A DNA stretch of 48,560 nucleotides, from positions 1-48,560 of the forward strand of contig JAJTCQ010000017.1 of NCBI GenBank assembly GCA_021323315.1, given 5' to 3'. The notes beneath the pieces were generated by a model that made no database searches, had not been told where the DNA came from, and worked only from the letters and a program-made list of their open reading frames with translations. Positions within the stretch are counted from its first letter, which is position 1; every line of letters begins with the position of its first letter. Positions 1 through 48,560 of this stretch are shown here, one piece after another. The stretch is from Gaiellaceae bacterium. GTDB lineage: Bacteria; Actinomycetota; Thermoleophilia; Gaiellales; Gaiellaceae. Position numbers and translations under genes: made by a program.

Positions 1-39
1 TCCGTCGGCACCCTGCCGATGGACGAGCCGGGCGTCTAG
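1..39 (+). CDS. 3' end of an upstream gene (partial)
   Basis: The first 13 codons of frame 1 read through to a TAG at 37-39, encoding SVGTLPMDEPGV. This is probably the C-terminus of a gene that begins before the window. It lies 12 bp ahead of the DUF4129 gene on the same strand, so it may belong to the same operon. Too little is visible to name it. In actinobacteria such clusters often contain a transglutaminase-like TgpA gene, but nothing here shows that. Confidence 0.35.
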   Translation, partial: SVGTLPMDEPGV

Positions 40-51
40 CCCGCAAGGTCC

Positions 52-972
52 ATGCGCGGTAGGGCCACGTCGGTGGTCCTATCGGCGCTCGTCGTCCTGG
101 GGCTCGTCGCCGTCGTCGGGATGGCCGCGACCGGCTCCACGCCGAGCGGCGACGACTCGACGCGCCCACCGTCCGAGTCCCTCCTCGACTCGATCTTCAC
201 GCTCGGCCTCATCGCGGTGGCGATCGGCGGCGTGCTGCTCGTCTACGGCCTCATGCAGCGGAAAGCGATCGCGCAGGAGATCGCCTCCGGGCGGCATCGC
301 CGGCTGTCGCCGCTGGCGTTCGTCGCCTTCTTCGCGGTCTTCACGGCGTTCTCGTACTGGCGGCTTTCGAGCTGGGAGCGCCCGGCGCCCGACGAGGTGC
401 CGGAGCTCGCCTTTCCGGGCCAGACGCCTCAGCCGAGGACGCCGGAGGCCGACCCCGAGCAGCTTCCGGCCGTGTACGAGCCCAGCGTCTCGTGGCTTCC
501 TATCGTCGTCGTCGCTCTCCTCGTGCTTGCGGCTGTGGTGGCGTACGTCGTCGCGGAGCGTCGCGCGAACCGCGGCCGCCGCCCGGGCGGTGGCCTCGCC
601 GAGCAGCTCGCAGTCGTGCTCGACGAGACGCTCGACGATCTGCGCGCGGAAGCGGATCCACGCCGCGCGATCATCGCTGCCTACGCGCGAGTGGAACGGG
701 TGCTTGCGGCAAACGGGATCCCACGGCGAGCCTCGGAGACTTCGGACGAGTACCTCGCGCGAGTCCTCGACAGCCTCGAGCTCGACTCGGGCGCCGTCGA
801 GCGCCTGACAGCGCTCTTCGAGCGGGCTAAGTTCTCCCAACACGACGTGGACACCGCGATGAAGGAGGATGCGATCGGCGCGCTGGAGCGGGTGAGGGAC
901 GAGCTCCGCCTCCATCGCGAGGCACCGCCGCCCGTTCTCGCCGCGACCACAACGGCGCGAGCGAGGTCATGA
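52..972 (+). CDS. DUF4129 domain membrane protein
   Basis: Membrane protein of 306 residues with four hydrophobic segments, at about residues 8-25, 47-67, 87-105 and 148-168. A cytoplasmic helical C-terminal domain (about 185-290) resembles DUF4129, with the typical stretch around ASETSDEYLARVL and a C-terminal FSQHDVD-like part. DUF4129 often occurs at the end of TgpA transglutaminase-like proteins or as a separate gene beside MoxR and DUF58 genes, which is the context here. The exact function is unknown; a role in envelope-protein assembly or modification is inferred from the family. The next gene starts inside the last codons (ATGA overlap at 969-972), so the two are probably translationally coupled. 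Confidence 0.75.
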   Translation: MRGRATSVVLSALVVLGLVAVVGMAATGSTPSGDDSTRPPSESLLDSIFTLGLIAVAIGGVLLVYGLMQRKAIAQEIASGRHRRLSPLAFVAFFAVFTAFSYWRLSSWERPAPDEVPELAFPGQTPQPRTPEADPEQLPAVYEPSVSWLPIVVVALLVLAAVVAYVVAERRANRGRRPGGGLAEQLAVVLDETLDDLRAEADPRRAIIAAYARVERVLAANGIPRRASETSDEYLARVLDSLELDSGAVERLTALFERAKFSQHDVDTAMKEDAIGALERVRDELRLHREAPPPVLAATTTARARS

Positions 973-1478
973 GGCGCGACGGGCTCGCCGGTGCGCGGTT
1001 CCTGGCGCTGCCGACGATCGCGCTCGTGGCGATCGGCTTCCTCGCGCCCGGTCGTGCCGAGGTCGCACTCCGGATCTACGCGCTGCTCCTCAGTGCGACG
1101 CTGATCGTGCTCCTGGTGCTTGCGCTGCGGCGCGCCTACCCGGACGAGACGTCGCTCCGTGAGCCGGGACCGGCTGCCTCGGGGAGATCCGTCCCGCCGA
1201 GTCTCGCCCGCATCGAGCACGAGGTCGCGCTGGGAGTCGCGGGCTCGTTCGACCTCCACTACCGCCTCGTCCCGCGACTGCGCTCCGTCGCGGTCGGGCT
1301 GCTCGATGCGCGCCGGAACGTCTCGCTCGAGGCAAGCCCCGACCGCGCCCATGCGTTGCTCGGTGACGAAGCGTGGGCCCTCGTACGGCCCGATCGCCCG
1401 ACCCCGCAGAATCGCCTCGGACAGGGCATCGGGGAGGCAGAGCTCGGCCGCGCCGTCGAGGCGCTGGAGGCGATCTGA
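969..1478 (+). CDS. small membrane protein of the MoxR/DUF58 cluster
   Basis: Protein of 169 residues with two hydrophobic N-terminal helices (about 11-27 and 33-53) and a soluble C-terminal part of about 115 residues. I do not recognise a named family. It overlaps the DUF4129 gene upstream by 4 bp, and its stop overlaps the ATG of the MoxR gene (TGATG at 1476-1480). This tight packing supports it being real and co-translated with its neighbours. Small two-helix proteins often sit between DUF4129 and MoxR genes in actinobacteria and may serve as accessory membrane subunits (inference). Confidence 0.7.
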   Translation: MRRDGLAGARFLALPTIALVAIGFLAPGRAEVALRIYALLLSATLIVLLVLALRRAYPDETSLREPGPAASGRSVPPSLARIEHEVALGVAGSFDLHYRLVPRLRSVAVGLLDARRNVSLEASPDRAHALLGDEAWALVRPDRPTPQNRLGQGIGEAELGRAVEALEAI

Positions 1479-2452
1479 TGGAGCTGACCGAGGTCCGGAC
1501 CCTCTCCGAGCAGGTGCTCGACGAGGTCGAGCGAGCAGTCGTGGGCAAGCGCGAGCCACTCGAGCTCGTGCTCCTGGGATTCCTGGCCGACGGACACGTC
1601 CTGCTCGAGGACTACCCCGGCCTCGCGAAGACGCTCGCGGCACGCTCCTTCGCGCAGGTCTTGAGCATCCGCTTTACCCGCATCCAGTTCACGCCAGACC
1701 TCATGCCGTCGGATGTGACCGGCTCGTCGATCTGGAACCAGCGCGACGGCGACTTCGAGTTCCGCCCCGGGCCGATCTTCACGAACCTGCTCCTCTCGGA
1801 CGAGATCAACCGCGCCCCGCCGAAGACCCAGGCGGCACTCCTCGAGGCCATGCAGGAGCGCCAGGTGACGATCGAGGGGCACACGCACGTCCTCGAGCCG
1901 CCCTTCCTCGTCATCGCGACGCAGAATCCGATCGAGTACGAGGGCACGTATCCGCTGCCCGAAGCGCAGCTCGACCGCTTCCTCCTGCGGACGGCGTTCG
2001 GCTACCCCGACCGCGAGGGAGAGGTGGAAGTCCTCGCCCGTCGCATCGAGCGGGAGTCGGACGACGTCGAGCTGCGGGCCGTCGTCGACCGCGAGACCCT
2101 CCTCGCGATACAGGCATCGGTCGAAAGTGTGCACGTCGCCCCGAGCGTCCAGGAGTACTGCGTCGATCTGGTCGCGGCCACGCGAGCGTCCCAGAGCACC
2201 GCGGTCGGAGCGAGCCCCCGCGGCAGCCTGGCGCTCCTGAAGCTCGCGCGCTGCCGGGCGGCGCTTCAGGGCCGGGACTTCGTGCTGCCCGACGACGTCA
2301 AGGCCGTGGCCGTGCCGGCGCTCGCCCATCGGCTCGTCCTCCGGCCCGAGCTCTGGGTGCAGCGCGTCTCGGCGGAGGACGTCGTTCGCGAGGTCCTCGA
2401 CACCGTGCCCACGCCCCGAGCGGAGGACGCGGTGGCCGAAGCGCGCGCGTGA
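1478..2452 (+). CDS. MoxR-family AAA+ ATPase
   Basis: AAA+ ATPase of 324 residues of the MoxR class. The P-loop is the MoxR variant DYPGLAKT (residues 45-52), Walker B is LLLSDE (104-109) followed by INRAPPKTQAALLEAMQE, and sensor 1 is in FLVIATQNP (143-151). MoxR ATPases act as chaperones that help assemble or activate multi-protein complexes, commonly with a DUF58 and a von Willebrand-like partner encoded alongside, as here. I chose the ATG at 1478 because it overlaps the previous stop and begins the conserved N-terminus; an ORF extension upstream is not conserved-looking. The stop overlaps the GTG of the DUF58 gene by 4 bp. Confidence 0.93.
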   Translation: MELTEVRTLSEQVLDEVERAVVGKREPLELVLLGFLADGHVLLEDYPGLAKTLAARSFAQVLSIRFTRIQFTPDLMPSDVTGSSIWNQRDGDFEFRPGPIFTNLLLSDEINRAPPKTQAALLEAMQERQVTIEGHTHVLEPPFLVIATQNPIEYEGTYPLPEAQLDRFLLRTAFGYPDREGEVEVLARRIERESDDVELRAVVDRETLLAIQASVESVHVAPSVQEYCVDLVAATRASQSTAVGASPRGSLALLKLARCRAALQGRDFVLPDDVKAVAVPALAHRLVLRPELWVQRVSAEDVVREVLDTVPTPRAEDAVAEARA

Positions 2453-3720
2453 CCCGCACCGGCAGCCCGCGGATCGTCGGATACGCAGCGCTGGCCGCGG
2501 TCGGGTTGATCGGCGCGCTCGCGCTTCGCCGGCCCGAGCTTGCAGTAGCGGCGGCACCCTTCGCGCTCATACTCGCGATCGGCCTGCGCACCGCGCGCGA
2601 TCCGGGTGTGTCCGTCGAGCACGCACTGTCGACCGATCGCGCGCTCGAGGGGGCGGCGATCGAAACACTGCTCGAAGTCGCCGCCGATCGCTCCGTCGAC
2701 CGGCTGGAGGTCCTCGTGGAGCTTCCCGCGGAAGTGGACGTGGCCGACGGCTCGAGGGCGCACGCCGTCCGACTCCGTGCGGGCGAGAGGCGCGAGCTCC
2801 CACTGAGCGTGCGCTGCACGCGGTGGGGAGTTTTCGACGTGGGCCGAGTCGAGGTGCGAGGACGTGACGCGCTCCGCCTGGTGACATGGGAGGCGCGTTT
2901 CGAGCAGCTGCACCGCATCAAGGCATATCCCACCCCGCTGACGCTTCAGCATCTGCTCGCACCCTTGGAGACGCAGGCGTTCTCGGGCAGCGAGGTCGCG
3001 CGTGTGAAGGGCGACGGCGTCGAGTACGCGGACATCCGGGACTTCGTACCCGGAGATCGCGTCCGCTCGATCAACTGGCGAGCCTCGGCACGACGGCAAG
3101 GGCTGGTGGTGAACGAGCGGCACCCGGAGCGCAACACTGACGTCGTCCTCTTCGTCGACAGCTTCGTGGACGTGCGAAGCGGCGGGGTCAGCGTGCTCGA
3201 CGACGCCGTGCGCGCCGCCGCCACCCTGGCGACGCGCTACCTCGAACGACGTGACCGCGTAGGGCTCGTCGGCTTCGGGGGCGTGCTCCGCTGGCTCCAT
3301 CCGGGCATGGGGACGACGCAGCGCTACCGGCTGATCGAGACGATGATCGAGACGGGCGTCGAGCCGACGTACACCTGGCGCGACGTCAACCTCATCCCGG
3401 CCCGCATCCTCCCGACGGCATCGCTCGTGCTCGGGCTGAGCCCGCTGGTCGATACGAGGTTCGTCGCCGCACTCGAGGATCTTCGCGCACGTCGCTTCGA
3501 CGTCGCCGTCGTCGAGGTCGATCCGGTGCCGCTCGTCCGTCCCGGGTCGTCCGAGACCGACTCGCTGGCGTACCGTCTCTGGCTGCTCGAGCGCGAGGTC
3601 GTCCGGGCGCGGCTGGTGGCGCTCCGGATCGGAATCGGAACCTGGGGCGACCGCGATCTCGACACGGTGCTCGAGGAGGTGAGGACGTACAGGCGCTACG
3701 CACGACTGGCCCGCGCCTAG
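2449..3720 (+). CDS. DUF58 domain protein
   Basis: Protein of 423 residues with two N-terminal hydrophobic helices (about 10-26 and 31-47), a beta-rich middle part and the DUF58 signature near residues 187-215 (VEYADIRDFVPGDRVRSINW). A von Willebrand A-like strand DVVLFVDS follows near residue 231. DUF58 proteins are regular partners of MoxR ATPases; the biochemical role is unproven, with links to envelope stress and complex assembly. The GTG start at 2449 overlaps the moxR stop (GTGA). The open frame extends far upstream as an artefact of high GC. Confidence 0.9.
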   Translation: MTRTGSPRIVGYAALAAVGLIGALALRRPELAVAAAPFALILAIGLRTARDPGVSVEHALSTDRALEGAAIETLLEVAADRSVDRLEVLVELPAEVDVADGSRAHAVRLRAGERRELPLSVRCTRWGVFDVGRVEVRGRDALRLVTWEARFEQLHRIKAYPTPLTLQHLLAPLETQAFSGSEVARVKGDGVEYADIRDFVPGDRVRSINWRASARRQGLVVNERHPERNTDVVLFVDSFVDVRSGGVSVLDDAVRAAATLATRYLERRDRVGLVGFGGVLRWLHPGMGTTQRYRLIETMIETGVEPTYTWRDVNLIPARILPTASLVLGLSPLVDTRFVAALEDLRARRFDVAVVEVDPVPLVRPGSSETDSLAYRLWLLEREVVRARLVALRIGIGTWGDRDLDTVLEEVRTYRRYARLARA

Positions 3721-3770
3721 CGACGGGGATCGCGAGCGTCGGCTGCCTGCTGACGACGCTCGGACTGCCG

Positions 3771-4238
3771 ATGACGCGCGGCGGGGAGGCTTTCCAGGAG
3801 TTCGGCGCACGCGTGGGCACGGTCGCGCTCCTTGCGTTGATCGCCGGCATCGTGTTGGGCTGGTCCCCGCTGATACCGGTCGCAGTTGCGCTCGCGGGCG
3901 GCCTCTACGGTGCCGAGCTCGCGATCTCGGAAGCCCCGCTCGACGCGGCCGCGGCCGGAGTCGCAGCTGCCCTGCTGCTCTGCACGGAGCTCGCCTACTG
4001 GTCGGGAGAGGAACGGACGCGATGGCTCGGCGATGCGGGCGACGGCCTTCGGCGGGCGGCGGTGGTGGCCCTACTGGGAGTGGGCGCATTCCTCGTCGCC
4101 GCGATCCTGCTCGCGCTGGTCGACGCGGTGCGCGCGCGTGGGCTTGCCGTCGACCTGCTCGGCGCCGTCGCGGCGGTCACGATTCTCGCGACCGTGCTCG
4201 CCGCATCTCGTGGACGCCGGCCGACCGACGGTGCATAG
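3771..4238 (+). CDS. small integral membrane protein
   Basis: Hydrophobic protein of 155 residues with about four membrane helices (roughly 17-45, 58-75, 94-117, 123-145). No named family recognised. It lies 50 bp after the DUF58 stop and is probably the last gene of the MoxR cluster. The frame stays open upstream into the DUF58 gene and would add a further hydrophobic stretch (LATGIASVGCLLTTLGLP), but no ATG, GTG or TTG lies in that extension, so I keep the ATG at 3771. Confidence 0.6.
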   Translation: MTRGGEAFQEFGARVGTVALLALIAGIVLGWSPLIPVAVALAGGLYGAELAISEAPLDAAAAGVAAALLLCTELAYWSGEERTRWLGDAGDGLRRAAVVALLGVGAFLVAAILLALVDAVRARGLAVDLLGAVAAVTILATVLAASRGRRPTDGA

Positions 4239-4465
4239 AGGGTCTCGAGGAGCCTGCTCGGGTCATGCGCAGCGCGGCGACCGGTTGAAGACGCCGTCGC
4301 GATTAGAATCCGCCCCGGCAGAGAGCAGGCAGCGTCGGACTGGAAGCGTCCGGTCGGCCACCCGAGTCGGCACGCTCGACTCGCCGCTGCCGTGCCCGAG
4401 ACCACCACGAACCACCCACCTGGCCGCCGTGGCGGCTGCGAGCGCGCGCCTCACGGCGCTCGTCG
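4239..4465. other. convergent intergenic region with possible structured RNA
   Basis: No gene is visible between the two convergent stops. Around 4328-4391 the sequence can fold into a three-way junction: an outer stem 4328-4334/4385-4391 (7 bp, perfect), hairpin 4336-4340/4348-4352 and hairpin 4363-4369/4377-4383 (7 bp). A TAGAAT hexamer at 4304-4309 could serve as a -10 on the + strand, but no good -35 is at the right distance. On the - strand the same structure would lie in the ftsH 3' UTR. Confidence 0.3.
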
Positions 4466-6412
<1,947 letters not shown>

Positions 6413-6424
6413 GTCGGTCGTCGG

Positions 6425-6433
6425 AGGGTAGCA
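6425..6433 (-). promoter_or_regulatory. extended -10 element before ftsH
   Basis: On the - strand TGCTACCCT (extended -10 plus TACCCT hexamer) ends 12 nt before the GTG of ftsH. This would give a very short leader and an ftsH promoter separate from hpt. Predicted by eye only. Confidence 0.4.
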
Positions 6434-6512
6434 CTGCCCTTCTTCGGCACCCAGCCCGCGATTCCGTCTCCCCCGTTACGTTCGAGTTGCAGCGATTACG
6501 TGGTTTTCCGCA

Positions 6513-6573
6513 CGAGTGCACGTGGGGACACCCGTGGTTGCCCCACGAGTCCCGCCTTCGCGCCGTGCACTCG
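6513..6573. repeat. nested inverted repeat in the hpt-ftsH gap
   Basis: The 230-bp gap between hpt and ftsH holds a perfect 10-bp inverted repeat (CGAGTGCACG at 6513-6522 and CGTGCACTCG at 6564-6573). It encloses a second perfect 7-bp pair (CGTGGGG at 6521-6527 and CCCCACG at 6541-6547). The two left arms overlap by two bases, so the stems may be alternative. On the - strand this lies 100-160 nt before ftsH and just after hpt; it could be an hpt terminator, a processing site or a regulator of ftsH. There is no U-rich tract. No gene is seen in the rest of the gap. Confidence 0.5.
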
Positions 6574-6642
6574 CATTCGAAAGGGAGGCCCCGCGGGGGT
6601 GAATCCCGCCGAGCGACGCCGCCTCGGCGCAGACGCGGCACG

Positions 6643-7203
6643 TCAGTGCGGAGGCGGAATCAGGTCCGAGTGGAGGACCGCGACGTACGGCAGGTTCCGA
6701 TAGCGCTCCGCGAAGTCGAGGCCGTAGCCGATCACGAACCGGTTCGGGATCTCGAAGCCGACGTACCGCACCGGCACGTCGATCTCACGGCGTTCCGGCT
6801 TCGTCAGCAGCGTGACCACCTCGAGCGACGCCGGCTTGCGCGCCCGGAGGTTCCGCATGAGGTACGAGAGCGTGAGTCCCGAGTCGATGATGTCCTCGAC
6901 CACGAGGACGTCCCGCCCGGAGACGTTGATGTCCAGATCCTTCAGGATCCGCACGACGCCCGATGAGTCCGTGGCGGCCCCGTAGCTCGAGATCGCCATG
7001 AAGTCGATCTCGCACGGAACCGTGAGCTCGCGCATGAGGTCGGCCATGAAGAACACGGCACCCTTGAGGACGCCGACAAGAAGGAGGTCGCGACCCGTGT
7101 AGTCGGCCGAGATCTCCACGCCGAGCTCGCCGATGCGCGCCTGAATCGCCTCCTCCTCGATGAGGATCTCGCCGACGGCCCTCTCCAGCTCCGTTTGCGT
7201 CAT
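6643..7203 (-). CDS. hpt: hypoxanthine phosphoribosyltransferase
   Basis: Enzyme of 186 residues that salvages hypoxanthine and guanine with PRPP. The PRPP-binding motif is VLVVEDIIDSG, preceded by the flexible-loop region with the SSYG sequence, and the C-terminal RNLPYVAVL stretch is typical. The ATG at 7203 was chosen because it overlaps the tilS stop (ATGA, 7203-7200). An in-frame ATG six codons earlier and a longer open frame exist inside tilS but are less likely. The neighbourhood tilS - hpt - ftsH is conserved in many bacteria. Confidence 0.96.
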   Translation of the reverse strand: MTQTELERAVGEILIEEEAIQARIGELGVEISADYTGRDLLLVGVLKGAVFFMADLMRELTVPCEIDFMAISSYGAATDSSGVVRILKDLDINVSGRDVLVVEDIIDSGLTLSYLMRNLRARKPASLEVVTLLTKPERREIDVPVRYVGFEIPNRFVIGYGLDFAERYRNLPYVAVLHSDLIPPPH

Positions 7204-8195
7204 CCCTCGGGATCTTTCCATGCCCGGACCGTGTCTTCCCACCCAGGTGCCTCGGCGATACCCGGAACCGCTACTACCTCGTCGCCGGAGACGACCAGCG
7301 GCCACGTGTCGCGGACGGCTCTCGGCACTTTCGCGTCCACGAGCACATCCTGCACCTTCTTGGAGCGACCCGCGAGCCGATCTCCCGGGCGGCGCGTGCG
7401 CACGACGAGACCGGGACGGTCGCTTTCGATTCGCCACGGCCCGAACCGCACACTGCCCTCGAGGGTGACGGTGTCGTACGCGCGCACCGCTCGAACGCCG
7501 TGCCCGAGGTCGGCGCTCTTCGTACCCTCCGTCGACGCGAGCAGGCGTGCGAGCGTCCGCTCCAGCTCGCGCGGCAAGGCGGGGCGCTCGTCGGCGAGCG
7601 CCAGCAGGTTCTGCTCGGCTCCGGGATGCAGCTGCCGGAGGAGCGGGAGGATCTCGTCGCGGATGAGACCGCGCTTGGTGTCGGCGTTCGACGAGTCCAT
7701 GCGGTAGGCAAGTCCGTGCTGCTCGCAGTACGCGATCGTCTCCTCGCGCCAGACCTCGAGCAGCGGGCGCACGACGCCGTCCTCTCGTCTCGGCTTGATC
7801 GCCTTCGTCGTCGCCGACGAGACGAGCCGGTAGAGCACGGTCTCGACCTGATCCGAGGCCGTGTGGCCCGTCGCACGCAGCCCGCGACCGGCCGTCAGGG
7901 CGTACCTCGCCTGGCGCAGGTCAGCTTCCGTCGAGGGCGAGGCAAGCCTCGCTCCGACGATCACGTCCGCGCCGAGAGCGTCCTGGCAGAAGCGCGCGTC
8001 CTCGTCGGACTCCCGACCGCGTCGTTCGTGGTTCACGTGAACCGCCGACACCCGGTAGCCGAGCGCGCCCAGAACGTGCCAGAGACAGGTCGAGTCCGCT
8101 CCGCCCGACACGAGACAGGTGATCTCGCCGCCTCGCGGGATCAGGTCGCCGCGACGGATCGTCTCTTCGATGCGGTCCGGGAGTGCGCTCGTCAC
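7200..8195 (-). CDS. tilS: tRNA(Ile)-lysidine synthase
   Basis: PP-loop enzyme of 331 residues that converts C34 of the AUA-reading tRNA-Ile to lysidine using ATP. The ATP-binding motif is SGGADS (residues 30-35) in place of the usual SGGxDS; RATGHTASDQVETVLYRL is the conserved second region, and a C-terminal TilS-like part with RPGDR and KVQDVLVDAKVPR follows. GTG start at 8195; CACAAT lies 6 nt upstream and could be a weak leaderless promoter. The gap to the histidine phosphatase gene upstream is 18 bp and the stop overlaps hpt by 4 bp, so it is likely part of a five-gene operon. Confidence 0.96.
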   Translation of the reverse strand: MTSALPDRIEETIRRGDLIPRGGEITCLVSGGADSTCLWHVLGALGYRVSAVHVNHERRGRESDEDARFCQDALGADVIVGARLASPSTEADLRQARYALTAGRGLRATGHTASDQVETVLYRLVSSATTKAIKPRREDGVVRPLLEVWREETIAYCEQHGLAYRMDSSNADTKRGLIRDEILPLLRQLHPGAEQNLLALADERPALPRELERTLARLLASTEGTKSADLGHGVRAVRAYDTVTLEGSVRFGPWRIESDRPGLVVRTRRPGDRLAGRSKKVQDVLVDAKVPRAVRDTWPLVVSGDEVVAVPGIAEAPGWEDTVRAWKDPEG

Positions 8196-8213
8196 GCATC
8201 CATTGTGCCGCGC

Positions 8214-8825
8214 CTACCCGTGGTCGTCGGGATCGCGAAAGCGCGGGGCGGCACTCCACGCCTCCAGGAGTGCGGCTGCCCGCTCCGCGTCGCGGCTGTC
8301 GAGGCGGTATGGGAATGCGTGCTCGATCGGCGCCATGCGCGCGGCCGGTGAGCGACCGTCGACCGCGTCGATCATGTACCGGATCGCAAGCGCGTGCCCG
8401 ACTCCCAGCACGCGCTCCTCCGACCGGGCGAGGAGCAGACGCAAGCCGCGGGCGAAACGGGCCGCGGCCTGCGCGCGGCTCTCGCCGCCACCCGGGGCCG
8501 GCTCGTCGGGCGAATGCGACGCAGCCCAGGCCCGGTACGCCTCGAGCGGCCCGCCGTCGAAGCTCCCGAAGCGGATCTCGTCAAGCTCGGCCTCGACGAC
8601 GACCGGAACCTCGCGGCCGTCGAGCACCAGCGCGAGCGTCTCCTGCGTACGGGCCAGCCTGGAGGTCAGTGCGACGTCGATTGCCTCATCCGCGAGCGCG
8701 AGCGACAGTGCTGCCGCCTGCTCGACGCCCTCGGGCGTCAGACCCTCGCCGGGGATGGTCGAGGACGCGACGTCGTCGCGATTCGAGCCGGCGAACCCGT
8801 GCCGGACGAGCAAGAGCTCGCGCAC
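8214..8825 (-). CDS. histidine phosphatase family protein
   Basis: Phosphoglycerate mutase/histidine phosphatase superfamily protein of 203 residues. The phospho-acceptor motif VRHG is at residues 7-10, and the second catalytic histidine lies in VLGVGHALAIRY. Substrate unknown; small phosphatases of this class act on sugar phosphates or nucleotides. The GTG start at 8825 lies 2 bp after the stop of the GNAT gene, indicating coupling; the much longer open frame upstream is a high-GC artefact antisense to nothing and in another frame of the GNAT gene. Confidence 0.88.
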   Translation of the reverse strand: MRELLLVRHGFAGSNRDDVASSTIPGEGLTPEGVEQAAALSLALADEAIDVALTSRLARTQETLALVLDGREVPVVVEAELDEIRFGSFDGGPLEAYRAWAASHSPDEPAPGGGESRAQAAARFARGLRLLLARSEERVLGVGHALAIRYMIDAVDGRSPAARMAPIEHAFPYRLDSRDAERAAALLEAWSAAPRFRDPDDHG

Positions 8826-8827
8826 GG

Positions 8828-9637
8828 CTAGAAGAGCAGCGAGCGGTAGTCGAGAACGTGCTGCATACCGATCGCCTCGTACAGGCGGATCGCCGGGTCG
8901 TTCTCGGCCCGGACGAACAGGCACACGTTGGGGACACGCTCGAGGAGGAGCTGGCAGAGGTCGGCGAGCCCCCGTCCCCCGTAGCCACGCCGCCGTACGC
9001 CGGGATCGACCCAGACCTGCTGCAGCTGGACGGCGTCGGGCGTCCACGCCGACGCCTCGGCCTTGAAGAGGATCACTCCGTTCTCCACCCACAGCCACGA
9101 GCGCTCGTCCTCGATCTGGCTGCGCGTACGCCAGCGGAACCCGTCGGGATCGCGCTTCATCGGGTCGACGCCGATCTCCTGCTCGTGCGCGGCCGCGCAG
9201 GCCGGCATGAGGACGTCGAGGTCGCTCAGGAGCGCCGGCCGCAGACCGGTGTCCGCGGCGGGCGGCGCATCGCGGATGACGTACACGGGCTGCCCCGGCC
9301 GGTCTTCCCGCGGCTCGGGGAGGTGGCCGTGCACCTCGTCCCACAGCTCCGAGACGGCGCGCGACTCCCCGATGAGCATGCGCGGCCCGGAGCTGGCGAC
9401 GTCCCGCGCGAAGGCGCCGCAGCCCTCGCCGGAGGGAACGGCGTTGATCCCGAGATGGCAGAGCGCGGACAGCTCCCCGTCCTGACCGTGCGCGACGAAC
9501 CGGCCGAGGCCGCGACGCGCGACGTCCTCGAGGAACACCCGCTCGACGGGGTCGAGCGCGCAGAAGCGCAGGATCTGGTCGCGCTTCGGCTCGATGACGG
9601 TCGCGGACACGCGCAGGAACTCTAGAGACGGTTCCAT
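8828..9637 (-). CDS. DUF4081/GNAT-family N-acetyltransferase
   Basis: Protein of 269 residues. The N-terminal half resembles DUF4081, and the C-terminal half is a GNAT acetyltransferase with the acetyl-CoA loop VDPGVRRRGYGGRGLADL and the late motif NDPAIRLYEAIGM. Such two-part proteins are characteristic of actinobacteria; the acetylated substrate is not known. It is the first gene of the - strand group leading to tilS, hpt and ftsH. A short leader with a GAGGCGGG ribosome-binding-like stretch precedes the ATG at 9637. It is divergent to deoD, whose -10 overlaps the likely promoter of this gene. Confidence 0.88.
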   Translation of the reverse strand: MEPSLEFLRVSATVIEPKRDQILRFCALDPVERVFLEDVARRGLGRFVAHGQDGELSALCHLGINAVPSGEGCGAFARDVASSGPRMLIGESRAVSELWDEVHGHLPEPREDRPGQPVYVIRDAPPAADTGLRPALLSDLDVLMPACAAAHEQEIGVDPMKRDPDGFRWRTRSQIEDERSWLWVENGVILFKAEASAWTPDAVQLQQVWVDPGVRRRGYGGRGLADLCQLLLERVPNVCLFVRAENDPAIRLYEAIGMQHVLDYRSLLF

Positions 9638-9660
9638 ACGAACCCGCCTCGCCGAATCCG

Positions 9661-9666
9661 TAGGGT
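9661..9666 (+). promoter_or_regulatory. -10 of a leaderless promoter for deoD
   Basis: TAGGGT ends 6 nt before the ATG at 9673, so transcription would begin at or next to the start codon. On the opposite strand TACGGA (9662-9657) overlaps it and could serve the divergent GNAT gene. Confidence 0.6.
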
Positions 9667-9672
9667 TCGCGC

Positions 9673-10395
9673 ATGCCGATCCACCTCCGAGCCGAGCTCG
9701 GCGACTATGCGGACGCGTGCCTTCTCCCCGGCGACCCGCTGCGGGCGAAATACATCGCCGAGACGTTCCTCGCGGACGTGACGCAGGTCAACGAGGAGCG
9801 CGGCCTCCTCGGCTACACCGGCACCTGGGAGGGAAAGCGAATCTCGGTGCAGGGGACGGGAATGGGCTGCCCCGGCGCGACGATCGTTTTCGAGGAGCTG
9901 ATCCAGCTGGGCGTGACCCGCCTCCTCCGCGTCGGGACGTGCGGCGGGCTCCAGGTCGACCACTCGCTCGGCGACCTGATCGTCGCGATCTCCGCCGTCC
10001 CGGCGGACGCGACCGCGACCCATCTCGTCGGCGGCGAGCCGCACTGCCCGACCGCCAGCTGGGAGCTCGTCCACGAGGCGGTCCACGTCGCGAAGCACGC
10101 CGGTCAGAAGATCCGCGTCGGAGCAATCGTGTCGAGCGACCTCTTCTACAACCCGGACGAAGGGCAGTACGAGCGCTGGTCGAAGCGAGGCGTGCTCGCG
10201 GTCGAGATGGAAGCTGCGGCGCTGTTCACGCTCGCGGCGCTCCGCGGCGTCCACGGCGGCTGCCTGCTCACGGTCAGCGACATCGTCGTCGAGGGCGAGT
10301 TCGTCCGGATCTCCGACGACGAGCTGCGGGCGGCGGTCGAGCGGATGACGCGAATCGCGCTCGACACCGCAACGGCGGGCCACGACGAGCACTGA
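9673..10395 (+). CDS. deoD: purine-nucleoside phosphorylase (DeoD type)
   Basis: Enzyme of 240 residues that cleaves purine (deoxy)ribonucleosides with phosphate for base salvage. The sequence shows PGDPLRAKYIAE near the N-terminus, the phosphate-site GTMG counterpart GTGMG, RVGTCGGL, SSDLFYN and the substrate-binding VEMEAAALF, with catalytic Asp in TVSDIVVEGE. It fits the hexameric DeoD group. The ATG lies directly after a leaderless-type -10. It complements the nearby hpt gene in purine salvage. Confidence 0.95.
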   Translation: MPIHLRAELGDYADACLLPGDPLRAKYIAETFLADVTQVNEERGLLGYTGTWEGKRISVQGTGMGCPGATIVFEELIQLGVTRLLRVGTCGGLQVDHSLGDLIVAISAVPADATATHLVGGEPHCPTASWELVHEAVHVAKHAGQKIRVGAIVSSDLFYNPDEGQYERWSKRGVLAVEMEAAALFTLAALRGVHGGCLLTVSDIVVEGEFVRISDDELRAAVERMTRIALDTATAGHDEH

Positions 10396-10405
10396 TCCCG
10401 GCCGG

Positions 10406-11311
10406 ACGGTCTTCCTCGTCAACCCGGCATCCGCTGGGGGCTCCACGGGCAAGCGCTGGCCCGAGATCGCGCACCGTGCCGCGGCACTCGGGCTCGACGG
10501 CGACGCGCTGATCTCGGAAGGGCCGGGACAGCTCGGAACGCTTGCGGCCCGGGCGGTGGCGGACGGCGCGAGCCTACTCGTGATCGTCGGGGGAGACGGC
10601 TCCGTCAACGAGGTCGTGAACGGCGTCGTCGGCCTCGACGCGGTCGAGTTGGCCGTCATCCCACGCGGCACCGGTTGGGACTTCGTGCGCTCGTTCGGGA
10701 TTCCCCGCGACCTCGACCAGGCGGTCGAGGTTGCCCGGCGCGGTGCGGTGCGGGAGATCGACGCGGGCTCGGTCACGTATCGCACGTGGGCCGGCGAGGA
10801 GGCGCACGCGCACTTCGCGAACGTCGGCAGCGCAGGGATCTCGGGCGCGATCGCGCAACGCGCGAACGAGTCGTCGAAGGCGCTCGGCGGCAAGGTCTCC
10901 TATTACTGGTCGACGCTCGCCGTCTTCGTCGGTTGGCAGGCCGGCGAGATGCGTGTCACTGTCGGCGACGAGACGCGGAGTGGCCGGATGATCGACGCGA
11001 TGATCTGCAACGGTCGCTTTCTCGGCGGCGGGATGATGATGTGCCCCGACGCAGAGCCCGACGACGGGCTCTTCGACGTCCTCCTCATCGGTGACGTCAC
11101 GAAGCGCGACCTCGCGTTCGTGCTGCCGAAGACGTATAAGGGGAAGCACCTCCCCCACCCGCGGCTCGAGCTCCTCCGCGGCAGCGTCGTCACGGTCGAC
11201 GCGGACGAGGCGCTGCCCATCGAGCTCGATGGCGAGCAGCCGGGCACGACGCCGGCCCGGTTCGAGGTCGTGCCGGGCGCGTTGCGCCTGCGCGTTCCGG
11301 CGACGCGCTAG
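10406..11311 (+). CDS. diacylglycerol/lipid kinase family protein (start codon unclear)
   Basis: Lipid or diacylglycerol kinase catalytic-domain protein of about 301 residues. Conserved elements are VFLVNPASAGGSTGK at the N-terminus, the nucleotide-binding VIVGGDGSVNEVVNG, the PRGTGWDF segment and the C-terminal half with GKVSYYW and FLGGGMMMCPDAEPDDG. It probably phosphorylates a membrane lipid such as diacylglycerol. The conserved N-terminus has no ATG, GTG or TTG upstream: the frame is open from 10349, but the first standard start codon is GTG at 10556, after the NPASAGG motif. I place the start at the ACG at 10406 only to include the domain; a non-standard start or a base error is possible. 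It follows deoD by about 10 bp. Confidence 0.75.
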   Translation, partial: TVFLVNPASAGGSTGKRWPEIAHRAAALGLDGDALISEGPGQLGTLAARAVADGASLLVIVGGDGSVNEVVNGVVGLDAVELAVIPRGTGWDFVRSFGIPRDLDQAVEVARRGAVREIDAGSVTYRTWAGEEAHAHFANVGSAGISGAIAQRANESSKALGGKVSYYWSTLAVFVGWQAGEMRVTVGDETRSGRMIDAMICNGRFLGGGMMMCPDAEPDDGLFDVLLIGDVTKRDLAFVLPKTYKGKHLPHPRLELLRGSVVTVDADEALPIELDGEQPGTTPARFEVVPGALRLRVPATR

Positions 11312-11327
11312 AGCGGCAAGCCTTCCC

Positions 11328-11606
11328 CTACGCGGCCGGCTTGCGAGGCGCCTGGCCTCGCGCGGGTGCCTTGCCCTTCTTCAGCGCCGCCACTTCCTTC
11401 TCGAGCTTGAAGATCCGCTCCTCGAGCGCGTCGATACCGCGCACCTTCTTGCCGAGGTCGTCCACGCGCGTCTTCAGGTCGTTGTAGGCCGTGAGCGCCT
11501 TCTGCCCGCCGGGCAGATCGGCGATCCGCTGCAGCGCCTCCTCGCCGGCATCCGCGAGCCGTGCCACGAAGTCCTTCTCGGTCTTGGGCTTCTCGGTCGT
11601 CGTCAT
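11328..11606 (-). CDS. short coiled-coil protein, basic tail
   Basis: Protein of 92 residues, soluble and mostly helical. After an N-terminus of about 45 residues comes a heptad-like coiled coil (VRGIDALEERIFKLEKEVAA) and an Ala/Lys/Arg/Pro-rich tail. I do not recognise a named family; the layout resembles small phasin-like or scaffold proteins of actinobacteria. ATG at 11606, with a TAAGAC hexamer 7 nt upstream on this strand. It converges with the kinase gene (17 bp between stops). Confidence 0.65.
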   Translation of the reverse strand: MTTTEKPKTEKDFVARLADAGEEALQRIADLPGGQKALTAYNDLKTRVDDLGKKVRGIDALEERIFKLEKEVAALKKGKAPARGQAPRKPAA

Positions 11607-11663
11607 GCCGACAGTCTTACCACTCCGTCGCCCTCCACGCTTGACTCGTTCCGCGTCGCGCCA

Positions 11664-12076
11664 ATGCTGCGGGGGCAGAAGTGGGCGCGCGGAGCAACCG
11701 TTGGCGCCGCAGGAGCCCTCGCCGGCGCCGTGTCTGCGCGACCGGCGGCGGAGGACGTCTCGGTCATCGTCTATCCCTCCGAGGCCCCGGTGGGCGCGGC
11801 GTCCCCGACGCCATGGAGAGCTGCGTCGAAGGGCGGCCAGCCGTATGCACGAATGAGACGCTGCTCGAGTGGCCGTGACAGCTCCCGCGGGCTGGCAACG
11901 GGGCGTCGTCGCGCAGCGAATGGGCGCGTACCAGATCGCGGCGACAGCCTCGTCGGCCGAGCCCGACCCCGGCACGTCGAACAACACGTACACCCTACGG
12001 GTCGAGGTTCTCGCGAGTGGTGGTGACCCTCGGCGGCGAGCAGTACGTGCGGCGCTTCGCCATCAGGCTGCGCTAG
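11664..12076 (+). pseudogene. frameshifted remnant of a secreted DUF11-like protein
   Basis: Protein-like stretches run through three frames. An ATG at 11664 begins a signal-peptide-like segment (ARGATVGAAGALAGAVSA). A second frame from about 11813 gives ESCVEGRPAVCTNETLLEWP ending at 11878. A third frame (about 11880-12010) gives AATASSAEPDPGTSNNTYTL and RVEVLAS, whose DP..NN pattern is typical of DUF11-like adhesin or envelope repeats. A final frame shift gives VVVTLGGEQYVRRFAIRLR before TAG at 12074-12076. Joined, these would make a plausible secreted protein of about 135 residues. Either a decayed gene or a region with several sequencing errors. It converges with the sirtuin gene. Confidence 0.45.
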
Positions 12077-12813
12077 GAGACCAAGCCCTCCTCGAGGCAG
12101 TCGAGCACTGCGCGAAGCGTCTCCCCAGCACCCGCGTCGACCTTGAGCAGTGCTTGCTCGTCGAGCGCTGTGGGCCCGCGGTTGACGATCGCGAAGCCGC
12201 GAGCCTCGAGCGGCAGGCCCGCGACCGGCCAGACTTCGAGCGACGACCCCACGACGAGCACGAGCCGCGCCGATCGAGCGAGGTGCGTCGCGCGCTCCAT
12301 CGCCGCGGCCGGCAGGAGCTCGCCGAAGAGGACGACGCCCGGCTTCAGCACCTCGCCGCACTGCGGGCACGAGGGCGTCGCCGCCGCCTCGAGCTGAGCG
12401 AGCACGGCGTCCGCCGGCTCGCTCCAGAGGCAGCCGAGGCACTGCGCGGAGCGGATCGAGCCGTGCACCTCGACGACGTCCCGACTCCCGGCGCGCGAGT
12501 GCAGCAGGTCGATGTTCTGCGTCACGACCGCCTGCACGAGACCCGAGCGCTCGAGTGTGGCGATCGCCTCGTGTGCCGCGTTCGGCTGCGCCTCCAGGAG
12601 TAGGTGGATGCGCTCGCGGTAGAAGCTCCAGACGCGGTCGGGATCGCGCCGGAACGCATGGATCGACGCGACCTCGAAGGGATCGACCTCGGCCCAGATC
12701 CCCGTGTCGGAACGAAAGTCGGGGATCCCCGACTCGGTCGACACACCCGCGCCGGTGAGCACGACGCACGGCTGGCGCTCGCGGATCAGCTCGGCTAGCG
12801 CGGCGGCGGACAC
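12073..12813 (-). CDS. NAD-dependent protein deacylase, Sir2 family
   Basis: Sirtuin of 246 residues. NAD-binding motif LTGAGVSTESGIPDFRS (from residue 19), QNID (99-102), catalytic His117 in VEVHGSI, zinc cysteines C125, C128, C149 and C152, and VVGSSLEVWP for NAD. It removes acyl groups from lysines, for example on acyl-CoA synthetases. The GTG at 12813 is chosen because TACGAT lies exactly 6 nt upstream (12825-12820) and because the longer frame lacks conserved sequence. Divergent to the thioesterase gene; the two -10 hexamers share two bases. Confidence 0.93.
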   Translation of the reverse strand: MSAAALAELIRERQPCVVLTGAGVSTESGIPDFRSDTGIWAEVDPFEVASIHAFRRDPDRVWSFYRERIHLLLEAQPNAAHEAIATLERSGLVQAVVTQNIDLLHSRAGSRDVVEVHGSIRSAQCLGCLWSEPADAVLAQLEAAATPSCPQCGEVLKPGVVLFGELLPAAAMERATHLARSARLVLVVGSSLEVWPVAGLPLEARGFAIVNRGPTALDEQALLKVDAGAGETLRAVLDCLEEGLVS

Positions 12814-12819
12814 CGGCGA

Positions 12820-12829
12820 ATCGTAGGGT
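12820..12829. promoter_or_regulatory. overlapping divergent -10 hexamers (sirtuin / thioesterase)
   Basis: On the - strand TACGAT (12825-12820) ends 6 nt before the sirtuin GTG. On the + strand TAGGGT (12824-12829) ends 7 nt before the thioesterase GTG. The hexamers share the TA at 12824-12825, so RNA polymerase cannot occupy both at once. Both would give leaderless transcripts. Confidence 0.6.
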
Positions 12830-12836
12830 TGATGCC

Positions 12837-13256
12837 GTGGAAGGCTTCTCGTTCTCCACCGACGTGCGCATCCGCTTCGCGGAGACGGATGCCCAGGGCA
12901 TCGCGCACCACGCATCGTTCCTCGTGTGGCTGGAGGTCGCGCGCGTCGCCTACCTCGAGCAACACGCGGGCGGCTACCAGGCGATCCGCGAGCGCGGCAT
13001 CGAGGCGCTCACGACGGAGGCGCACCTCCGCTACCACCGTGCCGCGTACTTCGACGAGACGCTGACGGTGGCGGCTCGCTGCACGGACGTGCGCGGCGCC
13101 CGCTTCACCTACGAGTACCGAATCGAGCGCGACGGCGAGCTCGTGGCCGACGGCTTCACCAGGCACGCGACCGTCGACCGCGAGACGTATCGCCCGCTAC
13201 GCGTGCCGGAGTGGCTCGCCGAGGCGATATCTACGGCCGAGGCGCCGTCGGCGTAG
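12837..13256 (+). CDS. acyl-CoA thioesterase, hot-dog fold (YbgC/4HBT-like)
   Basis: Protein of 139 residues with the 4-hydroxybenzoyl-CoA thioesterase-like signature RFAETDAQGIAHHASFLVWL, in which Asp18 is the expected catalytic residue. It hydrolyses acyl-CoA thioesters; the natural substrate is not known. GTG start with a -10 hexamer 7 nt upstream. Its 3' end overlaps the convergent VanW-domain gene by 26 bp. Confidence 0.9.
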   Translation: MEGFSFSTDVRIRFAETDAQGIAHHASFLVWLEVARVAYLEQHAGGYQAIRERGIEALTTEAHLRYHRAAYFDETLTVAARCTDVRGARFTYEYRIERDGELVADGFTRHATVDRETYRPLRVPEWLAEAISTAEAPSA

Positions 13257-15084
13257 CGGCAGGCTCGGCCGGAGGCGCCACGTCGTCGGCCGCCTTCGGG
13301 ACCGGCTTCGTCTTCATCGGCGCGACTTTCGTCCCGACGCGGACCACACGCTCCTCGCCCTCGTACGAGGTCGTCCAGGTCTCGGAGCGGATGAGTTCGC
13401 CATCTGCCGAGTAGACCTTGCGCGTCGCGGACGTGCGCGTCGGAGCCGAGCCCTCCTCCTCGACCACCTGCTTACCCTTAGGGAGCGTGGGATCCTCGAC
13501 CCGCTCCACCTCGACGGAGCCGGTCACGACGAGAGGCGTCGCCGAGCTTTCGACCCGCCGTGACTCGCCGCCGTAGATCGCGATGCTGATCCCGTCGCCC
13601 TCCGCGAATCCCTTTACCAGCACCCATGCGTCGGTGTCGTTCACGAACTTCAGATCGAGGGAGGGCCAGTACACGGTGGCGTCGCGCCCAAGTTCGTAGC
13701 GGCTGATGTACAGCGAGTGCGGGTGCCGCTCGGAGATCCGCAGCCCGGCTTCCCACGCGGCGTTGAAGGCGGTCGTCGCGACCTGCGAGGTGCCCCCGCC
13801 CACCTCCTCCGCGTACTCGTTGCCGATGATCACCGGCGCGGGGCGGAACCCGCGCTCCTCGGTGCGCTCGCCGATCGCCTCGTTGAGCGAGAACGTGCCG
13901 CCCGGCGCGACGAGGGTCCCGTCGAGCTCGCGGACACCGAGCTGCAGGTTGGTGACGCGGTCAGTGGTGCCTGAGTAATAGGTCTTGTACGACGCCATCC
14001 GCGTATCGATCCCCATCGCAAGCGCGTCCGCGGTCGTGCGCTCGGGGGCCTCACGGACGACGGTGAGCGTGGCGACCCGGTTCGTGGGGCGCGACGCAGC
14101 CCGCAGCATGGTGCGCGCGGCCCTCGGAACGTTCAGCTCGAGCCCGTCACGGGCCGGCACGACCTGGACGGACTCGCCGTAGACCGCGAACTCCGCGTCT
14201 CTCGGCGGGCGTCCGACGTTGTCGGAGAGGTTGCCGAAGTATGCATCGGCCGCAGCTCCGCCGAATGCGAGCTTCAGCGCCCCGTCGCGCGGGAGAACGA
14301 GCAGCTCGGCGATCCGCCACCGTGGAACCCGGAAGCGTCGCTGCGCAATCTTCAGCGTGATCGGCGCAGAGACGGCGGTTCTCGCGCGCGCGGCCGCGCC
14401 GGCGAGCATCTCCGCGGTCACGGGTGCGGGGGTGATACGCACGGGCAGGGCCGTTGCGCCGGGTTTGCGCTCGAGCCGGCCGAGGGTGCGAACGAGGACC
14501 TCGGCCGCCGCGTCGCGGTCGAGTCGGCTTCCCGACTGCCCCGCCGCAACCCGAAAGCGCAGGCCGCGACGTACGATCGCCGCACTCCGCGGCCGGCGAT
14601 CCACGTCCTTCGAGATCTGGTCGAGCGCATATTCGAGCGCCGCGTTCGAGACCACGAGCTCCGGTAGCACCTCGGCCCCGAAAACGCGCGCTCGAATCCG
14701 GCGGAAGCCACGGAGCGGCCCGAAGCCGTCCCCCGCCCGAGCAGCGGCTGCCACCGCCGCGCTCCAGTCGTGCTGAATCCCGAGCTGGTTCGGCGCCAGC
14801 GAGAAGGTCTCGCCTCCCGCCGAGAAGTCGACGGATACGGCAGAGCGCCGCTCGTGCAGCGTGTCCAGCTTTGCGACCGCCTCGCGCTTGGTCATGCCGC
14901 CGACGTCGACTCCGGCGACCTGCGTGCCCGACGCGAGCTCGCTGCGCGAGCCGGCGAATGCGAAGCCGACGAGGATCGCCATGATCGCGGCGACGACCGC
15001 AGCGGCAATGGCGAAGGTACGCAGCGAGCGCATGCGCCGTCGCGTCCGGCTTCGTGGTGTGTAGAGAGGCGAGTCGGCGCGCAT
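13231..15084 (-). CDS. VanW-family protein with PG-binding and G5 domains
   Basis: Envelope protein of 617 residues. Basic N-terminus, one membrane anchor (about residues 18-42), two putative peptidoglycan-binding_4 regions (about 60-340), a VanW domain including LVAPGGTFSLNEAIGERTEE and EEVGGGTSQVATTAFNAAW, and a C-terminal G5 domain (about 525-600) ending in an Ala/Pro-rich tail. Such proteins are anchored in Gram-positive envelopes and probably bind cell-wall material; enzymatic activity is not established. The ATG at 15084 is supported by TACACT 9 nt upstream (15099-15094); the frame continues 30 codons further up without conserved content. The stop overlaps the thioesterase gene by 26 bp. 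Confidence 0.88.
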   Translation of the reverse strand: MRADSPLYTPRSRTRRRMRSLRTFAIAAAVVAAIMAILVGFAFAGSRSELASGTQVAGVDVGGMTKREAVAKLDTLHERRSAVSVDFSAGGETFSLAPNQLGIQHDWSAAVAAAARAGDGFGPLRGFRRIRARVFGAEVLPELVVSNAALEYALDQISKDVDRRPRSAAIVRRGLRFRVAAGQSGSRLDRDAAAEVLVRTLGRLERKPGATALPVRITPAPVTAEMLAGAAARARTAVSAPITLKIAQRRFRVPRWRIAELLVLPRDGALKLAFGGAAADAYFGNLSDNVGRPPRDAEFAVYGESVQVVPARDGLELNVPRAARTMLRAASRPTNRVATLTVVREAPERTTADALAMGIDTRMASYKTYYSGTTDRVTNLQLGVRELDGTLVAPGGTFSLNEAIGERTEERGFRPAPVIIGNEYAEEVGGGTSQVATTAFNAAWEAGLRISERHPHSLYISRYELGRDATVYWPSLDLKFVNDTDAWVLVKGFAEGDGISIAIYGGESRRVESSATPLVVTGSVEVERVEDPTLPKGKQVVEEEGSAPTRTSATRKVYSADGELIRSETWTTSYEGEERVVRVGTKVAPMKTKPVPKAADDVAPPAEPAATPTAPRP

Positions 15085-15093
15085 CGAGCGCGA

Positions 15094-15099
15094 AGTGTA
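15094..15099 (-). promoter_or_regulatory. -10 of a leaderless promoter (VanW gene)
   Basis: TACACT on the - strand ends 9 nt before the ATG at 15084. It agrees with the spacing seen before other genes of the window and helps fix this start. Confidence 0.5.
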
Positions 15100-15240
15100 G
15101 AGGCCCTCAGGCCTTGTTTGGCCGTGGTCTCTGGTGACGATCTGGTGCCGATTTGTGACGGATCCGCGAACCATTCACGAGCGTTCGCGGACTAGAATTC
15201 GCAGTGGGTGGTGGGATGGGGTGCCCCAGAGAAAGGGCGC

Positions 15241-16074
15241 TCAGAACACGAAGAGCTCGATCCCGCCCGACACGTAGAGCTCGACGCCGGTGATGTACGC
15301 CGCGAGATCCGAGCAGAGGAACGCGATGGCGTTCGCGATGTCCTGGGGCTCGCCGGGTCGCTTGAACACCGTGCGGGCGGCGATGCGCTCGTTCATCGCC
15401 GCATTCGCCATGTGGAAGGCCTCCGTGCCGATGATCCCCGGCACGATCGCGTTGCTCGTGATGCCGTGACGGCCGCCTTCCATCGCGAGCGTCTTCGTCA
15501 GTCCGAGAATCCCCGACTTGGTCGTCGAGTAGCTCGCCTGGCCGAAGCCCCCGAGCGTGCCCGCGACTGAAGCCATGTTCACGATGCGGCCCCACCCGCG
15601 CTCCTTCATGTGCGGCCAGACTGCCTGGGCGCAGTTGAACCCGCCGCCCAGGTTGACGCGAAGGTCGCGCTCCCACAGCTCGGGGGACTGGTCGTGGAAC
15701 TGACCGACGTGGTCGAGCGTCCCGGCGTTGTTCACGAGGATGTCGACCGATCCGAGCTCCTCGACCGTGCGCTCCACTGCGGCCGCGACCTGCCCGCGGT
15801 CGGTCACATCGCAGCGGGCGGCGAGCGACTGCCGCCCCAGTGAGCGGATCTCTGCGACCGTCTCCTCGGTGTGGACGAGGCCCTGCGCTCTCGCGGCGGT
15901 CGCGAGGGCTCCCCAGCTGTCGGTCTCCTCCGAAAGCTCGGACTCGACGAGGATGTCGGCGATCGCGACGTCTGCTCCGGCGCGAGCGAGCGTCAGGGCA
16001 TCCGCACGGCCGAGACCGCGCGAACCGCCGGTGACGAACGCGACTCGCCCGGAGAGGTCGATCTCGAGAGCCAT
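15241..16074 (-). CDS. short-chain dehydrogenase/reductase
   Basis: SDR oxidoreductase of 277 residues with NAD(P)-binding TGGSRGLG (15-22), NNAG (116-118 region) and catalytic Ser169, Tyr182 and Lys186 (YSTTK). The first 90 residues carry an insertion of about 25-30 residues between the second strand and the CDV segment compared with classical SDRs. It lies 9 bp after the acyl-CoA dehydrogenase gene and probably works in the same pathway, for example as a 3-hydroxyacyl-CoA or alcohol dehydrogenase (inference). The insertion recalls mycofactocin-associated SDRs, but the match is not clear enough to claim. Confidence 0.88.
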   Translation of the reverse strand: MALEIDLSGRVAFVTGGSRGLGRADALTLARAGADVAIADILVESELSEETDSWGALATAARAQGLVHTEETVAEIRSLGRQSLAARCDVTDRGQVAAAVERTVEELGSVDILVNNAGTLDHVGQFHDQSPELWERDLRVNLGGGFNCAQAVWPHMKERGWGRIVNMASVAGTLGGFGQASYSTTKSGILGLTKTLAMEGGRHGITSNAIVPGIIGTEAFHMANAAMNERIAARTVFKRPGEPQDIANAIAFLCSDLAAYITGVELYVSGGIELFVF

Positions 16075-16083
16075 CCCGTGACC

Positions 16084-17265
<1,182 letters not shown>

Positions 17266-17287
17266 GGCGCGTCGTCTCCTACGTCGA

Positions 17288-17303
17288 TTGACTGGTCAGT
17301 CAA
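17288..17303. promoter_or_regulatory. TetR-type operator (copy 1)
   Basis: TTGACTG-GT-CAGTCAA is a perfect inverted repeat with 7-bp arms and a 2-bp centre. It lies between the divergent acyl-CoA dehydrogenase genes, 23 bp before the - strand start. A near copy (13 of 16 bases and the whole right half) lies at the start of the tetR gene, which suggests regulation by that repressor. Confidence 0.65.
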
Positions 17304-17410
17304 CCGGAGTCTACGTCGACTCGCGGCACCCGGTCAAGCCGCCTTGCACCCGTCCACAGACACCCCGAGCACGAAGCGGCGCCCTCGGGCGTCGTCGCCT
17401 CTGCGGGGCG

Positions 17411-17416
17411 TAGGAT
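17411..17416 (+). promoter_or_regulatory. -10 of a leaderless-type promoter (glutaryl-CoA dehydrogenase-like gene)
   Basis: TAGGAT ends 9 nt before the ATG at 17426. The TetR-type operator is about 108 bp further upstream. Confidence 0.5.
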
Positions 17417-17425
17417 GTCGGGCGC

Positions 17426-18589
17426 ATGGCGACCACGACCGAGCGCCCGGCCATCGATCCCCTCGACTACCTCGCGATCGATGCGCTCCTCGACGACGAG
17501 GAGAAGGCGATTCGCGACACCGTCCGCGAGTTCGTGCGCTCAAACGTGCTCGACGAGGTGGGCGACTGGTTCGAGAGGGGGGTCTTCCCGCGCGAGCTGA
17601 TCACCGAGCTCGGCAAGCTCGGGCTCCTGGGCATGCACCTCGACGGACACGGCCTCCCGGGCGCGAGCTCCGTCGCCTACGGGCTGACGTGCCTAGAGCT
17701 CGAGGCCGGTGACGCGGGAGTCCGCAGCGCCGTTTCGGTGCAGGGATCCCTGGCGATGTTCCCGATCTGGAAGTGGGGATCCGAGGAGCAGAAGGAGCGC
17801 TGGCTACCACCGATGCATACGGGCGAGGTCGTCGGCTGCTTCGGCTTGACCGAGCCGGACGCCGGCTCGGACCCCGCATCGATGCGAACCCACGCGCGCC
17901 GCGACGGCTCGGACTGGATCCTGAACGGCGCGAAGATGTGGATCACGAACGGCACCATCGCGGACATTGCCATCGTCTGGGCCCGCACCGACGACAGTGC
18001 GATCCGCGGCTTCATCGTGGAGAAGGGGATGCCGGGTTTCTCCGCTCCCGAGATCCACAAGAAGCTCTCACTGCGGGCCTCCGTCACCTCCGAGCTCGTC
18101 CTCCAGGACGTGCGCGTGCCCGACGACAACGCGCTCCCGGGCGCAACCACGCTTCGCGGGCCACTCTCGTGCCTCAACGAGGCGCGGTTCGGGATCGTCT
18201 TCGGTTCCGTCGGCTCCGCGCGCGCCTGCTTCGAGTGCGCGCTCGACTACGCGCGCGAGCGCATCGTCTTCGGCAAGCCGATTGCCGGCTACCAGCTCAC
18301 GCAGGCGAAGCTCGCGGAGATGGCGCTCGAGATCAATCGCGCGACCCTCGTCGCGCTCCACCTGGGACGTATGAAGGACGACAGCCTAGGAAAGATGGGG
18401 AACGTGCGCGGCGCGATCGAGGTTGCGCGCTCGGCGCGGACCATCCTCGGGGCGAACGGCGTCACGCTCGAGTACCCCGTGATCCGGCACGTGAACAACC
18501 TGGAGTCGGTGCTCACCTACGAGGGCACGCACGAGATCCATACCCTCGTCGTCGGCCAGGCGCTGACCGGGGAGAACGCGTTCCGCTAG
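17426..18589 (+). CDS. acyl-CoA dehydrogenase, glutaryl-CoA dehydrogenase-like
   Basis: Acyl-CoA dehydrogenase of 387 residues that resembles glutaryl-CoA dehydrogenase more than the neighbouring paralogue. It has FGLTEPDAGSDPASMRT, KMWITNG, LRASVTSELVLQDVRVP and catalytic Glu366 in TYEGTHEIHTLVVGQALTG, a C-terminus typical of the glutaryl-CoA group. The true substrate cannot be decided from sequence alone. Divergent from the other dehydrogenase, with the TetR-type operator between them; a leaderless-type -10 precedes the ATG. Repeat copy A follows the stop. Confidence 0.92.
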   Translation: MATTTERPAIDPLDYLAIDALLDDEEKAIRDTVREFVRSNVLDEVGDWFERGVFPRELITELGKLGLLGMHLDGHGLPGASSVAYGLTCLELEAGDAGVRSAVSVQGSLAMFPIWKWGSEEQKERWLPPMHTGEVVGCFGLTEPDAGSDPASMRTHARRDGSDWILNGAKMWITNGTIADIAIVWARTDDSAIRGFIVEKGMPGFSAPEIHKKLSLRASVTSELVLQDVRVPDDNALPGATTLRGPLSCLNEARFGIVFGSVGSARACFECALDYARERIVFGKPIAGYQLTQAKLAEMALEINRATLVALHLGRMKDDSLGKMGNVRGAIEVARSARTILGANGVTLEYPVIRHVNNLESVLTYEGTHEIHTLVVGQALTGENAFR

Positions 18590-18599
18590 TCCTCTTGGT

Positions 18600-18669
18600 G
18601 CAACTCCGGAGTCTGCTCTCGCAGATTCCAGATGCGCGAAATCCCCGAAGGCGCCCCTTCGCGGCCGCG
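18600..18669 (+). repeat. interspersed hairpin element, copy A
   Basis: One of three related 70-75 bp elements (others at 27983-28057 and 41037-41108). Hairpin 18608-18616/18621-18629 (9 pairs including one G-T, 4-nt loop), then the shared core GCGCGAAATCCCCGAAGGCG followed by a CTTCGCGGCCGCG end. It fills the gap between the convergent glutaryl-CoA dehydrogenase-like and cupin genes. Confidence 0.7.
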
Positions 18670-18691
18670 CCGCCACGACTGCTCGGCGTCT

Positions 18692-19156
18692 TCAGTCCTC
18701 GGCCTCCCAGTACTCCGCCTCGGCGCCGCGAAAAGCGCGGAACAGTCGCTCGCCGCGTCCGTCGAGGGCTGAAATCTTGCCGGAGTCCGCGTATTCCACG
18801 ATGTCAGGCGCGAGCAGCGTGGAGAGCATCAGCACGCGGAGCGGCTGGTCCGTTCCGTTTCGGACCTGGTGGAGCCCCTCCTTGCCGCGGACGAAGCACA
18901 CCACGTCCCCCTCGGCCAGCTCACGCTCGCCCTCGGGCGTCCGAAGCATCGGCGTGCCGCGGAGGACGATCATCCACTCCTCGTTGCCGTGATGCGTGTG
19001 GTACGGCCACAGCCGGTCGCCGGGCTCGAGCTCGTACATGCTGCCGCCGATCAGCTCCGCACCGATGCGGGCTCCGACCCACGCGTCCTTGCTGTGCCAG
19101 CCTGGTCGGTCCTCGGTGCGGTCCCACTCGTCCCCGTTCAAGTTGAAGAGCTGCAT
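18692..19156 (-). CDS. cupin domain protein
   Basis: Small beta-barrel protein of 154 residues with a cupin metal motif HTHHGNEEW (53-61) and a second motif near GDVVCFVRGKEGLHQV. Function unknown; cupins of this type are metal-binding enzymes or sensors. ATG at 19156, 10 bp after the tetR stop, so co-transcribed with the repressor and likely under the same operator. Its placement suggests a role in the acyl-CoA locus (inference). Confidence 0.85.
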   Translation of the reverse strand: MQLFNLNGDEWDRTEDRPGWHSKDAWVGARIGAELIGGSMYELEPGDRLWPYHTHHGNEEWMIVLRGTPMLRTPEGERELAEGDVVCFVRGKEGLHQVRNGTDQPLRVLMLSTLLAPDIVEYADSGKISALDGRGERLFRAFRGAEAEYWEAED

Positions 19157-19166
19157 GCGCTCGAGC

Positions 19167-19763
19167 CTAGACGGCCAGGCCTCGAAACACGATCTCGACG
19201 GCAACCCGCTCGGCCTGCCCTACGTCCTCCTCGCTGTCGGGAAGCTGGCCCAGCACCCATCCCGTCAGCACCTCTTCGAGGCCGCCGTAGAAGATCCAGC
19301 TCGCCAGGCGCGGGTCGAGATCTGCGCGGAAGTCGCCCGCCGCCTGGCCTTCCTCGATCACGCGCTGGACGATCGCGAACGCCTCGCGCACCTCATCCAC
19401 CCGATCCTGTAGCTGCTGGCTCCGAGCGACCTCCCGGACCATGACCGTCACGAGGGCCGGATCGTTGCGCCACGTGCGGAGGAGGATCTTCGCGATGCCC
19501 TCGAGCTTCTCGGGGGCGGGCTCGTCCGCCGCCTCCACCGCCCGGAACCGGGCGATCAGCGCGCCCCAGTTCTCGAGGAAGATCGTGCGGAGCACGTCGT
19601 CCTTCGACGCGAAGTAGTGGTAGAGGAGTCCGTGCGCGACACCAGCGTCCTCGGCGATGTCGCCGACGCGCGCGCCGTGGTACCCGTGCTCGGCGAAGAC
19701 ACGAATCGCGGCATCGAGAATGCGCGTGCGCTTGTCCGCCGGTGCGATTGAACGGTCAGTCAA
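19167..19763 (-). CDS. TetR-family transcriptional regulator
   Basis: Regulator of 198 residues. The N-terminal TetR helix-turn-helix runs from ILDAAIRVFAEHGYHGARV to LLYHYFASKDDVLR (about 15-59), followed by a helical ligand domain. The start is TTG at 19763; no other start codon precedes the HTH. TATCCT lies 8 nt upstream (19777-19772), so the transcript is probably leaderless. The operator copy 2 covers the start codon region, consistent with autorepression. Divergent from the CaiB-family gene. Like FadR/KstR-type TetR proteins, it probably senses an acyl-CoA (inference). Confidence 0.9.
   Translation of the reverse strand: MTDRSIAPADKRTRILDAAIRVFAEHGYHGARVGDIAEDAGVAHGLLYHYFASKDDVLRTIFLENWGALIARFRAVEAADEPAPEKLEGIAKILLRTWRNDPALVTVMVREVARSQQLQDRVDEVREAFAIVQRVIEEGQAAGDFRADLDPRLASWIFYGGLEEVLTGWVLGQLPDSEEDVGQAERVAVEIVFRGLAV
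19748..19763. promoter_or_regulatory. TetR-type operator (copy 2)
   Basis: TTGAACGGTCAGTCAA matches copy 1 at 17288-17303 except for positions 5-7. It overlaps the first codons of tetR and lies upstream of the divergent CaiB-family promoter, so one bound repressor could control both directions. Confidence 0.6.
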
Positions 19764-19771
19764 CGAGGGCG

Positions 19772-19787
19772 AGGATAGAGATACGCT
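19772..19787. promoter_or_regulatory. divergent -10 hexamers (tetR / CaiB-family gene)
   Basis: On the - strand TATCCT (19777-19772) ends 8 nt before the tetR TTG. On the + strand TACGCT (19782-19787) ends 8 nt before the GTG at 19796. Both suggest leaderless transcription next to operator copy 2. Confidence 0.5.
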
Positions 19788-19795
19788 CCGCGCGC

Positions 19796-20758
19796 GTGCA
19801 ACCGCTGGCAGGAACGCTGGTCGTCGACTTCACGCGCTACCTCCCGGGCGCGTACGCGAGCCGCGAGCTGACGCGGCTCGGCGCGCGCGTCGTCCGCGTG
19901 GAGCCGCCGGAGGGGGACCCGATGCGACCGACGGCGACCGCGTGGGACACGGCCCTTCGTGCGGGCAGCGAGTCCGTGGTCTGCGACCTCCCCGGCGACG
20001 CCGCCTTCGCTCGGGCGCTCTGTGGACGCGCCGACGTCGTGCTCGAGGGGTTCCGGCCGGGCGTCGCCGATCGACTCGGCGTGGGACCGAGTGACGTCCC
20101 CGATACCGCCGTCTACTGCTCGATCACCGGATTCGGACTGGGCGGACGCCACGAGCAGCGCGCCGGGCACGACGTCAACTACCTCGGTTGGGCCGGGGCG
20201 CTCGAGGACACGGCACCCGGGCTGCCGCCGATCCAGGTCGCCGACCTCGCGGCGGGAGCCCTCGGCGCGGTCACGCAGGTGCTCGCCGCGCTCCTCGAGC
20301 GCGCGCGTACGGGACGCGGCGCACGGCTCGTCGTCTCGATGACCCACCGCTCGCACGACCTCGTGGGGCATCGACTGGCGGGGGAGCCTGTCCCCCGCAT
20401 GCTCACGGGCGGACTCGCGTGCTATCGCCTGTACTCGACCGCCGATGGCCGCCATCTGACGGTCGGTGCCCTCGAGCCGAAGTTCTTTCGGCAGCTGTGC
20501 GAGCTGGTCGAGCGCCCGGAGCTCGCAGATCGCCAGTACGACACGGATCAGGACGCGCTGGCGGACGAGCTCGCGGGAGTCTTCACCACGCGCACGCTCG
20601 ATGAATGGCTCGCACACTTCGGCGACGAGGACGTCTGCGTGGGCCCGGTCTGGACACGCGAGGATGCGGCCCCCGAGTTCGGGTCGACGGAGCCTGCCGT
20701 CGCGGTCCCGCTCGGCGCGCACACCGACTCCTGGCGCCGCGAGCTAGGCGTGGGCTAG
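19796..20758 (+). CDS. CaiB/BaiF family CoA-transferase or alpha-methylacyl-CoA racemase
   Basis: Class III CoA-transferase family protein of 320 residues. It begins with LAGTLVVDFTRYLPGAYASR, contains CSITGFG and the AGHDVNYL stretch (His125, Asp126), and Asp150 in IQVADLAAGALGA. The His/Asp pair matches alpha-methylacyl-CoA racemases; a class III CoA-transferase acting on dicarboxylates is the alternative, which would suit the glutaryl-CoA dehydrogenase-like neighbour. GTG start at 19796 has a -10 8 nt upstream; the open frame upstream runs through the operator and is not coding. The 3' end overlaps the convergent HAD gene by 15 bp. Confidence 0.88.
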   Translation: MQPLAGTLVVDFTRYLPGAYASRELTRLGARVVRVEPPEGDPMRPTATAWDTALRAGSESVVCDLPGDAAFARALCGRADVVLEGFRPGVADRLGVGPSDVPDTAVYCSITGFGLGGRHEQRAGHDVNYLGWAGALEDTAPGLPPIQVADLAAGALGAVTQVLAALLERARTGRGARLVVSMTHRSHDLVGHRLAGEPVPRMLTGGLACYRLYSTADGRHLTVGALEPKFFRQLCELVERPELADRQYDTDQDALADELAGVFTTRTLDEWLAHFGDEDVCVGPVWTREDAAPEFGSTEPAVAVPLGAHTDSWRRELGVG

Positions 20759-21424
20759 CCCGAGCGCAGCGGGCAATGCGAGCAGCGTGTCGATGCGCTC
20801 GGCCTCGTCGAGGTGGAGCCCGTCGCGATCGAGGAGGATGGCCCGGATCCCGAGCGCGCGCGCTCCTCCGATGTCGTCCTCGTACGAGTCGCCGACCATC
20901 ACCGTCTCGGCAGGTAACGCATCCAACTGCTCGAGTGCCGCCTCGAAGATCGACGGATCGGGCTTGATCCTTCCATGAGCCTTCGACCCCACCATCGCAT
21001 CGACGTCGAGCCGGTGATGGGCGACGAACTCGTCGAGGTCGCGCTGGCCGTTCGTCACGAGCCCGATCTTGAGCCGGTGCCGACGCAGCTCGTCGAGGAC
21101 GGGCAGCGCGTCCTCGTAGAGCGCGAAGTTCTCGTGCCTCTCCCACTCGCGGACCATGTCGGTCGCACAGCCACGGGACCCGACCGGATCACCGCCCATG
21201 CCGAGCACGATCTGCTCGGTGAACGCGATCCAGACCTCCTCGTCGTGTACGAGCTCGCGCTCCCCGGACAGTGCGTGAATCGCATCGATGCGTGCCTGTT
21301 CATACCGGTCCGGGTCGAGAGCGAGCCCGTGCCGCTCCCCCACGCGCCTGTACCCCTCCGGCCCAAGCTCCGGCCCGGGCCGAAACAAGGTGAAGTCGAC
21401 GTCGAACAAGACAGCCTTCAACAC
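20744..21424 (-). CDS. HAD-superfamily hydrolase
   Basis: HAD hydrolase of 226 residues with the nucleophile motif FDVDFTLF (Asp8, Asp10), a Thr/Ser motif in GLVTNGQ, and MVGDSYEDDIGGARALG with the acidic motif IV. Likely a small-molecule phosphatase; substrate unknown. Start is GTG at 21424 (TTG at 21421 is next); the open frame upstream runs antisense-like through the tRNA region and is not coding. It converges with the CaiB-family gene and overlaps it by 15 bp. Confidence 0.88.
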   Translation of the reverse strand: MLKAVLFDVDFTLFRPGPELGPEGYRRVGERHGLALDPDRYEQARIDAIHALSGERELVHDEEVWIAFTEQIVLGMGGDPVGSRGCATDMVREWERHENFALYEDALPVLDELRRHRLKIGLVTNGQRDLDEFVAHHRLDVDAMVGSKAHGRIKPDPSIFEAALEQLDALPAETVMVGDSYEDDIGGARALGIRAILLDRDGLHLDEAERIDTLLALPAALGLAHA

Positions 21425-21539
21425 GCAATCGAGGATAGATCGAACGCTGAGCGGCAGCTCCGGATGGCGGCCGGAGGTCGGCTTTGCCGACCGGGAGGCC
21501 CGCTGCGACTCACCAGTCGGAGCGATGAGGAAGGGGGCA

Positions 21540-21568
21540 GGCGGGGGGAAACGTCGTTTCCCCCCGCC
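21540..21568 (-). terminator. strong hairpin downstream of tRNA-Pro
   Basis: A perfect 14-bp inverted repeat (21540-21553 and 21555-21568) lies 7 bp after the 3' end of tRNA-Pro. It probably ends the tRNA transcript or protects the precursor; the following sequence is C/T-rich but lacks a continuous U tract. Confidence 0.6.
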
Positions 21569-21575
21569 ATTCGTA

Positions 21576-21649
21576 TCGGGGTGCCCAGATTTGAACTGGG
21601 GGCCTCTCCGACCCGAACGGAGCGCGCTACCAGGCTGCGCCACACCCCG
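21576..21649 (-). tRNA. tRNA-Pro (CGG)
   Basis: A 74-nt tRNA on the - strand. Acceptor stem CGGGGTG pairs with CACCCCG, discriminator A; D-arm GCGCAGCCTGGTAGCGC; anticodon arm CTCCG-TTCGGGT-CGGAG with anticodon CGG, reading proline codon CCG; T-arm with GTTCAAATC. No encoded CCA. A TACCCT hexamer on the - strand (21664-21659) is placed to be its -10. Confidence 0.97.
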
Positions 21650-21658
21650 AGCGCGGAC

Positions 21659-21664
21659 AGGGTA
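21659..21664 (-). promoter_or_regulatory. -10 of the tRNA-Pro promoter
   Basis: TACCCT on the - strand ends 9 nt before the first nucleotide of tRNA-Pro. No clear -35 could be recognised. Confidence 0.4.
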
Positions 21665-21670
21665 CCGGCG

Positions 21671-21700
21671 TTGCGCAGCGTCGGCGGCCCGGAGTATGCT
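21671..21700 (+). promoter_or_regulatory. promoter of the attenuator leader
   Basis: TTGCGC (21671-21676) and TATGCT (21695-21700) are separated by 18 bp. The expected start is about 21707, immediately before the ATG of a 10-codon leader frame at 21708. Confidence 0.5.
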
Positions 21701-21707
21701 CAGGTGG

Positions 21708-21740
21708 ATGACTGTTGCTCTCGAGAGGCGGGCTGCTTGA
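21708..21740 (+). CDS. putative leader peptide, 10 residues
   Basis: The frame ATG(21708) to TGA(21738-21740) encodes MTVALERRAA. It begins 7 nt after a -10 hexamer, as in the leaderless genes of this window, and its stop codon lies in the loop of hairpin 1 of the attenuator. Two adjacent Arg and two adjacent Ala codons at the end could respond to charged tRNA supply. Real translation is not proven; a 10-codon frame can occur by chance. Confidence 0.35.
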   Translation: MTVALERRAA

Positions 21741-21805
21741 CCCGCCCCGACAGCGAATGACCCGCAGCCCGACGTGCGCGAACCGCGCCGGCGGGCTTTT
21801 TCTTT
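21727..21805 (+). promoter_or_regulatory. putative transcription attenuator
   Basis: Three mutually exclusive pairings are possible. Hairpin 1: GGCGGG (21727-21732) with CCCGCC (21741-21746). Antiterminator: CGGGCTGC (21729-21736) with GCAGCCCG (21764-21771), 8 perfect pairs. Terminator: AGCCCG (21766-21771) with CGGGCT (21792-21797), plus an inner GCGCG/CGCGC stem, followed by T5CT3. The antiterminator shares bases with both hairpins. A leader peptide and a small HTH gene flank it. Confidence 0.5.
21766..21804 (+). terminator. intrinsic terminator of the attenuator
   Basis: Outer stem AGCCCG/CGGGCT, inner stem GCGCG/CGCGC (21776-21780/21784-21788), AAC loop, then TTTTTCTTT. It is the best intrinsic terminator seen in the window and lies 30 bp before the ATG of the HTH gene. 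Confidence 0.65.
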
Positions 21806-21834
21806 GCCGTTTTCTTGACCCCTGAGGAGGCAGC

Positions 21835-22014
21835 ATGGCCAACCACCTGACGCCCGAAGAGCTCGCCAAGGAGATGGGGATGGACCGCGACGAGGTCGTC
21901 CGAATCTGCATCGAGGAGGGCGTGCCGATCTATCACGGCAAGGTCGACAAGACCCTCTTCCAGGCGACGCTCGAGGCCGTCGGAGCTACGGCCGGAGCCT
22001 CGACCTCGTCCTGA
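21835..22014 (+). CDS. small helix-turn-helix protein, 59 residues
   Basis: Short protein that starts MANHLTPEELAKEMGMDRDE. The pattern of a helix (TPEELAKEMG), turn and recognition-like helix (DEVVRICIEEG), followed by PIYHGKVDKTLF, resembles the N-terminal HTH of MerR/excisionase-like proteins or the N-terminal helical domain of IF-2. DNA binding is therefore likely but unproven. A strong Shine-Dalgarno GAGGAGG precedes the ATG, unlike many neighbours. Located directly behind the attenuator, so its expression is probably controlled by termination. Confidence 0.75.
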   Translation: MANHLTPEELAKEMGMDRDEVVRICIEEGVPIYHGKVDKTLFQATLEAVGATAGASTSS

Positions 22015-22107
22015 ATCCGCTGCCGCCGGAGGGCGCGCTCGTTCGACGGCCGTGAAGCTCGACCAGGTCATGGTGGCTGCACCTACTCTCGGAACACCGG
22101 CCGCGCT

Positions 22108-22959
22108 CTAGCTGGCCTTGGCGCGCGCTTTCCGTGCGCGCGTCCGCTTCTCGGCTGGCTCGGCGTCCGGCTTCTTGGCCGCGGCGACGCTCGCCTTGAG
22201 CGCCTCCATGAGGTCGATCACCGGAGCGACCTCGGTCGGCTCCGGCGCCACGATCTCCTCGCCGCGCGTCTTCGCCTCGAGCAGCGCCTTCAGATCACGC
22301 CGGTACTCGCTCGCGAGCTCGGTCGGCTCGAAGTCGCCTGCGAGGCTGTCGATGACCTGACGCGCGAGGTCGAGCTCGGTCTTCTTCACCTTCGTCTCCT
22401 CGACCGCCTCTGAGATCTCCGCCGACGAGTAGACGTCCTCGGCGAGGAAGAGCGTCTCGAGCGCGAGCGCGTCGCCCCGCGCGCGGACGAGGCACAGGCT
22501 CTCCCGACCCGCGCGAACGAAGCGCCCCAGCGCGGCGGTCTCGGTCTGCTGCATCGCCTCGAGCAGGAGGACGTACGGGCGACGCTGCGCGGGCTGTGCC
22601 GCGGGTACGAGGTAGTACGTTCGGTCGAAGAAGATCGGGTCGACGTCGTCCGCCTTGACGAACCGGGTGATATCGATCGAGCGCGAGTCGTCGGCGCGCT
22701 CGATCGCCTCGAGATCGGCGTCCTCGACGACGACGAACTGGCCCTTGGTGACCTCGAACCCGCGGACGATCTCGTCCTGCGTGACCTCTCGGTCGTGTGT
22801 GGGGCACCAGCGCTTCTGCTTGATCGGCGTCGCGCACTCGCGGTGGAGCAGCCGGAACGACACGTCCGACTGGCGCGCCGCCGGCTTCGTTGCCGGCGCG
22901 AGGCCGACGGGGATGGAGACGAGGCCGAAGCTGAGTGATCCGTTCCAGGTAGTCCGCAT
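22108..22959 (-). CDS. ku: non-homologous end-joining protein Ku
   Basis: Prokaryotic Ku of 283 residues that binds DNA ends and recruits LigD. Begins MRTTWNGSLSFGLVSIPVGL, the hallmark Ku start, and carries SFRLLHRECATPIKQKRWCP, the central beta-barrel region with VDPIFFDRTYYLVP, and a Lys/Arg/Ala-rich C-terminal tail that probably contacts DNA. I chose the ATG at 22959; the upstream frame lacks conserved residues. No ligD gene is seen nearby; ligA at 28-30 kb is the NAD-dependent replication ligase. Confidence 0.95.
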   Translation of the reverse strand: MRTTWNGSLSFGLVSIPVGLAPATKPAARQSDVSFRLLHRECATPIKQKRWCPTHDREVTQDEIVRGFEVTKGQFVVVEDADLEAIERADDSRSIDITRFVKADDVDPIFFDRTYYLVPAAQPAQRRPYVLLLEAMQQTETAALGRFVRAGRESLCLVRARGDALALETLFLAEDVYSSAEISEAVEETKVKKTELDLARQVIDSLAGDFEPTELASEYRRDLKALLEAKTRGEEIVAPEPTEVAPVIDLMEALKASVAAAKKPDAEPAEKRTRARKARAKAS

Positions 22960-23065
22960 GTGCAGGGAAGGGTATATGCGTGGGGGGCAGACTTCGGTCT
23001 GACGCCGACTGGCTTTCGCCCTTGAGTCGGCCAATTTCTCGCTCGAACGGCGAATCCCTCTCGTC

Positions 23066-23071
23066 TAAGCT
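23066..23071 (+). promoter_or_regulatory. -10 of a leaderless promoter (acyl-CoA synthetase)
   Basis: TAAGCT ends 6 nt before the GTG at 23078, so the mRNA would begin at or beside the start codon. Confidence 0.55.
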
Positions 23072-23077
23072 CAGAGG

Positions 23078-24922
23078 GTGACGCAGACGGCGCAAGCCAC
23101 ACGGGCGACCCTTCCTGGCGACCGGTCGCGCACGATCGCCCAGCTCTGGCGGAACGCTGTCGCAGCCGGACGACAGAGGCCGGCGTATCTCGCCGAGACG
23201 GACGCGGGCGGGTGGAGCGAGGTCTCCTGGTCGGAGGCCGACGAACGCGTGCGCGCGTACGCGAACGGTCTCCTCGCGCGGGGCGTGCGGAAGGGCGACA
23301 ACGTCGCGCTCCTGGCCCGCAACAGCCTCGATTGGGCGCTCGTCGACTTCGCGCTCGCGCAGATCGGCGCCGTGGGCATCCCGGTGTATGCGTCGAGCTC
23401 GGCGCGCGACGTGGGCTACGTCCTGTCGCATTCGGAGGCCGTGGCGATCGTCTGCGAGGACGCCACACAGCTCGCGAAGGTCGAGGAGGTCTCCGGCGAG
23501 CTGCCTGCGTTGCAGCACGTCCTGACGTACCACGATCTGGAGGACCTCGCGACGCACGGGCGCGACTACGCGGCCACGAACCCGAGCGCGCTCGACGACG
23601 CCGCGGCGGCGATCGGCGAGGAGGACCTCTTCACGATCATCTACACGTCGGGCACGACCGGACCGCCCAAGGGCTGCATGCTCTCGAATCGCAACTACCA
23701 CGCGATGGCGACCGTCGTCGACCGGATGGAGGAGACCTACTACCGCCCGGACGACGTCATGCTCCTCTACCTCCCCCTCGCCCACAACTACGGTCGGCTG
23801 ATGCTGCTCCTCGGGGCGCACGTCGGGTTCACCATCGCGTTCCTCGCCGACCCGCTACGCGTGGCCGAGGCGCTGCCGCAGGTGCGCCCGACGCTGCTGC
23901 CGAGCGTTCCGCGCGTGTACGAGAAGGTGCATACCGCGGTGCTCGCGAAGTTCGATTCCGCCACTGGCGTCAAGCGCCGCTTGATCGACTGGGCGCTGCC
24001 GATCGGGCGCGAGGTGAGCCGGCTCGAGAGCGCGGGCGAGCCCGTGCCGACCGGGCTGCGCCGCAAGCACCGGATCGCCGACCGCCTCGTCTTCAGCAAG
24101 GTCCGCGAGCCCTTCGGCGGGCGCCTGCGTATGCCCGGCTCGGGCGGTGCGCCGCTGTCCAAGGAGATCATCGAGTTCTTCGACGCCGTCGGGATCCGCA
24201 TCACCGAGGGGTACGGGCTGACGGAGTGCACGACGGCGGCGAGCACGAACCGGCCGGACGTCTACCGCTTCGGCTCGGTCGGTCAGCCACTACCCGGCTT
24301 CGACGTGCGAATTGCCGACGGCGGGGAGATCGAGGTGCGCTCGGACACCGTCTTCCAGGGCTACTACAAGGACCCGGAGGCGACAGCCTCCGTGCTCGGC
24401 GACGACGGCTGGCTCAAGACCGGCGACATCGGCCACCTCGACGAGGACGGCTTCCTCCACATCACCGACCGCAAGAAGGACATCCTGGTGACGGCGGGCG
24501 GCAAGAACGTCGCGCCGCAGAACCTCGAGAACGAGCTCAAGACGTCGAAATACGTGTCACAGGCGCTCGTCGTCGGTGACGCGAAACCGTACGTCGCCGC
24601 GCTCGTCACGCTCGATCCCGTGGAGGTCGGGCGCTGGGCCGAAGCGCAGGGCATCGACGAAGATGCGGCAACACTCGCGGGCGACGACCGGGTGCGTGCG
24701 CTCATCCAGGGCGTCGTGGACGAGGCGAATCGCGAACGCTCGCGGTTCGAGCAGGTGAAGCGCTTCGCAATCCTGCCTCGCGACTTCACGATGGAGGCGG
24801 GCGAGATCACGCCGACGCTCAAGGTGCGGCGCCGCGCGGTGCAGGAGCACTTCGCTGCCGAGATCGACGCGCTGTACGCCGAGCCACACGTGGTGGCTGG
24901 AAGCGACGAGAGCGCCGGCTAG
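23078..24922 (+). CDS. long-chain acyl-CoA synthetase (AMP-binding)
   Basis: ANL-superfamily ligase of 614 residues, close to FadD15-type long-chain acyl-CoA synthetases. It has the P-loop YTSGTTGPPKGCMLSNRN, the A5 motif EGYGLTECT, TGDIGHLDEDGFLHITDRKK and the hinge plus catalytic-lysine region ending in a C-terminal domain with GEITPTLKVRRR. It activates fatty acids as acyl-CoA for degradation or lipid synthesis, fitting the dehydrogenase/thioesterase/sirtuin content of the region. GTG start. Its TAG and the stop of the convergent NlpC gene share CTAG at 24919-24922. Confidence 0.95.
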   Translation: MTQTAQATRATLPGDRSRTIAQLWRNAVAAGRQRPAYLAETDAGGWSEVSWSEADERVRAYANGLLARGVRKGDNVALLARNSLDWALVDFALAQIGAVGIPVYASSSARDVGYVLSHSEAVAIVCEDATQLAKVEEVSGELPALQHVLTYHDLEDLATHGRDYAATNPSALDDAAAAIGEEDLFTIIYTSGTTGPPKGCMLSNRNYHAMATVVDRMEETYYRPDDVMLLYLPLAHNYGRLMLLLGAHVGFTIAFLADPLRVAEALPQVRPTLLPSVPRVYEKVHTAVLAKFDSATGVKRRLIDWALPIGREVSRLESAGEPVPTGLRRKHRIADRLVFSKVREPFGGRLRMPGSGGAPLSKEIIEFFDAVGIRITEGYGLTECTTAASTNRPDVYRFGSVGQPLPGFDVRIADGGEIEVRSDTVFQGYYKDPEATASVLGDDGWLKTGDIGHLDEDGFLHITDRKKDILVTAGGKNVAPQNLENELKTSKYVSQALVVGDAKPYVAALVTLDPVEVGRWAEAQGIDEDAATLAGDDRVRALIQGVVDEANRERSRFEQVKRFAILPRDFTMEAGEITPTLKVRRRAVQEHFAAEIDALYAEPHVVAGSDESAG

Positions 24923-26079
24923 AGCCGGCGAGCGCCGACGAACGAGCCCCAGCGCTCGGAGAGGCTGGAGATCTTGACGACGTCGCCGGTGTGCGGCGCG
25001 TGCACGAACTGGCCGCCGCCGATCGCGATGCCGGCGTGCCCGAGGCCACTGAAGAACACCAGGTCGCCCGCAGCTATCTGCTCGAACGGCACCGGGGTGC
25101 CGTAGGCGTACTGCGACGCAGCGTGGTGCGGAAGCGAAACGCCGACCTGCGCGAAGACGTACATGATGAACCCGGAGCAGTCGAAGCCGGTCGACGGGCT
25201 GGATCCGCCCCACACGTATGGCACTCCGAGGTACTGGAGTGCGATCCCGACGACATGGCTGTATCGCGGGCCTGGAAGGTTCGGGTCGTACTCCGGAACG
25301 ACGACCGCGGTGTCGTAGGACTGCTGCGAGGTAGCCTCCGCGGCGAGCTGGGCAGCCTCTGCGCGTGCCCGAGCCTGCGCGGCGAGTGCAGCCTGCCGCC
25401 GCTGCTCCTCGGCGCGGATCTCCGCGATCTCGTCCTTGACCGACGCGAGGAGCTGGTTCTGCTCGGTGATCTGGGACTCGATCGACTGCTTCTGCGCCGC
25501 CTGCTCGGCGACGATCCGCGCCTGGTCGGCGCGCGCCTCCTGGAGGTTCTCGCGACGTGTCTCGACTTCTTTGCGGTACTGCCTGACCGTGTGGAGGATC
25601 CCCGTGTCCTGGCTCGAGACTCGCTCGATCGCATCCAGCCGCGCGATGATGTCGTCGAGGCTCTGCGAGCCGAGGATCACCTCGAGCGTCGAGTCGCCCT
25701 CGCCGTTGATGTACAGGTCGCGGAGCCGTTCCTGAATGCGCCGCTGCGCGACCCCGAGGCTCTTCTTGGCGGCCGCTAGGTGCTTAGCGTTCGACTGAAG
25801 ATCGGTGTCGATGCGATCGAGCTCGACGTTGGCGTAGTTCCACGCCTCGATCGTTGCCTCGAGCTCGTGGTTCATGCCCTCGACCTCGGCGATGATCGCT
25901 TCGGCCTGCGCGCGCTTCGACTGGATGGTCTGGCCCGAGGCCGGTCCGACGGCGAGCAGGAGCGCAGCGGCGCTGGCCGCAGCGAGAACTCCTATCGGCG
26001 TCCATCCGGTGCGCGAGCCTCTGAAGACGGCCCTCCGTCGTCTCCGGACAGACCCGCCGGTGGCGGTCTGGCCCGTCAC
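24919..26079 (-). CDS. NlpC/P60 peptidoglycan endopeptidase with coiled coil
   Basis: Secreted cell-wall hydrolase of 386 residues. A twin-Arg/basic start and a hydrophobic segment (about 28-48) form a signal peptide or anchor, then a long coiled coil (about 52-245) similar to RipA/PcsB-type domains, then NlpC/P60 (about 265-386). The catalytic triad is Cys301 (FDCSGF), His348 (GLGHAGIAIGGG) and His360 (FVHAP). It cleaves peptide bonds in peptidoglycan, probably during division. GTG start; TAGGGT on this strand ends 9 nt upstream. Divergent from the 3D-domain gene. Confidence 0.93.
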   Translation of the reverse strand: MTGQTATGGSVRRRRRAVFRGSRTGWTPIGVLAAASAAALLLAVGPASGQTIQSKRAQAEAIIAEVEGMNHELEATIEAWNYANVELDRIDTDLQSNAKHLAAAKKSLGVAQRRIQERLRDLYINGEGDSTLEVILGSQSLDDIIARLDAIERVSSQDTGILHTVRQYRKEVETRRENLQEARADQARIVAEQAAQKQSIESQITEQNQLLASVKDEIAEIRAEEQRRQAALAAQARARAEAAQLAAEATSQQSYDTAVVVPEYDPNLPGPRYSHVVGIALQYLGVPYVWGGSSPSTGFDCSGFIMYVFAQVGVSLPHHAASQYAYGTPVPFEQIAAGDLVFFSGLGHAGIAIGGGQFVHAPHTGDVVKISSLSERWGSFVGARRL

Positions 26080-26088
26080 AAGTCGGAG

Positions 26089-26094
26089 ACCCTA
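26089..26094 (-). promoter_or_regulatory. -10 of a leaderless promoter (NlpC/P60 gene)
   Basis: TAGGGT on the - strand ends 9 nt before the GTG at 26079. The 9-bp sequence TAGGGTCTC is repeated in inverse orientation at 26183-26191 for the divergent gene. Confidence 0.55.
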
Positions 26095-26182
26095 GCAGCC
26101 TCGCCGGACGCCTGCAACCAGGAACAAAGCCAAAATATCTGCAAAGAGAGCTATTGCCGCCGAGACTGCAGAGAAGTCGTGT

Positions 26183-26188
26183 TAGGGT
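26183..26188 (+). promoter_or_regulatory. -10 of a leaderless promoter (3D-domain gene)
   Basis: TAGGGT ends 9 nt before the GTG at 26198. With the - strand copy it forms mirror-image promoters about 90 bp apart. Confidence 0.55.
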
Positions 26189-26197
26189 CTCGCGGTC

Positions 26198-26566
26198 GTG
26201 GTCAGGGGTACACGCAGGTGGGCCGCTGCGGTCGTCGCGGTCCTCGCAGGAACGCTGGTCGTCGCGGGAAGCTCGGCCCTCGGTCAGCCGCAGGCCCAGC
26301 AGGCGTATCGGCTCAAGGTCGACGCCGTCGCATACCACCTTCCCGGCAAGACCGCGCTCGGAGTTGCGGTGCGCAGGGGCGTCGTCGCGGTCGACCCGAG
26401 GCTGATCCCCCTCGGGACGAAGATGCACGTGCCGGGGTACGGAGCGTCCCTCGCTGCAGATGTCGGCCATGCAATCAAGGGGCGCATCATCGACCTCTGG
26501 TTTCCCAGCACGGAGATGGCGCGCGCCTGGGGCCGGCGTACCGTCACGATCACCGTCTACCGCTAG
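26198..26566 (+). CDS. secreted 3D-domain protein
   Basis: Protein of 122 residues with an N-terminal signal peptide (about 8-30) and a 3D domain: AVDPRLIPLGTKMHVPGYG, ADVGHAIKGRIIDLWF, and a final WGRRTVTITVYR. The three aspartates that name the domain are visible (VDPRLI, AADVGHAIKG, IIDLWF). Such domains occur in lytic transglycosylase-like cell-wall enzymes (MltA-like/Rpf-associated); here the domain stands alone. Next to the NlpC/P60 and PBP4-like genes, it is probably a cell-wall remodelling enzyme. Confidence 0.88.
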   Translation: MVRGTRRWAAAVVAVLAGTLVVAGSSALGQPQAQQAYRLKVDAVAYHLPGKTALGVAVRRGVVAVDPRLIPLGTKMHVPGYGASLAADVGHAIKGRIIDLWFPSTEMARAWGRRTVTITVYR

Positions 26567-26756
26567 ACGGCTGGTAGGACGAGATTCGCCGCCTCCGGGG
26601 CGCGAGCTGGCCGCTGCGTCGAGAAGCCCACGCACGGTCTGAGCGCGTGAAACGTCCCTCTGTCCGTGCGGTAGCCGCCCGGACGCGCCAGATCGCGCAC
26701 CCGACGCGCGAGTTCGTGCCTTCGACCGTCTACTCCCAGCCGTCAGCGTCCTCCGG

Positions 26757-26762
26757 TACACA
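26757..26762 (+). promoter_or_regulatory. possible -10 (dacB)
   Basis: TACACA ends 8 nt before the GTG at 26771. Weaker than the other hexamers because the last base is not T. Confidence 0.35.
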
Positions 26763-26770
26763 GTCGTGTC

Positions 26771-27979
26771 GTGAGACGTCGTCCCGCACTCGTGGCCGCG
26801 CTCGTGCTCGCAATGACCGCCTCGGCCACGACGGCGACCTCCGGCACGGCCCAGCGCGACCTCGAAGCGACACTCGGCCAGGCACTGCGAGCGCCGGGTA
26901 TCGACCGGGGAAACACTGCCGCGATCGCGGTCGACCTCCGAACCGGCCAGACGGTCTTCTCGTGGAACGCGCAACGCTCGCTCCTGCCGGCGTCGGCGGA
27001 AAAGCTCCCGGTCTCTTTCGCGGCACTGCACGTGCTCGGCCCGCGCTTTCGCTTCCGCACGGAGCTCGTGGGAGCCGGCACGCGGGTCGGCGACACATGG
27101 AGCGGCAACCTCTGGCTCGTCGGCTACGGCGACCCGACGCTGACACGCGCCGACCTCGACCGGCTCGCGCGCCGGTTCGCGGCGACGGGGATCCGCCGCG
27201 TCGCGGGTCGGGTGCTCGGCGACGACACCCACTTCGACGCGCGACGTGATGCCGTCGGCTGGAAGCCGCACTACGTCGGGGTCGAATCGCGGCCGCTGTC
27301 AGCCCTCACCGTCGCCGGCGTCCACCTGACGGGCGTCAACGGCTCCGCCATCGCGGCCGCTCGCGCGTACGTCGGCGCGCTCGCGCGACGGGGAATCACC
27401 GTCACCGGCCGCGCCGGCACCGGACGCGCGCCGCTCGACGCGATTCCGATCGCGTTCGACCTCTCGGAGCGACTTGCGAACGTCTTGAAGCGTGTGAACG
27501 GCGAGAGCGACAACTTCGCCGCGGAGATGCTCTTGAAGGAGCTGGGAGCGACCGTCGCGCAGCGCGGGTCGACCGCGGCGGGCGCGCGCGTCGTTCGCGG
27601 AGAGCTCGCTGCGGCGGGCGTGCCGCTCACCGGCGTGCGCATCGCAGACGGCTCCGGGCTCTCGCGCTTCGACCGGCTCACTGTGGGCGCACTCGCCGCA
27701 ATCCTCCATGCCGGCGCGACTGAACCAAGAGTCCGGGGCCCGTTCGTGACGTCGCTCGCGGTCGCCGGCATCTCCGGCACCCTGGAGCGCCGCCTCGAGC
27801 TGCTCCCGACCCGCGGGCGCGTGCTCGCCAAGACGGGCACGACGTTACGCGCGTCCGCGCTCGCCGGCCTCGTGAGACGCCGCTACGTCTTCGCGATCCT
27901 GCAGAACGGAAGCCCGGTGCCGTACTGGACGGCGCGCGCGGCGCAGGACCGCTTCGTCATCGCGCTCGCGCGTTCCTGA
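26771..27979 (+). CDS. dacB: D-alanyl-D-alanine carboxypeptidase/endopeptidase (PBP4, S13)
   Basis: Penicillin-binding protein of 402 residues, peptidase family S13, with a signal peptide (about 5-27). Active-site motifs are SAEK (75-78), SDN (around 246) and KTGT (around 354). It trims or opens peptide cross-links in peptidoglycan. GTG start. About 200 bp with no gene separate it from the 3D-domain gene. It ends just before repeat copy B and converges with ligA. Confidence 0.93.
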   Translation: MRRRPALVAALVLAMTASATTATSGTAQRDLEATLGQALRAPGIDRGNTAAIAVDLRTGQTVFSWNAQRSLLPASAEKLPVSFAALHVLGPRFRFRTELVGAGTRVGDTWSGNLWLVGYGDPTLTRADLDRLARRFAATGIRRVAGRVLGDDTHFDARRDAVGWKPHYVGVESRPLSALTVAGVHLTGVNGSAIAAARAYVGALARRGITVTGRAGTGRAPLDAIPIAFDLSERLANVLKRVNGESDNFAAEMLLKELGATVAQRGSTAAGARVVRGELAAAGVPLTGVRIADGSGLSRFDRLTVGALAAILHAGATEPRVRGPFVTSLAVAGISGTLERRLELLPTRGRVLAKTGTTLRASALAGLVRRRYVFAILQNGSPVPYWTARAAQDRFVIALARS

Positions 27980-27982
27980 TGC

Positions 27983-28057
27983 GCAAGACCGGAGACTCGC
28001 CAGCGCGAGATCTCAGGTCGCGCGAACATCCCTGAAGGCGGCTGCTTCGCAGCCGCG
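27983..28057 (+). repeat. interspersed hairpin element, copy B
   Basis: Hairpin 27992-28000/28005-28014 (9 pairs, one bulged A, 4-nt loop), then GCGCGAACATCCCTGAAGGCG-type core, and a second hairpin CGGCTGC-TTC-GCAGCCG (28039-28055). It occupies the gap between the convergent dacB and ligA stops. Compared with copies A and C the first stem has different bases but the same pairing. Confidence 0.7.
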
Positions 28058-28070
28058 TCGCTTCGAGCCA

Positions 28071-30711
<2,641 letters not shown>

Positions 30712-30731
30712 CCCTCGATGCTAGTCAGCGC

Positions 30732-31457
30732 TCAGTACTCCGCTCGCTCGAGATAGAGGCCCCACGGCGGCGCAGTCAAACCGCCCTCGGAGCGCGGTCG
30801 CCCGTCGAGGAGGTCCGCGATCCGTTCGGGCGCTGCCGAGCCGGCTTCGAGCATCGTCCCCACGAGCGTCCTCACCATGTGGCGCAGGAAGCTGTCCGCG
30901 GTGATCGTGAAGTCGAGCCGGTCGCCGTCCTGCTCCCAGCGCACCGCGATGACGTTCCTCACGAAGACGTCGTGCTGCGTCTCGGTCGGCGTGAAGGCGC
31001 GGAAATCGTGATCGCCGGGGAGAAGCGCCGCCGCCTCGTCGAGCGCCTCGACATCGACCGGCCGCGGCCACCAGAACACGCGCCGTGCATCGAGGGCGGG
31101 GCGGCGAGCGCCGACTTGCACGCGGTAGCGATACGAACGCGATCGTGCCGAGAAGCGGGCATGGAAGCTTGCGGGCGCCTCCTCGGCGTCGAGGACCGAG
31201 ACATCCTCGGGAAGCGCGGCAGCGAGCGCCTCCGGGGCACGCGAGGGCGGCGCGCCGCCCTCGACGGTGACGCTCGCAACCTGTCCGGTCGCATGCACGC
31301 CGGCATCGGTGCGTCCGGCGACGGCGAGCCCGTCCCAGTGCGGGTAGACGGCGTCGAGCGCCAACCGCAGGGCCTCCTCGACGGTACGCAGCCCCGGCTG
31401 TCGCGCCCAGCCGTGGAAGCCCGTCCCGTCGTATTCGATGGTCAGCTTGAGGACCAC
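30732..31457 (-). CDS. truA: tRNA pseudouridine(38-40) synthase TruA
   Basis: Enzyme of 241 residues that modifies U38-U40 in tRNA anticodon arms. Catalytic Asp51 in AVAGRTDAGVHATGQV; the second region SFHARFSARSRSYRYR and the C-terminal FLRHMVRTLVGTM are typical. GTG start at 31457. In many actinobacteria truA follows rplQ directly; here P450, TolB-like, Kelch and NfeD genes separate them. Its start is 22 bp from the divergent P450 start. Confidence 0.94.
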   Translation of the reverse strand: MVLKLTIEYDGTGFHGWARQPGLRTVEEALRLALDAVYPHWDGLAVAGRTDAGVHATGQVASVTVEGGAPPSRAPEALAAALPEDVSVLDAEEAPASFHARFSARSRSYRYRVQVGARRPALDARRVFWWPRPVDVEALDEAAALLPGDHDFRAFTPTETQHDVFVRNVIAVRWEQDGDRLDFTITADSFLRHMVRTLVGTMLEAGSAAPERIADLLDGRPRSEGGLTAPPWGLYLERAEY

Positions 31458-31479
31458 GACGTGACATCATGGCGCGGGC

Positions 31480-32712
31480 GTGTCGACGACCCAGCGCTAC
31501 GACCTCTACAGCGCCGAGTTCCGGGCGAGGACGCACGAGACGTACTCGCGCATGCGCGACGAGAGCCCCGTCCATCTCCAGCCCGGGCTGAACGGCGAGA
31601 CGCCGATCTGGTTCGTCACGCGCTACGACGACGTCGTCACGGTGTTGACCGACGACGAACGCTTCGTCGTCGACGCGAAGCTTGCGCTGACGCAGGACGA
31701 GCTCCGTGCGCTGGACGCGGCGAGCCCGCTCCCCAACGACGACCGCATCAACACGAACCTTCTTACGATGGACGGGGAGGACCATCGTCGCGTCCGGCAG
31801 CTGGTGGCAAAGGCGTTCACACCTCGCATGGTCGAGCGCCTGCGACCGCGGATCCAGGAGATCGCCGACGAACTGGTCGATCGCGTGGCTGCCGAGGGCC
31901 GGATGGAGCTGGTGGACGACTTCGCGTTCCCGCTTCCGATCACCGTGATCGCCGAACTGCTCGGCATACCGATCGAGGATCGAGATCGCTTCCGCGTGTG
32001 GTCGAACAGCTTCCTGCTCCCGCCTATGACGGACGAGCTGCGCGAGCGGTTCCTTCGGCATACCGACGAGTTCGTCGCGTACCTCGACGTGCTCTTCGCG
32101 GAGCGGCGCGGCGAGCCGTCCGACGACCTCGTGAGCGCGCTCGTGCAGGCCGAGGAGCATGGCGATCGCCTGGGGGAGAACGAGCTGTACAGCATGGCCG
32201 TGCTCCTCATCGTCGCGGGACACGAGACGACGGTCAGCCTCATCACGAACGCAGTGCTCGCGCTCCTCGGCCATCCGGCCGAGCTCGAACGCCTGCAGGC
32301 CGATGCCTCCCTCCTGCCGACTGCAGTCGAGGAGCTCCTGCGCTACGACAGCCCGGTCGAGCGGACGATCACGCGCTGGGTCACGCAGGACACGCAGCTC
32401 GGCGGCGAGTCGATCGCGCGTGGCGACCTCGTCATCGCCGTGGTCGGCTCGGCCAACCGCGACGATGCGCAGTTCCCGGATGCGGACGTCCTCGATCTCG
32501 GTCGTGCTCCGAACAGGCACGTCGGCTTCGGACGCGGGCCGCATTTCTGCCTGGGCGCTCCGCTCGCGCGCCTGGAGACGGAGATCGCGCTCGGGACGCT
32601 GCTCCGACGGCTGCCGAACCTCAGGCTCGCCATCGCCGAGGGCGACCTGTACTGGCGTCCGATCCCGCTCTTCCGCAGCCTCGCGTCGCTGCCGGTCGCC
32701 TGGGACGCCTGA
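31480..32712 (+). CDS. cytochrome P450
   Basis: Heme monooxygenase of 410 residues. I-helix motif AGHETT (about 246-251), K-helix ExxR in EELLRYDSP, and the heme-binding loop FGRGPHFCLG with Cys357 as the iron ligand. Soluble bacterial P450s need ferredoxin and reductase partners, none of which is seen here. Substrate unknown. GTG start; divergent from truA. Not in an obvious biosynthetic cluster. Confidence 0.94.
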   Translation: MSTTQRYDLYSAEFRARTHETYSRMRDESPVHLQPGLNGETPIWFVTRYDDVVTVLTDDERFVVDAKLALTQDELRALDAASPLPNDDRINTNLLTMDGEDHRRVRQLVAKAFTPRMVERLRPRIQEIADELVDRVAAEGRMELVDDFAFPLPITVIAELLGIPIEDRDRFRVWSNSFLLPPMTDELRERFLRHTDEFVAYLDVLFAERRGEPSDDLVSALVQAEEHGDRLGENELYSMAVLLIVAGHETTVSLITNAVLALLGHPAELERLQADASLLPTAVEELLRYDSPVERTITRWVTQDTQLGGESIARGDLVIAVVGSANRDDAQFPDADVLDLGRAPNRHVGFGRGPHFCLGAPLARLETEIALGTLLRRLPNLRLAIAEGDLYWRPIPLFRSLASLPVAWDA

Positions 32713-32744
32713 GCGCCGCGGAACCCGTCGCTCCCGCGCGGTGT

Positions 32745-33641
32745 ATGCCGATCGTGCGGGTCCCACTCGCCTGCAGCCTCGCGCTCTGCCTCGTCCTCAC
32801 CTCCGCGGCCCACGACGGCACGGCGAAGGAGAATCACCTCGTGCTGGCTTACGCCAGCGACGGCGCAGGCAGCCTCGACGTCTTCGTCACCCGTGTCGGT
32901 GACGCGCCGCCCCGGCGCCTTACGGGCTCGCGGCAGGACGACTTTTCTCCGAGCTGGTCTCCGGACGGGGACCGGATCGCCTACCGCGTCAACCCGCGAC
33001 ACGCGCACGCCGGCGAGATCTGGGTGATGCGTGCCGACGGGACGGGCAAGCGCAATCTCACGCACACACCCCGCAACGCCGAGTGGTCGCCCGCGTTCTC
33101 GCCCGACGGCGCGCGGATCGCCTACTACTCGGACGCCCGCGGCGGCGGCGACGTCTGGATCATGCGCTCGGACGGCACCGCTCGCCGAAACGTGACCCGG
33201 AACGGCGCGCTCAACGAATACCCGACGTGGTCGCCCGACGGACGGAACCTCGCCTTCAACTCCCACCGCGACGGCCAGTTCGAGGTCTATCGCTCCACGG
33301 CGGGCGGAGCGCGCCAGCGCAACCTGACTCGCCACCCCGGAAAGGATCAATGGCCGGCGTGGTCGCCCGACGGCCGGCACATCGCCTTCATGTCCGACCG
33401 CGACGGCAGCGAGGACGTCCTCGCCATGCGCGCCGACGGATCCGGGGTGCGGAACTTGACCGAGACGCCGACGCTCGACGAGTCCCATCCGACGTGGATG
33501 CCCGACGGTCGCCTCTCGTTCACGCGCCACGGCGACACCGGGCCGATGGAGCTCTGGGCGGTCGAGCTCGAGGGCACCGGCGCGTGGCACCTCGACACGC
33601 CTGCCGAGCCTGTGTTCGTCTTCGCCTGGAAGCCGCGCTAG
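32745..33641 (+). CDS. secreted TolB-like beta-propeller protein
   Basis: Protein of 298 residues. Signal peptide (about 3-22), then at least five PD40-type repeats of the form WSPDG.RIA....G..D.WVMRADG (for example SPSWSPDGDRIAYR, SPAFSPDGARIAYYSD and PTWSPDGRNLAFNS). It is expected to fold as a TolB-like beta-propeller and bind a ligand or partner at the cell surface. ATG at 32745, 32 bp after the P450 stop. Its stop shares CTAG (33638-33641) with the convergent Kelch gene. Confidence 0.88.
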   Translation: MPIVRVPLACSLALCLVLTSAAHDGTAKENHLVLAYASDGAGSLDVFVTRVGDAPPRRLTGSRQDDFSPSWSPDGDRIAYRVNPRHAHAGEIWVMRADGTGKRNLTHTPRNAEWSPAFSPDGARIAYYSDARGGGDVWIMRSDGTARRNVTRNGALNEYPTWSPDGRNLAFNSHRDGQFEVYRSTAGGARQRNLTRHPGKDQWPAWSPDGRHIAFMSDRDGSEDVLAMRADGSGVRNLTETPTLDESHPTWMPDGRLSFTRHGDTGPMELWAVELEGTGAWHLDTPAEPVFVFAWKPR

Positions 33642-34564
33642 CCGGCTATCTCGATCGATTCGTTGGCCGAGCTCACCGTGAGGCCCGGCTCCGGGCCGCC
33701 GCCGATGACGTACGCGCGGCTGCCGAGCGCGGCAACGCCCACACCGTGCCTCGGCGTCGGAAGATCGGCGAGCCCGACCCATCGCTTCTCGGCAACGCGA
33801 TAGGCAAGCACCTCCCTGATCGTGCCGTCGGGCTCCTCGCCGCCCGCCGATACGACCTGGCCGCGGAGCGCTGCAGCCCCGGTCCCGCCGCGTGCGTCCG
33901 GGATCGGCTGGAGCCGCTGCCAGCGTGCCTGGCCGGGGCGCCAGGACTCGAAGTGCAGCAGGTTCGTGTCGAGGCCAGCCGTGCGCCCGGCGATGGCGTA
34001 GACGGTTCCGGCCAAGGACGTCACGCCGAGGTGCTCGCGCGGAGTGGGGCCCGGCGCGCGCGACCAGCGCCGCGTTCGGAGGTCGTAGACGAGCGCGTTC
34101 CGTGCCAGGCGCCGGCCCTCGCCGATCCCACCCGCGACGACGATCCGCCGGCCCGAGACGCCGGCACCGGCAGCCGCACGCGGGTACGGCATCCGCGGGA
34201 GCGCGCGCCAGGCGCCCCTCTCGAGCACGAACGCCGTCCGCAACGTCGCACCCGTGCCGCTGTAGCCACCCAGAACGTACGCCTTTCCTCCCACGCCCAC
34301 CGCCATCGCATGGTGGCGGCCCGACGGAAGATCGGGGAGACGTCGCCAGGTGTCACGCGCGGGGGAGTACGCGTCGGCGCGCTGTGACGCCTCACCGTCG
34401 ATCGTGAAGCCCCCGACCACGACGATCTCGTTCCCCACCGCCGCCGCCGCGACCTCGGTGCGAGGAAGCGGCATCGGCGCTCGCGCGTCCCACTGAAGTG
34501 GAGCCGCACCGGCAGCGCCCGCGACGATGGCCACCACGAGGAGGGCTGCAGGCCAGCGCCACAT
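33638..34564 (-). CDS. secreted Kelch-like beta-propeller protein
   Basis: Protein of 308 residues: signal peptide (about 3-21), then five or six Kelch-type repeats, seen as GG-containing blocks such as IVVVGGFTIDGE, AYVLGGYSGTG, IVVAGGIGEG and YVIGGGPEPG with a regular W-R-P spacing. Probably a six-bladed propeller that binds a ligand or partner; no enzyme motif visible. ATG at 34564 lies 1 bp after the NfeD stop, so the two are co-transcribed. Faces the TolB-like gene across a shared CTAG. Confidence 0.86.
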   Translation of the reverse strand: MWRWPAALLVVAIVAGAAGAAPLQWDARAPMPLPRTEVAAAAVGNEIVVVGGFTIDGEASQRADAYSPARDTWRRLPDLPSGRHHAMAVGVGGKAYVLGGYSGTGATLRTAFVLERGAWRALPRMPYPRAAAGAGVSGRRIVVAGGIGEGRRLARNALVYDLRTRRWSRAPGPTPREHLGVTSLAGTVYAIAGRTAGLDTNLLHFESWRPGQARWQRLQPIPDARGGTGAAALRGQVVSAGGEEPDGTIREVLAYRVAEKRWVGLADLPTPRHGVGVAALGSRAYVIGGGPEPGLTVSSANESIEIAG

Positions 34565-34565
34565 G

Positions 34566-34886
34566 TCAGGCGGGCTCCACCTCGAGCACGAGCCCGTCGA
34601 TCCGGCGTACGACGACGGCATCGCCCGGATCGCAGCCGCCCTTGCAGCGCGCCTTCCAGATCTCACCGCTGACCCGCACCTGGCCTTCGGGCCAGAGCGC
34701 GTCGATCGCGACCCCGCGCTTCCCGACGAGCGCGTCGACGCCCACCGAAGCCTGGCGCCGCTTCGAGTACCAGATGAACACGGACGCCTCGACGAGCTCG
34801 AGCGCCGCACCGACCGCCACGGCGACGAGCCCCCACGGCGAGGGGAGCACGAAGATCGCGAGCAAGAGTGCGATCAGCAGAAGCAC
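34566..34886 (-). CDS. NfeD-like membrane protein
   Basis: Protein of 106 residues with two hydrophobic helices (about 2-16 and 18-38) and a C-terminal OB-fold region (ALVGKRGVAIDALWPEGQVRV, VVVRRIDGLVLEVEP) like NfeD. Such proteins associate with stomatins and affect membrane organisation; only the short form without a protease domain is present. GTG start; TACCCT 7 nt upstream suggests its own leaderless promoter rather than read-through from rplQ. Confidence 0.8.
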   Translation of the reverse strand: MLLLIALLLAIFVLPSPWGLVAVAVGAALELVEASVFIWYSKRRQASVGVDALVGKRGVAIDALWPEGQVRVSGEIWKARCKGGCDPGDAVVVRRIDGLVLEVEPA

Positions 34887-34893
34887 GTCGTTG

Positions 34894-34899
34894 AGGGTA
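34894..34899 (-). promoter_or_regulatory. -10 of a leaderless promoter (NfeD gene)
   Basis: TACCCT on the - strand ends 7 nt before the GTG at 34886. Confidence 0.5.
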
Positions 34900-34918
34900 C
34901 CGCCGCTTCAGGAGTCGG

Positions 34919-34946
34919 GCCGCGGGCGGGAAACCTCGGCCGCGGC
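34919..34946 (-). terminator. possible terminator after rplQ
   Basis: GCCGCGG (34919-34925) and CCGCGGC (34940-34946) form a 7-bp stem 17 nt after the rplQ stop. It may end the ribosomal supercluster transcript; there is no U tract, so confidence is limited. Confidence 0.4.
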
Positions 34947-34962
34947 GCGGTTGTCCAGTAGG

Positions 34963-35391
34963 TCAGGCTTCGGCGGCTGCGGGCTCTTCTTCGGCCGCCT
35001 CCGCGCGCCGAAGCGCGAACGGAGAGGCCACGGGCTCGTAGTCGACGAGTTCCAGGTAGACCATCTCGGCGGCGTCGCCCTGGCGGGGGCCGATCCGCAC
35101 GATGCGCGTATAGCCGCCCGGCCGGTCGGTGAACCGCGCGGCGACGTCGGCGAAGAGCCTGTGCACGACGTCGTTCGAGCGAAGCGCGGCGAGCGCCTGG
35201 CGACGGGCATGGAGATCGCCGCGCTTGCCCAGCGTGATCATCTTCTCGACGAACGGCTTGACCGCCTTCGCCTTCGCCTCGGTCGTCTCGATCCGGCCGT
35301 GCTGGATCAGGGCGCCCGCGAGATTCGAGTAGAGCGCCTTGCGGTGGGCGGAGTCCCGCCCGAGCTTCTTGCCGGATCGCTGGTGTCTCAT
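34963..35391 (-). CDS. rplQ: 50S ribosomal protein L17
   Basis: L17 of 142 residues, starting [20 protein letters not shown]. The conserved [20 protein letters not shown] stretch is present. The C-terminal end [16 protein letters not shown] is an acidic, Ala-rich extension. It follows rpoA by 35 bp and is the last gene of the alpha operon. Confidence 0.97.
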
Positions 35392-35407
35392 GGCTGCGTG
35401 GAAATGC

Positions 35408-35427
35408 GGGCGAGCCGAGCCTCGCCC
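35408..35427 (-). other. hairpin between rpoA and rplQ
   Basis: GGGCGAG (35408-35414) and CTCGCCC (35421-35427) can form a 7-bp stem with a 6-nt loop at the end of rpoA. It may be an mRNA processing or stability site; no U tract follows. Confidence 0.35.
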
Positions 35428-36398
35428 TAGGAGATCTCCTCGCCCTTGAGCGTGAGACCGTGGGCGCCGAGTGCGGAGCGAACCTCCTCGATCGACTTAC
35501 GACCGAAGTTGGGGATCGCGACCAGCTCGTTCTCTGACTTCGACGTGAGGTCGCCGATCGTCTCGATACCGACCCGCTTGAGGCAGTTGTAGGAGCGGAC
35601 GCCGAGCTCGAGCTCCTCGATCGGGAAGTTCTCCATCCCGTGCATGACGGGCGCCTCGGCGACGGCCTCCGGAGCCGCCTCGCCGAAGCCCTCGATCGCG
35701 TCCGGGTCGGTGAAGATGAGGAGCTGGCTGATCAGGATGTCGGCCGCCTGCTTGATCGCGTCACGCGGGTCGAGCGAGCCGTCCGTGGTGACGTCGAGGA
35801 CGAGCTTGTCGTAGTCCGTGCGCTGACCGACGCGCGCCGCCTCGACCTCGTACGCGACGCGGCGCACGGGCGAGAAGATCGAGTCGATCGGGATGACGCC
35901 GATCGTCGTCTCCGGGCCGCGGTTCAGCTCGGCCGGGACGTAGCCGCGTCCGCGGCCGACCGTGAGCGTCATCTCGAGCTTGCCCTTGTCGGAGACGTGA
36001 GCGATCTCGAGCTCCGGGTTGAGGATCTCGAGGTCGGCAGGCGCCTCGATGTCACCCGCAGTGACGACCCCCGGACCCTTCTTGGCGATGTAGACCTCGA
36101 TCTCCGGCGACGCCCCATGGAGGAGGACGATGAGGTTCTTGAGGTTGAGGATGATGTCCGTCACGTCCTCGCGAACGCCCGGGAGCGTCGTGAACTCGTG
36201 CGCGACGCCCTCGATCTTGACCGCGGTGACCGCGGCGCCCTCGAGCGACGACAGCAGCACACGACGGAGCGAGTTCCCGAACGTGTGACCGAAGCCGCGG
36301 TCGAGCGGCTCGATCGCGAACACGCCACGGTGGTCGTCGGCGTCCTCGTGGACGATCTTCGGAATCTGGAAGTCCATCAAGCTGGTTCGAACTGCCAC
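35427..36398 (-). CDS. rpoA: RNA polymerase subunit alpha
   Basis: Alpha subunit of 323 residues. N-terminal dimerisation domain including [19 protein letters not shown], a middle insert, linker (about 230-250), and C-terminal domain with [19 protein letters not shown] and [13 protein letters not shown] for upstream-element and activator contacts. GTG at 36398 chosen because AGGAAAGG precedes it at proper distance; ATG seven codons later (MDFQIPK) is an alternative. Sits between rpsD and rplQ as usual. Confidence 0.96.
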
Positions 36399-36433
36399 GT
36401 GAGTCCTTTCCTTTCGGTGATGCGAGAGCTGGG

Positions 36434-37054
36434 TTACTTCGAGTAGAGCTCGACGATGAGGGATTCCTGCACGGGCGCGTCGATCTCGTCGCGCTCGGGC
36501 CACTTGAGCACCGTCCCGGAGAGCCCCTCGTGATCGGCCTGGAGCCACGGGGCCACGGACGCCGTGAGGTCGGTCGCCTCGCGCACGAGCTGCTCGACGG
36601 GGCTGCCCTGACGGAGGGCGATCACGTCGCCGGGACGCACGCCGTAGCTCGGAATGTTGACCCGGCGGCCGTTGACCTGGAAGTGGCCGTGCCGGACGAC
36701 CTGCCGCGCCTGGGCGCGTGACCCCGCGAAACCGAGCCGGTAGACGACGTTGTCGAGGCGCGTCTCGAGCATCCGGAGCAGATTCTCGCCCGGCGCGCCG
36801 AGACCGCGCGACGCCTTCTCGTACGTGGAGCGGAACTGCTTCTCGAGGAGCCCGTAGTAGCGGCGGGCCTTCTGCTTCTCGCGCAGCTGCAGGAGGTACT
36901 GGCTCTGCTTGATGCGCCCGCGCCCGTGCTCACCCGGTGGATAGCTGCGCCGCTCGACGGCGCACTTCTCGGTGAGGCAGCGCTCGCCCTTCAGGAAGAG
37001 CTTCACGCCTTCACGGCGGCAGATGCGGCACTTGGGTCCGAGATCGCGAGCCAT
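36434..37054 (-). CDS. rpsD: 30S ribosomal protein S4
   Basis: S4 of 206 residues, the zinc-binding type: C9, C12, C26 and C31 form a zinc site. S4 domain [18 protein letters not shown] is clear. It nucleates 16S rRNA folding. The ATG overlaps the rpsK stop by one base (TGATG). Confidence 0.97.
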
Positions 37055-37458
37055 CAGACTCTCCTGCGCTTCCGTTGACGTACGCCGTTGTGGGCCTGCG
37101 GGGTGACGTCCTTCACGCCGAGGATCTCGAGGCCGGCGGCCTGCAGCGAGCGGATCGCCGTCTCCCGTCCCGACCCCGGGCCCTTGACGAAGACCTCGAC
37201 CTTCTGGAGGCCGTGCTCCATGCCCTTCCGTGCGGCGTTGTCGGCCGTCACCTGCGCGGCGAACGGCGTCGACTTGCGCGAGCCTTTGAAGCCGGCCGAG
37301 CCGGCGGACTCCCAGACGATGACGTTGCCCTCCGAATCGGTGAGCGTGACGATCGTGTTGTTGAACGACGTCTTGATGTGCGCCTGTCCGATGGCGATGT
37401 TCTTCCGGACCTTGCGCCGCGTCCGGCCGCGGGCCGCGGATCTGCGGGGAGGCGCCAT
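37054..37458 (-). CDS. rpsK: 30S ribosomal protein S11
   Basis: S11 of 134 residues. Basic N-terminus, [39 protein letters not shown] and C-terminal [10 protein letters not shown] are typical. Platform protein of the small subunit. Three bases separate it from rpsM. Confidence 0.97.
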
Positions 37459-37461
37459 GGA

Positions 37462-37836
37462 TTACTTCGCCTTCTTGCCGCGACCGACGGTCTTCTTCGG
37501 GCCCTTGCGCGTGCGGGCGTTCGTCTTCGTGCGCTGACCACGCACCGGGAGACCGCGGCGGTGGCGGATTCCGCGGTACGCACCGATCTCCGTCAGGCGC
37601 TTGACCGCCTGGCCGCGATCGCGCCGCAGGTCTCCCTCCACCTCGAGCTCGGTGTCGATGTAGTTGCGAAGCTTCGTGACCTCGTCGTCCGTGAGGTCGC
37701 GCACCTTCTCGTTCGGGTCGAGCTCGAGCGTCGTGCAGATCGTCTGCGCGGTCGACTGGCCGATCCCGTAGATGTAGGTCAGGCCGATCTCGAGCCGCTT
37801 CTGTGTCGGAAGGTTGACGCCGGCGATGCGTGCCAC
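37462..37836 (-). CDS. rpsM: 30S ribosomal protein S13
   Basis: S13 of 124 residues. [20 protein letters not shown], the helix-two-turns-helix and the C-terminal [20 protein letters not shown] tail are present. Part of the small-subunit head and contacts L5. It lies 4 bp after rpmJ. Confidence 0.97.
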
Positions 37837-37840
37837 GTGG

Positions 37841-37954
37841 TTAGCCCTGCCTTTGCTTGTGACGGGGGTTGGAGCAGATGACGATCGTGCGCCCGTGCCG
37901 CTTGATCACGCGGCAGCGCTCGCACATTGGCTTGACGGATGGGCGGACTTTCAT
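37841..37954 (-). CDS. rpmJ: 50S ribosomal protein L36
   Basis: L36 of 37 residues starting [20 protein letters not shown]. Zinc ligands C11, C14, C27 and H32 are present. Placed between infA and rpsM as in most bacteria, with 4-bp gaps on both sides. Confidence 0.96.
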
Positions 37955-37958
37955 CTGG

Positions 37959-38180
37959 TTACTTCATCCGGAAGGTGATTCGGCCGCGTGTGAGGTCATA
38001 AGGTGAGAGCTCGACCTTGACGCGATCGCCGGGCAGGATGCGGATGTAGTGCTTGCGCATCTTTCCGGAGATACGGGCGAGGACCGAGTGACCGTTGTCG
38101 AGTTGCACCCGGAACATCGTGCTGGGGAGCGCTTCGACGACCTCGCCCTCGATCTCGATCTTCTCTTCCTTGGTTGCCAC
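37959..38180 (-). CDS. infA: translation initiation factor IF-1
   Basis: OB-fold factor of 73 residues; GTG start at 38180 gives [20 protein letters not shown], close to the usual N-terminus. Core residues [20 protein letters not shown] and [19 protein letters not shown] are present. It blocks the ribosomal A site during initiation. A 241-bp gap with its own promoter candidate and a hairpin leader lies upstream. Confidence 0.97.
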
Positions 38181-38222
38181 TTTCGCGCGCGAATGAGCCT
38201 CTCGGTCGGGGATGGGCACTGC

Positions 38223-38252
38223 GTCGGCGCCAGACTTCGCTCTGGCTCCGAC
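38223..38252 (-). promoter_or_regulatory. hairpin in the infA leader
   Basis: Stems GTCGG/CCGAC (38223-38227/38248-38252) and GCCAGA/TCTGGC stack with one mismatch around a CTTCGC loop. It lies 43 nt before the infA start on the - strand and might affect translation or transcript stability. The rest of the map-infA gap shows no gene. Confidence 0.45.
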
Positions 38253-38296
38253 ACCGTTTACAGCGGCACAAGCCTACGCCCGCGCCGCGGCGGGAC

Positions 38297-38302
38297 ATCG
38301 TA
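38297..38302 (-). promoter_or_regulatory. extended -10 of an infA promoter
   Basis: TGCTACGAT on the - strand (TACGAT at 38302-38297 with TGC before it) would start an mRNA near 38290. This gives a leader of about 110 nt containing the hairpin at 38223-38252. No clear -35. Confidence 0.4.
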
Positions 38303-38421
38303 GCAGACCTGTTCTGGGCCTCCGCGCCCACGTGGCCGTTCGATTCATCTTGTCGGCCGCCACGTCGACAGGCACGCTGACGGCGTGTCTCGACTCGAGG
38401 CTGCGTGGCACCGACGTCGCG

Positions 38422-39195
38422 CTAGACGTTTACGCCGCCCGGAACGCCGACGCGCGGCGTGAGGACTCGCGGGCCTTCCTCGGTGATCGCGACCGTGTGC
38501 TCGAAGTGGGCCGACATGGACCCGTCGGCCGTTCGGATCGTCCAGCCGTCGTCCTCGACGAGCACCTCCGGGGATCCGGCCGTGATCATGGGCTCGATTG
38601 CGATCGTCAAGCCTTCGGACAGCCGCGGGCCGCGGCCCGGCTCGCCGAAGTTCGGAATGTGTGGGTCCTCGTGGTAGTAACGGCCCACGCCGTGGCCGAC
38701 GAGGCTGCGGACGACGGCGAATCCGCCGGCCTCCACGACCTCCTGGATCGCGTGCGACACGTCGCCGACGCTATTCCCGACGACCGCCTCCGCGATTCCC
38801 GCAGCGAGTGCTTCCTGCGCGACGTCGAGCAGCCGCTGGTCTCGATCGTCGATGTCACCGACCCCGAACGTGTACGCGCTGTCGGCGATGTAGCCGTCGA
38901 GCGTCACGCCGACGTCGATCGTGACCAGGTCGCCGTCGCCGACCTCGAAGCCGCCCGGGATGCCGTGCACGACGACGTCGTTCGGGGAGATGCAGATCGC
39001 CTTCGGGTAGCCCTTGTAGTCCTTCGACGTCGGGATGCCGCCGCGCTCGCGGATGAACGCGCCCGCGGCATCGTCGAGCTCCTCGGTCGTGACGCCCGGG
39101 TGCAGGAGCCCGCCGACGTGCGCGATCGTCTCGGCGACGAGCGCGCCTGCCGCGGCCATCTTCTCGATCTCGCGGGAGCTCTTGCGGATGATCAT
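38422..39195 (-). CDS. map: methionine aminopeptidase, type I
   Basis: Enzyme of 257 residues that removes N-terminal methionine. Metal ligands are in DVGVTLDGYIADSAYTF (two Asp), GHGVGRYYHEDPHIPNF (His), EPM (Glu) and FEHTVAIT (Glu). The ATG overlaps the adk stop by 4 bp, and the gene ends before a 241-bp gap. Confidence 0.96.
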   Translation of the reverse strand: MIIRKSSREIEKMAAAGALVAETIAHVGGLLHPGVTTEELDDAAGAFIRERGGIPTSKDYKGYPKAICISPNDVVVHGIPGGFEVGDGDLVTIDVGVTLDGYIADSAYTFGVGDIDDRDQRLLDVAQEALAAGIAEAVVGNSVGDVSHAIQEVVEAGGFAVVRSLVGHGVGRYYHEDPHIPNFGEPGRGPRLSEGLTIAIEPMITAGSPEVLVEDDGWTIRTADGSMSAHFEHTVAITEEGPRVLTPRVGVPGGVNV

Positions 39196-39761
39196 CGGCT
39201 CGCTGCCACGACCTGGAGGGCGTCCTGGATGTCCGCGAAGACCTCGTCCATCGTCTGCTCCCCGTCCACGATGACTTCGATGCCGGCGAGCTGGTAGCGG
39301 TCGACCACCTGCTCGGTGAGCTCGTGGTAGAGACGGAGGCGGTTGCGGATCGCCTCCGGCGAGTCGTCGGCGCGCCCCTCCTCGCGCGCGCGTGCCTCGA
39401 GCCGCCCGGTTGCGACCTCATCGGAGACGCGCAGCAGGATCACGGCGTCGAGCGGCTTGCCGATCTCGTCGAGCATGGCATCGAGCGCCTCGGCCTGCGC
39501 GACCGTCCGGGGGAACCCGTCGAGGACGAACGCGTTCTCGTCGGCGAGCCGCTCGCGGATGAGCCCGACCATGAGGTCGTCCGGCACGAGGTCCCCGCGC
39601 TCGAGGATCGGGCGCACCTGGTGGCCGAGCTCCGAGCCGTTCGCCACCGCCGTGCGCAGGATGTCTCCCGTCGCCACGTGCGGTGCGTCGTACTCGGCGG
39701 CGATCCGTTTCGCCTGAGTGCCCTTCCCCGACCCCTGCGGGCCCAGGATCAAGATTCGCAC
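39192..39761 (-). CDS. adk: adenylate kinase
   Basis: Adenylate kinase of 189 residues, the short type without the zinc-binding LID insert. P-loop GPQGSGKGT (7-15), ATGDILR, and DGFPRTVAQAEAL are typical. Interconverts ATP, ADP and AMP. 11 bp after secY; overlaps map by 4 bp. Confidence 0.97.
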   Translation of the reverse strand: MRILILGPQGSGKGTQAKRIAAEYDAPHVATGDILRTAVANGSELGHQVRPILERGDLVPDDLMVGLIRERLADENAFVLDGFPRTVAQAEALDAMLDEIGKPLDAVILLRVSDEVATGRLEARAREEGRADDSPEAIRNRLRLYHELTEQVVDRYQLAGIEVIVDGEQTMDEVFADIQDALQVVAASR

Positions 39762-39772
39762 ACGTCCCTCCG

Positions 39773-41026
39773 CTACTTGAGGAAGCCCTCGTAGGAGCGC
39801 ATCATCATCTGTGACTCCATCTGCCGCATGGTGTCGAGCGCGACGCCGACTGCGATCAGCACGGAGGTGCCGCCGAGGGCGCCGGCGCTCGCCTGCGAGA
39901 AGCCGCCGTACGCGATGAAGAGGCTCGGGAGGACGGCCACGAGCGCGAGAAAGAGCGACCCCGGCAGAGTCAGCCGAGAGAGCACGCGGTCGAGGTACTG
40001 CGCCGTCGGCGGGCCAGGCCTGATGCCCGGGATGTACCCGCCGTACTTGCGGAGGTTGTCGGCCTGGTCCACCGGGTTGAACTGGACGGCCGTGTAGAAG
40101 TAGGTGAAGACGACGATCATGAAGCCCTCGATGACCAGGTAGATCCAGTCGCCTGGCTGGAAGTAGTCGTTCACGAACTCACGCGTCGCCGGGAAATACT
40201 GCGCCATCGTCGGCGGGAATGCGAGGATCGCCGCTGCGAAGATGATCGGGATGACGCCGGCCATGTTCACGCGCAGCGGCAGGTAGGTCGAGCCGCCGGC
40301 CGTCATCTTCCGGCCGACCATGCGCTTCGCGTACTGGATCGGGATCCGGCGCTGCCCCTCCTGCACGAACACGACGGCCGCGGTGATGCCGACCGCGATC
40401 AGCGGGAAGAAGAGCTTCTCCATCGGCCCGCCGTTCCACCAGGCGGCGATGCCGATCGGCAAGCCGATGAGGATCGAGGCGAAGATGAGGATCGAGATGC
40501 CGTTGCCGATGCCACGCTTCGTGATCAGCTCGCCCATCCACATGAGGAGGACGGTGCCCGCGGTCAACGACACGATGATGAGGACGAGCTCGCCCGAGCC
40601 CGCGTCGAGCGCGCCCTGGCTGCGGAACAGGAACGCGTAGCCCGTCGCCTGGGCGGCTGCGAGGGCGACCGTGAGGTAGCGCGTGTACTGCGTGATCTTC
40701 GCGTAGCCCGCCTCGCCTTCACGCTGCAGCTCGCCGAGCCGCGGGATGACGACGGTCATCAGCTGGACGATGATCGATGCCGTGACGTAGGGCATGATCC
40801 CGAGCGCGAACAGGGAGAACTGCGAGAGCGCGCCGCCCGAGAAGAGGTTGAGCAGGCCGAGGATCGTGCCGCCTTCGCCGGAGAAGAAGTCCTCGATCGT
40901 CTCCGAGTCGACGCCGGGAGCGGGAATCCACGAGCCGAGGCGATAGATCGCGAGGATCATCGCCGTGAAGAGGACCCGCTGGCGAAGCTCAGGAACTCGC
41001 CAGGCGTTCGCGAGCCAACTGAACAT
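39773..41026 (-). CDS. secY: protein translocase subunit SecY
   Basis: Channel subunit of 417 residues with ten membrane helices. N-terminal RQRVLFTAMILAIYRLGSWI, the plug region, and cytoplasmic loops with QEGQRRIPIQYAKR and GGYIPGIRPGPPTAQYL are typical. Forms the SecYEG pore. The gap upstream to rplO is 95 bp and is filled by repeat copy C, an unusual interruption in an otherwise tightly packed operon. Confidence 0.97.
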   Translation of the reverse strand: MFSWLANAWRVPELRQRVLFTAMILAIYRLGSWIPAPGVDSETIEDFFSGEGGTILGLLNLFSGGALSQFSLFALGIMPYVTASIIVQLMTVVIPRLGELQREGEAGYAKITQYTRYLTVALAAAQATGYAFLFRSQGALDAGSGELVLIIVSLTAGTVLLMWMGELITKRGIGNGISILIFASILIGLPIGIAAWWNGGPMEKLFFPLIAVGITAAVVFVQEGQRRIPIQYAKRMVGRKMTAGGSTYLPLRVNMAGVIPIIFAAAILAFPPTMAQYFPATREFVNDYFQPGDWIYLVIEGFMIVVFTYFYTAVQFNPVDQADNLRKYGGYIPGIRPGPPTAQYLDRVLSRLTLPGSLFLALVAVLPSLFIAYGGFSQASAGALGGTSVLIAVGVALDTMRQMESQMMMRSYEGFLK

Positions 41027-41036
41027 TTACCTGGGC

Positions 41037-41108
41037 GCAAGGCCAGAATCCGCGAGGGCGGATTCCGGGCGCGCAAAAATCCCTGAAGGCGTCCGCTTCG
41101 CGGCCGCG
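41037..41108 (+). repeat. interspersed hairpin element, copy C
   Basis: Hairpin 41046-41053/41058-41065 (8 bp perfect, GAGG loop), then GCGCAAAAATCCCTGAAGGCG-type core and CGCTTCGCGGCCGCG end. Same element as at 18600 and 27983, in the same orientation, here between rplO and secY inside the ribosomal operon and antisense to its transcript. Confidence 0.7.
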
Positions 41109-41121
41109 GGGTTTGCGATGT

Positions 41122-41754
41122 TCATGATTCGTCCTCTGGACTGGACTCGGGCTGGGACGCCTCCGGCTCGTCGGCGTCGGCAGCCTCGGTCTCAGTCTCC
41201 GGCTCGTCCGTCTCGGCGACCGGTGCGGCCGCCTTGTGCTTCTTCTTCTTCTTGCGCACGACCGGCTCGCGGAGGCGCGTGACCGAGCCACCGGCGGCCT
41301 CGATCTTCTCGACCGCCGAGCGCGAGAACGAGTGCGCCGTAACGGACAGCTTCTTCGTGAGCTCGCCCTCGCCGAGGACCTTCACGTCGACGGACAGCTT
41401 TGCGATGAGGCCCGCCGCTTTCAGCGAGTCCGGCGTCACGTCGGCGCCCACGTCGAAGCGCTCCTCGAGGCTCCGGACGTTCACCGGCTGCGAGTACGTG
41501 CGAAAGGGCCCGATGGGCATCGCGTCCGCGGAGGTGTTGCCGCGGAGCTTTCCGACGCGCATGTCGATCGGCATCTGGCCCCCCTCGAAGCCCGCGGGCA
41601 TCTTGTTCGACCCGGCACGCGACTTCTGGCCCTTGATCCCGCGCCCCGAGTAGCGCCCCTTGCCCGAGCCCAGTCCGCGGCCGACCCGCTTGCGGTCCTT
41701 GCGCGGCTGCGCCGGTGAGAGGTTGGAGAGGTTCAGCTCGTCGCTCACTGTCAC
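41122..41754 (-). CDS. rplO: 50S ribosomal protein L15
   Basis: L15 of 210 residues; the usual length is about 145-150. N-terminal core with GRGLGSGKGRYSGRGIKGQK and GGQMPIDMRVGKLRG, central domain, then KKKKKHKAA and an acidic Glu/Thr/Ala/Pro tail of about 45 residues. GTG at 41754 overlaps the rpmD stop (GTGA); a second GTG two codons later is possible. Confidence 0.95.
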   Translation of the reverse strand: MTVSDELNLSNLSPAQPRKDRKRVGRGLGSGKGRYSGRGIKGQKSRAGSNKMPAGFEGGQMPIDMRVGKLRGNTSADAMPIGPFRTYSQPVNVRSLEERFDVGADVTPDSLKAAGLIAKLSVDVKVLGEGELTKKLSVTAHSFSRSAVEKIEAAGGSVTRLREPVVRKKKKKHKAAAPVAETDEPETETEAADADEPEASQPESSPEDES

Positions 41755-41930
41755 TTGGCCTCGACGTTCACGAGGTGGCGGACCTGGCGCAGCATGCCCT
41801 GGAGCTGCGGCGAGTCCTTGTGGTCGGCGCTGCGGCCGATCTTCCCGAGGCCGAGCGCGCGCAGGGTACCGAGGTGGCGATCGGACTGGCCGATTCCACT
41901 GCGGACCTGCGTGATCTTGACCTCGCTCAT
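41751..41930 (-). CDS. rpmD: 50S ribosomal protein L30
   Basis: L30 of 59 residues starting [20 protein letters not shown], with [20 protein letters not shown] and MLRQVRHLV typical of the family. Overlaps rpsE upstream and rplO downstream by 4 bp each. Confidence 0.95.
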
Positions 41931-42523
41931 TCCTCGGTCTCCTGGGCTTCATCCGCCGCTGCCGGCTGTGCGGCGACCGGCACGGCGGCAGCCTCCGCGG
42001 CCTCCGGCTCGTCGCGGCGCGCTGACACCGGCAGCACCTCGGCGATCGTCTTGCCACGGAGCAATGCGACGTCCTCTGGCCGCACGAGCCGCTTGAGGCC
42101 GTCGACGGTCGCCCGGCACATGTTGATCGGATTCGTCGTGCCGAGGCTCTTCGCGAGCACGTCGCGGACGCCGGCGAGCTCGAGCACGGCACGCGTTCCG
42201 CCACCGGCGATCACACCGGTTCCCTCGCTGGCCGGGCGGAGCACGACGCGCGCGGCGTCGAACCGTCCCACGATCTCGTGCGTAATGGTCTGCCCGTGCT
42301 TGGGGACGGTGAAGAGGTTCTTCCGCGCGTCCTCGACCGCCTTCGAGATGGCGAGCGGCACCTCACGAGCCTTTCCATAGCCGAGACCGACGCGGTCGAC
42401 TTCGTCGCCGATGACGACGAGGGCGGTGAACGAGAACCGGCGGCCGCCCTTCACGACCTTGGCCACGCGGTTGATCTCGATGACCCGCTCCTTCAGTTCG
42501 CGGGATTCGACGACGTCGCTCAA
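41927..42523 (-). CDS. rpsE: 30S ribosomal protein S5
   Basis: S5 of 198 residues. Begins with TTG at 42523 overlapping the rplR stop (TTGA) and preceded by GGAGGG. Core: [54 protein letters not shown]. The C-terminal 30 residues are an Ala/Glu-rich extension. Decoding-accuracy protein. Confidence 0.96.
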
Positions 42524-42870
42524 AACTGGAGCCCTCCTTCGCGGGCGCCCTCCGCGAGGGCCTTCACGCGTCCGTGGTACAGGTAGCCGGCGCGGTCGAA
42601 CACGCACGTCTCGATCCCGGCCTTCTTCGCGGCGTCCGCGAGCGCCTTGCCGACCGCAGCCGCCTGCTCGATCTTCGAGCCGTCGGCGCTCACGCCCTGC
42701 CAGCTCGCGGCTGCGAGCGTGCGTCCGGCCTGGTCGTCGATCAGCTGCGCGCTGATCCCTCGATTGGACCGGAACACGAGCAGGCGAGGCCGCTCGGCCG
42801 TGCCGGCGACCTTGCCGCGGACGCGGCGGTGGCGGCGCAGGCGCGCCTGTCGCTTCGTCATGACGCTCAT
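42520..42870 (-). CDS. rplR: 50S ribosomal protein L18
   Basis: L18 of 116 residues. [20 protein letters not shown], and C-terminal [20 protein letters not shown] are typical. Binds 5S rRNA. The ATG at 42870 overlaps the rplF stop by 4 bp; ATG three codons later also possible. Confidence 0.97.
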
Positions 42871-43400
42871 GCTCTCTTCCCGACCTTCCGGCGGACCTGC
42901 TCGCCCGCGTAGCGGATGCCCTTGCCCTTGTACGGCTCGGGCGGGCGGACCTTGCGGATCTCGGCGGCGGTCTGACCGACCATCTGCTTGTCGATGCCCT
43001 TCACGATCACGAGCGTGGGCTGGGGCACGTCGAAGGTGATGCCCTTCCGCGGCTTCACGAGCACGGGGTGTGAGTAGCCGACCGCGAGCTCGAGGTCGGC
43101 GCCCTTGAGCTGCGCCCGGTAGCCGACGCCTTGAATCTCGAGCTGCTTCTCGAAGCCCTTCGTCACGCCCTCGACCATGTTCGCGATGAGGGTGCGCGTG
43201 AGGCCGTGCAGGGCGCGATCCTCGCCGCGCTCGGTCGGCCTCGTCACGACGATCTCCGACTCGTTCTTGGCGACCTGCATCCGGGCGGGGAGGTCCTGCG
43301 TCAGCTCGCCGAGCGGACCGTTCACCTGAACGCGGCCAGGGGAGATCGCCACCATGACGCCGGCGGGAAGCTCGATGGGTCTGCGGCCGATTCGCGACAT
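42867..43400 (-). CDS. rplF: 50S ribosomal protein L6
   Basis: L6 of 177 residues. [29 protein letters not shown], and the C-terminal [16 protein letters not shown] signature are present. Two bases after rpsH. Confidence 0.97.
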
Positions 43401-43402
43401 CG

Positions 43403-43819
43403 CTACCAGACGAACGCGATCACCTCGCCGCCGACGCCGCGCTCAGCGGCCTGGCGGTTGGTGATCAACCCGTCGGAGGTGGACATGATGGCGGTGCCGA
43501 GCCCGCCGAGGACACGTGGGAGGCGGTCCTTCCGCGCGTACACACGACGCCCCGGCTTGGAGACGCGCTTGAGGTCGGTGATGACCCGGCGGCGGTCGCG
43601 CGCGAACTTCAGTTCGACGACGAGCATGCGGTAGGGCAGCGGCTGACCTCTCTCGTCGTTGGCCTCGACGACGCGGAAGTCCTTGATGTAGCCCTCGTCC
43701 TTGAGGATCCGCGCGATCTCCTCCTTCATCTTCGAGGTCGGCATCGAGGCGGAGTCGTGCAGCGCCCGGTTGGCGTTGCGAATCCGGGTCAGCATGTCCG
43801 CGATCGGATCGGTGAGCAC
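43403..43819 (-). CDS. rpsH: 30S ribosomal protein S8
   Basis: S8 of 138 residues. GTG at 43819 follows AGGAGGAAC at good spacing and gives [19 protein letters not shown]. Ends [22 protein letters not shown]. Binds the central domain of 16S rRNA and may repress the spc operon, as in other bacteria. Confidence 0.96.
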
Positions 43820-43830
43820 GTTCGTTCCTC

Positions 43831-44016
43831 CTACCAGCTCGACTTCGTCATTCCGGGGACGGCGCCCTGGTGCGCGAGCTCGCGCAGGCAGATCCGGCAC
43901 ACGCCGAACTTGCGGTACACCGCGCGCGGGCGGCCACAGCGGTTGCAGCGCGTGTAGGCACGAACCTCGTACTTCGCCTTCCGCTTCTGCTTGACGACGA
44001 GCGACTTCTTGGCCAT
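43831..44016 (-). CDS. rpsN: 30S ribosomal protein S14, zinc type
   Basis: S14 of 61 residues of the short zinc-binding type, with C24, C27, C40 and C43 ([10 protein letters not shown] and VCRICLREL). The ATG shares one base with the rplE stop (TAATG). Confidence 0.96.
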
Positions 44017-44606
44017 TACTGACTCTGTTCCCTTCTGGAGGCGGCGAACGGGAGGCCGAGGGCGCCGAGCAGCGCGCGGCCGGCCTCGTCCGTCTTCGCC
44101 GACGTTGTGATCGCGACGTCGAGGCCGCGGATCCCCGGAACCTTGTCGTAGTCGATCTCCGGGAAGATGATCTGCTCGCGGATGCCGATCGAGTAGTTGC
44201 CGCGACCGTCGAACGACTCGGGGTCGAGCCCGCGGAAGTCCCGGATGCGCGGGAGCGCGATCGACGCGAGGCGGTCGAGGAACTCGTACATCCGAGCGCC
44301 GCGCAGCGTCACGCGTGCGCCGACGGGCATGCCCTCGCGGAGCTTGAAGCTCGCGATGGACTTCGTCGCGCGACGTACCTGCGCGCGCTGGCCGGCGATG
44401 ATCGTCAGCTCGTCGATCGCGGCGTCGAGCGCCTTCGCATCGGTCTTCGCCTCGCCCACGCCCATGTTCAGCGTCACCTTCGTGACGCGGGGGACGTCCA
44501 TGACCGTAGTGGCGCCGAGCTCTTCCTGGAGCTGCGAGCGGATCTCCTTCTCGTACCGCTCCTTGAGGCGCGGCACGTATGTCTCCATGGTCGGCGCGGT
44601 GGTCAC
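44016..44606 (-). CDS. rplE: 50S ribosomal protein L5
   Basis: L5 of 196 residues. GTG at 44606 overlaps the rplX stop (GTGA) and has AGGAG upstream; ATG at 44588 (METYVP) is a possible start. Core: [56 protein letters not shown]. 5S rRNA-binding protein. Confidence 0.97.
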
Positions 44607-44974
44607 TTGTCGAGCTCCTGGCCGCAGCCCTCGCGCTTGCAGACGCGGACGTAGATGCTGCCGCCCTTCGCCTCCTTCTCGGCCATGCCGACGCGCGTCG
44701 GGTTGCCGCACACCGGGCACACGACCATGACGTTCGAGACCGGAATCGGCGCTGGCTTGTCCATGATCCCGCCGGGGATGATCTGCGCGCCACCCATCCG
44801 CGAGGAGTCGCGGATCGGCCGCGGCTTCGTGTGCCGCTTGGCGACGTTCAGGTTCTCGACCAGCACGCGACGCTCGGACGGGCGCGCCTCGATGACCCGG
44901 CCGCGCTTGCCGCGGTCCTTGCCGGTGAGGATCTGCACCGTGTCGCCCTTCTTCACTTTCATCTTCGTCGCCAT
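44603..44974 (-). CDS. rplX: 50S ribosomal protein L24
   Basis: L24 of 123 residues. [23 protein letters not shown] motif, then [20 protein letters not shown], and a C-terminal zinc-ribbon-like part with CPVC and CKREGC. Assembly initiator of the large subunit. Directly adjacent to rplN. Confidence 0.96.
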
Positions 44975-45232
44975 CTAGAGAACCTCCGGCGCGAGAGAGA
45001 CGATCTTCATGAAGTTCTTCTCGCGGAGCTCGCGCGCGACCGGGCCGAAGATGCGCGTCCCGCGCGGGTTGGACTGCGGATCGATGATGACGGCGGCGTT
45101 CTCGTCGAATCCGATGAGCACGTCGCCCACCCGCGCGTAGCGACGGTGCGATCCGCCGAGAACGCGGATGCACAGGAGCTCACGGGCTCCCGTGTTGTCC
45201 GCCACGCGAAGACGCGACTCCTGCTGGATCAC
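44975..45232 (-). CDS. rplN: 50S ribosomal protein L14 with internal deletion
   Basis: Encodes only 85 residues; L14 normally has 122-123. The N-terminal part ([20 protein letters not shown] ... [11 protein letters not shown]) and the C-terminal part ([11 protein letters not shown] ... [12 protein letters not shown]) align well with other L14s. The roughly 37 residues between them, which include the KGDVVRAVVVRTKK-type stretch, are absent. The join is in frame at about 45118/45119. GTG start with AGGAGGGC upstream. Because L14 is essential and universal, either an assembly or consensus error, or a rare shortened L14 with a second copy elsewhere. Confidence 0.85.
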
Positions 45233-45266
45233 GGACGCCCTCCTCGAGCTGCGCGGGAGCAGGGCG

Positions 45267-45980
45267 TCACTTGGCGGCCTCGACGATCTCCTGCAGCCTC
45301 CAGCGCTTCATGCGCGAGAGCGGACGCGTCTCGACGATCCGGACGACATCGCCCAGCTTTGCCTTGTTCTCCTCGTCGTGCGCATGCAGGCGCGTCGAGC
45401 GCTTGACGACCTTCTTGTAGCGCGGATGGAGCTTCACGACCTCGACACGGACGACAATCGTCTTGTCCGCGGCGTCGGACACGACCGTGCCCTGGCGCTC
45501 CTGGCGCCGCCCGCGCTCGTGCTCCGGCTTCGGGAACCGCGTGATCGGCTTGCGCTCGGTCGACGCCACGCGCGTGGGCCGCGTCTTGCGCGGGCGCTCC
45601 GAGCGCGGGAGCCGCTTGCGCTTCTTCTTGGGCTCGGACACGGCAGCGGCCTCGGCCGGTGCCTCGTCGCCGTCCGCGGGCGCGTCCTCCGCCTCCGCTG
45701 CGACCGGCACGGTCTCCTGTGCGGGCTCGGTCTCGACCTCCGGAGTTGGCTCTTCGACCTCCGCCGCGATCGGGTCGGGCTCCTCGACCGGCTGGGCGGC
45801 CTCGTGGGGCGTCGACTCGGGCTCGTCGACCACCTCGGGCTCGGGATCGGCCTCTGCAGGCTCGTCCTCGACCTCGGGTACCTCGGGCTCCGCCGCGGCA
45901 GGGGTCTCCTCGACCTCGGCCACGGGCTCCTCCGCCTCGGGTGTCTCTTCGATCTCGGTGTTCTCGTTCTCGTCAGCCAT
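45267..45980 (-). CDS. rpsQ: 30S ribosomal protein S17 with long N-terminal extension
   Basis: S17 of 237 residues; typical length 80-90. The C-terminal 80 residues are a normal S17 ([56 protein letters not shown]). They are preceded by about 120 acidic, Pro/Ala/Val-rich residues (repeated EVEE, EPEV and EEPV) and a basic linker [19 protein letters not shown] at 45980 chosen; a GTG seven codons earlier (MTEESSE) overlaps rpmC and is possible. The extension is probably disordered. Confidence 0.9.
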
Positions 45981-45984
45981 CTCG

Positions 45985-46179
45985 CTACTTTCCTCGGTCA
46001 CGCTCGTTCTGGACGGTCAGGATGCGGGCGATCTCTCGCTTCGCGTGGCGCAGCCGCGCGCTGTTCTCGAGCACGCCGGTCGCCGTCTGGAAATGCAGGT
46101 TGAAGAGCTCCTGACGGGTCTCGGCCATCCTGCGGTCGAGCTCGTCGTCGGTCAGGGCTCGCAGCTCCCTAGCTCTCAA
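45985..46179 (-). CDS. rpmC: 50S ribosomal protein L29
   Basis: L29 of 64 residues. Helical hairpin with [20 protein letters not shown] and [19 protein letters not shown]. Located near the exit tunnel and contacts signal-recognition particle. Overlaps the rplP end by 11 bp; start codon ATG at 46179. Confidence 0.95.
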
Positions 46180-46594
46180 ACAGATCAGCCTCTCTCCGCA
46201 CGAACTTGGTCCTCAGTGGAAGCTTTTGGCCGGCCAGCCGAAGAGCTTCCTTCGCGAGGGGCTCGTCGACGCCCGCGAGCTCGAACATGACGCGGCCGGG
46301 CTTCACGACGGCGACCCACCCCTCGGGCGAGCCCTTGCCGGAACCCATGCGCGTCTCCGCCGGCTTCTTCGTGTACGGCTTGTCCGGGAAGAGGTTGATC
46401 CATACCTTCCCGCTTCGACGAATCTTCCTCGTCGCGGCGATACGAGCGGCCTCGATCTGGCGGTTGGTGACCCAGCCGGACTCGAGGGCCTTGAGCCCGA
46501 ACTCGCCGAACTGCACGGTCGTCTGACCGCGAGACGTACCGCGCCGATGGCCGCGATGGTGACGCCTGAACTTCGTCTTGCGCGGCATCAGCAT
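46169..46594 (-). CDS. rplP: 50S ribosomal protein L16
   Basis: L16 of 141 residues. [13 protein letters not shown], the [22 protein letters not shown] signature and C-terminal [12 protein letters not shown] are present. ATG at 46594 is 9 nt after GGAGG and overlaps the rpsC stop (TGATG); a second ATG two codons later is possible. Confidence 0.96.
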
Positions 46595-47571
46595 CAGCTC
46601 TCGCCTCCGTTCTCGGGCGTCGCCTCGGGCGTGACGTCAGGCGTCGGCTCGGGCGCCGCCTCGGGCGCGGGGACCTGCACGTCCTGCTCAGCTGCAGGCG
46701 GTGCCGCCTCTGGAGCCGGCGCGCCCTGCTGGAGATCGCGACGAGGGCGCTGCCCCGGCCTGCCTCCACCCGGACGCTGGCTGCGCTTCTTGCGCGGCAC
46801 GATGCCGAGCCCCTCGCGGTCCTGTCCCCGGCCACCGCGCTCGCGCGAGGCGCCGAGCCCCTCGGCGGACGCGCCGCGTCTGCGTCGGGCCTGATCCTGG
46901 TCGCCGAGGCGGGTGTCGCGCCCCGTGGGAGCGTCGTAGCCCTCGGGCATGATCTCGCCCTTGTTGACCCAGACCTTGACGCCGATGATGCCGAACGTCG
47001 TCTTCGCCTCGGCCTGGCCGTAGTCGATGTCGGCGCGGATCGTGTGCAGCGGGACGCGTCCCTCCGAGTACATCTCGCGGCGGCTCATCTCACCGCCGCC
47101 GAGGCGACCGCCCGCCGTGATCTTGATGCCCTGTGCGCCGGAGCGCATCGCGGACGCGAGCGAGCGCTTCATCGCGCGGCGGAAGCTCACACGGTTCTCG
47201 AGCTGCTCCGCGATCGACTGCGCGACGAGCTTCGCGTCGAGCTCGGGCCGCTTGATCTCGTTGATGTTGATGTGGACGTTCTTCTTCGTGATCGCGTGCA
47301 GCTCTTTGCGCAGCGCGTCGACCTCGACGCCCGACTTCCCGATCACGATGCCCGGGCGGGCGGTGTAGATGTCCACCGTGATCCGCTGCTTGTCCTTGCG
47401 GATGAGGATGTCGGAGAGGCCCGCGTGCGACAGCTTCCCGAGGATGTGCTCGCGGATGCGAACGTCCTCGAGGAGATAGTCGGCGAACTCGGGCTTGCCC
47501 GTCCACCAGTTCGACTTCCAGTCGTGGATGACGCCGACGCGGAAGCCGCCGGGATGCACCTTCTGGCCCAT
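46594..47571 (-). CDS. rpsC: 30S ribosomal protein S3 with C-terminal extension
   Basis: S3 of 325 residues; 210-240 is usual. [20 protein letters not shown] start, KH domain with [17 protein letters not shown], and the typical [20 protein letters not shown] and KVWVNKGEI end of the core near residue 215. The remaining 100 residues are Arg/Gly-rich, then Pro/Ala/Glu-rich and probably disordered. Overlaps rplV and rplP by one base. Confidence 0.96.
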
Positions 47572-48047
47572 TACGCCACCGCCTCCTTCTTCTTCCGCCG
47601 CGACGCGGCCTTCGGCTTGGACTCCTCCGCGGCGGGCGCCGATGCGGCGGCCTCCGCCTGTGGGCGCCGACGGCGCCGTGTGTTCTGCTCCGGCACCTCG
47701 GCGAGAACCAGCGTCACGTGGCACGTGCGCTTGCGGATGCGGTTGACGCGGCCGCGCGCGCGCGGCTTCCAGCGCTTCAGCGTCGGGCCCTCGTCGGCGA
47801 AGGCCGCCTCAACCACGAGCTCGTCGCCGTCGAGGCCGTGATTCGCCTCTGCGTTGGCCACTGCGGAGCGGAGCACCTTCTCGATGTCCGTTGCAGCGGC
47901 ACGCTGCGTGAAGGCGAGGATCGTCCGCGCCTCGGGCACGCTGCGCCCGCGGATGTGCTCCAGCACGACGCGCGCCTTGCGGGCGGACGTTCGAACCCAC
48001 TTCGCCTGCGCGCGCACGCGCATGCGGTCGTCGGAAACGGCGGCCAT
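47571..48047 (-). CDS. rplV: 50S ribosomal protein L22
   Basis: L22 of 158 residues, from ATG at 48047 which overlaps the original rpsS stop (TGATG). Core: [32 protein letters not shown], and the tunnel loop [20 protein letters not shown]. The last 40 residues are an Ala/Lys/Arg/Glu-rich extension. Because of the upstream duplication, the frame is continuous with rpsS, so a 259-residue S19-L22 fusion could also be translated. Confidence 0.95.
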
Positions 48048-48350
48048 CAGCGCTTCTTCACCTGCGTCGAGCGGTCGCCGGCGTGGCCACGGAAGGTTCG
48101 CGTCGGTGCGAACTCGCCGAGCTTGTGCGAACTCGCCGAGCTTGTGGCCCACCATCTGCTCGGTCACGAAGACGGGCACGTGCTTGCGGCCGTCGTGGAC
48201 GGCGATCGTGTGCCCGACCATCTCGGGGAAGATCGTCGAGGAGCGCGACCAGGTGCGGATCATCCGCTTCTCGCCGGTCGTGTTCATCGCCTCGATCCGG
48301 CCCAGCAGCCTGTCCTCGACGAAAGGCCCCTTCTTGGAGCTACGACTCAT
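48047..48350 (-). CDS. rpsS: 30S ribosomal protein S19, frameshifted by a 19-bp duplication
   Basis: The first 75 residues are a normal S19 ([20 protein letters not shown] to [12 protein letters not shown]). Then a 19-bp tandem duplication (48108-48126 and 48127-48145) shifts the frame. Removing one copy restores the normal S19 end ([20 protein letters not shown] then TGA at 48049-48047), 94 residues in all. As written the reading frame instead continues through [20 protein letters not shown] into rplV. The ATG at 48350 abuts the rplB stop. Probably an assembly or sequencing artefact, or a damaged copy. Confidence 0.85.
48108..48145. repeat. 19-bp perfect tandem duplication in rpsS
   Basis: The unit GCGAACTCGCCGAGCTTGT occurs twice without spacing at 48108-48126 and 48127-48145. 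It is not a multiple of three, so it breaks the S19 frame. Confidence 0.97.

Positions 48351-48560
<210 letters not shown>

Follow-up and report, generated by a model that had tools for sequence, protein, structure and literature searches.

In the trpL leader of Escherichia coli, the leader frame stops at a UGA within the first hairpin, and an intrinsic terminator follows. In the pyrBI leader of the same bacterium, the leader open reading frame (ORF) overlaps the terminator, and a ribosome close by blocks that terminator. The small actinobacterial regulator whiB7/wblC is under attenuation by an upstream ORF (uORF), with termination as the default (PMC11550727, PMC13236596). Mycobacterial polycysteine short ORFs (sORFs), which are leaderless, attenuate the gene downstream of them (Canestrari 2020, as cited in PMC9031893 and PMC13236596). 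With these precedents, the attenuation layout as such is already known, and the statement in a preliminary description of the present locus, that no case of its layout had been described, is too strong.

Here we analyse an element upstream of the gene for a 59-residue winged helix-turn-helix (HTH) protein in a soil actinobacterium of the class Thermoleophilia and in its relatives. The window, by which we mean the whole stretch of 48,560 nucleotides under analysis, comes from a contig (C5) of a 1.5-Mb genome that is 53% complete. The promoter, the 10-codon frame, the stems, the terminator, the ribosome-binding site, and the 59-codon gene of the preliminary description were all recovered base for base and are collected in Table 1. 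We read the element as a ribosome-controlled transcription attenuator that works without the three-stem switch proposed for it, and give this reading odds of roughly two in three. What survives of the original attenuation proposal is a conserved unit of leader frame, hairpin, terminator, and HTH gene; the three-stem switch does not survive.

Table 1. Features of the leader and of the gene that follows it (positions in the window)
Feature	Position	Strand	Details
Promoter	21671..21700	+	-35 TTGCGC 21671-21676; 18-nt spacer with conserved CGTC box; -10 TATGCT 21695-21700
Leader ORF, MTVALERRAA	21708..21740	+	ATG 7 nt after -10; ATG ACT GTT GCT CTC GAG AGG CGG GCT GCT TGA; stop UGA at 21738-21740; predicted to be translated
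Stem 1, stop-codon hairpin	21727-21732 / 21741-21746	+	GGCGGG / CCCGCC; UGA in loop; covariation
Proposed antiterminator	21729-21736 / 21764-21771	+	CGGGCUGC / GCAGCCCG; 8 bp, this species only; outside the conserved element
Intrinsic terminator and U tract	21766..21805	+	AGCCCG 21766-21771 / CGGGCU 21792-21797, then TTTTTCTTT
Ribosome-binding site of the regulated gene	21824..21830	+	GAGGAGG
59-residue winged-HTH gene (BldC / IF2_N-like domain)	21835..22014	+	Core single-copy gene of the class

The nearest regulator case is whiB7/wblC, the nearest leaderless case is the polycysteine sORFs, and the nearest hairpin layout is trpL. As at whiB7/wblC, a short leader ORF and a Rho-independent terminator stand ahead of a small actinobacterial regulator, and termination would be the default; here, however, the gene belongs to another family (the 59-residue protein gave no WhiB match and is a winged HTH instead), the ORF is in a putatively leaderless position, its stop, always UGA, sits in a hairpin that covaries, and a search for a conserved antiterminator found none. 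The polycysteine sORFs likewise place a leaderless short ORF ahead of a gene; as outlined in the sources cited above, they carry Cys runs, serve cysteine genes, and act by translational attenuation, whereas the present leader lacks any amino-acid run and is followed by an intrinsic terminator. With trpL the locus shares a UGA in the first hairpin and an intrinsic terminator downstream, and it differs in its predicted leaderless start and in having neither a conserved 2:3-type antiterminator nor Trp-like regulatory codons. Likeness to pyrBI is limited to the version of the leader in family f7, discussed below; the window's family has the opposite geometry. An Rfam scan of the region matched no leader or riboswitch model, and the only hit above threshold was the neighbouring tRNA.

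The leader frame is conserved among relatives. We compared 71 distinct leaders of the same family, each ahead of an orthologue of the 59-residue protein and taken from the upstream sequence of every orthologue fetched; 5 more loci fall outside this set because of a -10 pattern mismatch or insertions, and at least 2 of those retain the leader ORF. In 71/71 leaders the start codon (ATG in 66, GTG in 5) lies 5-10 nt past the -10 hexamer, and a frame of 8-10 codons ending in UGA occupies this presumed leaderless position, compared with 1.5% of dinucleotide shuffles. The conservation expected of the frame in the preliminary description is thereby borne out. Length varies among relatives by whole codons. 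The peptide sequence drifts and differs between clades; frame, length, and stop are retained.

The composition of the peptide points away from an amino-acid sensor. No conserved run of regulatory codons was found when relatives were compared across clades, and the Arg and Ala codons that end the window's leader frame do not form one. Arginine makes up 21% of the peptides, against 15% expected, and tracks the sequence of stem 1: the codon follows changes in the stem, from CGG to CCG or CAG. Sensing of a specific amino acid was considered and is not supported, with the peptide poorly conserved and no sensor codon visible. Since there is no run of regulatory codons, the element falls outside the amino-acid-sensing, trp-type leaders.

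The stop codon of the leader behaves differently from those around it. The leader frame stops at UGA in 71/71 cases, a count drawn from lineages that are not fully independent, whereas the long flanking frames at the same loci stop at TAG in 121 cases, TGA in 49, and TAA in 21, and the regulated winged-HTH gene stops at TAG in 45, TGA in 14, and TAA in 11. UAG is the commonest stop in these GC-rich genomes (flanks of L002-L090). The leader's bias persists even where stem 1 is weak. This invariant UGA in loci dominated by UAG is new here; a possible role for release factor 2 or for slow termination is the sole explanation at hand. A UGA that is invariant and located in a hairpin could also reflect read-through or recoding that joins the leader to downstream sequence, which we hold to be extremely improbable: beyond the UGA, the reading frame stays open as far as the U tract in 54/71 leaders, against 49/71 for frame +1, a second stop follows within 10 nt in several leaders, and the gene shares the leader's frame in 24/71, the chance level.

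Two hairpins evolve as paired structures. Across 52 aligned leaders, double changes in stem 1 number 40, compared with 13.8 in shuffles (0/500), a signal that breaks down once one arm slides by one column. The terminator hairpin also covaries in these leaders, and its U tract is nearly invariant within the family. An own-versus-cross test, which allows for relatedness, set pairing within a leader against pairing between clusters for the 59 leaders in which stem 1 is clear. Across 26 clusters, which are not fully independent lineages and whose p-values are indicative, own pairing was better by 3.55 kcal/mol for stem 1 (23/26 clusters, p=9e-6) and by 1.66 kcal/mol for the terminator (22/26 clusters, p=2e-4).

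The same tests bear on the switch of the preliminary description, in which three stems compete, namely stem 1, the terminator, and an antiterminator that pairs the 5' arms of these two, with ribosomes stalling at Arg and Ala codons. All three stems are present in the window, and among relatives pairing is possible in 65% of the antiterminator cells, CGGG and CCCG being common. Covariation of the antiterminator across the 52 aligned leaders is nevertheless below its shuffles, and own pairing has no advantage over cross pairing (p=0.62, 26 clusters). Of the 8 bp in the window's species, seven congeners keep 3-5 bp, and a fold of the window's leader forced to contain the antiterminator reaches -31.3 kcal/mol, against -44.5 kcal/mol for stem 1 plus terminator, 13 kcal/mol weaker. 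Of the three stems for which covariation had been sought, two therefore pass and the antiterminator, though it exists in the sequence and shares bases with both others, does not; we regard the three-stem switch as very unlikely. Other pairings fare similarly: coevolution was detected neither between the stem 1 3' arm and the terminator 3' arm (p=0.39) nor between the linker and either terminator arm (p=0.92, 0.17) across the 26 clusters. Because stem 1 and the terminator covary and the alternatives tested do not, the conserved machine consists of two independent hairpins. The ON-state pairings covered were the proposed antiterminator, the other arm pairings, and the linker pairings; a different kind of structure may exist.

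Two features of an attenuator, a conserved leader frame (71/71 against 1.5%) and an intrinsic terminator between ORF and gene, are thus present; a third, an alternative antiterminator, was looked for in the relatives' leaders and not found. When leaders were folded at equilibrium under a simulated ribosome mask, the terminator stayed at about 0.8-0.9 whatever the state, with few exceptions. About 10 leaders, mostly of one clade, open the terminator when the ribosome masks only the stem 1 5' arm; pairing of the stem 1 3' arm with the terminator 3' arm can open the terminator in about 10 leaders at equilibrium. About 26-38 nt separate the U tract from the gene's ATG in most leaders, which leaves no space for a second promoter.

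Judged by comparison of sequences, what is conserved is the position and length of the frame, its UGA, stem 1, the terminator, and their link to the gene. From this pattern we infer the start at the AUG, the translation of the leader, the control of termination and its direction, the role of pausing, the signal, and the function of the protein. The transcript would begin at the leader AUG or immediately ahead of it. A ribosome would initiate at the bare 5' end, read 8-10 codons, and halt at the UGA, which the stem 1 loop holds. After it has finished, the terminator, 21-44 nt downstream, would lie beyond its footprint and fold, so that the transcript ends after about 95 nt; only transcripts that run beyond the terminator would serve to express the winged-HTH gene. 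The most likely role of stem 1 is that of the trp 1:2 hairpin: it would hold RNA polymerase until the ribosome comes, and it would also sequester two GC-rich arms otherwise able to invade the terminator. Read-through would be expected upon ribosome stalling or slow termination in the leader, so that the gene would report translation status and not one amino acid. Four observations stand against attenuation: no competing antiterminator coevolves, masked folding mostly keeps the terminator, the poorly conserved peptide shows no specific sensor codon, and families f8, f10, and f11 lack the leader, retaining the gene with a promoter directly upstream.

Other families of the class carry variants of the leader. 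Families f2 and f3, of the same order, retain leaders of 8 codons and the terminator, with a weak stem 1; one leader stops at UAG. In family f5, leaders are mostly of 9-12 codons and stop mostly at UGA, with some UAG; a second hairpin before the gene is kept, mostly without a U tract (L168-L172, L194, L228-L238), and may serve as a non-canonical terminator or work at the level of translation. In family f7 (L174-L178, L192, L193, L220, L222-L227), the leaderless frame meets or over-runs the terminator in 14/14 leaders, against 0/14 and 5/14 for the other two frames. ORF length follows the position of the terminator, and two leaders with the terminator near the start have short frames. Because the frame reaches the terminator, a translating ribosome should block the terminator there, as in pyrBI. 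In the window's family the leader stop is always 21-44 nt short of the terminator, and the over-running ORF of f7 implies the opposite polarity. The f7 leader, new to this report, implies terminator read-through by translating ribosomes, and its geometry is strong evidence, and the strongest argument we have, for a functional link of leader translation and terminator in the history of this gene.

The f7 leaders also bear on the possibility that the product proper is the short RNA (about 95 nt), as a small RNA or a micropeptide RNA, with the downstream gene expressed by leakage. A strong promoter, a compact two-hairpin RNA, and a strong terminator would suit such a product, yet the f7 ORF is built to reach the terminator, which is sensible only for control in cis. 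A covariance-model search (CM R1) for the leader as a multi-locus element placed it essentially at the winged-HTH gene only; the additional matches inspected are weak and resemble generic terminators. Peptide and linker sequences are not conserved either, and we judge a short-RNA product distinctly unlikely.

A narrower form of the attenuator reading makes it specific to the stop codon: termination would be by release factor 2 only, the dwell of a leaderless ribosome at the hairpin UGA would set transcription of the gene, and the class would hold two opposite solutions, with the leader short of the terminator in the window's family and through it in f7. We put this forward tentatively and consider it unlikely.

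The regulated protein is a core protein of its class. It was matched in 49/61 relatives, including 24/24 near-complete ones, with one match each; the ten weakest of the 49 (E about 1e-4, 44% identity) are from genus g32, and most of them fall within frames of nearly 780 codons; we read one such frame and recognised it as IF2. A profile search found the protein in 146/191 near-complete genomes of the class, and in a phylum-wide sample it occurs in 21/296, all in this class. AlphaFold predicts a winged HTH with fair confidence (pLDDT 84). The nearest folds are BldC, the IF2 N-domain, RacA, and phage Xis, every score being weak: the top Foldseek match, BldC, has E 0.15 and TM 0.56, and a fold comparison with BldC / MerR-type HTH gives a VIA Z of 5.6. 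The best Pfam matches, IF2_N (1.3e-4) and HTH_17 (5.7e-4), are weak as well; at E up to 1 they match 19/31 and 15/31 family members, respectively, and IF2_N (PF04760) gives the window protein 17 bits, below the gathering cut-off of 25.3. By hhalign, there is a 94.5% probability of a match to one IF2 N-terminus. The protein probably shares the winged-HTH fold with the BldC and IF2_N domains; all sequence and fold scores are weak (Foldseek E of at least 0.15), and we treat it as a distinct class-specific family. DNA binding is plausible. That the protein is an N-domain split off IF2 was considered and rejected, as IF2 retains its own IF2_N domain(s). IF2 carries one IF2_N domain in the window's family (G006, G011, G015, G024, G028) and two in f5, f7, and f8 (G067, G142, G074).

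The promoter offers a possible site for such a protein. Its logo across the 71 relatives conserves TTGC, the (C)CGTC box, and TATnCT, and the CCGTC box, conserved between -35 and -10 in the window and its relatives, could be a candidate operator. The strict composite motif occurs in 5/41 genomes, always 5' of the winged-HTH gene and nowhere else. The winged-HTH protein might regulate its own gene by binding this box or stem 1, with the leader ORF secondary; a conserved box that turned up at no other locus in the genomes searched, a covarying RNA stem that could be a protein site, and a BldC-like fold are in keeping with this idea. Autoregulation leaves unexplained, however, the constant codon frame, the exclusive use of UGA, and the geometry of f7, and we consider it quite unlikely as the main explanation. 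Autoregulation and attenuation are compatible, not mutually exclusive. A GTCC resembling the box seems to be present at the gene's promoter in leader-free families too.

Several neighbours adjoin the element. A divergent tRNA-Pro(CGG) gene (21575-21650, - strand) begins at a distance of about 20 bp from the -35 box of the leader promoter, so that the tRNA promoter must overlap the leader promoter. This divergent layout is retained in several congeners. The tRNA was considered as a component of the system and rejected: its distance and orientation vary, and many relatives have no nearby copy. Immediately downstream of the winged-HTH gene, and convergent with it, lies a gene for a Ku-domain protein (22108-23034; PF02735, E 7.5e-42). 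A minus-strand ORF of 123 aa (21700-22071), without a Pfam match, is antisense to the leader and the winged-HTH gene.

If the attenuator reading is true, environmental actinobacteria of the class Thermoleophilia would control a core, class-specific small protein through leaderless translation that decides transcription termination. One gene would then provide a natural comparative series, with a leader ending before the terminator, a leader overlapping it, and no leader, in which the direction of control by the ribosome, and the part that the stop codon plays, become directly testable. The invariant UGA is a sharp constraint.
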